A stretch of 64,000 nucleotides of DNA from Phenylobacterium soli (GTDB lineage: Bacteria > Pseudomonadota > Alphaproteobacteria > Caulobacterales > Caulobacteraceae), in NCBI RefSeq assembly GCF_003254475.1, contig NZ_QFYQ01000001.1:1798001-1862000 (forward strand), given 5' to 3'. A model generated the notes under the pieces. The model saw only the letters and a list, made by a program, of their open reading frames with translations. It did not search any database and had not been told where the DNA came from. Position 1 is the first letter of the stretch. Each line of letters opens with the position of its first letter. Both the position numbers and the translations under genes were made by a program. Shown piece after piece: positions 1 to 64,000 of the stretch.

Positions 1-959
1 AGCCGCTCAGTCCGCCCACCGCCTTCGCCGGGCCGCGGCTGGAGGAGGACGCCGTCGTCAGCTTCGACGGCGCGCGCCTGGGGCTGAAGCACTGGGACAC
101 GGCGGGCGAGCCGTGGGCGGTGATCGTCGGCGTGCACGGCATGAACGACTATTCCAACGCCTTCCACATGGCCGCGCCCTGGTGGGCGGAGCAGGGGATC
201 GCGACCTACGCCTACGACCAGCGCGGTTTCGGGCGCTCTCCGGGGCGGGGCATCTGGGCCGGCGAGGAGCTGATGGTGCAGGACCTGCGCACCGTGACCA
301 GCCTCGTGCGCCAGCGCTTCCCGCACGCCCTCATCGCCGTGGCCGGCGAGAGCATGGGCGGGGCGGTCGCCATCGAGGCGTTCGCCAGTTCGGACCCGCC
401 GGCCGCCGACCGCCTGATCCTGCTCTCCCCGGCGGTCTGGGGCTGGCGCGAGCAGCCGCTGCCCAACAAGACGCTCCTATGGCTGGCCGCCAACTTCACC
501 GCCGGCAAGGTCTATGAGCCGCCGCGCTGGCTGACCTCGAAGATCAAGCCGACCGACAACCGGGCCGAGCTGATCGCCATGGGCCGCGACCCGCTGATGA
601 TCTGGGGCGCGCGCTCGGACACCCTCTATGGGCTGGTGTCGCTGATGGGGTATGCGGCGGACGACGTGGGCCGCATTCAGGCCCCGACCTTCTACCTGCA
701 CGGGATCCACGACGAGATCATCCCGAAGAAGGCCGCCCGCCGCGCCGCGGCCGAACTGAAGGCCAGCGACCGCTCGGCCGAGTACGCCCACGGCTATCAC
801 CTGCTGATGCGCGACCTCGAGGGCCCGGCGGTCTGGGCCGACGTGGCCGCCTTCCTCAAGGATCCGAAGGCGGACCTGCCGTCGGGCGCGCCGCCGATCC
901 CGGGCTCGCCGGCCCGGGGCGCCAGGACGCAGACGGCGGCGAGCGCCTCGGGGTTGTGA
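1..959 (+). CDS. alpha/beta hydrolase, monoacylglycerol-lipase-like (5' end outside window)
   Basis: The reading frame is open from the first bases (first full codon at base 3), so the start lies upstream of the window. The protein looks like a serine hydrolase of the lysophospholipase/monoacylglycerol lipase type. An oxyanion-loop motif VHGMND is followed by the nucleophile elbow GESMGG, a late acidic motif GIHDEIIP and a C-terminal GYHLL histidine, giving a complete Ser-Asp-His triad. Internal GTG/ATG codons at 120 and 141 would delete the N-terminal strand, so they are not the start. The tail after about base 880 is Pro/Gly/Ala-rich and probably unstructured. The substrate cannot be read from sequence. 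The next gene starts 64 bases downstream on the same strand, but no functional link is evident. Confidence 0.85.
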   Translation, partial: PLSPPTAFAGPRLEEDAVVSFDGARLGLKHWDTAGEPWAVIVGVHGMNDYSNAFHMAAPWWAEQGIATYAYDQRGFGRSPGRGIWAGEELMVQDLRTVTSLVRQRFPHALIAVAGESMGGAVAIEAFASSDPPAADRLILLSPAVWGWREQPLPNKTLLWLAANFTAGKVYEPPRWLTSKIKPTDNRAELIAMGRDPLMIWGARSDTLYGLVSLMGYAADDVGRIQAPTFYLHGIHDEIIPKKAARRAAAELKASDRSAEYAHGYHLLMRDLEGPAVWADVAAFLKDPKADLPSGAPPIPGSPARGARTQTAASASGL

Positions 960-1023
960 GATCGGTCCGTCGGGAGTAGGGAAGCCGCGCAACCGTCTTC
1001 CACTGAGCGGCGCTTACCCAGGC

Positions 1024-2100
1024 ATGACCTTGTTCGATTCCCCGGCCTTCGAGGGACATGAAGGCGTCCACGAGTTCTCCGACGAAAAAACCGGCCTTAG
1101 GGCGATCGTCGCGATCCATTCGACCGCCAGGGGCCCCGCCGCCGGCGGCTGCCGGATGTGGCCCTACGCCGACTCCGAGGCGGCCCTGACCGACGCGCTG
1201 CGCCTGTCGCGGGCGATGAGCTTCAAGAACGCCATGGCCGACCTCGACCTCGGCGGCGGCAAGGCGGTGATCATCGGCGATTCCCGCACCCAGAAGACGC
1301 CGGGCCTGTTCGAGGCCTTCGGGGCCTGCGTCGAGCAGCTCGGCGGCCGTTACTGGACCGCCGAGGACGTCGGCGTCTCGCCGACCGACCTCATGCACGC
1401 GCGCAAGCGGACCCGCTACGTGGCCGGGCTGGAGGGCCATGCGGCGGCATCGGGCGATCCCTCGCCGGTGACGGCCGAGGGCGTATTCCGGGGCGTGCAG
1501 CTCTGCGTGCGCCGGGCGCTCGGCCGCGAGCTCGACGGGGTCACCGTGGCCCTGCAGGGGGTCGGCCATGTGGGCGGCTACCTGGCCGACAAGCTCACCG
1601 CGGCGGGCGCCAAGCTGATCGTCACCGACGTCAACGCTGAGCAGCTGCACGCCGTGGCGGAGCGGACCGGCGCCGAGGTGGTGGCGCCGGGGGCCATCTT
1701 CGATGCGGAATGCGACGTCTTCGCGCCGTGCGCCCTGGGCGGGGCGATCAACGAGAGCACCCTGCCGCGGATCAAGGCGAAGGTGATCGCCGGCGCCGCC
1801 AACAATCAGCTCGCCGACGCCGAGGCCGGACGGGCGGTCTTCCAGCGCGGCATGCTCTACGCGCCGGACTATGTGATCAACGGCGGCGGCATCATCAACG
1901 TCGCGGCCGAGATCCGCGCCCTGGAGGCCGGCGGCGCCTTCGACCCGGCCTGGGTCGACGCCAAGCTCGACCGCCTGATGCTGACGCTGGAGGAGGTCCT
2001 CGACCGCGCAAAGGCCGAGAACCGTCCCACCAACGAAGTCGCGAACGAGATCGCGCAGGCCCGCATCACCATCGCCGCCGAGAAGAAGGCGGCGGCTTAG
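1024..2100 (+). CDS. Leu/Phe/Val dehydrogenase family protein (NAD-dependent amino acid dehydrogenase)
   Basis: This 358-residue protein fits the leucine dehydrogenase group of the Glu/Leu/Phe/Val dehydrogenase superfamily, which oxidatively deaminates branched-chain or aromatic amino acids. The substrate-binding region reads SFKNAMADLDLGGGKAVI and carries the two family lysines at residues 68 and 80, the same numbers as in Bacillus leucine dehydrogenase. The C-terminal half holds a Rossmann motif GVGHVGG near residue 185, followed by VTDVN. The Asp after the second strand points to NAD rather than NADP. Length is normal for the family (about 350-370). The exact amino acid preference is not deducible. 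The stop TAG overlaps the TAA of the convergent acetyltransferase by four bases. Confidence 0.9.
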   Translation: MTLFDSPAFEGHEGVHEFSDEKTGLRAIVAIHSTARGPAAGGCRMWPYADSEAALTDALRLSRAMSFKNAMADLDLGGGKAVIIGDSRTQKTPGLFEAFGACVEQLGGRYWTAEDVGVSPTDLMHARKRTRYVAGLEGHAAASGDPSPVTAEGVFRGVQLCVRRALGRELDGVTVALQGVGHVGGYLADKLTAAGAKLIVTDVNAEQLHAVAERTGAEVVAPGAIFDAECDVFAPCALGGAINESTLPRIKAKVIAGAANNQLADAEAGRAVFQRGMLYAPDYVINGGGIINVAAEIRALEAGGAFDPAWVDAKLDRLMLTLEEVLDRAKAENRPTNEVANEIAQARITIAAEKKAAA

Positions 2101-2666
2101 CCCCGCCGCCCCAGCCAGGCCTCGCGGGTCAAGATCCAGACTTCGCGGGGCAGTCGGCCTTCGACGAACTCGCCATCGATCACCTCGATGAGTTCGAAGC
2201 CCTGCTTCTCCTTGATCCGGTGCGAGCCGGCGTTCGGCGCCGCGTTGGTGACATAGATGTAGGGCCAGGCGAGGTCTTCGAACGCATAGGCGGTGACGGC
2301 GTCCGCCGCCTCGGTCATCAGGCCCCGGCCCCAGTACTCGCGCGCCAGCCAGAAGCCCCGCATCTCGCGGTCGCCGGCATCCGGCCGCAGGTCGACCCGG
2401 CCGATCAGCGCGTCGTCGCCGCCCTTCAGGGTGATGGCCCAGTAGAACTGCTCGCCGCGGGCGCGCTTCTCCAGGCTCTCGCGGACGTTGGTCGCCGCGC
2501 CGTCCTCCGGGTAGGGCCAGGGCACCTTGGCGAGCAAGTGGCGCACGACCTCCCAGTGCGGGAACTCGCGCTGGATGGCGGGGATGTCCGCCTCGCGCAT
2601 CGGCCGAAGGATCAGCCGCTCGGTCGTCAGGGTGGGCGTCGGGGGCAGGGGTGTTTCGAACGTCAT
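2097..2666 (-). CDS. GNAT family N-acetyltransferase (RimJ/RimL type)
   Basis: This is a 189-residue single-domain acetyltransferase of the RimJ/RimL group (Acetyltransf_3), which transfers acetyl from acetyl-CoA to N-terminal or small-molecule amines. Typical family features are TERLILRPMREADIP at residues 15-29, FYWAITLKGGDDALIGRVDLR in the central strands, and the CoA-proximal EYWGRGLMTEAADAV near residue 135. The substrate is unknown. The start ATG at 2666 gives the full domain. Its stop codon overlaps that of the convergent dehydrogenase gene. Confidence 0.85.
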   Translation of the reverse strand: MTFETPLPPTPTLTTERLILRPMREADIPAIQREFPHWEVVRHLLAKVPWPYPEDGAATNVRESLEKRARGEQFYWAITLKGGDDALIGRVDLRPDAGDREMRGFWLAREYWGRGLMTEAADAVTAYAFEDLAWPYIYVTNAAPNAGSHRIKEKQGFELIEVIDGEFVEGRLPREVWILTREAWLGRRG

Positions 2667-2782
2667 GGGTTAGGTCTCCGAGGTGAGCCGGAGGCCGGGC
2701 GCTGGCGTCTCTTGTCAGGAAGATCGAAGCCCCGGCCATGTCGGCGGGGCTGTGCGAGAATGGCTACGCGATGCGCGCGCAG

Positions 2783-2825
2783 CCGGTCTCACGCCCCGCG
2801 AGGGTGGCGTTGCAACCGAGACCGG
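2783..2825. repeat. strong imperfect hairpin between two minus-strand genes
   Basis: The 206-base gap between the MFS gene and the acetyltransferase holds a nested inverted repeat. CCGGTCTC at 2783-2790 pairs with GAGACCGG at 2818-2825, and ACGCC at 2791-2795 pairs with GGCGT at 2806-2810. A weaker GCCCCG/CGGGGC pair lies just to the left, near 2732-2753. There is no T-run on either strand, so this is not a textbook intrinsic terminator. It may stabilise or end the upstream MFS transcript. Nothing else is recognisable in the gap. Confidence 0.5.
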
Positions 2826-2872
2826 ACGGCAGGGGCGCGAAGCGAGCCATGGCCGGGCTTCTACCGCAAATT

Positions 2873-4210
2873 TCAGATCGCGGCGAGCCTCGCCGTGCGC
2901 GGCTCCTTGACGGCGATGACCAGGATCAGGAGGCCGGCCGCGAGGAAGCCCAGCGAAATGCCGAACACCGTGTCGTAGCCGAGGAGGTCGGCGAGGCCCC
3001 CGCCGACCAGCGGGCCGAGGGTGGCGGTGATGCTCTCAGCGGTGGCGGAGACGGCGATGCGCATGGGCAGCTCGTCGCGCGAGCCGAACTCCAGGATCAT
3101 GGTCTGGGCGGCCATCATGTAGCCGGCCTGGGCCGCGCCGAGGCCGAAGAAGGCCACCGCGATGAGAGCGCTCACCGCGACGTTCATCAGGAGCACCGTG
3201 GCGGCCACCCAGGCGACGAGGGACAGCAGCAGCACGAGGCGGAAGCCGGTCCTGTCGCCGAGCGAGCCCCAGCCGATGTTCGAGAGCGTGTCGCCCAGCA
3301 TGAAGGCGGTGGAGAGCAGGCCGAGCGTGGCGCCCATCTGGGCCGCGCCGTGAAGGTGCAGCTTCTGGGTCACGTAGAGGATGTAGAAGGGTGTCGCGAT
3401 GCGGGCCGAGGTGGCGAGCATCTGGACCAGCAGGAAGAAGGCGTAGGAGCGGTCCTGGCTGATCAGCCGCGGCAGCTCCTTGAAGCGGTCGCGAAAGCCG
3501 GTCTGCGGCCGGGTCGTCGGCGGCTCGGGCTCATTGACCAGGAACTGCAGGGCCCAGAGGCCGAGCGTGGTCAGGACGAAGGCGAAGACGAAGGTCGTCG
3601 AGTAGCCGTTGCCGAACAGGTTCTGGCCGATGAAGTACTTGCCTGCGAAGTAGGAGAGCACCGCGGCGATGGCGCTGCCGGTCATGTTGCGCCAGGCCTG
3701 AAGGCGGCCGCGCCGGCTGATCGGGATCACCTTGGCGACCAGCAGCGAAAAGACCACCCGCTGGGCGCCCATGAAGATGCCGAACATCAGCATCATGACG
3801 AGCAGGGCGGTGGCGAGCTGGGAACCCTTCAGCAGCCAGCCGGCGATGGCCATGCCGAGCACGGCGAGGCGCGCCAGGCTGCCCATCCAGATGGCGGCGG
3901 GCATGACCTTGGTGCGGTGCTCGATCTTGGTGGCGCCGAAGATCGGCGAGATCACCCCGCCGACCTGCTGCAGCGCCAGGCCCAGGCCGACGATCGCGTT
4001 CGAGCCGGAGACCTGGTGCAGATAGGCCGGCAGGAAGGTCGGCGCGTTGACCAGCCTGAAGCCGGTCATGCCGAGCATGCCGTGCAGGTAGTTGCCCAGG
4101 TAGTTCCGTTTCAGGTTGTCCCAGACGAACTTCTCATAGGCGGCCTCGCGGGCGGCAAGATCGCCGTCGGGCTCGACGGCGGCGGGTTCGACCGTGGCGC
4201 TCAAAATCAA
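2873..4210 (-). CDS. MFS transporter
   Basis: This 445-residue polytopic membrane protein has an MFS pattern: a soluble N-terminal stretch (residues 1-35), then about twelve hydrophobic segments with a charged central loop (NEPEPPTTRPQTGFRDRFKELP) separating two six-helix halves. A cytoplasmic loop with SRRGRLQAWRN precedes the fifth helix. The substrate is not inferable. The only in-frame starts that keep the first helix are TTG codons at 4210 or 4204. The latter has a GGCGGA Shine-Dalgarno-like element six bases upstream, so translation may begin two codons later than listed. It is divergent from the radical SAM/UdgX operon. Confidence 0.8.
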   Translation of the reverse strand: MILSATVEPAAVEPDGDLAAREAAYEKFVWDNLKRNYLGNYLHGMLGMTGFRLVNAPTFLPAYLHQVSGSNAIVGLGLALQQVGGVISPIFGATKIEHRTKVMPAAIWMGSLARLAVLGMAIAGWLLKGSQLATALLVMMLMFGIFMGAQRVVFSLLVAKVIPISRRGRLQAWRNMTGSAIAAVLSYFAGKYFIGQNLFGNGYSTTFVFAFVLTTLGLWALQFLVNEPEPPTTRPQTGFRDRFKELPRLISQDRSYAFFLLVQMLATSARIATPFYILYVTQKLHLHGAAQMGATLGLLSTAFMLGDTLSNIGWGSLGDRTGFRLVLLLSLVAWVAATVLLMNVAVSALIAVAFFGLGAAQAGYMMAAQTMILEFGSRDELPMRIAVSATAESITATLGPLVGGGLADLLGYDTVFGISLGFLAAGLLILVIAVKEPRTARLAAI

Positions 4211-4359
4211 TCCGCCGCGCGTGTTCGGAAATATGCCGGGCGCGACGCCCTCATAACGAAATCAAGACAATGGGATCGTCGTAGCAGAGTCCTCGCGGGC
4301 GGCGGAAGTCCGAAGGCTCCCCGACTTTTGCAGTCTGCGCCAAAAAGTCCGTCGTGACA

Positions 4360-4374
4360 GAACAAAGAAGGAAC
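4360..4374 (+). promoter_or_regulatory. LexA-type SOS box, GAAC-N7-GAAC
   Basis: The sequence GAACAAAGAAGGAAC is an exact match to the alphaproteobacterial SOS operator GTTC-N7-GTTC read on the opposite strand. It lies 15 bases upstream of the preferred ATG (4390) of the radical SAM gene, where bound LexA would block transcription or early elongation. A match of this kind is expected about once by chance in a window of this size and composition. It is very unlikely to fall by chance in this particular gap in front of two DNA-repair-type genes. The divergent MFS gene starts 150 bases away and could share the control. Confidence 0.65.
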
Positions 4375-4389
4375 GGTAGGGTCGCGGCC

Positions 4390-5619
4390 ATGGCGGTCCT
4401 CGACCTCAAGCGCAAGCTCGCCATCCTCTCCGATGCGGCCAAGTACGATGCGTCCTGCGCCTCCTCCGGAGGCCAAAAGCGCGACAGCCGCGGCGGCAGG
4501 GGCGTGGGCTCCACCGATGGCGGCATGGGCATCTGCCATGCCTATGCGCCCGACGGGCGCTGCATCAGCCTGCTCAAGATCCTGCTGACCAACTTCTGCA
4601 TCTATGACTGCGCCTACTGCGTGAACCGGGTGTCCTCGAACGTGGCGCGGGCGCGGTTCACGGTGCAGGAGGTCGTCGACCTCACCCTCGGCTTTTACAA
4701 GCGCAACTACATCGAGGGGCTGTTCCTCTCGTCGGGGATCATCCGGTCCGGCGACTACACGATGGAGCAGCTGGTGGCGGTGGCGAAGAGCCTTCGCCTC
4801 GACCACGATTTCCGCGGCTACATCCACCTGAAGCTCATCCCCGAGGCGTCGCCCGAGCTGGTCAACGAGGCCGGGCTCTACGCCGATCGGGTGTCGATCA
4901 ATATCGAGCTGCCGAAGGACGACAGCCTGGCCGCCCTGGCGCCGGAGAAGGACCTGCGGGTCATCAAGAAGGCCATGGGCTCGGTGCGCCTGGCGGCCGA
5001 GGCGGCCAAGGAACCGGCGCGCACGGCCCCACCGCCGCGCTTCGCGCCGGCCGGCCAGTCCACCCAGATGATCGTCGGCGCGGACGGGGCTTCGGACGGC
5101 GAGATCCTCAAGCGCAGCGAGACCCTCTACGGCGCCTACAGCCTGCGGCGGGTCTATTATTCGGCCTTCTCGCCGATCCCGGATTCCACCGCCCGCCTGC
5201 CGCTCGCCCGGCCGCCGCTGGTGCGCGAGCACAGGCTCTACCAGGCCGACTGGCTGATGCGCTTCTACGGCTTCGAGCGGGCCGAGATCGTCGGCGAGGG
5301 CGAGGACCTGGCGCTGGACATGGATCCCAAGCTGGCCTGGGCGCTGAAACACCGGGGCGATTTCCCCGTCGATCTCAACACCGCGGACCGCGAGCGGCTG
5401 CTGCGGGTGCCGGGGCTGGGCGTGCGCTCGGTCGACCGGCTGCTGGAGGTCCGCCGGCTGAAGCGGGTGCGGCTGGAGGACGTCAAGCGGCTCTCCCGGG
5501 GCATCGCCAAGCTGAAGCCCTTCATCGTCACCGACGACTGGCGGCCGGGCGCCCTGGCCGACCAGGCGGACCTCGCCGACCGCCTGAAGGCGCCGCCGAG
5601 GCAGATGAGCCTCTTCTGA
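4390..5619 (+). CDS. putative DNA modification/repair radical SAM protein (UDG-linked)
   Basis: This 409-residue radical SAM enzyme belongs to the family that is characteristically encoded beside a DUF4130/uracil-DNA-glycosylase-like protein; its reaction is unknown. The SAM-binding [4Fe-4S] motif is C70-x3-C74-x2-C77 (NFCIYDCAYC). The family signature AAKYDASCASSG starts at residue 16, and a C-terminal helix-hairpin-helix (LLRVPGLGVRSVDRLLE) suggests DNA binding. ATG 4390 is chosen because the family begins close to LDLKRKL, an AGGAACGG/AGGG-type ribosome site precedes it, and the SOS box would otherwise be coding. GTG at 4354 is an in-frame alternative. The TGA overlaps the ATG of the UdgX fusion (TGATG), implying translational coupling. 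Confidence 0.88.
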   Translation: MAVLDLKRKLAILSDAAKYDASCASSGGQKRDSRGGRGVGSTDGGMGICHAYAPDGRCISLLKILLTNFCIYDCAYCVNRVSSNVARARFTVQEVVDLTLGFYKRNYIEGLFLSSGIIRSGDYTMEQLVAVAKSLRLDHDFRGYIHLKLIPEASPELVNEAGLYADRVSINIELPKDDSLAALAPEKDLRVIKKAMGSVRLAAEAAKEPARTAPPPRFAPAGQSTQMIVGADGASDGEILKRSETLYGAYSLRRVYYSAFSPIPDSTARLPLARPPLVREHRLYQADWLMRFYGFERAEIVGEGEDLALDMDPKLAWALKHRGDFPVDLNTADRERLLRVPGLGVRSVDRLLEVRRLKRVRLEDVKRLSRGIAKLKPFIVTDDWRPGALADQADLADRLKAPPRQMSLF

Positions 5620-7043
5620 TGCCGGTGGCGGCCCTTTCGAGCGAGACGGATTTCGACGGCTGGCGCGCCGCCGCCCGATCCCTGCGGTCGCGCCACGCGT
5701 CGCCCGAAGAAGTGATGTGGACCGTGGGCGAGGGCGCTGGCCTGTTCGAAGCCGACGTCCCGGCGGCCGGCGCTCAAGGCTTCAGCGTGCCGCGCGCCTT
5801 CGTGGACCTGGCTCGCGAGGTCATCCTGCATCGCGCGCCCGAGCGGCTCGGCCTGCTCTATCGGCTGCTCTGGCGGCTGGAGGCGCAGCCGCGGCTGCTG
5901 GAGATCTCCACCGACGCCGATGTCGCCCAGGCGCTCGCGTTCCAGCGGCAGGTGCGGACGGCGATCCACAAGATGCACGCCTTCGTCCGCTTCCGCGAAG
6001 TCGAGGCCGCGGACGGCGAGGCGTTCGTGGCCTGGTTCGAGCCGGCGCACCGGGTCACCGAGGCCGCAGCGCCGTTCTTCGTGAAGCGCTTCGCCAACAT
6101 GCGCTGGTCGATCCTGACGCCGGACGCCTGCGCCCACTGGGACCGCTCGACGCTCGCCTTCACGGCCGGGGTCGAAGCGTCCGCCGCGCCGGCCGCCGAC
6201 GCCCTGGAGGACTACTGGCGTACCTACTACGCCTCGATCTTCAACCCGGCGCGGATCAAGGTTGCGGCGATGAAGAAGGAGATGCCGGTCCGCTACTGGC
6301 GGAACCTGCCGGAAGCCGCGCTCATTCCCGAGCTGATCGCCGGCGCCGAGGAGCGCACGAGGAACATGGTCCGCCAGCAGCCCTCAGAGCCGTCCCGCCG
6401 GGCGCAGCGCGCCGCCCGGCGGCTGAGCCGGGACGCGCCCTACGACGGCCAGGCGCCGACGACGCTCGAGGAGGTCGCCGCCGGGATCGAGGCCTGCCGC
6501 CGCTGCGAGCTGTGGCGCGACGCCACCCAGGGCGTCCCCGGCGAGGGACCCGGCAAGGCGCGGCTGATGCTGGTCGGCGAACAGCCCGGCGACCAGGAGG
6601 ACCTGGCGGGCCAGCCGTTCGTCGGACCGGCGGGCGGGGTGCTGGACAAGGCGCTGGCGGCGGCGGGCGTGCCGCGGGCCGAGACCTTCGTCACCAATGC
6701 GGTGAAGCACTTCAAGCACGAGCTGCGCGGCAAGCGGCGGCTGCACAAGACGCCCGGCGCCGGCGAGGTCTCCGCCTGCCGCTGGTGGCTCGACGCCGAG
6801 CGGCGGATCGTGCGCCCGCGGGTGATCGTCGCCCTCGGCGCGACGGCGGCGCTGTCGGTGTTCGGCAAGGCGACGCCCATCGGCAAGTTCCGCCAGCAGG
6901 CGATCCAGCTGCCTGACCAGGTGCAGGGCGTGGTCACCTATCACCCGTCCTACCTGCTGCGCGTGCCGGACGCGGAGGCCAAGGCGAAGGCCTACGCCAT
7001 GTTCGTCGAGGACCTGAAGTTCGCCTGGCATCTCGCCGCCTGA
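5619..7043 (+). CDS. DUF4130 - UdgX-type uracil-DNA-binding protein fusion
   Basis: This is a 474-residue two-domain protein. Residues 1 to about 265 match DUF4130, the partner domain of the upstream radical SAM family (typical stretch IFNPARIKVAAMKKEMPVRY). Residues about 280-474 form a family-4-like uracil-DNA glycosylase fold of the UdgX type, with C293-x2-C296 for the cluster, GEQPGD from G320, KRRLH at 372-376 and YHPSYLLR near the end. UdgX proteins excise uracil and stay covalently attached to the abasic site through the His of the KRRIH loop; that residue is H376 here. The third canonical cluster Cys is replaced by H364 (NAVKHFK), also UdgX-like, and C387 supplies the last ligand. It sits one base inside the radical SAM stop codon, in a probable SOS-controlled operon. 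Confidence 0.88.
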   Translation: MPVAALSSETDFDGWRAAARSLRSRHASPEEVMWTVGEGAGLFEADVPAAGAQGFSVPRAFVDLAREVILHRAPERLGLLYRLLWRLEAQPRLLEISTDADVAQALAFQRQVRTAIHKMHAFVRFREVEAADGEAFVAWFEPAHRVTEAAAPFFVKRFANMRWSILTPDACAHWDRSTLAFTAGVEASAAPAADALEDYWRTYYASIFNPARIKVAAMKKEMPVRYWRNLPEAALIPELIAGAEERTRNMVRQQPSEPSRRAQRAARRLSRDAPYDGQAPTTLEEVAAGIEACRRCELWRDATQGVPGEGPGKARLMLVGEQPGDQEDLAGQPFVGPAGGVLDKALAAAGVPRAETFVTNAVKHFKHELRGKRRLHKTPGAGEVSACRWWLDAERRIVRPRVIVALGATAALSVFGKATPIGKFRQQAIQLPDQVQGVVTYHPSYLLRVPDAEAKAKAYAMFVEDLKFAWHLAA

Positions 7044-7088
7044 GGGAGCGGGCCGGAACCGGCGGCGTCCTCGTCGGTTGGCCTTGGC

Positions 7089-7349
7089 ATGACCACGCCC
7101 CATCCGAGCCATCTGGACCAGCGCGACCCGGCCAAGGCGGACGTGCGGGACATCCGCGAGGAGGTCGATCGCGAGATCGAGGTCTATGCGCGCGACCTGC
7201 ACGACCTGGTGCTGCTGGTGCCGGAGGACAGCTGGGACGAGTTCCTGAAGCTGTCGGGCTGCGTCGCCGAGAACGAGGCGACGCTCTATCGCGGCGTGAT
7301 GCTGCGGAAGGGGCCGGTCACCGCGGTGGTGGTGCAGGAAGGCTTCTAG
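7089..7349 (+). CDS. small conserved-looking hypothetical protein
   Basis: This 86-residue soluble acidic protein has no signal peptide or membrane segment. It is rich in Asp/Glu (DIREEVDREIEVYARDL), with a C-terminal strand-rich half (TLYRGVMLRKGPVTAVVVQE). I do not recognise the family. Codon use resembles its neighbours. It begins 45 bases after the UdgX fusion on the same strand, so it may be the third gene of that operon, and it ends nine bases before the convergent TetR gene. Confidence 0.7.
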   Translation: MTTPHPSHLDQRDPAKADVRDIREEVDREIEVYARDLHDLVLLVPEDSWDEFLKLSGCVAENEATLYRGVMLRKGPVTAVVVQEGF

Positions 7350-7358
7350 GGCGCGGCC

Positions 7359-8024
7359 TCAGCCGGCCGCCAGGAACCCCGCCTCGGCGAAGTCGAGCAT
7401 CCGCTTCAGGAGCGCCTGGACGTCGCCCTCGCGGGTGATGCCACCGGACAGGTGGTGCAGGCGGTCGAACTCGGCGAAGCGGTTGTTGTGGACCATGCCG
7501 AGCACGAAGTGCAGCCGCCAGTAGACCGTCTCGCGCGGCAGGTCGGGCCGGGCGGCGATCAGGGCGTCGGCGAAGCGGGCCAGGTGGCTGACGTCGTTCT
7601 GGATCGCCTCACGCATCTCCGCGGTGCCTTCCGAGCGGGCGCGGATGATGAACTGGATCGAGATGCGCCGGTCGTTGGCCGGGTCCGACCACTTGAGCGG
7701 CGGAGTGAAATAGGCCTCGAGGATCTCGCGCACCGGCGGCTTGCCGGCGTGGCGCTCGTTGGCCTCGTGCAGCATCCGCGCGCGCTCGCGGTTCAGCTCG
7801 GCCGTGCGCTTCCTGAAGATCTCGAAGAGCAGGGCGTCCTTGGAGCCGAAGTGGTAGTTCACGCTGGCCAGGTTGACGCCGGCCTCGGCGGTGATGTCGC
7901 GGACCGAGACGTTCTGGAAGCCGTTGAGCGCGAAGAGCCGCTCGGCGGCGTTGAACACCGCCGCCTTGGTGGCGGCCTGCGCCTCCTCGGTCTCGGCGCC
8001 CTCGTTGATGAGGGGATCGGTCAT
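7359..8024 (-). CDS. TetR/AcrR family transcriptional regulator
   Basis: This 221-residue one-component repressor-type regulator has a TetR N-terminal DNA-binding domain at residues about 20-66. It includes the tell-tale VRDITAEAGVNLASVNYHFGSKDALL helix-turn-helix and the following aromatic capping turn. The remaining residues form an all-helical ligand and dimerisation domain of unknown specificity. The target is not obvious: the nearest divergent gene is distant, and the vWA gene lies upstream on the same strand. ATG at 8024 gives a 22-residue acidic leader before the fold. Confidence 0.85.
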   Translation of the reverse strand: MTDPLINEGAETEEAQAATKAAVFNAAERLFALNGFQNVSVRDITAEAGVNLASVNYHFGSKDALLFEIFRKRTAELNRERARMLHEANERHAGKPPVREILEAYFTPPLKWSDPANDRRISIQFIIRARSEGTAEMREAIQNDVSHLARFADALIAARPDLPRETVYWRLHFVLGMVHNNRFAEFDRLHHLSGGITREGDVQALLKRMLDFAEAGFLAAG

Positions 8025-8106
8025 GCGAATCCCTTAGCGAACCCAGGCGAGCATAGGCGGCCTGTTTTCACCCGCAAACTACGCGTCGCCCGGTCAGGCA
8101 TTCCCC

Positions 8107-9282
8107 TCAGCGCGCCAGCTCGCGCATCGCCTTCTCCAGGCCTTCCAGGGTGAGCGGGAACATCCGGTCGTTGACCAGCTGCTTCATCACCCCGATGGAC
8201 GGGGTGTAGTCCCAGTGCCGTTCGGCGGTGGGGTTCAGCCAGACCATGTGCTCGTAGATCTGCGCCACGCGGTCCATCCAGACCGCGCCGGCTTCCTCGT
8301 TCCAATGCTCCACCGAGCCGCCCGGATAGGTGATCTCGTAGGGGCTCATGGTCGCGTCGCCCACGAAGATAACCTTGTAGTCGTGCGGGAACTTGTGGAG
8401 CACGTCCCAGGTGTTGATCTTCTCGGCGTGACGGCGGCGGTTGTCCTTCCACACGGCCTCGTAGAGGCAGTTGTGGAAGTAGTAGAACTCCATGTTCTTG
8501 AACTCGGACCGCGCGGCGCTGAACAGCTCCTCGCAGACCTTGATGTGGCTATCCATCGAGCCGCCGATGTCGAGGAACAGCAGGACGGAGATCTTGTTGC
8601 GCCGCTCCGGCCGCAGGTTGATGTCGAGATAGCCCTTCTCGGCCGTGCCCTTGATGGTGGCCGGCATGTCGAGCTCTTCGGCGCTGCCCTCGCGGACCCA
8701 CTTGCGCAGGCGACGCAGGGCGACCTTGATGTTCCGGGTGCCGAGCTCGACCTGGTCGTCGAGGTTCTTGTACTCGCGCTTATCCCAGACCTTGATGGCC
8801 TTGCCGTGGCGGCCCTTGTCCTGGCCGATGCGCACGCCCTCGGGATGATAGCCGTTGGCGCCGAACGGCGAGGTGCCGCCCGTACCGATCATCTTGTTGC
8901 CGCCCTCGTGGCGCTCCTTCTGCTCCTTGATGCGCTCGGCGAGCGCCTCCATGAGCTTGTCGAAGCCGCCCATCGCCTCGATCTGGGCCTTCTCCTCCTC
9001 GGTGAGGAACTTCTCGGAGATCTTGCGCAGCCACTCGGCCGGGATGTCGGCGGCGAGGCCCTCCTCCATCCGCTCCAGCCCCTTGAACACGTGGCCGAAG
9101 ACCTGGTCGAACTTGTCGATGTTCTTCTCGTCCTTCACCAGGGCGGCGCGGGACAGGTAGTAGAAGTCGTCCACCGAACGGTCGATCACCGCCTTGTCGA
9201 GTCCCTCCATCAGCATGAGGTACTCTTTCAGCGTCACGGGCACCTTGGCCTCGCGCAGCTCGGTGAAGAAGCGCATGAACAT
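8107..9282 (-). CDS. vWA domain protein, CoxE type
   Basis: This 391-residue protein of the VWA_CoxE family is thought to act with MoxR-type AAA+ ATPases in remodelling or metal-centre maturation of client enzymes. The N-terminal helical part (1-130) starts FFTELREAKVPVTLKEYL. The vWA domain begins near residue 228, and its metal-ion-dependent adhesion motif is DIGGSMDS at 238-245, where the canonical DxSxS reads DxGxS. A later VGDATMSPYE supplies another loop. A MoxR ATPase gene, usually adjacent, is absent on both sides in this window. An ATG two codons downstream (9276) is an alternative start. Confidence 0.85.
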   Translation of the reverse strand: MFMRFFTELREAKVPVTLKEYLMLMEGLDKAVIDRSVDDFYYLSRAALVKDEKNIDKFDQVFGHVFKGLERMEEGLAADIPAEWLRKISEKFLTEEEKAQIEAMGGFDKLMEALAERIKEQKERHEGGNKMIGTGGTSPFGANGYHPEGVRIGQDKGRHGKAIKVWDKREYKNLDDQVELGTRNIKVALRRLRKWVREGSAEELDMPATIKGTAEKGYLDINLRPERRNKISVLLFLDIGGSMDSHIKVCEELFSAARSEFKNMEFYYFHNCLYEAVWKDNRRRHAEKINTWDVLHKFPHDYKVIFVGDATMSPYEITYPGGSVEHWNEEAGAVWMDRVAQIYEHMVWLNPTAERHWDYTPSIGVMKQLVNDRMFPLTLEGLEKAMRELAR

Positions 9283-9371
9283 CGCGGGCTTGCCTCTCGG
9301 CGAACAATCGTTTGAACGCAGAGGATGGGGCCGCGGGTTCAGGAAGTCCAGAGCGGGAGAGGCCCTGCGGC

Positions 9372-9875
9372 CTAGCTGTCGCTGTCGCAGGTCTCCAGGG
9401 CGCGCAGCTTGCGCCAGACCGTCATGCGCGAGACGCCGAGCCGGCGGGCGATCTCCACGGGGCCGACGCCGGCCCGCTGCAGGGCCAGGATCTGCTGGGC
9501 CGGCGCGCGCGGCCGCCGGCGCGCCGGCTCGGGCGGCTCGAGGGCGGCGAGGGCGGCCAGCACGGCGCGCAGGGTCTCGCCCCGTTCGCCGCAGGTGGTG
9601 ACCGGCGGCTCGGCGGTGATCAGCGCCGCGCCGCGCGCGTCGAGCCGCTCGACCACCTCGAGGATGGCGCGAGGCGAGCGGCCGAGATGCTGCAGGCGCA
9701 GGGCGACCAGCTCGTCGCCCTGGCCGATGAAATCGAGGATGGAGGTCAGGGTCGGCCGGGCCTCGGGGGCGGCGTCCTCCTCGACGCGCACCACCTGGCA
9801 GCCCATGTCCCGCAGGGCGGCCGCGGCGTCGCTGTGATCCGTATCGCTCAGTCGAACGTAACCGATCCTCAGCAT
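9372..9875 (-). CDS. degenerate serine recombinase (resolvase/invertase-like) with C-terminal HTH
   Basis: This 167-residue protein has the resolvase N-terminal fold followed by a Hin-like helix-turn-helix (GVGPVEIARRLGVSRMTVWR, about residues 135-155). The start is placed at ATG 9875 because the fold begins MLRIGYVRLS, putting R8 and S10 at the exact positions of gamma-delta resolvase. The normally invariant DRLGR motif reads QHLGR at 62-66, so the catalytic Asp and the first Arg are lost. It is not accompanied by inverted repeats, transposase or phage genes. It may be an inactive, domesticated DNA-binding protein, but altered-activity recombinase is not excluded. Confidence 0.8.
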   Translation of the reverse strand: MLRIGYVRLSDTDHSDAAAALRDMGCQVVRVEEDAAPEARPTLTSILDFIGQGDELVALRLQHLGRSPRAILEVVERLDARGAALITAEPPVTTCGERGETLRAVLAALAALEPPEPARRRPRAPAQQILALQRAGVGPVEIARRLGVSRMTVWRKLRALETCDSDS

Positions 9876-9979
9876 CGCGAGCCCGCTCCTCGTCGCCGTT
9901 CCGGCGAAGGTCCCAAATGCGACGCGCGCGGCCAAGAGCCCGGCGCGTTAATTCGCCGCAATGTTCAACAGCGAGCGAT

Positions 9980-10555
9980 CTACACCTTGGCGGGATTGTG
10001 TTCGGCGCGCGTCTTTTCCTTCCCGGCGGGGAAAACGTCCGCAGCGCGGCGGCGCAGGATGAATTCGTGGTCGATCGTGCGGCCGACCTTGAACCCGTAT
10101 TCGCCGACCTTCTCGAAACCGTGGCGCAGGTAGAACCGCTGGGCGCCGTGGTTCTCGCTCCAGACGCCGATCCAGAGATCGCGGTAGTGGCGCTCCAGCC
10201 AGTCCATGGCCGCGCCGAACAGCTTCCCGCCGAGGCCCCGGTTCTGCCAGTCCTTGAGGAAGTAGAAGCGCTTCAGCTCGCCGCAGGTGTCGGTGACCTC
10301 GGGATGGGGCAGGCCGCAGGGGCCGACCTGGGCGTAGCCGATGACGTCCCCGTCCGCCTCCACCAGCCAGGCCGCCCGTCGCGGGTCGGCCAGGTCCTCG
10401 CGGGTGTGATCCACATCATAGGCTTCGGCCAGGAACACCTCGAGATCCTCCGGCGGATAAAGGTGCGCGAAGGTGTCGGCGAAGGTGCGCGCCCCGATCG
10501 CCGCCAAAGCTTCGGCGTCGCAGGTGGTTGCGCGGCGGAGGGTGGGTTCAGACAT
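9980..10555 (-). CDS. GNAT family N-acetyltransferase
   Basis: This 191-residue Acetyltransf_1-type protein starts with LRRATTCDAEALAAIGARTF. The acetyl-CoA loop is NRGLGGKLFGAAMDWLERHY around residues 113-132, and the last third reads FYLRHGFEKVGEYGFKVGRTIDHEFIL, typical of GNATs acting on small amines or peptides. It is divergent from the HDAC-like deacylase, with only 33 bases between start codons, so the two genes must share a promoter region and may act on related acetylated substrates. This functional link is inference. Confidence 0.85.
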   Translation of the reverse strand: MSEPTLRRATTCDAEALAAIGARTFADTFAHLYPPEDLEVFLAEAYDVDHTREDLADPRRAAWLVEADGDVIGYAQVGPCGLPHPEVTDTCGELKRFYFLKDWQNRGLGGKLFGAAMDWLERHYRDLWIGVWSENHGAQRFYLRHGFEKVGEYGFKVGRTIDHEFILRRRAADVFPAGKEKTRAEHNPAKV

Positions 10556-10588
10556 CGGGTGAGAGGCGTTTCTGCGTTAGGATAACTT

Positions 10589-11515
10589 ATGACCGTCGCG
10601 CTCTACACGCATTCCGACATGCTCGACCACCGCCCGGGCGAATGGCACCCGGAGCGGCCCGAGCGGCTGCGCGCGGTGATCGACGCCCTGCAGGACGCCT
10701 CGGACCTCGACCTCATGGTGCGCGACGCGCCGCTGGTCGAGGCGGCCGACCTCGCCCGGGTGCACCCGCAAGCCTATGTGGACGCCATCACCCGCGCCGC
10801 ACCGACCGAGGGCGTGCGGCAGCTCGATCCGGACACCTTCATGTCGGCGGGCAGCCTGAACGCGGCGCGGCGGGCGGCCGGCGGGGTGGTGCAGGCGGTG
10901 CGCGACGTGGCCGCCGGCAAGGCGGAGCGCGCCTTCTGCGCCGTGCGTCCGCCGGGCCACCACGCCGAGCCCGCCAAGCCCATGGGATTCTGCTTGTTCT
11001 CCAATGTCGCGGTGGCGGCCAAGGCGGCCCAGGCGGCGGGCCTGCAGCGCGTGGCCGTGGTCGACTTCGACATCCACCATGGCAACGGCACCCAGGCGGC
11101 CTTCGAGGGCGAGCCTGGCCTGTTCCTGGCCTCGATCCAGCAGTGGCCGATGTGGCCGGGCAGCGGCCATCCGGAGCATCCGACCGCCTCGAACATCGCC
11201 AACGCCGTGGTCTCGCCCGGCGCGCCGTCTGCCGAATGGCGCAAGAGCTTCGAGACCCTGATGCCGAAGCTGGAGCTGTTCCGGCCGGACCTGATCATCA
11301 TCTCCGCCGGCTTCGACGCCCACGTCCGCGACCCGATCGGCGAGGCCGGCCAGGCGCTGGAGGCCCACGACTTCGCCTGGGCCACTCGCGCAATCCTCGA
11401 GGTCGCGCGGCAATACGCCAAAGGTCGGGTTGTGTCCTCGCTTGAGGGCGGTTACGACCTTGAGGCACTGGGCTCTTCGGCGGTCGCGCACGTGAGGGCC
11501 CTTTCCGAGGGGTGA
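10589..11515 (+). CDS. histone deacetylase-like / acetylpolyamine amidohydrolase family protein
   Basis: This 308-residue zinc amidohydrolase of the arginase-deacetylase fold hydrolyses acetyl-amide bonds in polyamines, acetyl-lysine or related compounds. The catalytic His pair is H124-H125 (RPPGHHAEP). Zinc ligands are D161 and H163 (DFDIHHGNG) and D243 (SAGFDAH). The transition-state Tyr lies in SLEGGYDL close to the C-terminus. All key residues are present, so the enzyme should be active. Its sequence type is closest to class II HDAC-like bacterial proteins. It heads a same-strand run of genes through to the beta-lactamase and is divergent from a GNAT acetyltransferase. Confidence 0.9.
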
Positions 11516-11562
11516 GGGTTGGGACCGGCCTGGGCGCGTCATGCCCGCGCCGCCCGGACGGA

Positions 11563-12183
11563 ATGGCCAGCGCATTGACCGCCGAGATTCCAGACCGTCC
11601 GAGCACACGCCGTCCCGGCGCGATCATCCTTGCCCGCCACGGCGAGCCGGCGCTGTCCCGCAAGGTGAAGCTCAACGCCCGCCAGTACCGCGACTTCTGG
11701 GCCAGGTACGAGGTGCTGGGTATCCTGCCGGGGCAGACCCCGCCGGAGAAGCTCGCCCGCTTCGTGGCCCGGGCCGGAACCCTGGTCTCCTCCACCCGCC
11801 TGCGCTCCATCGAGAGCGCCGCGGCCCTGGCAGGCGAGCGCCAGGTGATCCAGCACGAGGTGCTGATCGAGGCGCCCCTCCCGCCCCCGCCCTGGCCGGA
11901 CTGGATCAGGCTGTCGCCGAGCGTCTGGGGATTCCTGGCGCGGTTCTGGTGGTGGTTCTTCGACCATCATGATGGCCAGGAGACCCGGATCGACGCCGAG
12001 ACCCGGGCCGGGGACGCCGCCGATCTGCTGATCGGCTACGCCGAGCGGGGCGAGGACGTGGTGGTCCTGGCGCACGGCTTCTTCAATTTCATGATCGGCC
12101 GGGCGCTGCGCCGGCGCGGCTGGAAACTGACGTCGAGCGAAGGCTACAAATACTGGTCGACGCGCCGCTTCGAGCGCGCCTAG
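11563..12183 (+). CDS. histidine phosphatase superfamily protein
   Basis: This phosphoglycerate-mutase-like phosphatase has the nucleophile motif ILARHGEP near residue 20 and a second catalytic His in [16 protein letters not shown] in the C-terminal part. The middle section has a Pro-rich and Trp-rich stretch ([20 protein letters not shown]), unusual for the family, which may form a lid. ATG 11563 is preferred because the core begins shortly after it; GTG 11512, overlapping the upstream stop, would add 17 residues. The substrate is unknown. It lies 47 bases after the HDAC-like gene and 25 before xseB. Confidence 0.8.
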
Positions 12184-12208
12184 TTAGGGTTCGAATCCGG
12201 AGGTCCCC

Positions 12209-12451
12209 ATGTCCGAGCCCGCCGACATCGCGAGCTTGAGCTTCGAGCAGGCGCTGGCCGAACTCGAACAGATCGTGGCGCGGCTGGAATCGGGCCAGGC
12301 GCCGCTTGATGACTCCATCCGGCTCTACGAGCGCGGCGCGGCCCTGAAGGCGCACTGCGAGCAGCGGCTCGAGGCGGCGAGGCTGCGCGTCGAGAAGATC
12401 GTGGTCGGAGCCGGCGGCCAGCCGGGAGTCGAGCCCGCCGAGTTCGGCTGA
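12209..12451 (+). CDS. xseB: exodeoxyribonuclease VII small subunit
   Basis: This 80-residue protein matches XseB throughout: [27 protein letters not shown], then [26 protein letters not shown]. XseB forms the helical bundles that sheathe the XseA catalytic chain of exonuclease VII, which degrades single-stranded DNA in repair. The xseA gene is not in the window. An AATCCGGAGG ribosome site precedes the ATG. Its TGA overlaps the ispA ATG by one base (TGATG), the common xseB-ispA-dxs arrangement of proteobacteria. Confidence 0.95.
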
Positions 12452-13332
12452 TGGCGGGGCTGGCGCAACGCGTGGCCGAGGCCGCCGACCTCGTGACGGT
12501 GGCCCTCGACGAGCTTCTCCCCCGCGGGGAGGGCCCGGAGGCGCGGCTGACAGAAGCGATGCGCTATGCGGCGCTCGGGCCCGGCAAGCGGCTGCGCACC
12601 TATTTCGCCCTCGAGACCGGCCGCATGTTCGAGCTGGACGACCGCTCGGTGCTGCGCGCGGCCTGCGCGCTGGAGTGCATCCACGCCTACAGCCTGGTGC
12701 ACGACGACCTGCCGTGCATGGACGACGACGATGTCCGCCGGGGCCGCCCGACCGTGCACAAGGCCTATGACGAGGCGACCGCGGTGCTGGCGGGCGACGC
12801 CCTGCAGACCGCCGCCTTCGAGATCCTCGCCCACCCCGACACCCACGCCGACGGCGCCATCCGGGCTGAGCTGGTGGCCAGGCTCGCCCAGGCCTCGGGC
12901 GCTCGGGGGATGGCCGGCGGCCAGATGATCGACATCCTCGGCGTGCGTGACGACCTTGGCGGGGTGGCGCGCATGCAGCGGCTGAAGACCGGCGCCCTGA
13001 TCGCCTGCGCCTTCGAGCTGCCGCTGGCCATGGCGCGGGCCAAGGACGGCGAGCGCCACGCCCTGCTGGCCTTCGCGCACGACCTGGGCCTCGCCTACCA
13101 GATCGTCGACGACCTGCTGGACGCCGAGGGCGACGCCGAGGAGCTGGGCAAGGCGGTCGGCAAGGACGCCGGCAAGGGCAAGGCCAATTTCGTCACCCTG
13201 CTCGGCGTCGAGGCGGCGCGCGAGCGCCTCGGCGTGCTCGCCGAGCAGACCAAGAGCCACCTCGAGCCGTTCGGCGAAAAGGCCGAATTTCTGAGGGCCA
13301 GTGTCGATTTCGTGCTAGAGCGCCGAAGTTAA
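12451..13332 (+). CDS. ispA: polyprenyl synthetase (farnesyl/geranyl diphosphate synthase)
   Basis: This 293-residue short-chain trans-prenyltransferase condenses isopentenyl diphosphate with allylic diphosphates. The first aspartate-rich motif is [10 protein letters not shown] at residues 85-94, and the second, YQIVDDLLD, lies near residue 212. The GKRLR substrate-binding motif is at 46-50. Length and position between xseB and dxs fit IspA, which supplies farnesyl diphosphate for ubiquinone, undecaprenyl phosphate and hopanoids. Translation is coupled to xseB by a one-base overlap. Product chain length cannot be fixed from sequence alone. Confidence 0.93.
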
Positions 13333-13357
13333 GTCGCGAGTTCGTTTCAGTCCCGCC

Positions 13358-15277
13358 ATGCCTCCCGCAACGCCGCTTCTCGATACGGTCAAGTCGCCCG
13401 CCGACGTGCGCAGATTGGCCGAGAGCCAGCTCAAGCAGCTGGCCGACGAGGTTCGCCTGGAAACCATCGACGCGGTGTCGCAGACCGGCGGTCACCTGGG
13501 GGCGGGTCTGGGCGTCGTCGAGCTGACCGTGGCGCTGCACTATGTCTACGACACGCCGCGCGACATCCTGATCTGGGACGTCGGCCACCAGGCCTACCCG
13601 CACAAGATCGTCACCGGCCGGCGCGACCGGATCCGCACCCTGCGCCAGGCCGGTGGGCTCTCCGGCTTCACCAAGCGCACCGAAAGCGAATACGACCCGT
13701 TCGGCGCCGCCCACGCCTCGACCTCGATCTCCGCCGCGCTCGGCTTCTGCGCCGCCCGCGACCAGGAGGGCCGCGACAACAAGGTGGTGGCGGTGATCGG
13801 CGACGGCTCGATGAGCGCCGGCATGGCCTACGAGGCGATGAACAACGCCTGCGAGACCACCAAGCAGCTGACCGTCATCCTCAACGACAACGACATGTCG
13901 ATCGCCCCGCCCGTCGGCGGAATGAGCGCCTATCTCGCGCGCATGGTCTCGGGCGGCGGTTACCGCTCGATCCGCAACCTCGGCAAGGCGGTGACCAAGG
14001 TCTTCCCGCGCCCGCTGCAGGACGCCGCCCGCAAGGCCGAGGAGTTCGCCCGGGGCATGGTCACCGGCGGCACCTTCTTCGAGGAGCTGGGCTTCTACTA
14101 CGTGGGTCCGATCGACGGCCACGACATGGACGCCTTGGTCCACGTGCTGCAGAACGTCCGCGAGATCGACGACCGGCCGGTGCTGGTCCACGTGGTCACC
14201 CAGAAGGGCAAGGGCTACGCCCCGGCCGAGAACGCGGCCGACAAGTACCACGGCGTGGTCAAGTTCGACGTGGTCACCGGCAAGCAGGCCAAGCCCGCCC
14301 AGGCGACCGCCCCGCAGTACACCAAGGTGTTCGCCCAGGAGCTGATCAAGCACGCCGAGATCGACCCGAAGATCGTGGCGATCACGGCCGCCATGCCCTC
14401 CGGCACCGGGCTCGACCTGTTCGGGCAGCGCTTCCCCGACCGCACCTTCGACGTCGGCATCGCCGAACAGCACGCGGTGACCTTCGCGGCGGGCCTGGCG
14501 GCGGATGGGATGAAGCCGTTCTCGGCGATCTATTCGACCTTCCTGCAGCGCGGCTACGACCAGGTGGTCCACGACGTGGCGATCCAGAAACTGCCGGTGC
14601 GCTTCGCAATCGACCGGGCGGGCCTGGTCGGCGCCGACGGGGCGACCCACGCCGGCTCCTTCGACATCGGCTTCATGGGCGCCCTGCCGGACATGGTGGT
14701 GATGGCCGCCGCGGACGAGGCGGAGCTGGCGGCCATGGTGGCCACGGCCGTCGCCATCGACGACCGGCCCAGCGCCTTCCGCTATCCGCGCGGCGAGGGC
14801 GTCGGGGTGGAGATCCCGGCGCTGGCCAACCCGCTTGAGATCGGCAAGGGCCGCATCGTGCGCGAGGGGACGGCGGTGGCCATCCTGTCGTTCGGCACGC
14901 GCCTGGCCGAGAGCCTCAAGGCCGCCGACATGCTGGCGGCGCGGGGCCTTTCGGCGACCGTCGCCGACGCCCGCTTCGCCAAGCCGCTCGACATCGACCT
15001 CATCCTGCGGCTCGCCCGCGAACACGAGGCCCTGATCACGGTCGAAGAAGGCGCCATGGGCGGCTTCGGCGCCTTCGTCCTGCAGGAGCTCGCCCGCCAC
15101 GGCGCTCTCGACCGCGGACTGAAGGTGCGCACCCTGACCCTGCCGGACCTGTTCCAGGACCAGGACAAGCCCGAGGCCATGTACGCCCAGGCCGGCCTCG
15201 ACGCCGAGGGCATCGTGCGCGGGGCGCTGAGCGCGCTGGGCGTCGACAACGCCTCGGTCGCGGGCCGGCGGGCCTGA
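13358..15277 (+). CDS. dxs: 1-deoxy-D-xylulose-5-phosphate synthase
   Basis: This 639-residue thiamine-diphosphate enzyme carries out the first step of the MEP pathway, joining pyruvate and glyceraldehyde-3-phosphate. The TPP/Mg motif [17 protein letters not shown] lies near residues 148-164. The transketolase core contains [15 protein letters not shown], and the Dxs signature [15 protein letters not shown] follows around residue 420. Length is standard. It begins 25 bases after ispA, so the two isoprenoid genes are almost certainly co-transcribed, and it ends four bases before the beta-lactamase start. Confidence 0.96.
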
Positions 15278-15281
15278 CCTC

Positions 15282-16151
15282 GTGACCACGCGGCGGAGCG
15301 CCCTGACCCTGCTCGCCGCCGGGATCGCCGCCCCTGCCTTTGAGCCGGCGTTCGCCGCCACCCCCGACGCGACGGCGCGGATCCGCAAGCTCGAGACCGA
15401 CCTCGGCGGCCGGATCGGCGTCTCCGCGGTCGACACCGGATCGGGCCGGCGGCTCGGCTACCGGGCCGGCGAGCGGTTCCCGATGTGCAGCACCTTCAAG
15501 GCCCTGGCGGCGGCGGCGATCCTGCACCGGGTGGACACTGACTGCGACGCGCTCGACCGCCGCATCCTGATCCGCAAGAGCGACCCGAAGGGTTGGTCGC
15601 CGGTGACCGAGACGCACGTCGGCCAGGACATGACGCTGGAGGCGCTTTGCGCCGCCGCGGTCTGCTACAGCGACAACGGGGCCGGCAACCTCTTGCTCGG
15701 CGCGCTGGGCGGGCCGGCGGGCCTCACAGGCTATGTCCGCTCGCTCGGCGACAAGGTGACCCGGCTCGATCGCTGGGAGCTGGAGCTGAACCGCGTGCCG
15801 CCCGGCGATCCGCGCGACACCACCAGCCCCGCCGCCATGCAGGCGACCCTGGCCAAGGTGGCGCTGGGCAAGGCGCTGGCGCCCGCCTCGCGCGACAAGC
15901 TGGTCGGCTGGCTGGTGGCCAACACCACCGGCGACGACCGCCTGCGGGCCGGCGTTCCGAAAGCCTGGAAGGTGGGCGACAAGACCGGCACCGGTCCGGA
16001 TGGCGGCGGCGTCAACGACATCGCCGTGCTCTGGCCGCCGGGTCGCGCGCCGATCATGGCGGCGGTCTATACCGTGGGGTCGGCCAAGCCCGCCGCGGCC
16101 CGCAGCGCGGCCATCGCCGAAATCGGCCGGATCATCGCCGAGACGCTCTAG
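15282..16151 (+). CDS. bla: class A beta-lactamase with Tat-type signal
   Basis: This 289-residue periplasmic serine beta-lactamase has every class A element intact, and residue numbers happen to coincide with Ambler numbering: S70-T-F-K73, S130-D-N132, E166-L-E-L-N170 and K234-T-G. Cys69 precedes the active serine. The N-terminus MTTRRSALTLLAAGIAA with a following AFAA site looks like a twin-arginine signal peptide. Start is GTG. It lies four bases after dxs, so it probably rides on the isoprenoid operon. Base composition and codon use match neighbours and no mobile element is nearby, which argues for a resident chromosomal enzyme rather than recent acquisition. Spectrum cannot be predicted. 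Confidence 0.93.
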   Translation: MTTRRSALTLLAAGIAAPAFEPAFAATPDATARIRKLETDLGGRIGVSAVDTGSGRRLGYRAGERFPMCSTFKALAAAAILHRVDTDCDALDRRILIRKSDPKGWSPVTETHVGQDMTLEALCAAAVCYSDNGAGNLLLGALGGPAGLTGYVRSLGDKVTRLDRWELELNRVPPGDPRDTTSPAAMQATLAKVALGKALAPASRDKLVGWLVANTTGDDRLRAGVPKAWKVGDKTGTGPDGGGVNDIAVLWPPGRAPIMAAVYTVGSAKPAAARSAAIAEIGRIIAETL

Positions 16152-16161
16152 CCGCCTCGTC

Positions 16162-16995
16162 TCAGTAGCCGTCGTCCTCGTTCGGATAGCGGCCATAGCC
16201 GGGCGGCGGGGCGTACTGGCCGCCATACTGCGGATAGTAGCGGCGCAGGTATTCCTGGCGCTGATCCTCGGCGGCGCGGCGCTGATCGGCCAGCTGCTGC
16301 TCGCGTTGCTCGGCGAGCGCCTGCTGGCGTTGGGCTTCGCGCTGGGCCTCAGCCTCTTCCTCGCGGCGCTTGGTCTCGGCGGCGACGTGCTGGGCCTGAG
16401 CCTCGGCCGCCTCCTTCTGGGCCTTCACCAGGGCGAGCTGCTCGTCGGCAAGCTTCTGGGCGCGGGCGTCGGCGGCGGCGCGGGCCTCGGCCTCCTGCCT
16501 CGCCGCGAGGTTGGCGCGGTACTGGGCCGCCACCTGGGCGCCGCAGGTCCGAAGGTCGTTGATCGCCTGCTCGGAGCCCGCCAGGCGCGCGCTCATCGGC
16601 TCGTCAGCCAACCAAGCGATCAGCAGGGTCCCGCCCTTCCTGAGCGCGTTCAGCGTCTCGTCGCTGAGGGTCATCGCCCCGACCTTGGGATTCTCCAGGC
16701 GGAGCAGCAGGTTGGAGTAGGGCTTCCTGTCGATGTCGATGGCCAGGAAGGCGCGCTTGGGCATCTCGTCCTTGGCGAACTTGAGCTGGACCAACTGGCC
16801 ATCGGAGGCGAGCTCGACCTGGGCGGTCGCGCCGGACTTGCCGGTCAGCTCGATCTCGGTGTGGCAGCTGTCCTCGTCGGGCGAGACGATCCAGGCGTAG
16901 CCCTGCGGTTGTGTCTGGGCCGGCGTCGGCGCGGCGATGCCCGCGCTCGCCATCACGGCGGCGGCCAGGACGCCCGGCGCGATGTACCTGATCAC
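16162..16995 (-). CDS. exported hypothetical protein with C-terminal coiled coil
   Basis: This 277-residue protein begins with a cleavable signal peptide (MIRYIAPGVLAAAVMASAG, site near AAPTPA). Residues about 30-165 form a strand-rich domain with two cysteines (CHTEIELTGKSG and LRTCGAQ). Residues about 170-250 are an Ala/Glu/Gln/Arg-rich coiled coil, and the tail is Tyr/Gly/Pro-rich (YYPQYGGQYAPPPGYG), a composition that can be disordered or adhesive. I do not recognise the family. It probably acts in the periplasm or at the envelope. It converges on the beta-lactamase gene, ten bases apart. Confidence 0.8.
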   Translation of the reverse strand: MIRYIAPGVLAAAVMASAGIAAPTPAQTQPQGYAWIVSPDEDSCHTEIELTGKSGATAQVELASDGQLVQLKFAKDEMPKRAFLAIDIDRKPYSNLLLRLENPKVGAMTLSDETLNALRKGGTLLIAWLADEPMSARLAGSEQAINDLRTCGAQVAAQYRANLAARQEAEARAAADARAQKLADEQLALVKAQKEAAEAQAQHVAAETKRREEEAEAQREAQRQQALAEQREQQLADQRRAAEDQRQEYLRRYYPQYGGQYAPPPGYGRYPNEDDGY

Positions 16996-17079
16996 GGCGA
17001 AAACCCCTCAGCACCCCTCGAGGCTCAGACTAGGCCCGAGGGCACATGAACGGGAACTGACCGGAGTGTCGCGGGTGGC

Positions 17080-17550
17080 CTAGCCGGCGCAGGTTGCGAC
17101 GAAGCGCCTCGCCTGGTCCGGCGCGGCGGCGAGGGCCGTGGCGCGGCCGCCGAGATCGAAACTGAGCGCGCCGGTGCGGGCGAACGCCGCCAGGGCGGGA
17201 TCGGCGACGGTGGTGGCCGCTTCGACCAGCACCCCGGACTGGATCTCCGCGGGTTCGCTTTGGATGGGCAGGCTGGACACCGCGGATCCCGAGCGCAGCG
17301 TGAGGCGGGCGGGCGCCGTCGGCGCGGTCGTCGTGACCTGCACCGCGCCCGAGCCGGGGCGGCAGGCGAGCATCAGGACGACGTCGTCGGTGTCGGGCAC
17401 GCCGTAGGCGAGCTTGGCCTCGTCGCCGTCGGCCGCCGGCGTGAGGCGCCAGGCCATGCCGTCGCTGGGCGGCGCCGCCGCCGGATCCGGGGTGGCGCAG
17501 GCGCAGAGCACCAGGGCCGCAACGAGGCTCAGCGGAACGGCGCAGCGCAT
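17080..17550 (-). CDS. putative lipoprotein, function unknown
   Basis: This 156-residue protein has a lipoprotein signal MRCAVPLSLVAALVLCACAT; the likely lipobox is LCAC with the modified Cys at 17 or 19. The mature part is small, Ala/Thr-rich and probably beta-structured, with another Cys at ACRPGSG and one at the very end (VATCAG) that could pair. A GAAGGGG ribosome site precedes the ATG. It is located between an exported coiled-coil protein and flgH on the same strand. No known flagellar role is recognised. Confidence 0.7.
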   Translation of the reverse strand: MRCAVPLSLVAALVLCACATPDPAAAPPSDGMAWRLTPAADGDEAKLAYGVPDTDDVVLMLACRPGSGAVQVTTTAPTAPARLTLRSGSAVSSLPIQSEPAEIQSGVLVEAATTVADPALAAFARTGALSFDLGGRATALAAAPDQARRFVATCAG

Positions 17551-17610
17551 GACAACCCCTTCATCGCAAAGGAGAACGCCACGCGTCGGCCGCCGTTGCC
17601 TTGATCCGCA

Positions 17611-18360
17611 TCAGAAGGGCGAGAAGCGCTCCATCAGCGACTGGCCCGCTGGGGTCTTCTGCACGCGGCTGATGTCGCCGCGGCCGCCGTAGGAGATCCG
17701 CGCCTCGGCGATCTGGGTGTGCTTGATGGTGTTGGCCGAGGAGATGTCCTCCGGCCGCACGATGCCGGCCACGGTCAGGGAGCGGACATCGGTGTTGGTC
17801 TTCACCTCCTGGGTGCCCTGGATCACCAGGTTGCCGTTCGGCAGGACGGCGGTGACCACCGCGGCGATGGTCAGGCTGATCTTCTCGGCGCGGTTCACCG
17901 CGCCCGCGCCGGTGTTGGCGGTCTTGGAGGCGGTCTCGATGGCGTTGGCCGGGTCGTAGCCGCCCGGCAGGATTTTCCCGAGGCTGGATTCCAGGCCGAG
18001 CAGGTGCGGCACGCCTGCGGTCATGCCCGAGCTGCGCGAGCTGGTGGTCGAGTTCACGGTCTTGGCGCTGTCGTCGATGTCGATCATCACCGTCAGGATG
18101 TCGCCCACCCGGCCGGCCCGCTGGTCTGCGAAGAAGGCGCGCGCGCCGGTCCGCCACAGGGAATTGGCGCTGGCCGGACCCGGCGAAGGCTCGCGCGCGG
18201 AGGCGAGCGGCATCACCGGCTGTTCGCGCGGCACCAGGGCGGCGGGGTAGCCGACGGGGGCGAGCTCGGGGCCCTTCACGGCCTCGGCGACGGTCGAGCA
18301 GGCCCCCAGCGAGCCGCAGAGCGGGACCAGGGCGGCGAGGGCGAGGACGCGCAGACGCAT
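17611..18360 (-). CDS. flgH: flagellar L-ring protein FlgH
   Basis: This is the outer-membrane lipoprotein that forms the L ring around the flagellar rod. The lipobox is GSLGACS (Cys at residue 21 from the chosen start). The conserved core runs through NSLWRTGARAFFADQRAGRVGDILTVMIDIDDSAKTVN (in segments) and the C-terminal GGRGDISRVQKTPAGQSLMERF. ATG 18360 is chosen because GAAGGAAG lies five bases upstream; the longer TTG at 18375 would overlap the flgA stop. Last gene of the flgF-flgG-flgA-flgH operon, as in Caulobacter. Confidence 0.95.
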   Translation of the reverse strand: MRLRVLALAALVPLCGSLGACSTVAEAVKGPELAPVGYPAALVPREQPVMPLASAREPSPGPASANSLWRTGARAFFADQRAGRVGDILTVMIDIDDSAKTVNSTTSSRSSGMTAGVPHLLGLESSLGKILPGGYDPANAIETASKTANTGAGAVNRAEKISLTIAAVVTAVLPNGNLVIQGTQEVKTNTDVRSLTVAGIVRPEDISSANTIKHTQIAEARISYGGRGDISRVQKTPAGQSLMERFSPF

Positions 18361-18371
18361 GAGGACTTCCT

Positions 18372-19133
18372 TCAACGCGAGGCGAAGCGGGTGGAGCGGG
18401 CGGACTTCATCTCGTCGGCGGCGGGGCCGACGACGGCCTGGCCGGGTCCGCTGACCACGGCCTGGATGACCTTCTTGGAGGCGGTGTTCTCGACGTTGAG
18501 GGTCTCGCCGAGGCCGCCGCCGGCCAGCGCCTTGCCCTGCAGGGAGAGAGAGATTCCGTCGGCCTGGAAGCTGACCGTGATGATCTCGCCGGCCTTGATG
18601 ATCTGCGGCGCGGAAACGTCATGGGCCAGGGCCGCGGCCCCGGCGCGCAGCGGCCGGCGGGCGGCCTGGCCGATGATGGCGTCCGGATCGCGCGGGCTGT
18701 CGGAGGGCGCGGCGGCGGCCCTGCCCCAGACGAGGTCCTCGGGCGCGACGATCTCGCCGGCGGCGATGTTGCGCGCATAGGTCAGCACGTCGACGTTGCC
18801 GGCCCGCGCGGCGGCGGCAGCGACGGAGCCGGCCGGCTGCACGGCGCCGCCGGCGACGACGATGGTCTTCAGCCCCTCGGCGTTGTCCCAGTCGAGGCCG
18901 GCGCGGGCGGCGACCTGCTGCACGACGCGGGCGTTGAGCACGACGCTGGCGCCGGTGCGTGTCGCCACGGCCACCCGGCCCGCCGCCCCGGCGCCGTCGA
19001 AGAGGTCCGACAGGGTGACGACGCCGTCGGCGTCGAAGGTGTTGGCCTTGAGCCGCACGGCCTGGCCGGCGAGGGCCAGCGAGGGCGCGGCCGAGGCGGT
19101 GGTCAGGGCGAGGGCGAAGAGGAGGGCGCGCAT
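18372..19133 (-). CDS. flgA: flagellar P-ring formation chaperone FlgA
   Basis: This 253-residue periplasmic protein has a signal peptide (MRALLFALALTTASAAPSLALA) and helps FlgI assemble the P ring. The SAF-type domain motif YARNIAAGEIVAPEDLVWG is seen near residue 120. It is followed by the C-terminal barrel containing GARAL-like ALAHDVSAPQIIKAGEIITV and PGQAVVG. The gene is directly after flgG with one base between stop and start, consistent with one transcript. Confidence 0.9.
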   Translation of the reverse strand: MRALLFALALTTASAAPSLALAGQAVRLKANTFDADGVVTLSDLFDGAGAAGRVAVATRTGASVVLNARVVQQVAARAGLDWDNAEGLKTIVVAGGAVQPAGSVAAAAARAGNVDVLTYARNIAAGEIVAPEDLVWGRAAAAPSDSPRDPDAIIGQAARRPLRAGAAALAHDVSAPQIIKAGEIITVSFQADGISLSLQGKALAGGGLGETLNVENTASKKVIQAVVSGPGQAVVGPAADEMKSARSTRFASR

Positions 19134-19134
19134 C

Positions 19135-19923
19135 CTACGACTTCACCTGATTGGCGACGCCCAGCATGGAGTCGGCGGTGGAGATGACCTTGGAGTTCAT
19201 CTCGTAGGCCCGCTGGGCGACGATCAGGGCGGTGATCTCGGACACCGGATCGACGTTCGAGGCTTCGGTGTAACCCTGCACCAGGGTGCCGAGGCCGTTG
19301 TTGCCCGGCGTGCCGGTGGTCGGCGGGCCGGAGGCCGCGGTCTCCTTGAAGAGGTTGGAGCCCTGGGCCGAGAGGCCGGCCTCGTTCATGAAGGTCGAGA
19401 GCTCGAGGTTGCCGACCGTGGTCGGCGTCGGAGAGCCCGCCGAGGTGACCTGCACCTGGCCCGCCTGGGAGATGGTGACGTCGGTGGCGCCGGACGGGAT
19501 CGTGATCGCCGGCTGGATCAGGTAGCCGTCCTGGGTGACGAGCTGGCCCTGGTCGTTGACCGCGAAGTTGCCGGCCCGGGTGTAGGCGTTCTCGCCCGAG
19601 GGCAGCAGCACCTGGAACCACCCCTGGCCGTTGATGGCGAGGTCGTACTTGTTGTCGGTGCGGGTCAGAGAGCCCTGGGTGCCGATCCGGTAGACCGTTC
19701 CGGCCTTAACGCCCGCGCCGACCTGGACGCCGGTGGGCACGATGTTGCCCTGGTCCGAGGACTGGGCGCCGGGCTGCTCCATGGTCTGGTAGAGCAGGTC
19801 CTGGAACTCGGCGCGCTGCTTCTTGAACGCCACCGTGTTCATGTTGGCGATGTTGTTCGAGATCACCTCGACGTTCAGCTGCTGGGCGGCCATGCCGGTC
19901 GCAGCGGTGCGCAGAGCCATCAT
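19135..19923 (-). CDS. flgG: flagellar distal rod protein FlgG
   Basis: This 262-residue distal-rod protein is of standard length. The N-terminal rod/hook signature reads MAAQQLNVEVISNNIANMNT, followed by FKKQRAEFQDLLYQTM. The central D1 region includes YDLAINGQGWFQVLLPSGENAY, and the C-terminal heptad helix is ITALIVAQRAYEMNSKVIST. These terminal helices build the rod after export by the type III apparatus. It begins twelve bases after flgF and lies in the sigma-54-driven late operon. Confidence 0.95.
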   Translation of the reverse strand: MMALRTAATGMAAQQLNVEVISNNIANMNTVAFKKQRAEFQDLLYQTMEQPGAQSSDQGNIVPTGVQVGAGVKAGTVYRIGTQGSLTRTDNKYDLAINGQGWFQVLLPSGENAYTRAGNFAVNDQGQLVTQDGYLIQPAITIPSGATDVTISQAGQVQVTSAGSPTPTTVGNLELSTFMNEAGLSAQGSNLFKETAASGPPTTGTPGNNGLGTLVQGYTEASNVDPVSEITALIVAQRAYEMNSKVISTADSMLGVANQVKS

Positions 19924-19934
19924 CGCGCTTCTCC

Positions 19935-20672
19935 TTAAGCGGCCTTGCCGAGCTGCTGGATGGCCTGGGTCGAGAGATCGCCCTGGCTGTCCATCATCTT
20001 GGCCATCTGTTCGTACGCCCTGGAGACCTCGATCATGCGGGTGATCTCCAGGATCGGATTGACGTTCGAGCCCTCCAGCATGCCCTGGCGCAGCTTGGCG
20101 TCGGTGGCCGCCGTCGCCGGCTGGTTGGAGGTGTTCTGCAGCAGGTTGTCGCCGGTCTTCTCGAGGGTGGAGAGATTGGCGAAGGTGTAGACGCCGAGCT
20201 TGCCGATGCGCTCGGCGCCCTGGCTGATCGTGCCGTCGGTGGAGATGGTCACCTGGCCCTTCTCGGCGCTGAGGCTGATCTCGCCGCCGCCGTCGTCGAG
20301 CACCGGCGAGCCGCCCTGGGTGACCAGGCGGCCGGCCTCGTCGGTGCGGAAGCGGCCGTCGCGGGTGTAGCGCTCGCCGGCGGGCGTCTGGACCTTGAAG
20401 AAGCCCTGGCCCTCGATGGCCACGTCCAGGGCCGCGTCGGTCTTGCGCAGCGAACCCTGGCCGAAGTCGCGAATCACCCCGTTCGGCATCACGAACTTCA
20501 CCGGGGCCGGACCGCCGAGCGTGAAGGCCGGCGCCTGCGGGTCCTCGGCGACCGCAAGCGCCTCGACCTTGAAGCCCGAGGTGTCGGCATTGGCGATGTT
20601 GTTGGCGATGATGTCGAGCTGGCGCTGCAGCACCATCTGCTTCGACAGACCGACGTAAAGACTGTTGTCCAT
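19935..20672 (-). CDS. flgF: flagellar proximal rod protein FlgF
   Basis: The chosen start ATG 20672 gives MDNSLYVGLSKQMVLQRQLD, the family N-terminus, followed by IIANNIANADTSGFKVE. A longer frame to 20720 would run into the promoter. The protein is 245 residues, with EGQGFFKVQTPAGERYTRDG in the core and EITRMIEVSRAYEQMAKMM at the C-terminus. First gene of the flgF-flgG-flgA-flgH operon, 44 bases downstream of a consensus sigma-54 element on the same strand. Confidence 0.95.
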   Translation of the reverse strand: MDNSLYVGLSKQMVLQRQLDIIANNIANADTSGFKVEALAVAEDPQAPAFTLGGPAPVKFVMPNGVIRDFGQGSLRKTDAALDVAIEGQGFFKVQTPAGERYTRDGRFRTDEAGRLVTQGGSPVLDDGGGEISLSAEKGQVTISTDGTISQGAERIGKLGVYTFANLSTLEKTGDNLLQNTSNQPATAATDAKLRQGMLEGSNVNPILEITRMIEVSRAYEQMAKMMDSQGDLSTQAIQQLGKAA

Positions 20673-20715
20673 TAATCCTTGGCCTTCCGACCGCGAACGA
20701 ATTCGCATGGTCCGC

Positions 20716-20732
20716 TGCAAGCTTCGGGCCAG
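20716..20732 (-). promoter_or_regulatory. sigma-54 (-24/-12) promoter of the flgF operon
   Basis: Read on the minus strand the sequence is CTGGCCCGAAGCTTGCA. It matches the Caulobacter flagellar sigma-54 consensus TGGCCCG-N4-TTGCA, with GG and GC dinucleotides ten bases apart. Transcription should start about a dozen bases downstream, near 20704, leaving a leader of about 30 bases before flgF. The 28 bases immediately upstream (20733-20760) are strikingly AT-rich for this genome, as expected for an IHF bend, although no full IHF consensus is seen. Confidence 0.85.
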
Positions 20733-20757
20733 TTGAAAACCTAAGAAAATTCAGCAG

Positions 20758-20843
20758 TTAAAATGGTTAACGCGCGCCGGGCGGCGAAAAATGCCGGGCA
20801 GGGTTTGTCGCCGTTAAGGTCCGTTAAAAACGGCTTCTTAACC
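20758..20843 (+). promoter_or_regulatory. cluster of CtrA-type TTAA half-sites upstream of fliL
   Basis: Five TTAA elements occur within 86 bases: 20758-20761, 20767-20771 (TTAAC), 20814-20817, 20824-20827 and 20838-20843 (TTAACC). Pair spacings are five, six and ten bases rather than the ideal seven, so none is a perfect CtrA box. The density in 70% GC DNA and the position before fliL, an early flagellar operon, suggest CtrA control. A GATTC (GANTC) methylation site lies at 20871-20875. Confidence 0.45.
20782..20796. promoter_or_regulatory. ftr-like enhancer (FlbD-type site)
   Basis: CGGCGAAAAATGCCG is an inverted CGGC/GCCG pair around an A-rich centre, resembling the ftr elements to which the Caulobacter activator FlbD binds. 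It lies about 50 bases upstream of the sigma-54 element for flgF and about 95 bases upstream of the fliL start. In principle it could activate the late operon and repress the early one. The consensus is taken from memory of the Caulobacter literature; occupancy is inference. Confidence 0.5.
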
Positions 20844-20889
20844 AAACGCCCCGCACACGTGAGCGACTAGGATTCTAAGGAACGCGCGC

Positions 20890-21489
20890 GTGGCCGAAGC
20901 CGCTGTCAAAGAGGCCCCCGACGCCGAAGCCGCCGAAGGCGAGGACGGCGAGGGCCAGCCGGCGAAGAAAAAGCTGTCGCTGAAGCTGCTGATCATCATC
21001 GGCGCCGCGGCCCTGCTCGTCCTCGGCGGCGGCGGGACGGCGGCCTTCTTCCTGCTCAAGCCGAAGCCCGACGCGGCGGCCGAGAAGGGCCACAAGGCCA
21101 AGGAAAAGAAGAAGGACGAGAAGGGCGGCAAGGAAGGCAAGGAGGGCAAGGGCGGCGGCGCCCAAGTCCGCGAAGGCCCCGATGGGGTGATGTTCTACAC
21201 CCTGCCCGACATCGTCGTGAACATGCAGACCGCCGACGGCCGGCCGACCTTCCTGAAGCTGAAGCTCACCCTGGAGCTGCCCGACCAGGAGGCCGTGGAC
21301 GCGATGGAGCCGAACACGCCGCGCCTGCAGGACATGTTCCAGACCTTCCTGCGCGAGCTGCGCCCGGAGGACCTCTCCGGCAGCCAGGGCTCCTACCAGC
21401 TGCGCATGGAGCTGCTGCGCCGGGTGAACCTGGTGCTCGCGCCCTCCAAGGCCAACGCCGTCCTGATCGAGGAGATGCTCATCAACTAG
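20890..21489 (+). CDS. fliL: flagellar basal-body-associated protein FliL
   Basis: This 199-residue single-pass inner membrane protein stabilises the stator-rotor region. An acidic cytoplasmic leader (1-25) is followed by a transmembrane helix at about 33-56, then a very Lys/Glu-rich linker (57-88), and finally the periplasmic FliL domain beginning VMFYTLPDIVVNMQTADGR. The Caulobacter protein is needed for rotation rather than assembly. Start is GTG with AAGGA upstream. First gene of a five-gene early operon with fliM. Confidence 0.92.
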   Translation: MAEAAVKEAPDAEAAEGEDGEGQPAKKKLSLKLLIIIGAAALLVLGGGGTAAFFLLKPKPDAAAEKGHKAKEKKKDEKGGKEGKEGKGGGAQVREGPDGVMFYTLPDIVVNMQTADGRPTFLKLKLTLELPDQEAVDAMEPNTPRLQDMFQTFLRELRPEDLSGSQGSYQLRMELLRRVNLVLAPSKANAVLIEEMLIN

Positions 21490-21526
21490 CCGCCCTTCGG
21501 GTCGGACAGTCGAACAGCGTAAGCGC

Positions 21527-22609
21527 ATGGCCGAAGACAACGACACCAACGCCGAATCCGAAGCCGCCGGCTGGAGCGAGTCGATCCCCGCCCCGCAGCC
21601 CAGCGGCGAGGGGCCGATCGGCTCCGAGCGGATCCTCAACCAGGAAGAGATCGACAGCCTCCTGGGCTTCGACCTCTCCGAGGAGGAGATGTCGGAGCGG
21701 ACAGGCATCCGCGCGATCATCAATTCCGCGCTCGTCTCGTACGAGCGCCTGCCCATGCTCGAAATCGTCTTCGACCGGCTGGTCCGGTACATGACGACGA
21801 GCCTGCGGAACTTCACCTCGGACAACGTCGAGGTCAGCCTCGACAACATCTCCTCGATCCGCTTCGGCGACTATCTGAACTCGATCCCGCTGCCGGCGAT
21901 CCTGGCGGTGTTCCGGGCCGAGGAGCTCGACAACTACGGCCTGCTGACGGTCGACTCGAACCTCATCTACTCGATCGTCGACGTGCTGCTGGGCGGGCGC
22001 CGCGGCACCGCGGCCATGCGCATCGAGGGCCGGCCCTACACGACCATCGAGCGGGTGCTGGTGCAGCAGATGGTGCAGGTGGTGCTGGCCGACGCCAAGC
22101 TCGCCTTCGAGCCGCTGACGCCGGTCTCCTTCGCCCTCGACCGCCTCGAGACCAATCCGCGCTTCGCGGCCATCGCCCGGCCGGCCAACGCCGCCATCCT
22201 GGTGAAGCTGCGCGTCGACATGGAAGACCGCGGCGGGCGGATCGAGCTGTTGCTGCCCTACGCCACCCTCGAACCCATCCGGAAGATGCTGCTGCAGCAG
22301 TTCATGGGCGAGAAGTTCGGCCGCGACAACATCTGGGAAAGCCACCTCGCCACCGAGCTTTGGACCACCAACATGGACGTCCGCGCCGTGCTCGACGAGC
22401 AGCAGGTGCCGCTCCAGCAGGTGCTCGGGCTGAAGGTCGGCGACACCTTGATGCTCAACGCGACGCCCGACAGCCTTATCGAGCTGCGCGCCGGGTCGAT
22501 TCCCCTGACGCGCGGCCGCATGGGCCGGCGCAACGCCCACATCGCCGTGCGGGTCGAGGCGCCTCTGTCGCCCCATGCCCGTAAGGCCGTCACGAGGGGC
22601 CATCAATGA
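21527..22609 (+). CDS. fliM: flagellar motor switch protein FliM
   Basis: This 360-residue C-ring switch protein starts with an acidic leader and then the CheY~P-binding peptide LNQEEIDSLLGF at residues 37-48. The middle CheC-like domain includes YERLPMLEIVFDRLVRYMTT and YLNSIPLPAIL. The C-terminal SpoA-like domain contains VLGLKVGDTLMLNATPDS and GRMGRRNAHIAVRVE. Its stop overlaps the next ATG by four bases (ATGA). Confidence 0.96.
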   Translation: MAEDNDTNAESEAAGWSESIPAPQPSGEGPIGSERILNQEEIDSLLGFDLSEEEMSERTGIRAIINSALVSYERLPMLEIVFDRLVRYMTTSLRNFTSDNVEVSLDNISSIRFGDYLNSIPLPAILAVFRAEELDNYGLLTVDSNLIYSIVDVLLGGRRGTAAMRIEGRPYTTIERVLVQQMVQVVLADAKLAFEPLTPVSFALDRLETNPRFAAIARPANAAILVKLRVDMEDRGGRIELLLPYATLEPIRKMLLQQFMGEKFGRDNIWESHLATELWTTNMDVRAVLDEQQVPLQQVLGLKVGDTLMLNATPDSLIELRAGSIPLTRGRMGRRNAHIAVRVEAPLSPHARKAVTRGHQ

Positions 22610-23109
22610 GCCTGATCTCGGTCTCGATGAACCTGCTGCTGGCCGGGCTGCTGACCGCCGCTCTCGTCCTGGGGCTGCGCCTCAACAAGCGGCTGAAGGC
22701 CCTGCGCGACAGCCATGAGGGCTTCGCCGTCGCCGTACGCGAGCTCAACGCCGCGGCCGAGCGGGCCGAGCAGGGGCTCGCGGACCTGCGGGCCGCGACC
22801 GACGAGGCCGTCGACATCCTGGCCGACCGTATCGAGAAGGGCCGCGCCCTGGCCGGCAAGCTGGAGCGCCTCACCGCCGAGGCGCCGCGCGAGACCCGCG
22901 AGGCTCCGGCCGCCCGCGACGACAGCCACGACAAGCGCCTCGGCGCCCTGCTCGCCGCCGCCCGCGACGCCCGCCGTCCGGAGCGCGGCGAACGCGCCGG
23001 CCGCGAGGATCGCGCCGAACGCACGCCGCCGCCGGCGCGCCCCCGCAATCCCGAAGACGATCTCTTCGACGACCCGCCGCTGACGCTTCATCAAGGAGGC
23101 CGCCGATGA
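22606..23109 (+). CDS. DUF6468 membrane protein, PflI-like
   Basis: This 167-residue bitopic membrane protein has an N-terminal transmembrane helix (about residues 7-25, LLLAGLLTAALVLGLRL). It is followed by a coiled coil (about 35-100; ELNAAAERAEQGLADLR) and a long Arg/Pro/Ala-rich cytoplasmic tail ending NPEDDLFDDPP. Position after fliM and architecture match DUF6468 proteins. To my knowledge the Caulobacter flagellar-positioning protein PflI has this context and layout; the equivalence is inference. It overlaps fliM and the next gene by four bases each, indicating tight coupling. Confidence 0.8.
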   Translation: MSLISVSMNLLLAGLLTAALVLGLRLNKRLKALRDSHEGFAVAVRELNAAAERAEQGLADLRAATDEAVDILADRIEKGRALAGKLERLTAEAPRETREAPAARDDSHDKRLGALLAAARDARRPERGERAGREDRAERTPPPARPRNPEDDLFDDPPLTLHQGGRR

Positions 23110-24017
23110 AATCCATGCCGCGCATCCTGCCGCTCGTGGGCGTCGCCATCGGCGGCGTCCTCGCCATCAATGCGCTCGCCGGCGCGCGCGACCTGCCGGG
23201 CCTGCTGTCCAACGCCAAGGCCTTCGCCGAGGAAGCCGCCAAGGGCAAGAAGGCCGACAAGGCCGACAAGTCCAAGGACGCCAAGGGCGCGGGTGAGGCC
23301 GCCGCCACGGGCCAGGCCGCGGACGCTTCTTCCCTGACCTCGCCGCTGCCGCCGCCGACCATCAAGCCGCAGGCGGTCTGCGCGCCGACCGCCGCCGAAC
23401 TGGCCAAGGAGGCCGGCCTGTCGCCGGCCGAGCTGCAGGTGCTACAGAACCTGGGCGCCCGCCGCGGCGAACTGGACCAGCGCGAGAACGACCTGTCGAC
23501 CCAGCTCGCCCTGCTGGCCGCGGCCGAGGCCAAGCTGGACGCCAAGGCCAAGGCCCTGGCGGGCCTCAAGGCCGACGTGCAGGGCCTGCTCACCCAGGCC
23601 GACGGCCGCGAGGCCGCCGAGGTCGACCGGCTGGTCAAGGTGTTCGAGGGCATGAAGCCCAAGGACGCCGCGCCGCGGATGGTGCTGCTCGACGACAGCG
23701 TCCGCATCCCTATCGCCGCCAAGATGAAGGAGCGCGCGCTCTCGGCCGTCCTGGCCCAGATGCCGCCCGCCGAGGCCAAGAAGGTCACCGAGGCCCTGGC
23801 GAAGCGCTTCGCCGCGGCCCAGACCCTGGCGCAGAACGGCATCGCCCAGGCCGATCCGGCCAAGGCCGACCCGGCCCAGGCGGCGGACGGCAAGGCCAAG
23901 GCTCAGCCCACGAAGCAGGCCCGGAAGTCGCCGCCGCGCAAGAAGGCGCCGGCCTCGAAGGAGGCCAAGGCCCCGGCCGCTGAAGGCGCCGCGCCGGATC
24001 CGGCCAAGGCCGGCTAG
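23106..24017 (+). CDS. MotE-like flagellar chaperone family protein
   Basis: This 303-residue protein has an N-terminal membrane anchor or signal (RILPLVGVAIGGVLAINALAG) and a Lys/Asp/Ala-rich linker. A coiled coil covers about 120-190 (LGARRGELDQRENDLSTQLA). An MgtE-N-like domain reads VDRLVKVFEGMKPKDAAPRM and ALSAVLAQMPPAEAKKVTEAL, and the tail is Lys/Pro/Ala-rich and disordered. This is the architecture of MotE, a periplasmic chaperone for MotC in rhizobia. Whether it does the same here is inference. ATG overlaps the previous stop (ATGA). Confidence 0.8.
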   Translation: MKSMPRILPLVGVAIGGVLAINALAGARDLPGLLSNAKAFAEEAAKGKKADKADKSKDAKGAGEAAATGQAADASSLTSPLPPPTIKPQAVCAPTAAELAKEAGLSPAELQVLQNLGARRGELDQRENDLSTQLALLAAAEAKLDAKAKALAGLKADVQGLLTQADGREAAEVDRLVKVFEGMKPKDAAPRMVLLDDSVRIPIAAKMKERALSAVLAQMPPAEAKKVTEALAKRFAAAQTLAQNGIAQADPAKADPAQAADGKAKAQPTKQARKSPPRKKAPASKEAKAPAAEGAAPDPAKAG

Positions 24018-24021
24018 ACCG

Positions 24022-26970
24022 ATGAGCCTGCGTCAGGCCCTGCGTTCGGGAGTGGCGGCGGTCGCGATCGCGTCCGTCGCCGCGCCCTATGGCGCGTGGG
24101 CCACGGCGCGCGGGCCGGCCGGACTGGACGTCCACGTCGCCCAGGGGCCGGAGTTCTCGCGGATCGAGATCCACGGCGCCGGCGCCATCAAGTCCCGGCG
24201 CGAGGGCCAGACCGTCACGATCGTCTTCCCGCGCGACGCCGATCCGGACATCGCGCGCCTGCACACCGATCCGCCGCGCTGGGTGAAGGGCGCCGAGAAG
24301 CGCCACGTGGGCGGCCATCTCGAGCTCGCCATCCAGCTCGCCGACGACGCCGACGCCAAGGTCGGGGTGGCCGACGGCGCGGCCTATGTGAACGCCTTCG
24401 CCAAGCCGCCGCCCGCCCCGGCGGCCGACTATGCGGCGCCCGCTCCGCAGCCCTCGCCCGAGCCGCCGCGCCCCAACCCGGTCCCGCCGGGCGGGGTCGT
24501 CCACATGGACGCCAAGGTGGTCAACCAGCAGGCGATCCTGACCTTCGCCTGGGCCAATCCGGCCGGCCTGGCGGTGTTCCGCCGGGGCGATGTGGTGTGG
24601 GTGGTGTTCGACGCCTCGGCGGCGCTCGACATCTCCAAGACGCCCAAGGGTCTGCGGCAGTTTTCCAACATCCAGGCGTTCCGCGGCGGCGACTACGCGG
24701 CCCTGCGCATCGATGCGGCGCACGACGTCCCGGTGTTCGCCGTCAGCCAGGGCGCCACCTGGACCGTCGCGGTCGGCCCCGGCGACCAGCCGCAGCCGAC
24801 CCAGATCAACATCACGCGCGACGACGCCCAGGGCCCGCCGATCCTCAAGGCGCCGGTGGCCGGCGCCACCCGGATCATCAAGCTGCCCGATCCGGTAGTC
24901 GGCGACGTGATGACCGTGGTCACGGCGCTGGGGCCGGCCAAGGGGCTGCCGTCGCGACGCGACTACGTCCAGCTCGCCCTGCTGCCCTCGATCCAGGGCC
25001 TGGCCATCGAGAGCTACATCGACGACCTCGCCGTCGACCGCAGCGCCGACATCGTCCACATCACCCGCGGGACCGGCGGCCTGGCGCTGTCGCCCAAGTG
25101 GGCGATCAAGGATCGCGAGCTCGCCCAGCTCGGCGCGCCGCAGCCGGCCGCCATGCCCTCGCTGGTCGACTACGACAGCTGGCCGAAAACCGGCGCCGGC
25201 GGCTTCCTCGCCCGCTACAACGCCCTCCTGGGCGCGGCGGCGGAGGAGGAGGCCAAGACCGGCGAGAACGTCCCAACCGCCGCGCGTATGGCGCTGGCCC
25301 GCTTCCTGGTCGGCTCGGAGCTGTCGTTCGAGGCCATCGGGGTGCTGAACGAGGCGGCCAAGGCCCAGCCCAAGCTGCTCGACGACGCCGAGTTCCGCGG
25401 CCTGCGCGGCGTCGCCCGGGTCATGGCCCGCCGCTACAAGGAAGCCGACGCGGACTTCTCCTCGCCGGTGCTGGCGGAGGATCCGTCGAGCGCCCTATGG
25501 CGCGCCTATGTGGCCTCCCAGCTCGCGCAGTGGAGCGAGGCTCGCGCCCAGTTCGCCAAGGGCGCGGAGGCGTACGCCCTGTTCCCACCGGTCTGGAAGG
25601 CGCGCTTCGCCCGCGCCGACGCCCAGGCCGCGCTCGCCCAGGGCGACCTGGTGGGCGCCGAGGCCCGCGTGCGCCTGGCGCTGCAGGAGAAGACCGATCC
25701 GTACGAGGAGCTTGCCACCCGGCTCGTGCAGGCCCGCGTGATCGAGCTGCAGGGCCACAAGGACCGGGCGCTGCGCGTCTATCAGGCGATCGCCACCGCT
25801 CCGGCCGAGTATCTGTCGGCGCCGGCCGTCCTGCGCGCCACCCAGATCCAGCTCGAGAGTGGCAAGATCACGCCCCTGCAGGCGGTCAACGTCTTCGACG
25901 GCCTGCGCTACCGCTGGCGGGGTGACGCCACCGAGCTCGAGACGATCCGCGCCCTCGGCCAGCTCTACCTGAGCCAGGGTCGCTTCCGCGAGGCGCTGGA
26001 GGCGCTGCGCTCGGCCGGCAAGCGGCTGCCCGACCTGCCCGAGGCCCTGCAGCTCCAGGCCGACCTGACGGCGGCGTTCCGCAGCCTGTTCCTCGACGGC
26101 TACGCTGACGGGCTGGAGCCGGTGCAGGCGCTCGCCCTGTTCTACGACTTCAAGGAGCTGACGCCGATCGGGGCCGACGGCGACGCCATGGTCCGCAAGC
26201 TGGTCCGCCGGCTGGTGGACGTGGACCTCCTCGACCAGGCCGCCGACCTCCTGAAGTACCAGGCCGACAACCGCCTCGACGGTGTGCCCAAGGCCCAGGT
26301 CGCCACGGACCTCGCGCTCATCTACCTGATGGACAAGAAGCCGGAGCAGGCGATCCAGGCGATCAACGCCTCGCGCACCACCATCCTGCCGGCGGCGCTC
26401 AACGCCGAGCGGCGGCTGATCGAGGCGCGCGCCTGGGCCGGCGTCGGCCACTACGACTCCGCGCTGGAGATCCTGGAGAAGGACAAGTCCAGGGACGCCG
26501 AGGATCTGCGCGCCGAGATCACCTGGAAGGAGAAGGCCTGGGACAAGGCCGGCCCGCTCTATGAGCGCTCGCTCGGCGACCGCTGGAAGACCCAGACCCC
26601 GCTCGCCGCCGAGGACGAAGGCAAGCTGTTGCGCGCGGGGGTGGCCTACAGCCTGTCGGGAGACGACGCAGCCCTGACCCGGCTGCGCACCCAGTACCAG
26701 GCCTTCATCGACGGCTCGCACAATCCCGAAGCCCTGCGGATCGCGCTGGCCGGCGTCTCGACCGGACGGCTCAGCGTCGCCGACTTCGGCCGCGTCTCGG
26801 CGGACAACCAGATCTTCGCCGGCTGGGTCGACAAGATGAAGGTCAGGTTCCGCGAGCCGCGCGCCCCGCTGGTGGCCAGCAAGACGGCCGGACCGGACAA
26901 GTCCGCGCCGCCCAAGCCGGCTGCGGCGCCTGCCAAGCGCGCCGAGGGCCCGACGGCGGCCAAGGGGTAG
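24022..26970 (+). CDS. large exported TPR-repeat protein of the fliL-fliM operon
   Basis: This 982-residue protein has a signal peptide (MSLRQALRSGVAAVAIASVA, then AAPYGAWA). Residues about 30-390 form two strand-rich modules separated by a Pro-rich linker (PPPAPAADYAAPAPQPSPEP). Residues about 400-930 are helical repeats of TPR type, for example LYLSQGRFREALEALRSAGK and DLALIYLMDKKPEQAIQAIN, and the tail is Lys/Ala/Pro-rich. It probably works in the periplasm. Its place four bases after the MotE-like gene suggests a motility role; no enzymatic motif is visible. The gene is conserved in this context in Caulobacterales as far as I recall. Confidence 0.8.
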   Translation: MSLRQALRSGVAAVAIASVAAPYGAWATARGPAGLDVHVAQGPEFSRIEIHGAGAIKSRREGQTVTIVFPRDADPDIARLHTDPPRWVKGAEKRHVGGHLELAIQLADDADAKVGVADGAAYVNAFAKPPPAPAADYAAPAPQPSPEPPRPNPVPPGGVVHMDAKVVNQQAILTFAWANPAGLAVFRRGDVVWVVFDASAALDISKTPKGLRQFSNIQAFRGGDYAALRIDAAHDVPVFAVSQGATWTVAVGPGDQPQPTQINITRDDAQGPPILKAPVAGATRIIKLPDPVVGDVMTVVTALGPAKGLPSRRDYVQLALLPSIQGLAIESYIDDLAVDRSADIVHITRGTGGLALSPKWAIKDRELAQLGAPQPAAMPSLVDYDSWPKTGAGGFLARYNALLGAAAEEEAKTGENVPTAARMALARFLVGSELSFEAIGVLNEAAKAQPKLLDDAEFRGLRGVARVMARRYKEADADFSSPVLAEDPSSALWRAYVASQLAQWSEARAQFAKGAEAYALFPPVWKARFARADAQAALAQGDLVGAEARVRLALQEKTDPYEELATRLVQARVIELQGHKDRALRVYQAIATAPAEYLSAPAVLRATQIQLESGKITPLQAVNVFDGLRYRWRGDATELETIRALGQLYLSQGRFREALEALRSAGKRLPDLPEALQLQADLTAAFRSLFLDGYADGLEPVQALALFYDFKELTPIGADGDAMVRKLVRRLVDVDLLDQAADLLKYQADNRLDGVPKAQVATDLALIYLMDKKPEQAIQAINASRTTILPAALNAERRLIEARAWAGVGHYDSALEILEKDKSRDAEDLRAEITWKEKAWDKAGPLYERSLGDRWKTQTPLAAEDEGKLLRAGVAYSLSGDDAALTRLRTQYQAFIDGSHNPEALRIALAGVSTGRLSVADFGRVSADNQIFAGWVDKMKVRFREPRAPLVASKTAGPDKSAPPKPAAAPAKRAEGPTAAKG

Positions 26971-26979
26971 ATCGCCCGA

Positions 26980-27774
26980 CTAGCCGCCCGCGCCGTGCTG
27001 AAAGCTCTGCACGAGACTTCCGGCGACGAGGCGCCAGCCGTCCACCAGGACGAAGAAGATCAGCTTAAAGGGCAGGGAGACCACCACCGGCGGCAGCATC
27101 ATCATGCCCATGCTCATCAGTACGCTGGCGACCACGAGGTCGATGACCAGGAAGGGCACGAACAGCAGGAAGCCGATCTCGAAGGCGCGCTTCAGCTCGC
27201 TGATCATGAAGGCCGGGGTGACGACGCGCAGGGGCGTCTGGTCCATGGTCTGCGGCCGGGGCGTCTTGGAAAGGCGCATGAACAGGTCGAGGTCGCCGCG
27301 GTCCACCTGGCTCAGCATGAAGCCCTTCACCGGGCCGCTGGCGGCGTCGAACGCCTGGGGCAACTCGATCTGATGGTCGAGGAGGGGCTTGATGCCCTCC
27401 TGGTAGGACTTGTCGAAGGTAGGGCCCATGACGATCGCGGTCAGGAACAGCGACAGCGAGATGATCACCGAGTTGGGCGGGCTCTGCTGGAGACCGAGCG
27501 CCGTCCGGAGCAGCGACAGGACCACCACGATCCGCACGAACGAGGTGGTCATGATTACGATCGAAGGCGCCAGCGACAGGACCGTCAGGAGGCCGATCAG
27601 CTGGACCACGCGGTCGGTCAGGCCAGCGCCGGTGCCGAGGTTGATGTTCACCGCCTGGGCCGCGGCCATGGCCGGGAACACCAGGGTCATGAAGGTGGTG
27701 AGCGCCGCCAGGCCCGCCGCGCGGCGCCACTCGGAGGCGGGCAGGGCGCGGATCGCGCAGATCAGTTCGCGCAT
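26980..27774 (-). CDS. fliP: flagellar type III export gate protein FliP
   Basis: This 264-residue polytopic membrane protein is part of the export gate with FliQ and FliR. A cleavable signal-like N-terminus (ALTTFMTLVFPAMAAAQA) is followed by helices containing PSIVIMTTSFVRIVVVLSLL and PPNSVIISLSLFLTAIVMGP. The C-terminal pair reads AFEIGFLLFVPFLVIDLVVA and VLMSMGMMMLPPVVVSLPFK, the FliP family signature. ATG 27774 shares its last base with the fliO stop (TGATG), which fixes the start and implies coupling. It converges on the TPR gene. Confidence 0.96.
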   Translation of the reverse strand: MRELICAIRALPASEWRRAAGLAALTTFMTLVFPAMAAAQAVNINLGTGAGLTDRVVQLIGLLTVLSLAPSIVIMTTSFVRIVVVLSLLRTALGLQQSPPNSVIISLSLFLTAIVMGPTFDKSYQEGIKPLLDHQIELPQAFDAASGPVKGFMLSQVDRGDLDLFMRLSKTPRPQTMDQTPLRVVTPAFMISELKRAFEIGFLLFVPFLVIDLVVASVLMSMGMMMLPPVVVSLPFKLIFFVLVDGWRLVAGSLVQSFQHGAGG

Positions 27775-28052
27775 CAGGCGCGGCCCTTCGGCTTGGCCCC
27801 GGCGGGGATCACCTGGCCTTCGCCGAGGAGGATCAGCTTCTCCTCGCCGTCGCAGGCGACCAGCACCAGGCGGCGGGTCGGGTCGAGCACGAGGGTCTCG
27901 ACTACGTTGAGGCGCCGCTCCGTCTTCAGCGGCCGCCCGAAGCGGGAGATCACGTCGGGGCCATAGCGGCGCAGGGCCACCGCGCCGAGGCCCACCAGGC
28001 CCAGCGTCAGGAGAAGCGCGAAAACGGCGCGGAGGAACTCGGCGAAATCCAT
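27774..28052 (-). CDS. fliO: flagellar export accessory protein FliO
   Basis: This small (92 residues) bitopic protein helps FliP assemble. An N-terminal transmembrane helix (FLRAVFALLLTLGLVGLGAV) precedes a cytoplasmic beta domain containing LNVVETLVLDPTRRLVLVAC and EKLILLGEGQVIPAG. ATG 28052 is chosen; a TTG at 28067 would add five residues. Neither start has a strong ribosome site. The promoter is shared with flgB through the CtrA box at 28099-28115. Confidence 0.88.
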   Translation of the reverse strand: MDFAEFLRAVFALLLTLGLVGLGAVALRRYGPDVISRFGRPLKTERRLNVVETLVLDPTRRLVLVACDGEEKLILLGEGQVIPAGAKPKGRA

Positions 28053-28098
28053 GGAGGCCAGCGGCAAGGGTTGTTCTCGCCATGTCGGCCCGAGTCTC

Positions 28099-28115
28099 TT
28101 AATTCGCGATTAACC
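28099..28115. promoter_or_regulatory. perfect CtrA box between fliO and flgB
   Basis: TTAATTCGCGATTAACC is an exact TTAA-N7-TTAACC match to the CtrA consensus. It lies 23 bases before the flgB ATG and 47 before the fliO start, so it could control both divergent early flagellar operons. A GAGTC site (28092-28096), a GANTC target of the CcrM methyltransferase, abuts it on the left. This supports membership of the CtrA-CcrM cell-cycle circuit, with CckA, the kinase that phosphorylates CtrA through ChpT, encoded 6 kb away. Confidence 0.8.
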
Positions 28116-28137
28116 CTGTTTATTCACCATTCGGGCC

Positions 28138-28584
28138 ATGGATCTCAGCGACATCCCGCTCTTCTCGATGCTGCGCGGCCGGCTGAGCTATCTGTCGGAC
28201 CGTCAGAAGGTCATCGCCGAGAACGTCGCCAACGCCGATACGCCCGGCTATGCGCCGCGCGACCTCAAGCCGTTCAGCTTCCAGGCTCAGATGCAGGCGC
28301 AAGGCGCCTCTCAAGGGCTGGGCATGACCGCGGCCGGCGGCGGATCGTCCATGGCGGTGACCAGCCCCGGACACATGCTGCCGCCGCACGCCCACAAGGC
28401 CGGGGCGGCCAAGCCGGTGCCGACGAAGGACTCCGAGACCACGCTCGACGGCAACTCGGTCGTGCTCGAGGAGGAGATGCTGAAGATGGGCCAGGCGCGC
28501 ATGGATTACGACGCCGCCATCGGCTTCTACCAGAAGTCCCTCAACCTCATCCGCCTGGCCGTTCGCGCGCCGGGCCACGGCTAG
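28138..28584 (+). CDS. flgB: flagellar proximal rod protein FlgB
   Basis: This 148-residue rod subunit carries the conserved N-terminal motif RQKVIAENVANADTPGYAPR. The middle region is Gly/Ser/Met-rich, and the C-terminal helix contains NSVVLEEEMLKMGQARMDYD and FYQKSLNLIRLAV. Length is normal. First gene of flgB-flgC-fliE, whose products form the base of the rod and its junction to the MS ring and export gate. Confidence 0.95.
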   Translation: MDLSDIPLFSMLRGRLSYLSDRQKVIAENVANADTPGYAPRDLKPFSFQAQMQAQGASQGLGMTAAGGGSSMAVTSPGHMLPPHAHKAGAAKPVPTKDSETTLDGNSVVLEEEMLKMGQARMDYDAAIGFYQKSLNLIRLAVRAPGHG

Positions 28585-28598
28585 GCAAGGACTGACCC

Positions 28599-29018
28599 AT
28601 GGCCGACGTCCGCAACACCGCCGCCACCGCACAGGCGATCGCCGCCTCCGCGCTGCGGGCCCAGCAGGGCCGCATGCGGATCATCGCGGAGAACCTGGCC
28701 AACGCGAATTCGACCTCCAAGACGAAAGGCGGCGATCCGTACCGCCGCCAGGAGCCGGTGTTCGAGCCGACGCCGGTCGCCGGGGGCACGGGGGTGAAGA
28801 TGGCCCGCGTCCAGCCGGACTCGGCGGCCTTCAAGCTGCAGTACGACCCCGGCAATCCGGCGGCGGACGCGACCGGCTACGTGAAACTGCCCAACGTCGA
28901 TCCGCTGATCGAGGCGCTCGACATGCGCAGCGCGCAGCGCGCCTACGAGGCCAACCTCAATGTGATCGACACGGCGCGCACCATGGAGATGCGCACCCTC
29001 GACCTCCTCAAGAAGTAG
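28599..29018 (+). CDS. flgC: flagellar proximal rod protein FlgC
   Basis: This 139-residue rod protein has the N-terminal ASALRAQQGRMRIIAENLAN followed by ANSTSKTKGGDPYRRQEPVF. The C-terminal part reads YVKLPNVDPLIEALDMRSAQ and RAYEANLNVIDTARTMEM, both diagnostic for FlgC. The gene begins 14 bases after flgB and ends 12 bases before fliE. Confidence 0.95.
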   Translation: MADVRNTAATAQAIAASALRAQQGRMRIIAENLANANSTSKTKGGDPYRRQEPVFEPTPVAGGTGVKMARVQPDSAAFKLQYDPGNPAADATGYVKLPNVDPLIEALDMRSAQRAYEANLNVIDTARTMEMRTLDLLKK

Positions 29019-29030
29019 GGGCCTTAAGCC

Positions 29031-29345
29031 ATGATGACCCCGCTCGCCGCCGCCAAGGCCTATGCCGCGACCCAGAAGACCCTGGGCGCCGACCTCGCCT
29101 CCGCCGGCGCCGAGAAAGCCGCCGCCGGCCCCGGCTTCGGCGAGATCCTGAAGAACGCCATGACCGACGCCATGAAGGCGTCGAAGCATGCCGAGACCCA
29201 GATGGCCGCCCAGATCCAGGGCAAGGCCGACCTGGTGGACGTGGTGACGGCGGTCTCCTCCGCCGAGGCCAGCCTGGAAACGGTGATGGCGATCCGCGAC
29301 CAGGTGATCAATGCCTACCAGGAGATCATGCGGATGCCGATCTGA
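29031..29345 (+). CDS. fliE: flagellar hook-basal body protein FliE
   Basis: This 104-residue protein is the adaptor between MS ring, export gate and rod. The family core is [20 protein letters not shown], and the C-terminal helix reads [20 protein letters not shown] then [14 protein letters not shown]. Two adjacent ATGs (29031 and 29034) are both possible starts. Last flagellar gene of this operon; the ABC ATPase gene follows after 26 bases on the same strand. Confidence 0.94.
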
Positions 29346-29371
29346 CGGCGAAGCGTGCTACCCCTTCCATC

Positions 29372-30145
29372 ATGGCGGGGGTGATCGAGCTTCGCGGGAT
29401 CGAAAAGCGCTACGGCGCGCAGGCCGCGCTGTCCGGCGTCGACCTCAGCATCCGGGCCGGCGAGTTCACCGCCCTCGTGGGCGGCTCGGGCTCGGGCAAG
29501 ACCACCCTGCTCAAAACCATCAACGGCCTGGTCGCCCCCGACGCCGGCGAGGCGCGGGTGGACGGCGAGCGCGTCGGCGGCGGTCCCGCCCACCTGCTGC
29601 GGCGCAGGATCGGGTATGTGTTCCAGGAGGTGGGCCTCTTCCCCCACCTGAGCGTGGCCGAGAACATCGCGATCACGCCCAAGCTGCTCGGCTGGGACGC
29701 GGCCCGCGTCGCCGTGCGTGTGGAGACCCTGCTCGACCTCGTCGCCCTGCCGCGCGCCCTCGCCTCGCGCGCGCCGTCCGAACTGTCGGGCGGCCAGCGC
29801 CAGCGGGTCGGCGTCGCCCGGGCCCTCGCCGCCGAGCCGAAGATCGTTCTGATGGACGAGCCCTTCGGCGCCCTCGATCCGCTGACGCGCGACCAGCTCG
29901 GGACCGACTACCGCGCCCTGCACGAGCGGCTCGGCCTGACGACCGTCATGGTCACCCACGACATGGCCGAGGCGGTGCTCCTGGCCGACCGGATCGTGGT
30001 GTTGTCGGCCGGACGGGTCCTCGCTGACGGCGCGCCCGCCGAGCTCCTGGCGAACGCCGCCGATCCGCAGGTCCGGGCCCTGCTCGAGGCGCCGAAGCGC
30101 CAGGCCGAGCGGCTGCGCGCGCGGCTCGCGGGAGAGGGCGCATGA
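29372..30145 (+). CDS. ABC transporter ATP-binding protein, OpuCA/EgtV type
   Basis: This 257-residue ATPase subunit of an importer for quaternary amines or similar solutes has Walker A GGSGSGKTT at about residue 37, signature LSGGQRQRVGVARAL, Walker B KIVLMDEPFGALDP and the switch His in VTHDMAE. The CBS domains common in betaine-type OpuCA proteins are absent; the chain ends soon after the catalytic domain. The stop overlaps the permease start by four bases (ATGA). Confidence 0.9.
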   Translation: MAGVIELRGIEKRYGAQAALSGVDLSIRAGEFTALVGGSGSGKTTLLKTINGLVAPDAGEARVDGERVGGGPAHLLRRRIGYVFQEVGLFPHLSVAENIAITPKLLGWDAARVAVRVETLLDLVALPRALASRAPSELSGGQRQRVGVARALAAEPKIVLMDEPFGALDPLTRDQLGTDYRALHERLGLTTVMVTHDMAEAVLLADRIVVLSAGRVLADGAPAELLANAADPQVRALLEAPKRQAERLRARLAGEGA

Positions 30146-31692
30146 GCGAGCGCCTGGCCGCCGCCTGGGCCCTCTTGCCCGGCTATCTCGCCTGGCACGT
30201 GCTGCTATCGGCCAGCGCCCTGGCGCTCGGCGTCGCCATCAGCCTGCCCCTGGCCGTGGCGGCCAGCCGCTCGGCGCGCATCCGCTGGCCGGTGCTGGCG
30301 GCGGCGAGCCTGATCCAGACCATTCCCAGCCTGGCGCTGCTGGCGCTGTTCTATCCCGTGCTGCTGGCGCTCTCGGCCCTGGCCACGGCCGTGCTTGGTC
30401 ACGGGTTCCCGGCGCTCGGCTTCCTGCCCTCGCTCCTGGCGCTGACGCTCTATTCGATGCTGCCGATCCTGCGGAACGGCGCGGCCGGGATCCTTGGCGT
30501 CGAGGCGGCGGTGAAGGAAGCGGCCGACGGGGTTGGCATGACGCCCTCGCAGCGCCTCTTCCAGGTGGAGCTGCCCCTCGCCGCGCCCGTGATCATGGCC
30601 GGCGTGCGCACCGCGGCCGTCTGGACCATCGGCGCCGCGACGCTGTCCACGCCCGTCGGCCAGACCAGCCTCGGCAACTACATCTTCGCCGGCCTGCAGA
30701 CCGAGAACTGGGTGTTCGTCCTGTTCGGCTGCGCGGCCTCGGCCGGGCTGGCGCTTGTCGCCGACCAGCTTCTCGGCCTCGTCGAGGCGGCGACCCGGCG
30801 GCGCAGTCGGCCGCTGGCGCTCGTGGGGTTCGCGGGCCTGGCGCTCGGCGTGATCCTGGCGCTTCTGCCGCTCGCGCGGACGGGCGAGGAGCGGCCCTAT
30901 GTGATCGGCGCCAAGAACTTCTCTGAGCAGTACATCCTTGCCGATGTCATGGCCCAGCGGCTGGAAGGCGAGGGGGCGCGGGTCACCCGCAAGGAGGACC
31001 TCGGCTCGGCCGTCGCCTATCGCGCCCTGGCCGCCGGCGAGCTCGACGCCTATGTCGACTATTCCGGAACCCTCTGGACCAACGTGCTGAAGCGCACCGA
31101 CAATCCCGGCCGGCAGGCGGTGCTCGACGCGCTCACGGCCGAGCTGAAGCGGCGCGACGGAGTGACCGTCCTGGGCTCGCTCGGCTTCGAGAACGCCTAC
31201 GCCTTCGTCATGCGGCCGGACCGCGCGCAGGCGCTGCGCGTCGCCTCCATCGCCGACCTGGCCCGCGAGGCGCCCGGCCTGACGCTGGGCTCGGACCTCG
31301 AGTTCCTGTCGCGGCCGGAATGGAAGGCGGTCCAGGGGGCTTACGGGCTGAACTTCAGGGCGAGCCGCTCCTACCAGCCGACCTTCATGTACCGGGCGCT
31401 CGCGGGCGGCGAGGCCGACGTGATCTCGGCCTTCTCCTCCGACGGGCGGATCGCGGCCGACCGGCTGGTGGTGCTGAGCGATCCCAAGGGAGCGATCCCG
31501 CCCTACGACGCCGTGGTGCTGATCTCGCCGAAGCGGGCGCATGACCGGCGGCTGCTCGCGGCCCTGAAGCCGCTGATCGGCAAGGTTCCGGTGGCGGCCA
31601 TGCGCGAGGCCAACCTCAGCGTCGATCGCGACGCCGCCAAGGCGACGCCGGCCGAGGCGGCCCGCGCCCTGCGCGCCAGGCTCGGGCTCTAG
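30142..31692 (+). CDS. fused ABC permease - substrate-binding protein, OpuCBC/EgtU type
   Basis: This is a 516-residue fusion. Residues 1 to about 240 are a membrane permease with five or six helices and the EAA-like loop EAADGVGMTPSQRLFQVELP. Residues about 250-516 form an OpuAC-type binding domain starting IGAKNFSEQYILADVMAQRL, with DAYVDYSGTLWTNVL and SYQPTFMYRALAGGEADVIS. The same single-chain layout occurs in osmoprotectant transporters and in EgtU, the ergothioneine importer subunit. The ligand (betaine, choline, ergothioneine or other) cannot be decided by eye. With the upstream ATPase it would make a complete importer. Confidence 0.9.
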   Translation: MSERLAAAWALLPGYLAWHVLLSASALALGVAISLPLAVAASRSARIRWPVLAAASLIQTIPSLALLALFYPVLLALSALATAVLGHGFPALGFLPSLLALTLYSMLPILRNGAAGILGVEAAVKEAADGVGMTPSQRLFQVELPLAAPVIMAGVRTAAVWTIGAATLSTPVGQTSLGNYIFAGLQTENWVFVLFGCAASAGLALVADQLLGLVEAATRRRSRPLALVGFAGLALGVILALLPLARTGEERPYVIGAKNFSEQYILADVMAQRLEGEGARVTRKEDLGSAVAYRALAAGELDAYVDYSGTLWTNVLKRTDNPGRQAVLDALTAELKRRDGVTVLGSLGFENAYAFVMRPDRAQALRVASIADLAREAPGLTLGSDLEFLSRPEWKAVQGAYGLNFRASRSYQPTFMYRALAGGEADVISAFSSDGRIAADRLVVLSDPKGAIPPYDAVVLISPKRAHDRRLLAALKPLIGKVPVAAMREANLSVDRDAAKATPAEAARALRARLGL

Positions 31693-32171
31693 CGGGCGGC
31701 CACTTCGGAGGTGGCGTCGACGAGCTTGGCGAGGGCGTTGGCGTAGGCGCCGGTCACTTCGCCGAAGCTGCCGGAAATGGAGATCGGCCAGGCCTTCTTG
31801 CCGCACGCGTATTGCCAGGTGAGGTCGCCGCGCGAGCCGGGCACCACCGGCTGGAAGCCGTCCTTGCGGGTCGCCGTCCAGCTCTCCTTGCTGTTCAGGG
31901 CGCCGTCGTACCAGACCACCATCTGCGGCCGGATGCGGGGCTCGCCCTTGCAGGACACCTGCCACAGGGCCTTGACCACCGGCTCCTCCTGCTCGCCGAC
32001 CTTGACCGAGGAGGTCCAGACGCTGACGTCGCCGTTCGGCTGGGCGTAGCGGCTGTCCGTCTCCATCATCAAGAGCTCGGCGGGCGTCGCGCCCATCACA
32101 TGCCAGGTCTCGGCGAGGGCGGGGCTGGCCAGGAGGGCCAGGGCCGCGGCGGACGCGAATGTCTTCAGCAT
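31689..32171 (-). CDS. exported hypothetical protein
   Basis: This 160-residue protein begins with a clear Sec signal peptide MLKTFASAAALALLASPALA followed by a predicted cut before ETWHV. The mature chain is a compact beta-rich domain with two cysteines (VSCKGEPR and YACGKKAW) that could form a disulphide, and conserved-looking Trp residues. I do not recognise the family. It converges on the ABC fusion with an interlocked CTAG stop. The gap upstream to fliQ (32172-32363) holds the fliQ promoter region. Confidence 0.75.
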   Translation of the reverse strand: MLKTFASAAALALLASPALAETWHVMGATPAELLMMETDSRYAQPNGDVSVWTSSVKVGEQEEPVVKALWQVSCKGEPRIRPQMVVWYDGALNSKESWTATRKDGFQPVVPGSRGDLTWQYACGKKAWPISISGSFGEVTGAYANALAKLVDATSEVAAR

Positions 32172-32292
32172 CGGGTTCAGCCTTGTTGATCACTCTCCGG
32201 CGGGCTGAACGGAGGAGCGCGGCCTTGGGTCCCGTGCGATCTCGGAAAAGTGTTAACGGCGCCGCGCCCGGAGGCGGTCCGGTAGCGCTTCG

Positions 32293-32300
32293 TTAACCAT
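32293..32300 (+). promoter_or_regulatory. CtrA half-site upstream of fliQ
   Basis: TTAACCAT matches the strong CtrA half-site and lies 63 bases upstream of the fliQ ATG. A second TTAAC occurs at 32253-32257, too far away to form the TTAA-N7-TTAA pair. A GATTC (GANTC) site at 32337-32341 sits between the half-site and the gene. The fliQ operon is CtrA-controlled in Caulobacter, so this is a plausible site. Apart from these the 190-base gap shows nothing recognisable. Confidence 0.5.
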
Positions 32301-32363
32301 ACCCGGCAGAAGTTGCCCATGCGTGCGGGAGCGCGCGATTCCAGTGCGATTTCGGGGGATCCC

Positions 32364-32627
32364 ATGAACGGCGCCGAGGTTCTGGACGTCGGGCGCGACG
32401 CCATCTGGCTGACCATCCAGCTGTCCGCGCCGATCCTCATCGTCGGGCTGATCGTAGGCGTCGGCATCGGCCTCCTGCAGGCCCTGACGCAGATCCAGGA
32501 GCAGACCCTCGTCTATGCGCCGAAGATCGTGGCGATCTTCGTCAGCCTGCTGATCTTCCTGCCGCTGATGGGCGCCCTGATGAGCGGCTTCATGCGCCAC
32601 ATCGCCGCTCGCATCGCGCAGATGTAG
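32364..32627 (+). CDS. fliQ: flagellar export gate protein FliQ
   Basis: This 87-residue protein has two transmembrane helices; residues read MNGAEVLDVGRDAIWLTIQL, then helix 1 (APILIVGLIVGVGIGLLQAL), the family motif TQIQEQTLVYAPK and helix 2. ATG 32364 gives the standard FliQ length. An upstream in-frame ATG at 32313 would add 17 residues not seen in the family. It works with FliP and FliR as the export channel. Confidence 0.95.
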   Translation: MNGAEVLDVGRDAIWLTIQLSAPILIVGLIVGVGIGLLQALTQIQEQTLVYAPKIVAIFVSLLIFLPLMGALMSGFMRHIAARIAQM

Positions 32628-32632
32628 GGCGC

Positions 32633-33391
32633 TTGGAGCACTACGCCACAGCGCAGCAGGTTTACGCCGCGGGGCTGATCTTCGCCCGGCTCGGCGCCTT
32701 CGTCATGCTGATCCCGGGCATCGGCGAGAACTTCGTGCCGGCCCGCGTACGCATGGCTTTCGCCTTCGTCTTCGCCCTGCTGCTGTTCCCGATCGTCGGC
32801 GCCAGCGCGCCCGCCGTCCCGGCGGCGGTCAGCGGTGTCGGCGGGGCGATCATCAAGGAAGTGTTCATCGGCCTCATGATGGGCGCGATCCTACGGATGT
32901 TCATGAGCTCCCTGGCCACCGCCGGCGAGCTGGTGTCGATCCAGACGACGCTGTCGTTCGCCCAGACCGCCAACCCGACCCAGGCCCAGCCGACCACCAG
33001 CCTCGGCACCTTCCTCGGCCTGCTGGGCGTGTTGCTGGTGATGACCACCGACCTGCATCACCTGTTCATCGGGGCGGTGGTGAAGTCCTATTCGGTGTTC
33101 CCCTTCACCCGCGCGGTGCCGGTCAACGACGCCGGCCAGCTCGCCATCCAGACCATGAGCCGCTCCTTCGCGCTTGGCCTGCAGCTGTCGGCGCCGGTGA
33201 TGGTCTTCTCCATCGTCTTCACCATCGCGGCCGGCCTGATCGGCCGGGTGATGCCGCAGTTCCAGGTGTTCTTCGTGGCCGCGCCCCTGCAGGTCCTGCT
33301 CGGGCTGTCGGTCTTCGCGCTCAGCCTCGGCGCGGTCGGCATGGTCTGGGTCGATCGCTACCGCGAGCTGCTGATTCCGTTCGGCGGGTGA
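32633..33391 (+). CDS. fliR: flagellar export gate protein FliR
   Basis: This 252-residue polytopic protein has about six hydrophobic segments. Its N-terminus EHYATAQQVYAAGLIFARLG is followed by MLIPGIGENFVPARVRMAFA, and the middle has LVSIQTTLSFAQTANPTQAQ, diagnostic for FliR. The only start keeping the first helix is TTG at 32633, five bases after the fliQ stop, so translation probably depends on coupling to fliQ. It is followed by flhB after three bases. Confidence 0.93.
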   Translation: MEHYATAQQVYAAGLIFARLGAFVMLIPGIGENFVPARVRMAFAFVFALLLFPIVGASAPAVPAAVSGVGGAIIKEVFIGLMMGAILRMFMSSLATAGELVSIQTTLSFAQTANPTQAQPTTSLGTFLGLLGVLLVMTTDLHHLFIGAVVKSYSVFPFTRAVPVNDAGQLAIQTMSRSFALGLQLSAPVMVFSIVFTIAAGLIGRVMPQFQVFFVAAPLQVLLGLSVFALSLGAVGMVWVDRYRELLIPFGG

Positions 33392-33394
33392 CGC

Positions 33395-34471
33395 ATGGCC
33401 GAGGAAGCAGCCGCCCGCACAGAAGAGCCGACACCGCGAAAACTCGAACGGGCGCGGGAACAGGGCGACGTCGCCAAGACGCCGGACCTCGCCCAGCTCG
33501 CCTCACTGGCGGCGGTGGCGGGCGTGATCGTCGGCATGGGCGGCATGCTCTCGCGCAACCTGGCCAACGAGCTCACGCCGTTCCTGGCCCATCCCGACGC
33601 CATGGCGCTGGAGCACGGCGGGGCGGTGGACGTGGCGCGCCACGCCATCCTTGCCGCCGCGCCGGCGCTGGCGGCGGTGCTGTTCGCCGCCGCCCTGGCC
33701 GGGACGGCCGGCAACCTCGTCCAGACCGGCTTCATCTTGACGCCCTCGAAGCTGCGGCCGGACTTCTCCAAGGTCTCGCCGATGGCGGGGTTCAAGCGGA
33801 TCTTCAGCCTCGACGGGCTGATGCACTTCGTGAAGTCGCTGGCCAAGGTGGCGGCGACCGGCGCCATCGCCTGGTATGTCCTCAAGCCCCACGTCAACCA
33901 GCTGACGAACCTGGCCGGGCTCGAGCCGATCGCCATGCTGCCGTTCATCCTGGATATCCTGCGCCGGCTGGTCTTCGCCGTGCTCGGCCTGCTGCTGGTC
34001 GTGGCCGGCTTCGACTGGTTCTGGCAGCGCCAGCGCTTCATGTCGCGGATGCGGATGACCAAGGAGGAGGTCAAGGAGGACTACAAGCAGTCCGAAGGCG
34101 ACCCGCACGTGAAGGCCAAGCAGAAGCAGAAGCGGGCCGAGGTGTCGCGCCGGCGGATGATGCAGAACGTGCCCAACGCCACCGTGGTGATCATGAACCC
34201 GACCCACTACGCGGTGGCGCTGAAGTATGAGCAGGGGGAGGACGAGGCCCCCGTCTGCGTCGCCAAGGGCCTGGACAGCCTGGCGCTGAAGATCCGCGCC
34301 ATCGCCGAGGAGGCGGGTGTGGCGGTCATCGAGGATCCGCCGCTCGCCCGCGCCCTCTACGCCGCCGTCGAGGTCGACGACATGATCCCGACCGCCCACT
34401 ACGAGGCCGTGGCCAAGATCATCGGCTTCATCCTTGGAACCGGCCGCCGTGCGGCCGCGAAAGCCTTGTGA
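33395..34471 (+). CDS. flhB: flagellar export switch protein FlhB
   Basis: This 358-residue membrane protein has an N-terminal family motif EEPTPRKLERAREQGDVAKT, four hydrophobic segments, a linker and a cytoplasmic domain. It contains the self-cleaving N268-P-T-H271 motif (VIMNPTHYAVAL), which switches export from hook to filament substrates. The C-terminal domain continues AKGLDSLALKIRAIAEEAGV. It is of standard length, lying between fliR and cckA. Confidence 0.96.
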   Translation: MAEEAAARTEEPTPRKLERAREQGDVAKTPDLAQLASLAAVAGVIVGMGGMLSRNLANELTPFLAHPDAMALEHGGAVDVARHAILAAAPALAAVLFAAALAGTAGNLVQTGFILTPSKLRPDFSKVSPMAGFKRIFSLDGLMHFVKSLAKVAATGAIAWYVLKPHVNQLTNLAGLEPIAMLPFILDILRRLVFAVLGLLLVVAGFDWFWQRQRFMSRMRMTKEEVKEDYKQSEGDPHVKAKQKQKRAEVSRRRMMQNVPNATVVIMNPTHYAVALKYEQGEDEAPVCVAKGLDSLALKIRAIAEEAGVAVIEDPPLARALYAAVEVDDMIPTAHYEAVAKIIGFILGTGRRAAAKAL

Positions 34472-34475
34472 GACA

Positions 34476-36608
34476 ATGCGTAAGACTGATTCGGCGGAAC
34501 CGGAGGCGGACGCCCGCGCCATGACCCAGCCGGCCACGGACAAAATCTCACGGCGCCGCGTCGACGTGCTGACGTCGCTGGCGGTGGTGTTCTTCCTGAT
34601 CGCCGTCGTCTTCGCCGGCGCGCCGATGCTCAACGCCAGGCCCTCGACGCTCGCCGGACTGCTGCTCCTGATCGGGCTCGCGGGGGTCGCCTTCCTCGGC
34701 CTGTTCGTCCTGCGGGCCGGCGTGGAGCCGCACGCGGAGCCCGAGCCCGCGGCCGAAAAGTTCATCACCGCGCTCGGCGAGCCGGCTGCGGTGGCCGGGC
34801 CCGACGGCCGCATCGTCACCGCCAACGCCGCCTGGCGCGAGGCCGTGGGCGCCAGCCCGCGCCTGCCGAAGGGCGGGACCTCGGCGACCAGCCTGTTCGC
34901 CGCCCTCACCGCCGCCCGCAAGGGGGAGACCGCGCGCGCCGCCATCAAGGCCGGCGGCGCCGAGCACCAGGCGCTGGTCGCCCCGCTCGCGCCCAAGCGC
35001 TTCCTGATCCGCCTGACCGGGGCGGGCGCGGCGACCCTGGCCCTGCCGGCCGCGGCCCTCGAGGTGATCAACGCCGTCGCCACGGCCGGTCCGCCGCCGC
35101 CTCAGGTGCTCGACGCCTTCGCCGCCGCCTCGCCGTTCGGCGCCGCCCTGCTGGAGGGCGAGGACCCGTTCGCGGCGGGCATCGTCGAGGCCAACCCGGC
35201 GCTCAAGGCCGTGGCCGGCGGCGGCGAGGTGGGCCAGCTCTTCGGCGAGCTGATCGAGCCGGCCAGCCGGGCCGACGCCGCCGAGCGGCTCGCCGCCGGC
35301 GCCGCCGCCAACGCCGGCGCGCCGCTGGAGGTGCGCCTGGCGCACGATCCCGCGCGCATCGCCCACCTCTACCTGACCAAGACCGAGGGGCGCTGGGTCG
35401 CCTACCTGGTCGACGTCTCCGAGCAGAAGCAGATCGAGCTGCAGCTGTCGCAGAGCCAGAAGATGCAGGCCATCGGCCAGCTCGCCGGCGGCGTGGCGCA
35501 CGACTTCAACAACCTGCTGACCGCCGTCTTCATGCAGCTCGACGTGCTGGCCGCCCGCCACCCGGTGGGCGATCCCTCGTTCGAGGGCCTCAACGAGATC
35601 CGCCAGATCTCGACCCGCGCGGCCGACCTGGTGCGCAAGCTCCTGGCCTTCTCGCGCAAGCAGACGGTGCAGCGCGAGATCCTCGATCTCGGCGAGCTCA
35701 TCAGCGAGTCCGAGGTGCTGCTGCGACGGGTGCTCTACGAGGACGTCAAGCTGGCCACCGAATACGGCCGCAACCTGCCGCAGGTGCGGGTCGACCGCGG
35801 CCAGCTCGAGACCGCGGTGATGAACCTGGCGGTCAACGCCCGCGACGCCGTGCGCGCCCATGGCGGCGGCACGGTCAAGATCCGCACGGCCCGCCTGACC
35901 CAGGAGCAGGCCCGCGAGCTCGGCTATCCGCTGGCCCAGGGCGACCAGGCGCTGATCGAGGTGTCGGACGATGGTCCCGGCATCCCGACCGACGTCATGG
36001 AGAAGATCTTCGAGCCGTTCTTCACCACCAAGCCCGTGGGCGAAGGCACCGGTCTGGGCCTGGCGACCGTCTACGGCATCGTCAAGCAGTCGGACGGCTG
36101 GATCTCGGTGGACTCCAGGCCGGGCGAGGGCGCGGCGTTCCGCATCTTCCTGCCGGTGCACCATCAGGAAGCGGTCATCCAGGCCGCGCCCCAGCCGATC
36201 GCGCCCAAGCGCCCGGCGGCGCGGGACCTCTCCGGCGCCGGCCGCATTCTCTTCGTGGAGGACGAGGACGCGGTGCGCGGCGTCGCGGCCAAGCTGCTCC
36301 GGGCCCGGGGTTACGAGGTTATCGAGGCGGCCAGCGGCGAGGAGGCCCTGGAGCTGGCGGAGAGCCATGCGGGCGAGATCGACCTGATGATCTCCGACGT
36401 GGTCATGCCCGGGATGCAGGGCCCGGACCTGCTCAAACAGGCCCGGCAGTACCTCGGCGCGGCGCCGGTAATGTTCATCTCCGGCTACGCGGAGAGCGAG
36501 TTCTCCGACCTCCTCGAGGGCGAGACCAACGTCTCCTTCCTGCCCAAGCCGATCGACATCAAGACCCTGGCCGAGCGGGTGAAGCTGGAGCTGCAGAAGG
36601 CCGCCTGA
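34476..36608 (+). CDS. cckA: cell-cycle hybrid histidine kinase CckA
   Basis: This 710-residue hybrid kinase/phosphatase phosphorylates the phosphotransferase ChpT and so controls CtrA. Two N-terminal membrane helices lie at about 30-48 and 58-78, followed by two PAS-like regions (about 90-300). The dimerisation box is [13 protein letters not shown] with H342, then an ATPase domain (N box [32 protein letters not shown]) and a C-terminal receiver with D641 in [13 protein letters not shown] 34476, four bases after flhB, is preferred; TTG 34434 would overlap flhB. In Caulobacter cckA also follows flhB. Confidence 0.93.
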
Positions 36609-36687
36609 GCCCAGGCTCGCGGCGGCGCTTGTATTCGAGGCCGGCGGCCCCGAAGATCGCGCCCCGTTCGACATCCTGGGATTCATC

Positions 36688-37755
36688 GTGGCTGACGCGC
36701 CCGCCGCCGAACCTCGCAAGCTCACCTATCAGGAGGTGTTCGAGCGCGCCTTCCAGGCCGCGGCCGAGGGGCGCGCCGCCGAGGCCGAGCGGCTCTATCG
36801 CGTGCTGGTCCAGGCCCGGCCGGGGGCGCCGGCCAGCGGCAACCTCGGCCACCTGCTGCACCAGGAGGGCCGGATCGACGAGGCCGAGGCAGTCTACCGC
36901 GAGGGACTGGCCGCGACGCCCGACGATGCGCACCTGCGCTGGCAGTACGCCTTCCTGCTCCTGGGCGAGGGGCGCTACGCCGAGGGCTGGCCCTATTACG
37001 AGAGCCGCCCGGCCCGCCGCGCCTACGCCAACGCCGCGGCGCTCAACATCCCCGAATGGAACGGCGGCGAGGTGCGCTCCCTGCTGGTCCTGCCCGAGCA
37101 GGGCCTGGGCGACCAGATCCAGTTCGCGCGCTTCGTGCCGCTGCTGAAGGCGCGGGGCGTCGAGATCACCCTCTTCTGCACGCCGGTCCTGCTCCGTCTG
37201 TTCGGCGCCCTGGGCGTCACGGTCGTGCCGGCAGAGGGCACGGTGGACCTGCCGCCGCACGAGGCCTGGACCCTGCCGGGCTCCATCCCCGGCAAGCTCG
37301 GGATCACGCCGGAGAGCGTGCCCCATCAGCCCTATCTTCCGAGCCAGCGGGGCGGGGCCGGGGTCGGCTTCGTCGGCGTCGGCAATCCCACCCACGTCAA
37401 CGACAAGAACCGTTCCCTGCCGCCGGAGCTGTGCGCCGAGGTGCTGTCCTGGCCCGGCGTGCGCAGCCTGCTGCCGCAGGACACCGGCGCGCAGGACATG
37501 GAAGACACCCGCCGGATCGTCGCCGGCCTCGACCTCGTGATCGCCGTCGACACCGCGGTGGCGCACCTGGCTGGCGCCATGGGCAAGCCCACCTGGCTGC
37601 TGCTGCCCGAGCCCGGCGACTGGCGCTGGCTGCGCGGGCGGAGCGACAGCCCCTGGTATCCGTCGATGCGCCTGCTCCGGCAGCCGCGGCCGGGCGACTG
37701 GGCGAGCGTGCTGTCCGAGGTGCGCGGCGAACTTGAGGCGAGAGGCCGGACATGA
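36688..37755 (+). CDS. TPR protein with glycosyltransferase-9-like C-terminal domain
   Basis: This 355-residue protein has TPR repeats at about 15-115 ([57 protein letters not shown]). They are followed by a heptosyltransferase-like fold that includes [20 protein letters not shown] and, near residue 285, [20 protein letters not shown], the donor-site region of that family. Such TPR-GT fusions are often linked to protein or surface glycosylation, including of flagellin, but the acceptor here is unknown. Start GTG. It overlaps the next gene by four bases. Confidence 0.85.
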
Positions 37756-37973
37756 GCGAACCGCTGCCCTTCAAGCGACCCCTGCCGGCCACGTCCCGCC
37801 TGGCGATGGCGCTCGGCGCGGCGGCGCTGGGCGCGCTCGCCATCGGTGCGATCAGCATCGGCCGCCTGGCGATCGGTCGCATGGCGGTGGGCCGTCTGAA
37901 GGTCGGGCGGCTGGAAGTGGACGAGCTGATCGTCCGCCGCATCGCCGGCCCAGGTGAAGACCCGCCCGCCTAG
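37752..37973 (+). CDS. small repeat protein, function unknown
   Basis: This 73-residue protein has one hydrophobic segment (about 20-38, [19 protein letters not shown]). It merges into a regular run with a five-residue rhythm, [20 protein letters not shown], then [10 protein letters not shown]. The period resembles short pentapeptide-like beta-helical repeats seen in many small bacterial proteins of unknown role. ATG overlaps the stop of the TPR-glycosyltransferase gene (ATGA), so the two are probably co-translated. No catalytic motif. Confidence 0.7.
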
Positions 37974-38061
37974 ACGCGGTCTGAAACGGCCCTTGCGCTC
38001 GCGTCGGTCCCGCGCTTCCGTTGCGAGATTAACGACAAAAGCAATTCTTGGGAGGTTTCCA

Positions 38062-38874
38062 ATGGCCAGCATTAATCCGAACGGCCCGCTGAAGGGCCGC
38101 ACCGCCGTCGTCACCGGCGCCAGCCGTGGGATCGGCGAGGCGATCGCCGCCAGGCTCGCCATGGAAGGTGCGCGGGTGGTCTGCTCGGCACGCACCGCTG
38201 AGAGCGGCGACAGCAAGCTGCCGGGCACGCTCCACGACACGGTCGACCGGATCCGCCGCGCGGGCGGCGAGGCGACCTTCATCAAGGCCGACCTCTCCGT
38301 CGCCGAGGACCGAGAGCGGCTGATCGAGCAGGCCGTGGAGGCCTATGGCCCGGTCGACATCCTGATCAACAACGCCGCCGTGACCTTCTTCATCCCCGTC
38401 GAGACCTTCCCCAAGAAGCGCTTCGACCTGATGATGGAGGTGCAGGTCTGGGCGCCCTTCCACCTCTCCCAGCTCGTCCTGCCCTCGATGCGCGAGCGCA
38501 AGCAGGGCTGGATCGTCAACATCTCCTCGCCGGCCGGCCTGCATCCGCGCATGCCCTACGCCCGCCGCTCGGGGGGCACGGTCTACGGCATGTGCAAGGC
38601 GGCGCTGGAGCGCTTCACCACGGGCCTGGCGTCGGAGGTCTATGACGACAACGTCGCGGTGAACGTCGTCTCGCCAGGGCTCGTGGACACGCCCGGGGTG
38701 GCGGTGCACGGCCTGATCAACGAGCAGACCAGGGACCGCGTGCAGCCGATCGAGTTCATCGCCGAGGCGGTCTACCGCCTGGCCTCGGGCGATCCGAAGA
38801 CGCTCACCGGCAAGATCGAATACGCCGAGCCGTTCCTGAAGGAGCTCGCGGTGCAACCTGCCGAGCTGGTCTGA
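38062..38874 (+). CDS. SDR family NAD(P)-dependent oxidoreductase
   Basis: This 270-residue classical short-chain dehydrogenase has cofactor loop TGASRGIG at residues 18-25, NNAAV in the fourth strand, and active-site YGMCK in the GGTVYGMCKAALERF segment. ATG 38062 is set by GGGAGG ten bases upstream; the frame stays open further upstream but lacks family sequence. The Arg in the cofactor loop hints at NADP but is not decisive. The dienelactone-hydrolase-like gene follows after two bases, so they form one operon. Confidence 0.9.
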   Translation: MASINPNGPLKGRTAVVTGASRGIGEAIAARLAMEGARVVCSARTAESGDSKLPGTLHDTVDRIRRAGGEATFIKADLSVAEDRERLIEQAVEAYGPVDILINNAAVTFFIPVETFPKKRFDLMMEVQVWAPFHLSQLVLPSMRERKQGWIVNISSPAGLHPRMPYARRSGGTVYGMCKAALERFTTGLASEVYDDNVAVNVVSPGLVDTPGVAVHGLINEQTRDRVQPIEFIAEAVYRLASGDPKTLTGKIEYAEPFLKELAVQPAELV

Positions 38875-38876
38875 GC

Positions 38877-39614
38877 ATGATCGAGCAGAGCGTCGACATC
38901 CCCACCAAGGACGGGGCGACCACCACCTTCATCGTCCATCCGGAGCGCGACGGGCCGCACCCGGTCGTCATCTTCTTCATGGACGCGCCGGCGATCCGCG
39001 AAGAGCTGCGCGACATGGCCCGGCGGATCGCCACGGCCGGCTACTACGTGATGCTGCCCAACCTCTACTATCGGAAGGGCGTCATGGAGCTGGGCGACCT
39101 GCCGCCGCTTGCCGAGGCGGAGGCGCGGGACCGGATGTTCGAGCTGATGAACTCGCTCAGCATCCCGCTGGTGATGGACGATGCCGACGCCCTGCTCGAC
39201 TTCGCCGACCGCGATCCGGCCGCCGGCGCCGGCCCTGTGGGCGTGGTCGGCTACTGCATGAGCGGCCAGTACGCGATCAACTTCGCCGCCCGATGGCCCG
39301 AGCGGGTCGGGGCGGCGGCCTCGATCTACGGCGTGCGGCTGGTCACCGACGAATCCGACAGCCCGCACCTGGCGGCGGCCAAGGCGGCGGGCGAGCTCTA
39401 TTTCGCCTGCGCCGAGCACGACGCCTACGCGCCGCTGGAGATGGTCGAGGCGCTGGACCAGTCGATCAAGACCCGCAACCTCAACGCCGAGGTGGAGCTC
39501 TATCCAGGCGTCCACCACGGCTTCGCCTTCCCGCAGCGCGCCGCCTACGACAAGCCGGCGGCCGAGCGGCACTGGGAGCGGCTGTTCGCCCTGTTCCGGC
39601 GCAACCTGATCTAG
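38877..39614 (+). CDS. dienelactone hydrolase family protein
   Basis: This 245-residue alpha/beta hydrolase of the carboxymethylenebutenolidase family has a nucleophile Cys in GYCMSGQYA, acid Asp in AEHDAYAPLEM and catalytic His in GVHHGFAFPQ. The Cys nucleophile is typical for the family, which opens lactones or cleaves small esters. Linked to an SDR oxidoreductase, suggesting a small catabolic step rather than the classical chlorocatechol pathway, of which no other gene is present. Its stop is interlocked (CTAG) with the convergent PhyH gene. Confidence 0.88.
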   Translation: MIEQSVDIPTKDGATTTFIVHPERDGPHPVVIFFMDAPAIREELRDMARRIATAGYYVMLPNLYYRKGVMELGDLPPLAEAEARDRMFELMNSLSIPLVMDDADALLDFADRDPAAGAGPVGVVGYCMSGQYAINFAARWPERVGAAASIYGVRLVTDESDSPHLAAAKAAGELYFACAEHDAYAPLEMVEALDQSIKTRNLNAEVELYPGVHHGFAFPQRAAYDKPAAERHWERLFALFRRNLI

Positions 39615-40441
39615 GGCCGCTGCGCCACCACCGGCGGCATCCAGCCGGGCTCCAGGGTCTTGGCGGGATGGGAGGCGCTGACCATGCCGAGGAACGGCGG
39701 CGCGATCTCGTAGCCGAGCAGCGACTGGGCGCAGGGCGACATCTCGCGCACCTGCTCGCGCGGGACCGCCAGCCAGAAGTTCTCCTGCGGCCGCGCCCAG
39801 GGCTCGCAGTACTGGTTGGTGAAGGCCAGCCGCGGGCGATCGGTGACGTTCGCGCCGCCGCGGTGCAGCAGGGTGCCACAGAAGACCAGCGCCGCCCCGG
39901 CGGGGATCTCCATGGGAACCAGCATGGCCTCCATCTCAGCCAGGTCGTTGGGCCGGCCGGGGTCGCCGGGCTCGCCCCACAGATGGCTGCCCGGCACGAT
40001 CTCGGTGGCGCCGTTGGCGCGCGTGAAATCATCAATGGCGCCGATGACGCTGATGCCGATCGGCGGCCGCGGCCGGCGCTGGCGATAGAAGCCGTCGTCC
40101 GAATGGATATCCTGCGCCGTTTCGCCGGGGTTGAGCGAGATGGCGTGGCTGGCGGAGAGCAGGAAGTTGGGCTGCAGGAAGCGGCCGATCAGGGCCATGA
40201 GCCGCGGGTCGGTGGCGATGGTCTCGAAGATCCGGCCGCGGGCCACGAGGGTATAGATCCGCTCGGTGTTGAAGCCTTCGAAGTCATTGCGGCCGCGGTG
40301 CGTGCCGCGATAGGGCGCCAGCGCCTCGCGGAAGGTCTCGAGCGCCCCGGAGTCGAGGAAGCCGTCGATGACCGTGTAGCCCGCCTCGCGCATGCGCGCC
40401 TCGTGGAGCTCGGTGTCGAAACCGACTGACGCTGTGTCCAT
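39611..40441 (-). CDS. phytanoyl-CoA dioxygenase family protein (Fe(II)/2OG)
   Basis: This 276-residue non-haem iron oxygenase of the PhyH family has an iron-binding facial triad beginning IHSDDGFY (HxD); a distal His is probably in the GTLLHRGGANVT segment, with an Arg in DRPRLAFTNQY for 2-oxoglutarate. It starts with the family-like EAGYTVIDGFLDSGALETF. ATG 40441 is chosen since sequence further upstream in the open frame is not domain-like. The substrate is unknown. It is head-to-head with a TauD-type dioxygenase, 73 bases apart. Confidence 0.87.
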   Translation of the reverse strand: MDTASVGFDTELHEARMREAGYTVIDGFLDSGALETFREALAPYRGTHRGRNDFEGFNTERIYTLVARGRIFETIATDPRLMALIGRFLQPNFLLSASHAISLNPGETAQDIHSDDGFYRQRRPRPPIGISVIGAIDDFTRANGATEIVPGSHLWGEPGDPGRPNDLAEMEAMLVPMEIPAGAALVFCGTLLHRGGANVTDRPRLAFTNQYCEPWARPQENFWLAVPREQVREMSPCAQSLLGYEIAPPFLGMVSASHPAKTLEPGWMPPVVAQRP

Positions 40442-40514
40442 GGTTCCAGCCTCCCGCCAACACTGTATCATGGCGAGAAGGGCCTCAGTCGAACCTGTCC
40501 GCGAGGAGTCCACA

Positions 40515-41381
40515 TTGGCCGCTTCCACACTCCAGATCCGTCGCGTCGCCGGCGCCCTCGGGGCCGAGATCTCCGGCCTCGACCTTTCCGGGGACCTGTC
40601 CGACGACACCATCGCCGCGATCCGCGCCGCCCTGGTCGAGCACCAGGTGATCTTCTTCCGCGACCAGGAACTGACGCCGGCCCAGCAGGTCGCCTTCGGC
40701 CGCCGCTTCGGGCCGCTGAACGTCCATCCCTACGTCAAGGGCATGGCCGACCATCCGGAGGTGATGGAGATCATCAAGGAGCCGACGGACCGGATCAATT
40801 TCGGCGGCGGCTGGCACTCCGACATGAGCTTCCTGGAGCGGCCCGCGATCGGCTCGATCCTCTACGGCGTGGAGATCCCCGAGTTCGGCGGCGACACCCT
40901 GTTCGCCAGCCAGGCGGCGGCCTACGACGCCCTGTCGCCGGGCCTGAAGAAGACGCTGGAAGGGCTGAACGGCGTCCACTCCGCCAACCGCGAATACTCG
41001 GCCGCGGGCCAATCGGCCCAGAAGCGCTCGTCGATGGCCGTGGCGGAAGCCGAGGGCATGGCCGGGGAGTACGTCCACCCGCTGGTGCTCACCCATCCGG
41101 AGAGCGGCCGCAAGGCGCTCTATGTGAACCCCGCCTTCACGATCCGCATCGAGGGCTGGTCGAAGCGGGAATCCAAGGCCCTGCTCGACTACCTGTTCGA
41201 GCACTCCCGCTATGAGGCCTTCACCTGCCGGTTTTCATGGCGGAAGGGGTCGATGGCCTTCTGGGACAACCGCTCGGTCTGGCACTTCGCCCTCAACGAC
41301 TACCCCGGCCAGCGCCGCCATATGCGGCGCGTCACCGTCGATCCGCAGCCGGAGGTCCGCGCCGTGGGAGCGGCGGCCTAG
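40515..41381 (+). CDS. TauD/TfdA family Fe(II)/2-oxoglutarate dioxygenase
   Basis: This 288-residue oxygenase of the TauD/TfdA group typically hydroxylates sulfonates, aryloxyacids or related acids. The iron ligands are in GGGWHSDMSF (HxD) and SVWHFALNDYPG (distal His), with the 2-oxoglutarate Arg in RRHMRRVTVD. The N-terminal signature reads GALGAEISGLDLSGDL. TTG 40515 is preferred because GCGAGGAG sits six bases upstream; ATG 40470 has no ribosome site. It is divergent from the PhyH gene with a shared promoter gap and ends in an interlocked CTAG stop. Confidence 0.88.
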   Translation: MAASTLQIRRVAGALGAEISGLDLSGDLSDDTIAAIRAALVEHQVIFFRDQELTPAQQVAFGRRFGPLNVHPYVKGMADHPEVMEIIKEPTDRINFGGGWHSDMSFLERPAIGSILYGVEIPEFGGDTLFASQAAAYDALSPGLKKTLEGLNGVHSANREYSAAGQSAQKRSSMAVAEAEGMAGEYVHPLVLTHPESGRKALYVNPAFTIRIEGWSKRESKALLDYLFEHSRYEAFTCRFSWRKGSMAFWDNRSVWHFALNDYPGQRRHMRRVTVDPQPEVRAVGAAA

Positions 41382-42442
41382 ATCGCCCGGAAACAGTCCA
41401 CCACCTCGCCGATCCAGCGCTTGAGGTCGTCCTTCTTGTCGAGGGGCGTCGCGCCATGGCGGACGAGGACCATGTCGAGGTCCGGAACGCAGACGGTGTA
41501 CTGACCGTCGTAGCCGTTGGCCGAGAACGAGCCGGGGCCGCCGAGGTCCAGCCACCAGTGGGCGCCGTATCGGCCTTCGGTCTCCGCCGCGCCGGCCTGC
41601 TGGAAGGTGGGCGTGCGGGCGTAGTCCACCCAGCCCTCGGGCAGGATGCGCCGCCCGTCCCAAACCCCGCCGCGGAGGTAGAGCGTGCCGAAGCGGGCGA
41701 AATCGCGGGCGGTGGCGAAGCAGAAGGATGAGCCGATGAAGGTCCCGGCGTCGTCGAACTTCGGGACCGGGCTCGCCATGCCGATCGGGGCGAACAGGCG
41801 CTCGCGCATGAAGGCCTCGAAGGCCGCGCCCTTGGCGCCGATCGCCCGCGCGAGGGCGCGGGAGACGATGTTGGTGGTCCCGCTCGAATAGTACCACTGC
41901 GCGCCGGGCGGCTGGGCCAGAGGCGCGCTCGCCGCGAAGCCCGCCACGTCGGCCTTGCCGTCCCCGAACAGCATGGCGATCACGTCCGAAGGGCGGTCGG
42001 GCAGGTACTCCTCGACCCAGGCAAGGCCGCTCGACATGCGCAGGAGCTGGTCGAGGGTGATCGCGCCGCGCGGATCGCCGGCGCCGCGCCACTCCGGCGC
42101 AACGGCCGGAGCCATGACGTCGAGCCGCCCGTCGCCCGTCGCGATGCCGACCAGCGCGTGGGTGATGCTCTTGGCCTTGGACCAAGAGGGATAGGTCTGC
42201 TCCGGCCCGAAGCCTTCGCCGTACTGCTCGTGGACGATCCGGCCGCCCTGGACGATCACGAGGGCGTGGGTCTCGCCGAGCCGCGGCGTCGACCTGGCGG
42301 CGAAGGCGTCCTGCATGAGCTCGGCGAACCGCGTCTTCTTCAGGGCGGCAGGGGCGTCGCCGACGGGCCAGTCGACGGTGGGCCAGGGGACGCCGGCGGG
42401 CTGGATCGGCAGGGGCGGCAGGCGGGTGAGGGTCTCGCTCAT
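41378..42442 (-). CDS. serine hydrolase of the beta-lactamase/esterase (class C-like) family
   Basis: This 354-residue cytosolic-looking protein (no signal peptide) has the penicillin-binding fold: SxxK is SKAK in YPSWSKAKSIT, the Tyr motif is YSSG in QWYYSSGTTNIV, and a late glycine-rich strand contains SANGYDGQ. Relatives include esterases and 6-aminohexanoate-dimer hydrolases. True beta-lactamase action is unlikely without an export signal. It converges on the TauD gene, sharing CTAG. Confidence 0.85.
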   Translation of the reverse strand: MSETLTRLPPLPIQPAGVPWPTVDWPVGDAPAALKKTRFAELMQDAFAARSTPRLGETHALVIVQGGRIVHEQYGEGFGPEQTYPSWSKAKSITHALVGIATGDGRLDVMAPAVAPEWRGAGDPRGAITLDQLLRMSSGLAWVEEYLPDRPSDVIAMLFGDGKADVAGFAASAPLAQPPGAQWYYSSGTTNIVSRALARAIGAKGAAFEAFMRERLFAPIGMASPVPKFDDAGTFIGSSFCFATARDFARFGTLYLRGGVWDGRRILPEGWVDYARTPTFQQAGAAETEGRYGAHWWLDLGGPGSFSANGYDGQYTVCVPDLDMVLVRHGATPLDKKDDLKRWIGEVVDCFRAI

Positions 42443-42654
42443 GGTCGCCAGCCTCTCAGCTTTCCGGCGGCCGATCCAGCGTGGGCGCGCTGAGGGAGCG
42501 GCGTTCTCGCAACGGGCGGTTCGGGGGCATGTCCAACCTGTCCGGCCGGGCTGTTACGACGATTTAATTCGCGGGCGGGCGTTCAGCGGGTTGCCGTTCG
42601 CCGGCGGCGCCTTAAGCCTTTGCGCCGTCGATAGATCCTTCGGGGAGACGTCCC

Positions 42655-44514
42655 ATGCTCAGCCGCCGCCACATGCTGCTCGTCGCCGGCGCCAGCGCCG
42701 CGCTGGCCGGCTGCGCCACGGCCAAGCCGCCGGCCGCGCCCGCCGCCCCGCCGCCGCCGGCTCCGCCCCCTGCGCCGCCGCCCACCGCCGAACAGCAGCT
42801 GAACGCCGCCCTCGACGACTTCTTCAACGAGTATCTGCAGAACTTCCCCGAGCTCGCGTCCTCGCTCGGCCTCGACACCGGCGCGCATGCGGACCTGAAG
42901 TCGAAGCTGCACCGGGGCTCGCTCGAGGCGCTGCAGCAGGACAAGGCCCGCACGGCCGCCCAGCTCGCGCGCCTCAACGGCATAGACGCGGCCAAGCTTT
43001 CCGGCATGGCGGCGGTGAACTACGCCTCCGTGCACGAGGACCTGCGGGTCACCGACGCGGCCAACCGGCGCTACAACTACGGCGGCCAGGGCGCGGGCAG
43101 CCCCTATGTGCTGAGCCAGATCACCGGCTCCTACCAGGACGCGCCCGACTTCCTGGCGACCCAGCACACCATCGAGACCGCCGCCGACTGCGAGGCCTAT
43201 GTGGCGCGCCTGTCCGAGCTCGGCCGGCTGATCGACGAGGAGAGCGAGCGCTGCCGCCATGACGCCGGCCTCGGCGTGATCCCGCCGGACTTCGCCCTGA
43301 AGGGCGCGATCACCTCGATGAAGACCATCAACACCGGGCCGGAGAAGAGCGTCCTCGTCACCTCGCTGGTCGACCGCGCCCGCGCCAAGGGGATCGCCGG
43401 GGACTGGCAGGCCAAGGCGTCGCGGGCCTATTCCGAGCGGGTCGGCCCGGCCATGGACCGCCAGGCCGCCCTGCTGGCGGACCTGCTGCCGAAATCGACC
43501 CACGACGCCGGCGTCTGGCGCCTGCCCGACGGCGAGGCCTACTATGCCGCGGCCCTCGCGAGCCAGACCACCACCACCATGACCCCCGCCGAGGTGCACC
43601 AGCTCGGCCTCGAGGTCGGCAAGGAGCTCTCCGCCCGGGCCGACGTGCTGTTCAAGAAGATCGGCATGACCAAGGGCACGGTCGGCGAGCGCTACAAGGC
43701 GCTCTTCAAGTCGAAGAAGTACATCTACCCCAACACCGACGCCGGGAAGGCCAAGCTGGTCGCTGACCTCAACAAGGTCGTCCAGGACATGCAGGCCCGC
43801 CTGCCGCAGTACTTCGGCGCCCTGCCCAAGGCGCCGCTGGAGATCCGCCGGATTCCGAAGGAGACCGAGCAGGGAGCCTCGACCCACTACAACTCGGGCA
43901 GCCTCGATGGCACGCGGCCGGGCATCTACTGGCTGAACCTGCGCGACACCGCCGAGGCGCCCTACTGGGACCTGATCACCACCACCTACCACGAGGGCAT
44001 CCCGGGCCATCACCTGCAGCTCACCCTGGCGCTGCAGGCCGACCTGCCGATGCTGCGGCGGGTGTCGGGCTTCGGGGCCTACCAGGAGGGCTGGGCGCTC
44101 TACGCCGAGCAACTCGCGCAGGAGATGGGCGTCTATGCCGACGATCCGGCCGGCGAGCTCGGCTACATCCACGACGCCCTGCTGCGCTCGGGGCGGCTGG
44201 TCACCGACACCGGCATCCACGCCATGCGCTGGAGCCGCGAGAAGGCGGCGCAGACCCTGTCCTCCATCGAGGGGGATCCGATCACCCTCGCCAACCAGGA
44301 GATCGAGCGCTACGCGGTCTGGCCGGGTCAGGCCTGCAGCTACATGGTCGGCAAGGTCACCATCCTGCGCCTGCGGGACAAGGCGAGGACCGCGCTGGGG
44401 CCCGCCTTCGACATCCGCAAGTTCCACGACGCGGTGCTGCTCGCCGGCGCCATGCCGCTGACCGTCCTGGAGACGGCCGTGGACAACTACATCGCATCGG
44501 CGAGGTCCGCCTGA
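42655..44514 (+). CDS. DUF885 family metallopeptidase-like lipoprotein
   Basis: This 619-residue protein has an N-terminus MLSRRHMLLVAGASAALAGC that combines a twin-arginine motif and a lipobox with modified Cys20. A Pro/Ala-rich spacer (25-45) precedes the catalytic-like domain. The hallmark motif HEGIPGHHLQ lies near residue 450, a zinc-type motif of DUF885 proteins, with further family strings GVWRLPDGEAYYAAAL and TRPGIYWLNLRDTAEAP. Peptidase action is assumed from the fold, not proven. GGGGAGA precedes the ATG. The 211-base gap upstream shows nothing further. Confidence 0.88.
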   Translation: MLSRRHMLLVAGASAALAGCATAKPPAAPAAPPPPAPPPAPPPTAEQQLNAALDDFFNEYLQNFPELASSLGLDTGAHADLKSKLHRGSLEALQQDKARTAAQLARLNGIDAAKLSGMAAVNYASVHEDLRVTDAANRRYNYGGQGAGSPYVLSQITGSYQDAPDFLATQHTIETAADCEAYVARLSELGRLIDEESERCRHDAGLGVIPPDFALKGAITSMKTINTGPEKSVLVTSLVDRARAKGIAGDWQAKASRAYSERVGPAMDRQAALLADLLPKSTHDAGVWRLPDGEAYYAAALASQTTTTMTPAEVHQLGLEVGKELSARADVLFKKIGMTKGTVGERYKALFKSKKYIYPNTDAGKAKLVADLNKVVQDMQARLPQYFGALPKAPLEIRRIPKETEQGASTHYNSGSLDGTRPGIYWLNLRDTAEAPYWDLITTTYHEGIPGHHLQLTLALQADLPMLRRVSGFGAYQEGWALYAEQLAQEMGVYADDPAGELGYIHDALLRSGRLVTDTGIHAMRWSREKAAQTLSSIEGDPITLANQEIERYAVWPGQACSYMVGKVTILRLRDKARTALGPAFDIRKFHDAVLLAGAMPLTVLETAVDNYIASARSA

Positions 44515-44609
44515 GGCGGCGGATCGCAGCCTGTTGACACGAGGCTGTCAGCAGGCCGGCGTAGGGTGGCCCCGGCGGCTTTCGGAACCCGAACCCAAGA
44601 GGTCACCCC

Positions 44610-45257
44610 ATGTCCGACGATCTCGTCTTCTACACCAACCCCCAGTCGCGCGGCCGCATCGTCCGGTGGATGCTGGAGGAGATCGGCCGGCCCTACCGCA
44701 CCGAGATCCTGCAGTACGCCGACAGCATGAAGGCGCCGGCCTATCTGGCGGTGAACCCGATGGGCAAGGTGCCGGCGATCAAGCACGGCGACACGGTGGT
44801 GACCGAGGCCGGGGCGATCTGCGCCTATCTCGCCGACGCCTTCCCGGAGGCCGGCCTCGCGCCGCCGCTCGGCGACAAGCGACGCGGCCCCTACTTCCGC
44901 TGGATGTTCTTCGCCGCCGGCCCGCTCGAGGCGGCGATCACGAACAAGAACCTCGGGGTCGAAGTCCCGGCCGAGCGGAAGGCGATGGTCGGCTACGGCT
45001 GTTTCGAGGACGCCATCAACGGCGCCGAGCAGGCGCTCAAGGCCGGCGACTACATCCTCGGCGACACCTTCAGCACGGCCGACGTCTATTTCGGTTCGGC
45101 GATCGGCTTCTACCTGCAATGGGGCGTGCTCGAGCGGCGGCCGGTCTTCGAGGCCTATGCCGCCCGCCTGCAGGCGCGGCCCGCCGCCGTGCGGGCGCGC
45201 GAGATCGACGACGCTCTCATCGCCGCGGCCCAGGCCCAGCAGCCGCAGCCGGCGTAG
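44610..45257 (+). CDS. glutathione S-transferase family protein
   Basis: This 215-residue cytosolic GST has a thioredoxin-like N-domain YTNPQSRGRIVRWMLEEIG (Ser in the catalytic position region), cis-Pro region GKVPAIKHGD and glutathione-gamma-glutamyl contact TEAGAICAYLAD. The helical C-domain contains YILGDTFSTADVYFGSAIGF with the N-capping motif. AAGAGG ribosome site nine bases upstream. Physiological substrate unknown. Confidence 0.9.
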   Translation: MSDDLVFYTNPQSRGRIVRWMLEEIGRPYRTEILQYADSMKAPAYLAVNPMGKVPAIKHGDTVVTEAGAICAYLADAFPEAGLAPPLGDKRRGPYFRWMFFAAGPLEAAITNKNLGVEVPAERKAMVGYGCFEDAINGAEQALKAGDYILGDTFSTADVYFGSAIGFYLQWGVLERRPVFEAYAARLQARPAAVRAREIDDALIAAAQAQQPQPA

Positions 45258-45275
45258 GCTTCGACGGCCGAGGCC

Positions 45276-46226
45276 TCAGAGCGCCGCCGCCACGCTGCGG
45301 ATCAGGTCGCGCATCCAGGCGATGGCCGGCTCGCTCAGGCGCTCCTTCAGATAGGTGAGCGTCACCTCGACGGCGGGCGAGGGATAGGGCGGCTCGATCA
45401 GCACCAGCCGCCCGCTCTGCACGGACAGCAGGGCGAGGCGGCGCGGGATCAGGGCCGGCATGTCCGTGCGGCTCGCCACGGCGAGGGCGGAATAGGTGTC
45501 GGGGACCCGCACGCCGACCCGCCGCACGAGGCCGCTCTGGGCCAGGGCGGTCTCGAACGCACCGGCGTCCTCCCAGCTCGCCTGGGTGACGAAGCCCCGG
45601 CGCTGGGACCGCTCGTCGCCGGGGCCGGCCGGCGCGGGGGAGATCACCGCGTGCGGCACCGACACCAACCGTTCCAGATCGACCTCACCCTCGGTGAGCG
45701 GATGGCCGGGGCGAACCACCCAGGCCAGGGTCTCCACCAGGATCGGCTCGCGGGAGAAGCGCTCGGGCGCGGTCACGATGCCCGCGACGGCGAAGTCTAC
45801 GCGACGGGCGTCGAGCTGCTCCAGCACGTCCGGCGATTGGCCGATGATGGCGAGCTCGGCCAGAGGGGCGTCCTGCGAGAGGCGGCTGACCACCGGCGGC
45901 GCCAGCACGCCCGAGGCGTAGGGGCCGGCCATGATCGTGAACCGCCGCTCGCTGGTGGCGGGGTCGAAGTCGGGGAAGGCGAGGGCGGCCTGCAGCTGGT
46001 TGAGCGCCGCATGGACCTGAGGCCCCATCTCCAGGGCGCGCGGCGTCGGCTGCATGCCCGAGGGACCTCGGACGAACAGCTCGTCGCTGAGCGAATATCT
46101 GAGGCGGTTCAAGGCATGGCTCACCGCGGACTGGGTCAGACCCAGCCGCGCCCCCGCCCGGGTGACATTGCGCTCCTCCAGGAGGACGTCGAACACGCGG
46201 AGCAGGTTCAGGTCAGGCGTCGGCAT
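45276..46226 (-). CDS. LysR family transcriptional regulator
   Basis: This 316-residue regulator has a winged helix at residues 1-65, LNLLRVFDVLLEERNVTRAG then LGLTQSAVSHALNRLR, and a periplasmic-binding-like effector domain in the remainder. It is divergent from the EmrA-EmrB-NodT operon with a 143-base shared gap, so it is the likely regulator of that pump. The inducing ligand is not predictable. Confidence 0.92.
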   Translation of the reverse strand: MPTPDLNLLRVFDVLLEERNVTRAGARLGLTQSAVSHALNRLRYSLSDELFVRGPSGMQPTPRALEMGPQVHAALNQLQAALAFPDFDPATSERRFTIMAGPYASGVLAPPVVSRLSQDAPLAELAIIGQSPDVLEQLDARRVDFAVAGIVTAPERFSREPILVETLAWVVRPGHPLTEGEVDLERLVSVPHAVISPAPAGPGDERSQRRGFVTQASWEDAGAFETALAQSGLVRRVGVRVPDTYSALAVASRTDMPALIPRRLALLSVQSGRLVLIEPPYPSPAVEVTLTYLKERLSEPAIAWMRDLIRSVAAAL

Positions 46227-46369
46227 GCAAAGCCTTCATTCATACCGTGACGACATATCATTTTGATCATCAAGGGACGCGCACTATCTGAAAACCGACG
46301 GGAGAACGGCGCCGCAAGGATCGCGGGCGCCCGATCCTGCTTTGCTGCATTTGTGAGTTGGGGATTTCC
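46227..46369. promoter_or_regulatory. divergent promoter/operator region of the LysR gene and efflux operon
   Basis: The AT-richest part (46240-46270) contains the dyad ATCA-TTT-TGAT at 46257-46267, followed at once by TCATC, which also makes a TGATCA palindrome at 46264-46269. LysR proteins bind interrupted dyads in such gaps, but an exact T-N11-A dyad is not present, so the operator assignment is tentative. No clear -35/-10 pair could be called on either strand. Confidence 0.4.
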
Positions 46370-47461
46370 ATGCGTGACGTGAGCGATGCCGAGGCCATTC
46401 CCGCCCAAGGCAACGCCGAAGTCGATCCCAACGCCGGCCGCGACAGTTTCCTGCGCCGCTGGCGCTGGCCGCTGATGGTCGGCGGGCCGATCCTGATCCT
46501 CGCCGTCGTCGCCTATTTCATCGTCACCGGCGGGCGCTTCCAGTCCACCGACGACGCCTATGTCCAGATCGCCAAGGTGCCGGTGGCCGCCTCGATCGGC
46601 GGGCGGGTGACCGACATCTACGTCAAGGAGAACCAGTTTGTCCGCAAGGGCCAGGTCCTCTTCCGCCTCGACGCCCGCGACTTCCAGGCCAACGCCGCCG
46701 CCGCCGCCGCCCAGCTCGCCAGCGCCCAGCTGCAGCTGAAGGCGCAGCGCGCCGCCTACGAGCAGCAGCAGGCCAATGTGCGCGTGGCCCAGGAAGCGGT
46801 CAGCTACGCGGCCCGCGAAGCCACCCGCCAGCGCCAGCTCGCCGCCGCCGGCGTGGCGTCCCAGCAGCAGGTGGACCAGGCGGTGCACGCCGCCCAGCAG
46901 GCCCGCGACCAGCTCGCCGCCGCCCAGCAGCAGGCTGCCCAGGCGCTCGCCACGCTCGGTGGCGACCCGAACATCTCCGAGGGCGCGCACCCGGCGGTGC
47001 TGCAGGCGCAGGCCAACCTCCAGCGGGCCCGGCTGAACGTCTCCTACACCGAGGTCGTGGCGCCCTCCGACGGCATCGTCACCCGCGTCGAGCAGCTGCC
47101 CGTCGGCAGCTATCTGAACCCGTCGCAGACCGCCTTCTGGCTGCTCTCCGGCCAGCCCTGGGTGGAGGCCAACTTCAAGGAAGACCAGCTCGCCCACATG
47201 AAGGTCGGCCAGCCGGTCGAACTGCACGTGGACGCCTATCCCGACGCCCATCTCAAGGGTCACGTGGCGAGCTTCGCGCCCGGCACCGGCCAGGCCTTCT
47301 CGCCGCTGCCCGCCCAGAACGCGACGGGCAACTGGGTGAAGGTGGTCCAGCGCCTGCCGGTGCGGATCGACTTCAACTCGCCGCCGCCCGGCATGGCCGC
47401 GCGCGCGGGTCTCTCCGCCAAGGTGAAGGTCGACGTCCGAGCCGCCGGCCGGGCCGGCTGA
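46370..47461 (+). CDS. HlyD/EmrA family membrane-fusion protein
   Basis: This 363-residue periplasmic adaptor has a single N-terminal membrane helix (WRWPLMVGGPILILAVVAYF). The lipoyl half-motif reads QSTDDAYVQIAKVPVAASIG and GRVTDIYVKENQFVRKGQVL. An Ala/Gln-rich coiled-coil hairpin follows (about 95-210), and the second lipoyl half contains LNVSYTEVVAPSDGIVTRVE. It links the EmrB-type pump to an outer membrane channel. ATG 46370 is used; a TTG twelve bases earlier is possible. First gene of the three-gene operon. Confidence 0.93.
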   Translation: MRDVSDAEAIPAQGNAEVDPNAGRDSFLRRWRWPLMVGGPILILAVVAYFIVTGGRFQSTDDAYVQIAKVPVAASIGGRVTDIYVKENQFVRKGQVLFRLDARDFQANAAAAAAQLASAQLQLKAQRAAYEQQQANVRVAQEAVSYAAREATRQRQLAAAGVASQQQVDQAVHAAQQARDQLAAAQQQAAQALATLGGDPNISEGAHPAVLQAQANLQRARLNVSYTEVVAPSDGIVTRVEQLPVGSYLNPSQTAFWLLSGQPWVEANFKEDQLAHMKVGQPVELHVDAYPDAHLKGHVASFAPGTGQAFSPLPAQNATGNWVKVVQRLPVRIDFNSPPPGMAARAGLSAKVKVDVRAAGRAG

Positions 47462-47472
47462 GGCCGTCCGCC

Positions 47473-49002
47473 ATGGCTGCGGCTCAGGACACGGCCAACC
47501 GCTGGCCGATCACCGTCTCCATCATGCTGGCGACGGTGATGAACTCGCTCGACACCACCATCGCCAACGTCGCCCTGCCGCACATCCAGGGCAGCGTCTC
47601 GGCGAGCTCGGACCAGATCACCTGGGTCCTGACCTCCTACATCGTCTCGGCCGCGATCATGACGCCGCTGTCGGGCTGGCTGGCCGACCGGCTCGGCCGC
47701 AAGAAGCTGTTCCTGATCTCGATCGCCGGCTTCACTGCGGCCTCGATGCTGTGCGGCATCGCCACGACCCTTCCGGAGATCGTCATCTTCCGCCTGCTGC
47801 AGGGGGTGGCGGGCGCGGCCCTGATCCCGCTCTCCCAGGCGGTGCTGCTCGACATCTATCCGCGTGAGCAGCACGGCCAGGCCATGGCCATCTGGGGCGC
47901 CGGCGCCCTGCTCGGGCCGATCCTCGGGCCGGCGCTCGGCGGCTACCTCACCGACAACTTCTCCTGGCGGTGGTGCTTCTACATCAACCTGCCGGTCGGC
48001 ATCCTGGCGCTTGCGGGCGTGTGGCTGTTCATCTCCGGCGACCGCCAGGCGCGCGCCAAGCCCTTCGATTTCCTGGGCTTCGGCATGCTGACCCTGTTCG
48101 TCGGCTCCGTGCAGCTGATGCTCGACCGCGGGCCGAGCCAGGACTGGTTCTCGTCCGCCGAGATCACGACCTACGCCATCCTGGCGGCCATCGCCCTGTG
48201 GGTCTTCGTCTCCCACACCCTGACGGCCACCCATCCGTTCTTCGACCGGGCCCTCGCGCGCGACCGCAACTTCGTCACCGCCTCGATCTTCGGCTTCTTC
48301 GTCGGGGTGCTGCTGTTCTCGACCATGGCCCTGCTGCCGCCGATGCTGCAGGTGCTGATGGGCTATCCGGTGCTGACCTCGGGCCTGGTCACCATGCCGC
48401 GCGGCGTCGGCTCGTTCCTGGCCATGTTCTTCGTCGGCCGGCTGATCGGCCGGGTCGACACCCGCGCGATCCTGCTGTTCGGCCTGTCGCTGAACGCGGT
48501 CGCCCTCTACCAGATGATGCACTTCGACCTGTCGATGAGCGCGCGTGTCGTGATCATCTCGGGCATCATCCAGGGCTTCGGGATCGGCTTCCTGTTCGTG
48601 CCGCTGTCGACCCTCGCCTTCGCCACCATCCCGCCGGTGCTGCGGCCCGAGGGGTCGTCGCTCTACACCCTCGTCCGCAACATGGGCTCGGCGATCGGCA
48701 TCTCGATCATGCAGGCCCTGGTGGTCTCGAACACCCAGGTCGTGCACTCGTCTCTCACCGCCCACCTCGACCCGGCCAACCCGACCGTCCGCGCGGGCCT
48801 GCCGGCGATGATGAACCCGTCCACCGTGGCCGGCGCCGTGACCCTCAACAACGAGATCACCCGCCAGGCCTCGATGGTCGCCTATGTTGACGCCTTCCGC
48901 CTGATGTTCCTCGTGACGCTGGCCTGCATGCCGATGCTGCTCCTGATGCGAGCGCCGAAGCGCCAGGCCGGCGGAGAACCTGCCCATGTCGCTGTCGAAT
49001 AG
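47473..49002 (+). CDS. DHA2 family (EmrB-type) MFS drug efflux transporter
   Basis: This 509-residue proton-driven pump with about 14 hydrophobic segments has motif C-like and DHA2 features: MNSLDTTIANVALPHIQGSV in the first helix, GWLADRLGRKKLFLISIAGF (motif A) in the loop between helices 2 and 3, and LLQGVAGAALIPLSQAVLLD in helix 4. Together with the adaptor and NodT-type channel it would extrude hydrophobic compounds across both membranes. The exact substrates are unknown. It overlaps the channel gene by 17 bases. Confidence 0.93.
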   Translation: MAAAQDTANRWPITVSIMLATVMNSLDTTIANVALPHIQGSVSASSDQITWVLTSYIVSAAIMTPLSGWLADRLGRKKLFLISIAGFTAASMLCGIATTLPEIVIFRLLQGVAGAALIPLSQAVLLDIYPREQHGQAMAIWGAGALLGPILGPALGGYLTDNFSWRWCFYINLPVGILALAGVWLFISGDRQARAKPFDFLGFGMLTLFVGSVQLMLDRGPSQDWFSSAEITTYAILAAIALWVFVSHTLTATHPFFDRALARDRNFVTASIFGFFVGVLLFSTMALLPPMLQVLMGYPVLTSGLVTMPRGVGSFLAMFFVGRLIGRVDTRAILLFGLSLNAVALYQMMHFDLSMSARVVIISGIIQGFGIGFLFVPLSTLAFATIPPVLRPEGSSLYTLVRNMGSAIGISIMQALVVSNTQVVHSSLTAHLDPANPTVRAGLPAMMNPSTVAGAVTLNNEITRQASMVAYVDAFRLMFLVTLACMPMLLLMRAPKRQAGGEPAHVAVE

Positions 49003-50464
49003 CCCGCTCCGCTTCCTCGCCGTCTCCGCTTCGGCCCTGGCGCTCAGCGCCTGCGCCGCCGTGGGGCCGAACTTCAAGGCGCCCGAAGGCCCGAAGGGCC
49101 CGGCCGCCTCCGGATACGCCATGAAGGGCGATGCGGCCGCGCCCGGCGTGCGCCTCAGCCCCGATGCCCGCGCCGCCGGCCCGTGGTGGCAGGCCTTCGG
49201 CTCGCCCGAGCTCGATCAGGTCATGGCCGAGGCCTTGGCCGGCAGCCCGACGCTCGCCGAGGCCGACGCCACTCTGCAGCGCGCCCAGCAGCAGGCCGCC
49301 GCCGTTCGCGGCGCCCAGCTGCCGCAGGTGGACCTGAACGGCTCCGCCCAGCGCGAGCACATCAACCTGCAGGCCTTCGGCTTCTCCGGCTTCCCGGGGA
49401 TGAGCCTCTCCAACCCGACCATCAATCTCTATTCGGTAGGCGGCGCGGTGGGCTACGACCTTGACCTCTTCGGCGGCCGCCGCCGCGCCTCGGAGGCCGC
49501 CGGCGCGCGCGCCGATGCGGCCGCCCGGCAGGCCGACGCCGCCTATCTGACCCTCTCGGGCAACGTCGCCATCCAGGCCGTGCGCGTCGCGTCCCTGCGC
49601 TCGCAGATCGCCGCCGCCCAGCAGGTGATCGCGGAGGACCGCCGGGTGCTCGACATGATCCGCGCCGCCCAGAAGGCCGGCGCCGAGGCGCCCTCGGCGA
49701 CCTCCGGCGGCGAGGCCCAGCTCGCCGAGGACGAGGCGCTGCTGCCGCCGCTGCAGCGCGACCTCGACTCCGCGCGCCACCAGCTCGCGCTGCTGGTCGG
49801 CAAGTCGCCGGCCGAGTGGGCCGCGCCCGACTTCGACATCGCCCGCTTCACGGCCCCGGCCGACGTGCCGGTCAGCCTGCCCTCGGAGCTGGTCCGCAAG
49901 CGGCCGGACATCCTGGCCGCCGAGGCCCAGCTTCACGCCGCGACCGCCGACATCGGCGTCGCCGTCGCCAACCAGTATCCGGACGTGCGCCTCTCGGCGA
50001 ACCTCACCCAGAGCTCGCTGAAGCCGGAGAACCTGTTCAACTACAAGGCCTCGGGCTGGCAGCTCCTGTCGGGCGTCACCGCGCCGATCTTCCACGGCGG
50101 CACGCTGAAGGCGCAGCGCAAGGGGGCCGAGGCCGAAGCCCGGGCCGCGCTCGCCCGCTACCAGGCGACGGTGATCCGCGCCTTCGTCCAGGTCTCCGAC
50201 GTGCTGGCCGCCCTGGCCGCCGACCAGCAGCAGATCGCGGCCCTCAAGCGCGCCGAGACCTCCTCGGCCGCCAGCGCCCGAGACGCCCAGACCGCCTATC
50301 GCCTGGGCGGCGGGACCCTGATGCAGGTGATCGACGCCCAGCGGACCTTGAGCCGCGCGCGCCGCGCCAGCGCTCAGGCCGAGGGCCAGCGCCTGGCCGA
50401 CCTCGTCCAGCTCTATACCGCCACCGCCGCGGACTGGCGCAGCACCCAGACCGCCGCGCGCTAG
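48986..50464 (+). CDS. outer membrane efflux lipoprotein, NodT family
   Basis: This 492-residue TolC-like channel protein has a lipobox ALSACAAVGPNFKAP (Cys near residue 22), the WWQAFGSPELDQVMAEAL entry motif, two long Ala/Gln-rich helical hairpins and the barrel segment GGAVGYDLDLFGGRRRASEA. The C-terminal repeat has FHGGTLKAQRKGAEAEARAA. It completes a tripartite EmrAB-NodT pump. Its start lies inside the emrB-like gene, indicating coupled translation. Confidence 0.92.
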   Translation: MSLSNSPLRFLAVSASALALSACAAVGPNFKAPEGPKGPAASGYAMKGDAAAPGVRLSPDARAAGPWWQAFGSPELDQVMAEALAGSPTLAEADATLQRAQQQAAAVRGAQLPQVDLNGSAQREHINLQAFGFSGFPGMSLSNPTINLYSVGGAVGYDLDLFGGRRRASEAAGARADAAARQADAAYLTLSGNVAIQAVRVASLRSQIAAAQQVIAEDRRVLDMIRAAQKAGAEAPSATSGGEAQLAEDEALLPPLQRDLDSARHQLALLVGKSPAEWAAPDFDIARFTAPADVPVSLPSELVRKRPDILAAEAQLHAATADIGVAVANQYPDVRLSANLTQSSLKPENLFNYKASGWQLLSGVTAPIFHGGTLKAQRKGAEAEARAALARYQATVIRAFVQVSDVLAALAADQQQIAALKRAETSSAASARDAQTAYRLGGGTLMQVIDAQRTLSRARRASAQAEGQRLADLVQLYTATAADWRSTQTAAR

Positions 50465-50468
50465 GGCG

Positions 50469-51371
50469 TCAGGTCGGGGTCCAGCCGCGGGCGATCGCCG
50501 CGTCCAGGCGCGCGGCGAGGCTCTCGCTGACAGGCGTCATCGGCAGTCGCAGCTCCGGGCTGTCGATCAGGCCGGTGCGCCACAGGCAATGCTTGAGCGC
50601 GGCGGGGCTGGGTTCCGCGAACAGCAGATCCGGGATCGCGGCGATCGCGGCCCAGGCCGCCGCCGCCTCGCCTGTGCGCCCGGCCCGAGCATGCGCGTGG
50701 ACCGCTCGAAATCCCTCCGGGTCGATGTGAGCCGAAGCGGTGACGCCGCCGTCCGCGCCGTCTTCCAGCGCCGCGGCGAAGCCGGCGTCGTCGCCCATCA
50801 GCACGGCGAACCCGGCCGGCTTTCTGCGGATGATGTCCCGCGACTGTTCGCGATCGGCGCAGCAGTCCTTCAGGCCCACCACGTTGGTCCGCTCGGCGAT
50901 GCGCAGCAGGGTGTCGTTCGCAAGGTTCACGCCGGTCCGATAGGGAATGTTGTAGATCAGAATGTCGGCAGGGCTCGTCTCGGCGATCGCCTCGAAGTGC
51001 AGCCTCAGCCCCTCCTGCGCGGGGCGAACGTAGTAGGGGCAGGTGGCCAGGAAGCCGTCGCCGCCCCAGCGCTCGGCGGCCTTCAGCGCCCGCACGACGC
51101 CGGCCGTCGAGGCGCCGGCCAGGCCGACGAGGATGCGGCTCGCCGCGCCGACCGCCGCCAGCTCGTCCCTGGCGGTCTCGACCACCCGCTGGGTCTCCTC
51201 GGCCGAGAGCGCCGGCGCCTCGCCGGTGGTGGCGCAGAGGACGAGGCCGTCGACCCGCGGCGCGAAGGACCGGACCAGCCGGCGCAGCGAGGTCTCGTCG
51301 AGGTCGCCGTCCTTGAACGGCGTCACCAGCGGCAGCCAGACGCCGGCGTAGCGGGGGAGGGGGCTTGTCAT
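50469..51371 (-). CDS. DapA family aldolase/lyase (dihydrodipicolinate synthase-like)
   Basis: This 300-residue TIM-barrel class I aldolase family protein has phosphate/pyruvate-loop ATTGEAPALS, catalytic Tyr in ILIYNIPYRTG and Schiff-base Lys in VVGLKDCCAD, all intact. The family includes 4-hydroxy-tetrahydrodipicolinate synthase and related pyruvate lyases. Placement beside an MHS permease instead of lysine genes makes a catabolic relative possible, so no symbol is given. ATG 51371 has GGAG six bases upstream, but that site is buried in a six-base-pair hairpin (see the leader element). Confidence 0.85.
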   Translation of the reverse strand: MTSPLPRYAGVWLPLVTPFKDGDLDETSLRRLVRSFAPRVDGLVLCATTGEAPALSAEETQRVVETARDELAAVGAASRILVGLAGASTAGVVRALKAAERWGGDGFLATCPYYVRPAQEGLRLHFEAIAETSPADILIYNIPYRTGVNLANDTLLRIAERTNVVGLKDCCADREQSRDIIRRKPAGFAVLMGDDAGFAAALEDGADGGVTASAHIDPEGFRAVHAHARAGRTGEAAAAWAAIAAIPDLLFAEPSPAALKHCLWRTGLIDSPELRLPMTPVSESLAARLDAAIARGWTPT

Positions 51372-51374
51372 GTC

Positions 51375-51499
51375 GTCTCCTGTTGGGGTCCGGAGACGGA
51401 GCGCCTCGACCCCGTCGCGCCGGCGGGGTCCTGAACGGGTGTGGCGCGCTAGAGGGCGCGCACAGACCAGCCGTGCCCCGGAAGACGGGACGGTTTTTT
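51375..51499. ncRNA. array of four regularly spaced hairpins, candidate structured RNA/leader
   Basis: Four hairpins of 23 bases each follow one another with 10, 10 and 7-base spacers. They are GTCTCC/GGAGAC (51375-51397), GACCCC/GGGGTC (51408-51430), GTG-CGCGC/GCGCG-CAC (51441-51463) and CCGT-CCCG/CGGG-ACGG (51471-51493). A T6 run (51494-51499) follows the last on the plus strand. Read on the minus strand this is the dapA-like leader, and the first hairpin sequesters the GGAG ribosome site. Read on the plus strand it resembles a small RNA ending in an intrinsic terminator. No known RNA family is recognised. Confidence 0.4.
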
Positions 51500-51557
51500 G
51501 GCGGTGTTGGCCACGGCGGCGCTCATGCGGCCACATCGCCCATCGGCGGGCGCGCGG

Positions 51558-52892
51558 TCAAGCCTGGGCGGTCTTCGCAGCCGCCTTGGCGCCGGCGCCG
51601 GCCCGTCGGTTCGTCTCCGAGAGCAGGAAGACCGAGAGGAAGGCGACGCCGCAGAGCACGGCCCAGTAGGCGGAGATCGCCATGGCCGAACGGTAGTGCT
51701 CGTAAAGCGCGGTGGAGATGATCGGGGCGAAGGCGCCGCCGAAGATCGCGCCGAGCTGGTAGCCGAGCGAGGCTCCGGAATAGCGCAGCTCGGTGGAGAA
51801 CAGCTCGGTCATCAAGGCGGCCTGCGGGCCGTACATGAAGTTGTTCAGCGTCAGGCCGACCGCCATGGCGACCAGGATCAGCGGGAAGGCGCCGCTGTTC
51901 AGCAGCAGGAAGAACGGCACGGACCAGGCGCCGCAGAGCAGGGCGCCGGCCATGAACACCCCGCGCCGGCCCATGCGGTCGGAGAGCGCCGCCATCAGCG
52001 GCAGGAAGGGCGCGGAGATCAGGCTCCCCAGCATTACCGCCCAGAGCACGCTCGTGCGCGGGACATGCAGGGTCGTCGTGGCGTAGGCCACCGCATAGGT
52101 GATCATCACGTAGAAGGTGCCGTTGGCGGCCACGAAGGCGCCGGCGCCGAGCAGGATCTCCTTCGGGTGCTTCACCAGGGCCTGCAGGATCGGCGAGCGG
52201 CGCCGCTCGGCCTTGTCCTCGGCCTGCTCCAGCGCCCTGAACTCGGCGGTGTCTTCCAGCATCAGGTGGACGTAGAGCCCGAGCCCGACCAGCAGCACCG
52301 ACAGCAGGAAGGGAATGCGCCAGCCCCAGGCCTGGAACGCTTCGGGGGCCAGGTTGGCGGTCATCAGGAGGAAGATCAGGTTGGCGGTGGCGACGCCGGC
52401 CGGCACGCCCATCTGGGCGAAGGAGCCATAGAAGCCGCGCTTGCCGGGCGGCGCGTTCTCGGTCGCGATCAGCACCGCCCCGCCCCACTGGCCGCCGACC
52501 GCCAGGCCCTGGGCGAAGCGCAGCAGGATGAGCAGCATGGGCGATATCCAGCCTGCCGTGGCGTAGGAGGGCAGCAGGCCCACCGCCGTGGTGGCGAGGC
52601 CCATCAGCATCAGGGCGGTGACCAGCGCCTTCTTGCGGCCGACGAGGTCGCCGAAGTGGCCGAACAGCACCCCGCCGACCGGCCGGGCGATGAAACCCAC
52701 CGCGAAGGTGGAGAAGGCGGCGAGCTGGGCGACGAACGGGGGCAGGGAGGCTGCGAAGAACAGCTTGGGGAAGACGAGGGCCGCGGCGGTCCCGTAGATG
52801 AAGAAGTCGTACCATTCGATGCTGGAGGCCGCGAGCGAGGTCATGGCGACGCGCGCGATGCTGGTCTTCGGCGCTGCAGCGGCCGCGGTCAT
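51558..52892 (-). CDS. MFS transporter, metabolite:H+ symporter (MHS) family
   Basis: This 444-residue permease with about twelve hydrophobic segments has the MHS signature FIARPVGGVLFGHFGDLVGR KK in the loop between helices 2 and 3, and LLILLRFAQGLAVGGQWGGA in helix 4. Members carry organic acids such as citrate, alpha-ketoglutarate, proline or shikimate; specificity cannot be read. The ribosome site GGAGAG precedes ATG 52892. It lies upstream of the DapA-family gene on the same strand, so a transport-plus-catabolism pair is plausible, although the 186-base gap with hairpins argues for separate control. Confidence 0.88.
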   Translation of the reverse strand: MTAAAAAPKTSIARVAMTSLAASSIEWYDFFIYGTAAALVFPKLFFAASLPPFVAQLAAFSTFAVGFIARPVGGVLFGHFGDLVGRKKALVTALMLMGLATTAVGLLPSYATAGWISPMLLILLRFAQGLAVGGQWGGAVLIATENAPPGKRGFYGSFAQMGVPAGVATANLIFLLMTANLAPEAFQAWGWRIPFLLSVLLVGLGLYVHLMLEDTAEFRALEQAEDKAERRRSPILQALVKHPKEILLGAGAFVAANGTFYVMITYAVAYATTTLHVPRTSVLWAVMLGSLISAPFLPLMAALSDRMGRRGVFMAGALLCGAWSVPFFLLLNSGAFPLILVAMAVGLTLNNFMYGPQAALMTELFSTELRYSGASLGYQLGAIFGGAFAPIISTALYEHYRSAMAISAYWAVLCGVAFLSVFLLSETNRRAGAGAKAAAKTAQA

Positions 52893-52990
52893 CCTGGTCT
52901 CTCCCCGAACGGTCGGCAGGTTCGCGCCCGCACGAATTTGAACGGACGGTAGCTTCGCCGGCGCGTCGGGGAAAGGGCCTGGCGGACTGG

Positions 52991-53017
52991 CCCCTCCCCA
53001 CGCGACGCAGGGAGGGG
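52991..53017. terminator. GC-rich hairpin downstream of the EF-G-like gene
   Basis: CCCCTCCC (52991-52998) pairs with GGGAGGGG (53010-53017) across an eleven-base loop, 13 bases past the stop of the minus-strand EF-G-like gene. It has no T-run, so it would be a weak intrinsic terminator or a 3'-end stabiliser. The remaining part of the 137-base gap shows nothing else. Confidence 0.5.
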
Positions 53018-53029
53018 TCCGGGTTCAGA

Positions 53030-55060
53030 CTAGTGGGCGGGCGCCGGCGCCTTGCTGGCCTGGGCGGCCAGCTCGGCCAATCGCCCGTGCAGCTCGGCCA
53101 TGTGGTCGAAGTCCGCCTCGAAGGCGCCCAGGCCCTGGGTCAGGCCGCGGATCTCGGCGATCAGGTCCTGACGTTCGCTCTGCGGCAGGAAGGCCTCGAT
53201 CCGCTCCCAGCCGCGCCAGTCCTCACGCGGTCCCAGGCCGAGGATCTGGCCGCGCCGGGCGGTCAGGGCCGAGGTGACATTGGAAGCCGCTGGGCTCGGC
53301 GAATAGACCACCAGCTTCTCGATAGGCTCCAGAAGGATTGTGCCCGCCGCCGCCAGCGCCTCCTCGATGGCCAGGCGACCGACCGTGCGGAAGGCCATTT
53401 CCGAGCTGTCGACCGAGTGGGTCTGGCCGTCGGTCAGCGTCACCTCGAGATCGGTGACCGGAAAGCCGAGCGGCCCCTTCGCAAGTCCGTCGCGCACGCC
53501 GTCCTCCACCGCCGGGATCCACTGCCGGGGCACCGCCCCGCCGACCACGCGCGAGGTGAACTGGAAGCCGGAGCCGCGGGGCAGGGGCTTCACCTCGATG
53601 GTCACGTCGGCGAACTGGCCGTGGCCGCCGGACTGCTTCTTGTGCCGCGAGCGCTGGGTGACGCCTCGCTGGATCGTTTCGCGGTAGGCGGTCCGCGGCT
53701 GCTCGGTGTCGATCTCGACGCCGAACCGACGTCTCAGGCGCTCGAGGGCCAGGCGGACGTGGCCCTCGCCCTGGCCGGCCAGCAGCACCTGCTTGTTTTC
53801 GGCATCGTGGGTCAGCAGCAGGCCGGGGTCTTCCTCGACGAGCTTGCCGAGGGCGGAGGAGAGCCGCACGTCGTCCTTGTGGTTCTTGGCCGAGAGCGCC
53901 ACGGCGAAAAGCGGTCGCCGCGCGTGTGCCGCGGCGCGCCCGCTCTGCGGCTTGCCGGTCAGCGACAGGATCTCGCCGGCGTGGGCCTGCTCCACCTTGC
54001 CGATGGCGCAGATGTCGCCCTCAGGCGCGCTGGCGATCTTGCGGGAGGCCCCGCCTTGGACCGCGAACAGGCCGGCGGCCCGCGCCCTGTCGCCGCCGGG
54101 CAGCGTCAGCTCGGCGCCGTCGGCCAGGGCCTGGCCGAACACCCGGGCGTAGGTCAGCTTGCCGGACTGGCCGGCGTAGGCGGTCTTCAGCACATAGGCG
54201 CCAGGGCCCTCCAGCCCGAGCCGCTCGGCCGCGCGGGCCGGCGGCGGCGTCTCGTGGCGCAGGGCCTTGAGCAGACGGCGGACGCCGAAACCGTTGGCCG
54301 CCGAGCCGAAGAACACCGGCACGATCAGCCCCTCGTTCATCTCCTTCACCAGGTCGGCGAACACCGCGTCGCGGCTCGGCGTCACGTCGGAGAGCAGCTG
54401 CTCCAGCAGTTCGTCGTCGAAGTCGGCGATCTGCTCCATCATGTGGAACCGCGCCTCGGCCTCCTGGCTCGCCAGGTCCTCGGGGATGTCGATCTGCTGC
54501 GAGGGCTCGCCGGGCCGATAGACGAAGCAGCGCTCGAGCGCGAGGTCGATGAAGCCGGTGGCCTTCTCGCCGTCGAAGGTGGGGATCTGGCGGGCGACGA
54601 GCGGCGCGGCGCTCACCGCGCCCAGCGCCTCCAGCAGCCCCTGAAGAGAGCCTCTCGCCTGGTCCATCTTGTTGATGAACAGCGCGCGGGGAATGTTCAG
54701 CCGCTCCAGCTCGCGCAGCGTCGGCTGCAAGAGCGCGGCCTTGGCGGGGTCGGGCTCGGCCACGACCACGGCGAGGTCGACGGCCGGCATGGCGCGGTCG
54801 ACGTCGGCGCAGAACTCCAGCGATCCGGGGCAGTCGACGACCTGGTAGTGGTCGCCCATGAAGTCGAAACCCGCCAGGTTCAGCTCGACGGAGTGACCGC
54901 GGGCGCGGGCCTCGGGGCTGGCGTCGCCGACCATCTCGCCGCCGGTGCGCGCCACCGCACCCGTGACCTGCAGCAGGGCCTCCATGAGGGTGGTTTTTCC
55001 GGAGCTCGTGGGGCCCGCCAGCGCAAGCGCCCGGACGGACCCCGCAGATTGGATAGGCAT
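53030..55060 (-). CDS. EF-G-like GTPase paralogue
   Basis: This 676-residue translational GTPase-like protein has the EF-G domain order: a G domain with P-loop GPTSSGKT at 16-23 and NKMD at 130-133, domain II (TAYAGQSGKLTYARVFGQAL), domain III/IV (GRGSGFQF-like PLPRGSGFQFTSRVVGGAVP) and a C-terminal domain with VVYSPSPAASNVTSALTARR. In place of the canonical DTPGH the G3 motif is DCPGS at 76-80, so the catalytic His is a Ser, and the switch I Thr aligns with Ser57. This is not the housekeeping EF-G, which lies elsewhere with the ribosomal operons; its role is unknown. Confidence 0.88.
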   Translation of the reverse strand: MPIQSAGSVRALALAGPTSSGKTTLMEALLQVTGAVARTGGEMVGDASPEARARGHSVELNLAGFDFMGDHYQVVDCPGSLEFCADVDRAMPAVDLAVVVAEPDPAKAALLQPTLRELERLNIPRALFINKMDQARGSLQGLLEALGAVSAAPLVARQIPTFDGEKATGFIDLALERCFVYRPGEPSQQIDIPEDLASQEAEARFHMMEQIADFDDELLEQLLSDVTPSRDAVFADLVKEMNEGLIVPVFFGSAANGFGVRRLLKALRHETPPPARAAERLGLEGPGAYVLKTAYAGQSGKLTYARVFGQALADGAELTLPGGDRARAAGLFAVQGGASRKIASAPEGDICAIGKVEQAHAGEILSLTGKPQSGRAAAHARRPLFAVALSAKNHKDDVRLSSALGKLVEEDPGLLLTHDAENKQVLLAGQGEGHVRLALERLRRRFGVEIDTEQPRTAYRETIQRGVTQRSRHKKQSGGHGQFADVTIEVKPLPRGSGFQFTSRVVGGAVPRQWIPAVEDGVRDGLAKGPLGFPVTDLEVTLTDGQTHSVDSSEMAFRTVGRLAIEEALAAAGTILLEPIEKLVVYSPSPAASNVTSALTARRGQILGLGPREDWRGWERIEAFLPQSERQDLIAEIRGLTQGLGAFEADFDHMAELHGRLAELAAQASKAPAPAH

Positions 55061-55238
55061 GGTCGTTCTCCCATCACCTCAGGCGCCACAGACGCCCCCG
55101 AAGGTCTCGGGATCGAACGCATCCATGGCGCGATGAAGAGCGGTCGCGTGACCAACCAACTCTGCGCGCAACCGCCCAGATGGATGAACCCTATGCCCGG
55201 ATCGGCGGGCCGGGTTTCACGACTTCGCGATTGGCGGC

Positions 55239-56849
55239 CTAGGCCCTGAGGGCCGGGCGAACCTGGTTGCGGCCGGGCTTGGCCTTGATCGGCGGCGCGG
55301 GGATCTCGGAGGCGGCGCCGTATCGGAAGCCCTGGGCGAGGTCGACGCCGGCCGCGCGGACGGCCGCCTCGGTCTCCTGGGTCTCGACCATTTCGGCGAG
55401 GGTGCGGATGCCGAGTTCGCCGCACATCTTGACCAGGTGCTTGACGAAGGTGGCCTCGCGCCCGCCGCGCTGCAGGTCGCGGATGTAGCGGCCGTCGATC
55501 TTCACCACGTCGAGGCCGAGCTGCTGCAGATAGGCCAGGGACGCCGCGCCGGCGCCGAAATCGTCGAGACAGATGTGGCAGCCCTCGCCCCGCAGCGCCT
55601 GGAGATGGCGGTCGGCCGTGCGCAGGTCCTCGATCGCCGCGCTCTCGGTCAGTTCGAAGAGCAGGCGGCCGCGGACGTCGGCGTGGGCGCCGATCAGGCG
55701 GCAGGCGGCCTTCACATAGGCCGGGCTCATGATCGTGCGCCCGGAGACGTTGACCGCGAGGCTGAGCGCCGGGTCGCGGGCCATGGTGGTGACCGCCTGT
55801 TCGAGGACCGCCAGGTCCAGCGGCTCGATGAGGTCCATCTCCTCGGCCATGCGGATGTGCGGGAAGGGGCTCTCGTCCTCGCCGAAGCGGACCAGGGCCT
55901 CGTAGTGGTGCAGCCCACCGTCCTTCAGCGACACGACCGGCTGGAACGCCAGGCGGAAGTTGCGCTCGCGGATCGCCTCGCCGAGGGCGCCCACCTCGCC
56001 GATCGTGCGGTGCACGGCCCGGCTCAGCACCTCCGAGAGGTTCTCGGCCGCCTCGCCGGCCAGGCCCTCGCGCAGGAAGGAGTCCAGGGAATAGCGCAGC
56101 GCCCGCATGGCCCGCTTGGAGTCCGCCTCGCCCTTCATCGGAATGACGTTGGCCGCGGCGGTGATCTTCTCTTCGAGGCCGGCGTCGAGCAGCTTCGCCA
56201 TGCGGCGGACCAGGGCCTCGGCCGCCTCGCCGCGGCTGCGGACCAGGGCGAAGCGGTCGTCGCCGAGCTCGGTGGCGGCCTGGCCGCCGTGCGCTTGGGC
56301 GCGCAGCACGCCGGAGAGCCGCGTCTCGAGGTCCTTGCGCTTGTCGGGGGCGGCCTTGTCGCGGGCCGCGCCGATGCCGGCCAGCTCGACCATGGCCAGC
56401 TCCAGCTCGGCCCCGGTGGAACGGGCGGTGTTGAGGAGGGTGCTGGCCAGCTGCTCGAAGGTCTCGCGGTCGTGCAGGGCGCCGGCGGGAGGCGCCGCCT
56501 CGGGCGCCGCGCGGGCCAGGGCGCAGGAGATCGCGCCCTTGTTCTGCGGCAGGCGGAAGGCGGAGAAGGCGGCGGCGCGCGGAACCCCGTCGTCGCTGGC
56601 CAGGCGCACGATCACCGGACCGCCGCGCTGACCGGCCTCCAGGCCATCGAACAGGGCCTCGATCATCGGCCGGTCGCCGGCCTCGACGAAGTCGCGCCAG
56701 CCGCGGCCCACCAGGTCGGCGTCCGAGGCGCCGGACAGGGCCTCGGCGGCGCCCACGGCGAAGGCGATCCCCCCGTCAGGGGCGATTTCGAGCAGCAGGT
56801 CGGCGTTGGCAAACGCGAACCCCAGCAGCCGATGGGACCCGATGTTCAC
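55239..56849 (-). CDS. cyclic-di-GMP phosphodiesterase: PAS-like, degenerate GGDEF, EAL
   Basis: This is a 536-residue signalling protein. Residues 1-110 look like a PAS sensor. The middle (about 125-240) is a degenerate GGDEF domain whose signature reads LGDDRFAL, so cyclase activity is unlikely. The C-terminal EAL domain (about 285-525) keeps the catalytic residues: EALVR, NVSG, FELTES, LDDFG, VKIDG, AEMVET and DLAQGF. It should therefore hydrolyse c-di-GMP. No membrane helix is evident. Start is GTG. The gap upstream contains TTAA elements (56882-56887 and 56904-56909) that could be CtrA half-sites but lack proper spacing. Confidence 0.9.
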   Translation of the reverse strand: MNIGSHRLLGFAFANADLLLEIAPDGGIAFAVGAAEALSGASDADLVGRGWRDFVEAGDRPMIEALFDGLEAGQRGGPVIVRLASDDGVPRAAAFSAFRLPQNKGAISCALARAAPEAAPPAGALHDRETFEQLASTLLNTARSTGAELELAMVELAGIGAARDKAAPDKRKDLETRLSGVLRAQAHGGQAATELGDDRFALVRSRGEAAEALVRRMAKLLDAGLEEKITAAANVIPMKGEADSKRAMRALRYSLDSFLREGLAGEAAENLSEVLSRAVHRTIGEVGALGEAIRERNFRLAFQPVVSLKDGGLHHYEALVRFGEDESPFPHIRMAEEMDLIEPLDLAVLEQAVTTMARDPALSLAVNVSGRTIMSPAYVKAACRLIGAHADVRGRLLFELTESAAIEDLRTADRHLQALRGEGCHICLDDFGAGAASLAYLQQLGLDVVKIDGRYIRDLQRGGREATFVKHLVKMCGELGIRTLAEMVETQETEAAVRAAGVDLAQGFRYGAASEIPAPPIKAKPGRNQVRPALRA

Positions 56850-56936
56850 CAGGTTGCCCCCCGTTCCAGTTTCTCGCCGAGGTTAAGTTTAAAATGTAGA
56901 AGCTTAACCCGCAGTTGAGCGGCGCCCCCAAGGGCG

Positions 56937-57209
56937 TCAGGCGGCTTCGCCCTGCTTTCCGCGGCGGTGCTGAAGCTTTCGCCGGCGGTCCTGCAGGACG
57001 CTGAACAGGCGCATCCGCTGATGCTCGCCCGCGGGCAGGGCGATGCGGCTGTTCTGTATGGTGAGGTCGTTGTCGGCTTCCTTGGCCAGCCGGTCCATGG
57101 CCGACGGATCGATCCGCCAGAGCAGGTCGATCAGGTCGGCGACGAGCAGCTCGAGCGTCGCCACGCGGGCGATCAGGTCGTGCTTGCTGGTACGGATTTC
57201 GTCGGGCAT
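56937..57209 (-). CDS. small helical hypothetical protein
   Basis: This 90-residue soluble protein has an N-terminal leucine-rich helix (DLIARVATLELLVADLIDLL) that could form a coiled coil, and a very basic C-terminus (QDRRRKLQHRRGKQ) that might bind nucleic acid or membrane. No family recognised. ATG 57209 is selected; further upstream in-frame sequence is the intergenic repeat region. It is divergent from a NUDIX gene. Confidence 0.65.
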   Translation of the reverse strand: MPDEIRTSKHDLIARVATLELLVADLIDLLWRIDPSAMDRLAKEADNDLTIQNSRIALPAGEHQRMRLFSVLQDRRRKLQHRRGKQGEAA

Positions 57210-57282
57210 GGCCGACCCTCGGTTACGCTTACAATTCGTGCAACCATGCCGCTCAGTCCTTAAGGCTTTCCATATCGGAGGC

Positions 57283-57311
57283 CCCCTGGGCGGTAAAAAT
57301 GACCCCTGGGG
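57283..57311. promoter_or_regulatory. paired CCCCTGGG repeats, candidate operator
   Basis: CCCCTGGG occurs at 57283-57290 and again at 57303-57310, exactly 20 bases apart, i.e. two helical turns. The second copy extends to the palindrome CCCCTGGGG. They flank an A-rich core (GGTAAAAATGA) in the 132-base gap between the divergent small helical gene and the NUDIX gene. This geometry suits a dimeric regulator binding one face of the DNA. The cognate protein is unknown. Confidence 0.4.
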
Positions 57312-57341
57312 AGTCGTGGTGGGAGTCATCGTGAAGTCGCC

Positions 57342-57812
57342 GTGCGCCGCCGTCTGACCGCCCGCGTCCTGCTGTTCGATCCGCAGGGGCGGCTGCTTCT
57401 GATGAAGGGCCGGCTGGCCAGCGACCCGGCGGCGCCCGGCGCCTGGTTCACGGTCGGCGGCGGCGCGGACCCGGGCGAGAGCGTGCTGGAGACCGCGGCG
57501 CGCGAGATCCGCGAGGAGACCGGCTTCGAGGACTTCGAACTCGGGCCGGTGGTCTGGCGCCGCGAGGGGGCGCTGCCGCTCGGTGCGGAGACGGTCTGGA
57601 TGGACGAGCACTACATCCTGGCCCGCTGCGCCGGCGGCGATCCCGTCCGCCACGGCTGGCAGCCCGACGAGCATCACCTCATCGACGAGATCCGCTGGTG
57701 GACGCCGGCCGAGCTGAAGACCACCGCCGACCACGTCTTCCCGCCGGGCCTGGCGGACCTTCTCGACGAGATCCAGGCTGACCCGGCCGAGCCGCGGTGG
57801 ATCCCCTGGTAA
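57342..57812 (+). CDS. NUDIX hydrolase
   Basis: This 156-residue protein has a complete Nudix box at residues 40-62 (G-x5-E-x7-REIREETGF), preceded by RVLLFDPQGRLLLMKG and WFTVGGGADPGE. NUDIX enzymes hydrolyse nucleoside diphosphates linked to another moiety; the substrate is not evident. Start is GTG 57342. It is followed by the PI-PLC-like gene after 49 bases on the same strand. Confidence 0.88.
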   Translation: MRRRLTARVLLFDPQGRLLLMKGRLASDPAAPGAWFTVGGGADPGESVLETAAREIREETGFEDFELGPVVWRREGALPLGAETVWMDEHYILARCAGGDPVRHGWQPDEHHLIDEIRWWTPAELKTTADHVFPPGLADLLDEIQADPAEPRWIPW

Positions 57813-57861
57813 GCGTCACAAATCGCGGTCACGATCCGGGCAGACAAGACGGGAGGGCGCC

Positions 57862-58962
57862 ATGATCGCCGCACTGTTCGCCGCCGCCCTGGCGGTCTCG
57901 GCATCCTGCGATCTGGAGCATCCGTCCGGCCGGCCGGGCTGCACGCGCGCCGCCGTGGACGCCTTGCCGATGAACCGCATCCAGACGGTCGGCACCCACA
58001 ACAGCTACAAGATCGCCACCGCGCCCAAGGAGATGGCCAACATCCGGCGGGCCAACCCCAAGGCCGCCGACACCCTCGACTACGGCCACATTCCCCTGAC
58101 GCAGCAGCTCGAGGCCGGTGCGCGCCAGCTCGAACTGGACTTCGTCTACGATCCGCAGGGCGGCCGCTACCTGACGCCGCTGGGCCGCAGGATGGCGCCG
58201 GACACCACGCCTTACGACCTGACGCCGCTCGCACGGCCGGGCATGAAGGTCATGCACGTGCCGGACCTCGACTACCGCTCCGTCTGTCCGCTGCTGGTGG
58301 ACTGTCTCAGGGAGGTGCGCGCCTGGTCCAGGGCCCATCCCCGGCACGTGCCGATCCTGATCATCTTCAACCTCAAGCAAGACCAGCTGAAGATCCCCGG
58401 CGCGGTCTCGCTCCTGCCGTTCGACGCCAGGGCCATGGACGCCATCGACGCCGAGATCCGTTCGGTCTTCTCCGAGGCCGAGCTGATCACACCCGACCGG
58501 GTGCAGGGCCGCCATACAAGCCTGCGGGAGGCCGTGGCGGCCGGCGGCTGGCCGCGGCTCAAGGCCGCCCGCGGCAAGATCATGTTCGCCCTCGACGAAG
58601 CGCCGGAGGTGGTCGCGCTCTACCGTGGAAGCCGAAGGTCTCTCGAGGGACGGGTCTGTTTCATCAACACCGACGAGGCCTCGCCGGCTGCCGGCTACAT
58701 CACCCTCAACGAACCCATCGAGCTTAGCGATCGCATCGCCAGGGCAGTGAGGCGCGGGCTGATCGTCCGGACGCGGGCCGACGCCGACACGGTCGAGGCG
58801 CGGACGGGCGACAGCGGCCGCCGCGCGGCGGCCTTCGCCTCCGGCGCGCAGTACGTCTCCACCGACTACATGCAGCCCGATCCACGCTTCGGAACCTACG
58901 AGGTCCACCTGCCGGGTGGCGGCATCGCCCGGCCCGATCCGGTGCGGCCTAGCGGGCCCTAG
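57862..58962 (+). CDS. Ca2+-dependent PI-PLC-like phosphodiesterase, exported
   Basis: This 366-residue protein has a short signal peptide (MIAALFAAALAVSASC, with a possible lipobox-like SASC). The PLC-like barrel starts with MNRIQTVGTHNSYKIA, where the His is the expected catalytic acid/base, and continues QLEAGARQLELDFVYDPQGG with metal-binding Glu/Asp. A later strand shows KVMHVPDLDYRSVCPLLVDC. It resembles bacterial calcium-dependent phosphatidylinositol phospholipase C family proteins. The true substrate (phospholipid or glycerophosphodiester) is uncertain. The stop is interlocked (CTAG) with the convergent gene. Confidence 0.85.
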   Translation: MIAALFAAALAVSASCDLEHPSGRPGCTRAAVDALPMNRIQTVGTHNSYKIATAPKEMANIRRANPKAADTLDYGHIPLTQQLEAGARQLELDFVYDPQGGRYLTPLGRRMAPDTTPYDLTPLARPGMKVMHVPDLDYRSVCPLLVDCLREVRAWSRAHPRHVPILIIFNLKQDQLKIPGAVSLLPFDARAMDAIDAEIRSVFSEAELITPDRVQGRHTSLREAVAAGGWPRLKAARGKIMFALDEAPEVVALYRGSRRSLEGRVCFINTDEASPAAGYITLNEPIELSDRIARAVRRGLIVRTRADADTVEARTGDSGRRAAAFASGAQYVSTDYMQPDPRFGTYEVHLPGGGIARPDPVRPSGP

Positions 58963-59486
58963 TTCGGATCGGCGGCGGTCGCCGCGGCCGGCTGGGCGGC
59001 GTCGGACGCCGCCGCCGGAGGCGCTGGCGGCGGCGGCGGGGCCGCGGCCTGTTGGACGGGCGCCTCGTCCTTCGTCTTGCCGCCGCCGAAGATCTTCTTG
59101 AGCCTGCGCACCAGTCCGCCGCCGAGCCTGTTGCCCACCAATCCTGCGGCCGCGCCGCCGAGCGGTCCGCCGGCCGCTGTGCCGGCCGCGGAGGCGAGCA
59201 CGCCGCCGACGGTGGAGCCTGCGGTCTCCGCCAACCCTGGCTTCTTGGGCGCAGGCTGGGCTGGCGTCGCTTGCGTCCCGGCCGGCGCCGGCGGCGGGGC
59301 GGGGTCGCCCGGCCGGGGACCGGCGGGCGCGCCCGGCTCGGCCGCCGCAGGCGGGACAATCAGGGGCGGCTCGGTCGTCTCGGTTGCGGACGTCGGCGTC
59401 TCGGGCGCCGCGGGGACCTCCTGCGCCCAGGCGGCGGGCCCGGCCGCCCATGCGGCGGTCGCAGCCAGGATCAGGAACCTGCGCAT
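58959..59486 (-). CDS. exported Ala/Pro-rich hypothetical protein
   Basis: This 175-residue protein has signal peptide MRRFLILAATAAWAAGPAAWA, then a long Pro/Ala/Thr-rich low-complexity region, and a glycine-zipper-like segment (GSTVGGVLASAAGTAAGGPL and GGAAAGLVGNRLGGGLVRRL). A basic stretch KKIFGGGKTK follows, then a second Pro/Ala tail. The glycine zipper suggests membrane association. ATG 59486 follows an AGGAGTG ribosome site. No family recognised. Confidence 0.7.
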   Translation of the reverse strand: MRRFLILAATAAWAAGPAAWAQEVPAAPETPTSATETTEPPLIVPPAAAEPGAPAGPRPGDPAPPPAPAGTQATPAQPAPKKPGLAETAGSTVGGVLASAAGTAAGGPLGGAAAGLVGNRLGGGLVRRLKKIFGGGKTKDEAPVQQAAAPPPPPAPPAAASDAAQPAAATAADPN

Positions 59487-59629
59487 CAAATCACTCCTCG
59501 GCGGCCCTTGGAGGGTCTTGAACGTGCGGGCTCTCCCCAAGTTCAGGGAGCAGTTCAGGCCGGCGACGGTGGCGGCGGGGCGGGACTCGGCCGATGGTTC
59601 GTCCTCATCGAGGCTCGGGGGAGCACGGC

Positions 59630-60325
59630 ATGGCCGAGGCCCAGGCGCATCGGACGCGCGGCGTCTGGCGGATCTTCGCCAGCCGGCCTCGCCTGTTCGG
59701 CGCGGCGATGATCGGCGCGGTGACGGGACTGGCGCTCGCCAAGTTCCAGCCAGCCCTGCCCGCCGTCACCGACTTCGTGGTCGGCTGGGACTTGATGTGC
59801 CTGGCCTTCATGCTCTCGGTCACCGGGGCGATGATCGACCACAGCCCGGACGACATCCGCGCCCGCGCCGAGCGGGAGGACGAGGGACGGGGACTTATCC
59901 TGGGCCTGGTGCTGGTGGCCGCCGCGGCCAGCGTCGCGGCGATCGGCGCCGAGCTCGGCCTGGCGAAGACCGCCCATGGCGTGCTCAAGGCCGCCGACGT
60001 GACCCTGGTGGTGGGCACGGTCGCCCTGTCATGGCTGATGGTGCAGCTCGTCTTCGCCCTGCACTACGCCCACGAGTACTACGACGAGAACGAGGCCTGC
60101 GAAGGCCATGACACCAAGGGCCTGGCCTTCCCCGGCGGCGAGACGCCCGATTACTGGGATTTCATCCACTTCTCGATCGTGGTCGGCGTCGCGGCCCAGA
60201 CCGCCGACATCGCCTTCACCTCCAAGGGGATGCGGCGGATCGGCACTGTGCACAGCCTCGTGGCCTTCGTCTTCAACACGGTGATCGTGGCCCTGACGAT
60301 CAACCTCCTGGCCGGTTTGTTCTGA
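59630..60325 (+). CDS. DUF1345 family membrane protein
   Basis: This 231-residue polytopic protein has five or six hydrophobic segments, matching DUF1345. Recognisable parts are VTDFVVGWDLMCLAFMLSVT near the N-terminus, LMVQLVFALHYAHEYYDENE in the centre and FIHFSIVVGVAAQTADIAFT then HSLVAFVFNTVIVALTINLL at the end. Function unknown. ATG 59630 is supported by GGGGGAG nine bases upstream; the ATG at 59594 is less well placed. Confidence 0.85.
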   Translation: MAEAQAHRTRGVWRIFASRPRLFGAAMIGAVTGLALAKFQPALPAVTDFVVGWDLMCLAFMLSVTGAMIDHSPDDIRARAEREDEGRGLILGLVLVAAAASVAAIGAELGLAKTAHGVLKAADVTLVVGTVALSWLMVQLVFALHYAHEYYDENEACEGHDTKGLAFPGGETPDYWDFIHFSIVVGVAAQTADIAFTSKGMRRIGTVHSLVAFVFNTVIVALTINLLAGLF

Positions 60326-60335
60326 GACGCAAAAA

Positions 60336-60358
60336 AAGGCCGCGGAACCCGCGACCTT
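60336..60358 (-). terminator. intrinsic terminator (distal) for the cold-shock gene
   Basis: On the minus strand AAGGTCGCGG pairs with CCGCGGCCTT (one G-U pair) around a three-base loop and is followed by a run of seven T (complement of 60331-60337). It is a textbook intrinsic terminator, 105 bases past the cold-shock stop, and also separates this transcript from the convergent DUF1345 gene. Confidence 0.88.
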
Positions 60359-60424
60359 CACCGCACGCGCCCAGCCAGCTGCTCCTGGGCCATGGCGCGC
60401 GGCGTCCGTTCAGCCGTGAAGAGA

Positions 60425-60455
60425 AAGGGCGCTTCCCTTTCGGAGAAGCGCCCTT
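60425..60455 (-). terminator. intrinsic terminator (proximal) for the cold-shock gene
   Basis: A perfect eleven-base stem, AAGGGCGCTTC with GAAGCGCCCTT, surrounds a nine-base loop containing TTTCGG. It begins eight bases beyond the stop codon of the minus-strand cold-shock gene and is followed there by TTCTCTT. With the hairpin at 60336-60358 it makes a tandem terminator, suggesting very strong transcription of the cold-shock gene. Confidence 0.8.
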
Positions 60456-60463
60456 CGAAAGCC

Positions 60464-61021
60464 CTAGTCCTGAACCCGGAGGTTCGTGGCCGAGGTCTTG
60501 CCCGACCGGCGATCCTGCTCGAGGTCGTAGGCGACCGCCTGACCCTCGTTCAGACCGCGCAGGCCCGCCTGCTCGACGGCCGAGATGTGCACGAACACGT
60601 CCTGGCCGCCGCCTTCGGGCTGGATGAAGCCGAAGCCCTTGGTCGGGTTGAACCACTTGACGGTGCCGCTGCCCGAACCCGCCACTTCGCCGCGGGGCCG
60701 GTCGAAACCGCCGCCGCCGCGCGGACCGCGGTCGAAGCCGCCGCCGCCGCCGCCGAAGCCGCCCGAACGCGGGGGCCGCGAGCCGCCGCCGCCGGAGGGC
60801 GCCGGGCCATGGCCGGTGACCACCAGATTGCCGGCCGCCAGCTTGCCGCTGCGCCGATCCTGTTCCAGATCGAACTCGACCGTGTCGCCTTCATTCAGGC
60901 CGCGCAGGCCCGCCTGTTCGACCGCCGAGACGTGGACAAAGACGTCTGCGCCGCCGTCGTCCGGTTGAATAAAACCAAAGCCCTTAGCGGTATTGAACCA
61001 CTTGACCGTGCCGCTCGCCAT
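60464..61021 (-). CDS. double cold-shock-domain protein with Gly/Arg-rich linker
   Basis: This 185-residue protein has two cold-shock domains, residues 1-70 and about 117-185. Each has [11 protein letters not shown]1 KGFGFIQP and RNP2 VFVHV or VFVHI, plus nearly identical [13 protein letters not shown] and LEQDRRSGK strings pointing to internal duplication. Between them lies a Gly/Arg/Phe-rich linker ([20 protein letters not shown]) like RGG RNA-binding segments. Likely an RNA chaperone or antiterminator. ATG 61021 begins [10 protein letters not shown]; an open frame upstream to 61087 is non-homologous. The 189-base upstream gap is shared with the divergent LOG gene. Confidence 0.93.
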
Positions 61022-61210
61022 TCGTGTGCCTAACCGAGATAGAAGTCCTGCGCCGCGTAGCGTCGTATGCGCCGCCCCGGCCGACAACGTGTCGAGCCGT
61101 TCATGCGTTGTAACCGCGGATGACGCATCAGGCCAGCCGCGCCGTGACAGAAGAACGCAATCGGCCTATCAGCGTCGGCTCTCATTCCGTCGGGGAAGGA
61201 CTGCGGATTC

Positions 61211-61798
61211 GTGAAAAGCATCTGTGTTTATTGCGGTTCTTCCCCCGGTAACGACCCTGCTTTCGTCGAGGAAGCAAAGCGTGCGGGACGTGCGATCGCC
61301 GAGCAGGGACTGACCCTCGTCTATGGCGGCGGCCGTGTCGGGCTGATGGGCGAGGTGGCCGACGCGGCCCTCGCGGCGGGCGGCAAGGTGGTCGGGGTGA
61401 TGCCCGCCGACCTTGTCAACCAGGAGATCGGCCACACCGGCCTGACCGAGCTGGTGGTCGTCAACTCGATGCACGAGCGCAAGTGGAAGATGGCCGAGCT
61501 CGGCGACGCCTTCCTCTCGCTCCCCGGGGGGCCCGGCACCTTCGAGGAGTTCATCGAGCAGTGGACCTGGGCCCTGCTGGGCTTCCACTCCAAGCCGTGC
61601 GGATTCGCCAACGTGAACGGCTACTGGGACCTCTGGCGCCAGACCGTCCAGCAGATGGTCGACAAGGGCTTCGTCGCCCAGCAGTACGGCGACATGCTGA
61701 TCTACGAACCCACCACCGAGGCCGTGATCGAGCGGTTCCGCGCCTATGTCCCGCCGCCGCCCAAGTGGGGCGTGGCCAAGGTCGAGCAGCGCTACTAG
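61211..61798 (+). CDS. LOG family protein (TIGR00730, cytokinin riboside 5'-monophosphate phosphoribohydrolase type)
   Basis: This 195-residue Rossmann-like protein starts KSICVYCGSSPGNDPAFVEE and carries GGGRVGLMGEVADAAL and the signature PGGPGTFEEFIE, in which the Gly loop and Glu bind and cleave nucleoside 5'-monophosphates. In bacteria such enzymes release adenine-type bases or act on other nucleotides. Start is GTG 61211. It is divergent from the cold-shock gene and ends interlocked (CTAG) with the next gene. Confidence 0.9.
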   Translation: MKSICVYCGSSPGNDPAFVEEAKRAGRAIAEQGLTLVYGGGRVGLMGEVADAALAAGGKVVGVMPADLVNQEIGHTGLTELVVVNSMHERKWKMAELGDAFLSLPGGPGTFEEFIEQWTWALLGFHSKPCGFANVNGYWDLWRQTVQQMVDKGFVAQQYGDMLIYEPTTEAVIERFRAYVPPPPKWGVAKVEQRY

Positions 61799-62196
61799 TC
61801 CGCCCGCGCCAGGCGCTGGAGGGCCAGGGAGGCGCGGAAGCCGCGCACCGCGGTCAGCAGGGCGAAGACCGGCGCCAGGGCGATCGCCGGATGGCGGGGC
61901 AGCGAGGGCAGGGCCGCGAGCCCTGTGAGGACGGCGAGGTCGAGCACCAACAGGCAGGTCCAGACCGCGCTCGTCCGCCGCGTCAGGGCAAAGGCGATCA
62001 GGGAGACCGCCGTAGCGGCCGCGCTGAGGCGGAGCATCGGCGAGCCGAGCCCCTGCCGTGCGAAGGCGAGGGCCGCCACCCCCCAGATGACGACCAGGGC
62101 CGCCGCCGCCATCTGGCTCGCGCCGACGCCCCTCTGGGCCTGGTAGGACGTCTCGAAGCGGACCGTGGGGTCGAGCTGGGCGTAGATCTGGGACAT
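61795..62196 (-). CDS. small integral membrane protein, unknown
   Basis: This 133-residue protein has about four hydrophobic helices (for example SQMAAAALVVIWGVAALAFA and AVWTCLLVLDLAVLTGLAAL), a short polar N-terminus (MSQIYAQLDPTVRFETSYQ) and a basic C-terminus. ATG 62196 preferred over TTG 62217. No family recognised. Stop shared with the convergent LOG gene. Confidence 0.7.
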   Translation of the reverse strand: MSQIYAQLDPTVRFETSYQAQRGVGASQMAAAALVVIWGVAALAFARQGLGSPMLRLSAAATAVSLIAFALTRRTSAVWTCLLVLDLAVLTGLAALPSLPRHPAIALAPVFALLTAVRGFRASLALQRLARAD

Positions 62197-62328
62197 GACG
62201 GCCCCCGGTTGGTGCAAGAGGCGGAAACAATCCCAGGTCGCGGTGAATCGGCCCCCAACGAACGTCGTTAAACCCTGCGTTCCGTCGCCTCGCCGCCTGG
62301 TCTAGCGTGCGAGTCTGGGGGACGCCGC

Positions 62329-63630
62329 ATGACGACAGCTATCGACGCGCCGGAGCAGCCGGCCGGACATGCGCCCATGGGCGTGCTCGGCGCCACGGCC
62401 GTGGTCGCCGGTTCGATGATCGGCTCCGGGGTCTATCTGCTGCCCGCCACCTTCGGGCCGCTGGGCTCGATCTCGATCCTCGGCTGGGGCGCGGCGACGG
62501 CGGCGGCCCTGGCGATCGGCGGCATGTTCGCGAGCCTCGGGGCCGCCGCGCCCGAGGCGCGGGGCATGGCCGGCTACGTCCAGGCGGGGCTCGGCCGGTT
62601 CGCCGGCGTGCTGACCACCGTCATGTACTGGAGCCTCTGCTGGTTCGGGAACGTGGCCATCGCCCTGGCCGTCGCCGGCTATGCCGCCTTCTTCGCACCG
62701 CCGCTCGCGTCTGCAGGGCCAAGGCTCGCCGTCACCCTGGCGGCCATCTGGATCTCGATCCTCGCCTGCTGGGTCGGCCCAAGGCTTGTGGCGCGGATCG
62801 AGGGCCTGACCCTGCTGGTCGGTCTGGCGCCGGTGGTCCTGGCCGCCACCCTCGGCTGGCTCGCCTTCGACCCGCACGTCTTCCAGGCCTCCTGGAACCC
62901 GCAGGGCCTGGGCGTCGGCGCCGCCCTGCGCGGCTCGGCCCTGGTCGCCTTCTGGGCCTTCCTGGGCGTGGAATCCGCCGCCGCCGTGGCCGGCGTGGTG
63001 CGCGATCCCGCCCGCAATGTGGCCCGCGCCACCCTGGCCGGCGTGCTCCTCGCGGCGGTGATCTACATCGCCGCCTGCACGGCCCTGATGGGACTGATGC
63101 CGGCGATCCAGCTGGCCCGCTCGTCCGCCCCCTTCGCCGACGCCGCCCGGGTGCTGATGGGCTTCGGGGGCGCCGCCGTCATCGCCCTCTGCGCGCTCGC
63201 TCGGGCCGCGGGCTGCCTCACCGGCTGGACCCTGGTGGTCAGCGAGACCACCCGCTCGGCCGCCGACCAGGGCGCCTTTCCCGAGGTCTTCCGCACCCGT
63301 CCGGGGGAACGGAGTTCCCTGCGCAACCTGCTCGCGGCGGGGCTGCTGATGAGCGCCGTGGCTGCGGCCACCGTGACGCCGGAGCTCGGCGACCAGTTCG
63401 GCCGGCTGGCCAATGTCGCCGTGCTGCTCAGCCTCTACTGTTACGTCCTGGCCGGCGCGTCCCTGATCCGGCTCGCGCCGCGTCCGCTGCCGGTGATCCT
63501 GGCGCTGGCCGGCATGGGCGCCAGCGCGCTGCTGGTCGTCACCGCGCCGCGCGAGGATCTGCTCTGGAGCCTCGCCCCGGTGGTGGCGGGCGCGGCGCTC
63601 TATCTTCCGCTGCGCCGCCGGCGGTCGTAG
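62329..63630 (+). CDS. APC superfamily amino acid permease (basic amino acid/polyamine antiporter type)
   Basis: This 433-residue permease with about twelve hydrophobic segments has a first helix with the unwound substrate motif VVAGSMIGSGVYLLPATFGP, typical of AdiC/PotE-like antiporters (GSG at the binding site). Helix 6 contains AFWAFLGVESAAAVAGVVRD, where the aromatic residues in AdiC gate the substrate. The exact amino acid is unknown. Start ATG 62329. The Rieske oxygenase gene begins nine bases after the stop, so the two are probably co-transcribed. Confidence 0.88.
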   Translation: MTTAIDAPEQPAGHAPMGVLGATAVVAGSMIGSGVYLLPATFGPLGSISILGWGAATAAALAIGGMFASLGAAAPEARGMAGYVQAGLGRFAGVLTTVMYWSLCWFGNVAIALAVAGYAAFFAPPLASAGPRLAVTLAAIWISILACWVGPRLVARIEGLTLLVGLAPVVLAATLGWLAFDPHVFQASWNPQGLGVGAALRGSALVAFWAFLGVESAAAVAGVVRDPARNVARATLAGVLLAAVIYIAACTALMGLMPAIQLARSSAPFADAARVLMGFGGAAVIALCALARAAGCLTGWTLVVSETTRSAADQGAFPEVFRTRPGERSSLRNLLAAGLLMSAVAAATVTPELGDQFGRLANVAVLLSLYCYVLAGASLIRLAPRPLPVILALAGMGASALLVVTAPREDLLWSLAPVVAGAALYLPLRRRRS

Positions 63631-63639
63631 AACTGCGCC

Positions 63640-64000
63640 ATGCTGGCCATCGAACACTATCTCGGCGACGCCGCCATGCTCGTCGACCGCACCAACATCC
63701 TGCGCCGCACCTGGCAGTTCCTCGGCCACGAGAGCCAGATGCCGCAGGCGGGCAACTATCTCGCCGACGTCATCGGCGGCGCGCCGGTGGTCGTGGTGCG
63801 CCAGGAGGGCCGGGCCCTGGCGGGCTTCCACAACGTCTGCCGCCATCGGGCGGGCGCCCTGGTCGCCGACGGCTCCGGACATTGCGAGGGGGCGTTCACC
63901 TGCCGCTACCACGGCTGGAAGTACGCCTTCGACGGGCGGCTGCGGAACGCGGTCGATTTCGGCAAGGCGCCGGGATTTGACCCGCGCGACTACGGCCTCT
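63640..64000 (+). CDS. aromatic ring-hydroxylating dioxygenase alpha subunit, N-terminal part (runs off window)
   Basis: The frame from ATG 63640 continues to the window edge (120 residues seen). The Rieske [2Fe-2S] motif is complete: C-x-H in NVCRHRAG followed 17 residues later by C-x2-H in TCRYHGWKY, as in ring-hydroxylating oxygenase large subunits and related demethylases. The catalytic mononuclear-iron domain is outside the window. Preceding context is an amino acid permease, so an amine or betaine-type demethylating oxygenase is conceivable; this is inference. Confidence 0.88.
   Translation, partial: MLAIEHYLGDAAMLVDRTNILRRTWQFLGHESQMPQAGNYLADVIGGAPVVVVRQEGRALAGFHNVCRHRAGALVADGSGHCEGAFTCRYHGWKYAFDGRLRNAVDFGKAPGFDPRDYGL

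Follow-up and report, generated by a model that had tools for sequence, protein, structure and literature searches.

The closest described counterparts of the locus analysed here are the COG1573-COG4277 systems. In its account of them, PMC8565304 cites SOS regulation in Verrucomicrobia (Erill 2016) and in Alphaproteobacteria (da Rocha 2008), adds the Bacteroidetes to the lineages in which these systems are SOS-regulated, and suggests that they act against the misincorporation of ribonucleotides by SOS polymerases. In UdgX, the histidine of the KRRIH motif bonds to the abasic sugar, according to PMC10359453.

We analysed a 64-kb window (the whole stretch of DNA under study) of the Phenylobacterium soli genome, in which a gene for a radical SAM protein is followed by one for a protein with a UdgX-type domain, and in which the initial annotation had proposed a LexA box in front of this operon. 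Judged from sequence comparison, this GAAC-N7-GAAC (4360-4374) very probably functions as an operator for LexA.

Sequence and conservation of the candidate operator

The candidate operator, GAACAAAGAAGGAAC, occupies positions 4360..4374 of the + strand and reads GTTC-N7-GTTC on the other strand. An exact GAAC-N7-GAAC had been annotated here, 15 bases before the preferred start, and the + strand bears this out, with 15 intervening bases (4375-4389) between the operator and the ATG at 4390. When both strands of the window were scanned, two exact matches were found against 0.88 expected from dinucleotide shuffles, in agreement with the original estimate of about one chance match per 64 kb. The second match, at 42790-42804, lies within a predicted gene and has a lower matrix score, and it was taken as a chance occurrence. 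For the 185-base gap in front of the operon, 33 of 5000 dinucleotide shuffles (0.66%) contained the box on either strand; the chance level is therefore low, as had been claimed, but about double the figure of less than 0.3% originally given. A matrix trained on the boxes of 11 repair genes, which were selected by eye within this genome, ranked 4360-4374 first in the whole window with 17.6 bits, ahead of an inexact match at 15.3, and the score of the candidate falls inside the leave-one-out range of the 11 training sites (11.3 to 20.6).

Orthologs of the radical SAM gene were collected as the best 80 of 590 matches by similarity, which is not a random sample, and each was scanned from 250 bases upstream to 30 bases into the gene (one window spanned only 183 bases). 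The exact box was present in 79 of the 80 loci, against a mean of 0.7 and a largest value of 3 in 50 rounds of dinucleotide shuffling; as a control, 3535 further windows of 280 bases were taken from these loci, and 25 contained it. The sole miss was L126, titled Hydrocarboniphaga, a gammaproteobacterium, in which neither the alphaproteobacterial box nor CTGT-N8-ACAG was found with up to one mismatch allowed. The two best matches among the 80 loci, at 82% identity, were titled Phenylobacterium.

Two further samples, which may share some species with the 80 loci, gave the same picture. The radical SAM gene was found in 16 of 40 genomes, namely the source genome, 12 of 23 of the same genus and 3 of 16 of the same order, and the exact box preceded it in 11/11 examinable same-genus relatives (a count that omits L172, where a contig end cuts the gene) and in 3/3 same-order genomes. 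Across the phylum, 199 genomes were sampled evenly, and 38 of them carried a match over the family cut-off (7 of 45 matches fell under it and were dropped): the source genome, which was itself left out of the counts, 26 other alphaproteobacteria and 11 non-alphaproteobacteria. All 26 further alphaproteobacteria had the exact alphaproteobacterial box, and for the relatives and these genomes combined the box was present in 40/40 against 0.4 expected. Among the 80 loci, the relatives and the further alphaproteobacteria, conservation of both GAAC halves, the test set beforehand in the initial annotation, was exact in every locus but one. An exact GTTC-N7-GTTC direct repeat in the inferred promoter and its retention before orthologs are among the marks of a member of the alphaproteobacterial LexA regulon, and both features were found at this locus. 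A chance match, for which the one occurrence expected per 64 kb and the gap shuffles containing a box could be cited, is refuted by the conservation in orthologs, and we regard its probability as practically negligible.

In one same-genus genome (G010:C1:2323527-2324749) the radical SAM gene was matched in three pieces and contained one in-frame stop, and the box was intact. Two plasmid loci, L260 and L261 (Leisingera and Azospirillum), carried the pair, and the alphaproteobacterial box was present in both records.

Predicted promoter architecture

The operator is surrounded by promoter-like sequence. A -35-like element, GTGACA (4354..4359, + strand), abuts the operator, and a -10-like element, TAGGGT (4377..4382, + strand), follows it, so that the putative 17-base spacer consists of the 15-base operator plus GG. 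Both assignments draw on 23 promoters (window included) aligned on the operator, which were selected for the register of the window; loci of Brevundimonas, a member of the Caulobacteraceae with another register, were omitted. In these Phenylobacterium/Caulobacter-type promoters, the six bases preceding the operator resemble a -35, with T, G, A and C at offsets -6, -4, -3 and -2 in frequencies of 0.83, 0.78, 0.65 and 0.74, respectively; TA stood two bases past the operator in 23/23, and the sixth -10 position was T in 18/23. TAGGGT is a weak -10. Since the ATG at 4390 begins only seven bases after the -10-like element, the operon mRNA is probably leaderless, with its start at or near that codon, and the start preferred in the initial annotation agrees with this geometry. 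GTG 4354, a possible in-frame start further upstream, was rejected, since it coincides in part with the -35-like element and is absent from the aligned relatives; the ortholog searches, which used the protein from ATG 4390 as residue 1, do not bear on that choice.

A second register was seen in 40 loci of the set of 80, Brevundimonas among them, where the box lies at -16 to -18, about 12 bases nearer the gene, and a TA occurs in the operator spacer in 40/40. If this spacer TA is the -10, the operator would be shifted by about one helical turn and would still lie over the promoter. In the register of -27 to -30, comprising 22 loci, TA was found two bases past the operator in 16 and in the spacer in 6. 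Another twelve loci could not be assigned to either register, their match having begun at a different distance or within the gene itself; in five the box has the opposite orientation. In four of these five, L118, L124, L125 and L134 (titled Hyphomicrobiales, Bradyrhizobiaceae, Bradyrhizobium and Tardiphaga), the reversed box is located 93-111 bases upstream, which suggests a different promoter there.

The gap that holds the operator is shared with a divergent gene for an MFS transporter (minus strand, 2873 to about 4204) whose start is 155 bases away, and the site could in principle serve that gene instead. The -35/-10-like pair around the box points to the operon, and part of the MFS gene was detected by tblastn (E 1e-10) in only 1 of 94 loci, with more than 1.5 kb of upstream sequence available for 76 of the 80, whereas the box is present in nearly all. 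The box therefore follows the operon and not the transporter, and service to the MFS gene appears extremely improbable.

LexA-type boxes in the genome and in other proteobacteria

Throughout the 4.02-Mb genome, 90 occurrences of the pattern were counted, against 40 when the same pattern was read backwards. One of the 90 was merged with another of identical context, and 70 of the resulting 89 distinct contexts lie outside well-scored predicted genes, as called by a crude gene caller that may misplace starts. Boxes were found near lexA, recA, ssb, uvrA, ruvA, radC and mmcB, as well as near a PA0069-type radical SAM gene, an AlkZ-like gene, a probable imuA and a probable rmuC; ImuA, RmuC and UvrA scored under the NCBIfam cut-offs, the last of these because the stretch searched held only part of the gene. 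The boxes of these 11 genes are the training sites of the matrix described above. A single LexA gene is present, with its own box in front, and the genome thus encodes a LexA protein together with other SOS genes that bear the same box.

Twenty-eight of the 90 boxes, including the one at 4360-4374, begin with GAACAAA. Boxes of this form occur at L039, L041 and L034 of the same genome, near genes that appeared phage- or transposase-like by eye, and several of these boxes follow GTCAA (TTGAC when read on the opposite strand); mobile genes at these places are possibly under LexA control.

Ten of the 28 precede members of a protein family without a name, which has ten copies in this genome, all outside the window (L011:1510-2097, L024, L026, L050, L065, L071:6201-6833, L073, L075, L002 and L242), of about 150-220 residues as called. 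In every copy, an exact box of the LexA type lies 0 to 33 bases ahead of the called start, often abutting the ATG. The family was matched in 9 of 23 same-genus relatives, and no match was obtained in the order genomes outside the genus or, at 1e-6 and with no more than 13 candidates scored in each, in 288 other genomes of the class sample. Thirty of 72 family matches were fetched and L247, with fewer than 60 bases upstream, was dropped; of the remaining 29 members, four of them from the source genome, 23 had a box within 200 bases, that of L233 at -144 being doubtful. Pfam returned no family for two clear and two doubtful members, PHROGs none for two, and searches of plasmids and phages with one member gave no match. 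This is possibly an expanded SOS-controlled family, restricted to the genus in the samples searched.

The GAACAAA subclass, with its concentration before a dispersed family, might be taken as the mark of a regulator other than LexA that recognizes a similar direct-repeat site and binds at 4360-4374. We consider this very unlikely on several counts. The ten-copy family was not found in the 288 class genomes (up to 13 candidates scored in each), in the order genomes or in 13 of 22 same-genus relatives, while the box before the radical SAM gene is kept in all 40 alphaproteobacteria examined; the canonical SOS genes have the same type of box, and those of imuA and radC even share the GAACAAA form; and in non-alphaproteobacteria the radical SAM gene is preceded by the type of LexA box known from other proteobacteria.

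This last point emerged from the 11 non-alphaproteobacteria of the phylum sample. Many gamma- and betaproteobacteria have CTGT-N8-ACAG as their LexA box. The alphaproteobacterial box was found in 0/11 of these genomes, and an exact CTGT-N8-ACAG preceded the radical SAM gene in 8/11 (L195, L198, L204, L206, L208, L209, L210 and L212), against 0.015 expected from dinucleotide shuffles; L213 had it with one mismatch only. Conversely, exact CTGT-N8-ACAG occurred in 0/40 alphaproteobacteria, with one-mismatch copies in 4/40. Two non-alphaproteobacteria had neither box; in G113 no LexA scored over the family cut-off, and G132 (L193) has one that does. The form of the E. coli LexA box in Table 1 of PMC9578287 matches CTGT-N8-ACAG. 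In the eight loci with an exact CTGT-N8-ACAG, the operon appears to be under the LexA box type of its own lineage, and these parallel boxes suggest that the timing of the pair's expression matters. With LexA as the regulator and the radical SAM/UdgX operon as its target, the SOS-operator explanation as a whole, that is, repression by LexA and release upon DNA damage, is one in which we place high confidence.

The gene pair, its predicted role and described systems

The first gene (4390..5619, + strand) encodes a radical SAM protein of 409 aa with a CxxxCxxC motif and a probable C-terminal helix-hairpin-helix. It belongs by family search to TIGR03916 (rSAM_link_UDG; 546 bits, cut-off 343.5), described as a 'putative DNA modification/repair radical SAM protein', which from its pairing we infer to be the COG4277 of the literature. 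Cysteines C70, C74 and C77 were invariant in 40 aligned sequences (the window and 39 of the 80 loci). A sequence search of solved structures gave one weak ComEA-type helix-hairpin-helix match (E 0.093). The structural model had a mean pLDDT of 79.3, with residues 23-60 under 50, and its fold matches included HydE, viperin and lipoyl synthase, with TMq at or below 0.44 among the 50 matches listed; since these are radical SAM enzymes in general, no substrate can be named from them.

The second gene (5619..7043, + strand) encodes a 474-aa protein in which a TIGR03915 domain is fused with a uracil-DNA glycosylase domain of the UdgX type (TIGR03914; 332 bits, cut-off 189.95). Both genes agree with the initial annotation, which had implicated them in DNA modification or repair. 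The ATG of the second gene overlaps the TGA of the first, as it does in 50 of 71 loci with a clear frame, a count that took the start nearest the stop and so favours overlap. The protein carries GEQPG and KRRLH, the motifs that define UdgX, and residues Q322, K372, R374 and H376, the cross-linking histidine among them, were invariant in 26 aligned sequences (the window and 25 of the 71 loci, the 9 of 80 without a clear frame having been left out). GEQPG followed by KxRxH was found in 74 of the 80 loci and not in 6. The fold matches listed for the model were UDG-type structures of the C-terminal domain, with no informative match among them for the N-terminal TIGR03915 domain.

From these features the following mechanism can be proposed. 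LexA would bind both GAAC half-sites, which lie as direct repeats between the -35-like and -10-like elements, and, by occupying the polymerase site, would keep transcription of the operon off. Upon DNA damage, RecA filaments would provoke self-cleavage of LexA and the operator would be freed. A probably leaderless mRNA, with its 5' end at or close to ATG 4390, would then yield both proteins, coupled via the overlapping stop and start codons. The products are most likely a pair for the repair of DNA lesions, in which the UdgX-type protein would excise uracil and bond covalently to the resulting abasic site, with a radical SAM enzyme bearing a DNA-binding hairpin as its partner.

LexA control might be real and the pair nevertheless serve mainly to defend the cell against DNA that is foreign or modified, and not to repair host lesions. 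In keeping with such a role, though weakly and indirectly, 394 plasmid records matched the region, 19 of them over at least 80% of it, and a phage polymerase chain (9qhs) matched the UDG domain of the second protein. The occurrence of the pair across alphaproteobacterial genomes with a strict SOS box argues against it, and we judge this role unlikely. A broader proposal can be put forward tentatively, with low confidence: that the pair constitutes a core pathway of SOS repair in Proteobacteria generally, whose control by LexA was kept or re-acquired through differing operators (GTTC-N7-GTTC in alphaproteobacteria, CTGT-N8-ACAG in others). The adduct of UdgX with DNA might then be processed or released by the radical SAM enzyme, or this enzyme might generate the lesion which is subsequently capped by UdgX. 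What the present analysis contributes is a firm place for two enigmatic enzymes in the predicted alphaproteobacterial DNA-damage response, and an indication of when to seek the substrate of the pair, namely during SOS, alongside translesion synthesis.

Literature searches for UdgX with SOS, LexA or operon, and for TIGR03916, found nothing, and the searches as a whole, none of them aimed at CTGT-N8-ACAG and with many journals outside their reach, returned no paper on the operon in Phenylobacterium. Given this limited reach, no novelty is claimed for the Phenylobacterium operon or for the CTGT-N8-ACAG form. Conservation upheld the reading of the box as a LexA site; the link to the DNA-damage response, which the initial annotation had drawn on condition that the box is real, had already been reported according to PMC8565304, and the finding is therefore correct but not new in kind.

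As far as the description in PMC8565304 goes, the COG1573-COG4277 systems comprise the same two families in one operon with an SOS box; relative to the reports known through that description, the genus here is another one, and promoter geometry and conservation have been described. The UDG domain of the second protein resembles UdgX of Mycobacterium smegmatis (E 6.6e-51 in the sequence comparison, with about 50% identity in the fold search) and shares with it GEQPG and the KRRLH motif with the cross-linking histidine, as treated in PMC10359453; unlike in UdgX of M. smegmatis, this domain has a TIGR03915 domain fused to its N-terminal side, and the gene has a radical SAM gene as its partner. 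The SOS regulon of Caulobacter crescentus has the same GTTC-N7-GTTC operator (PMC9578287, Table 1; PMC4211646) and repair genes with boxes; the genome studied here also has boxes before a ten-copy family found, in the samples searched, within its genus only.
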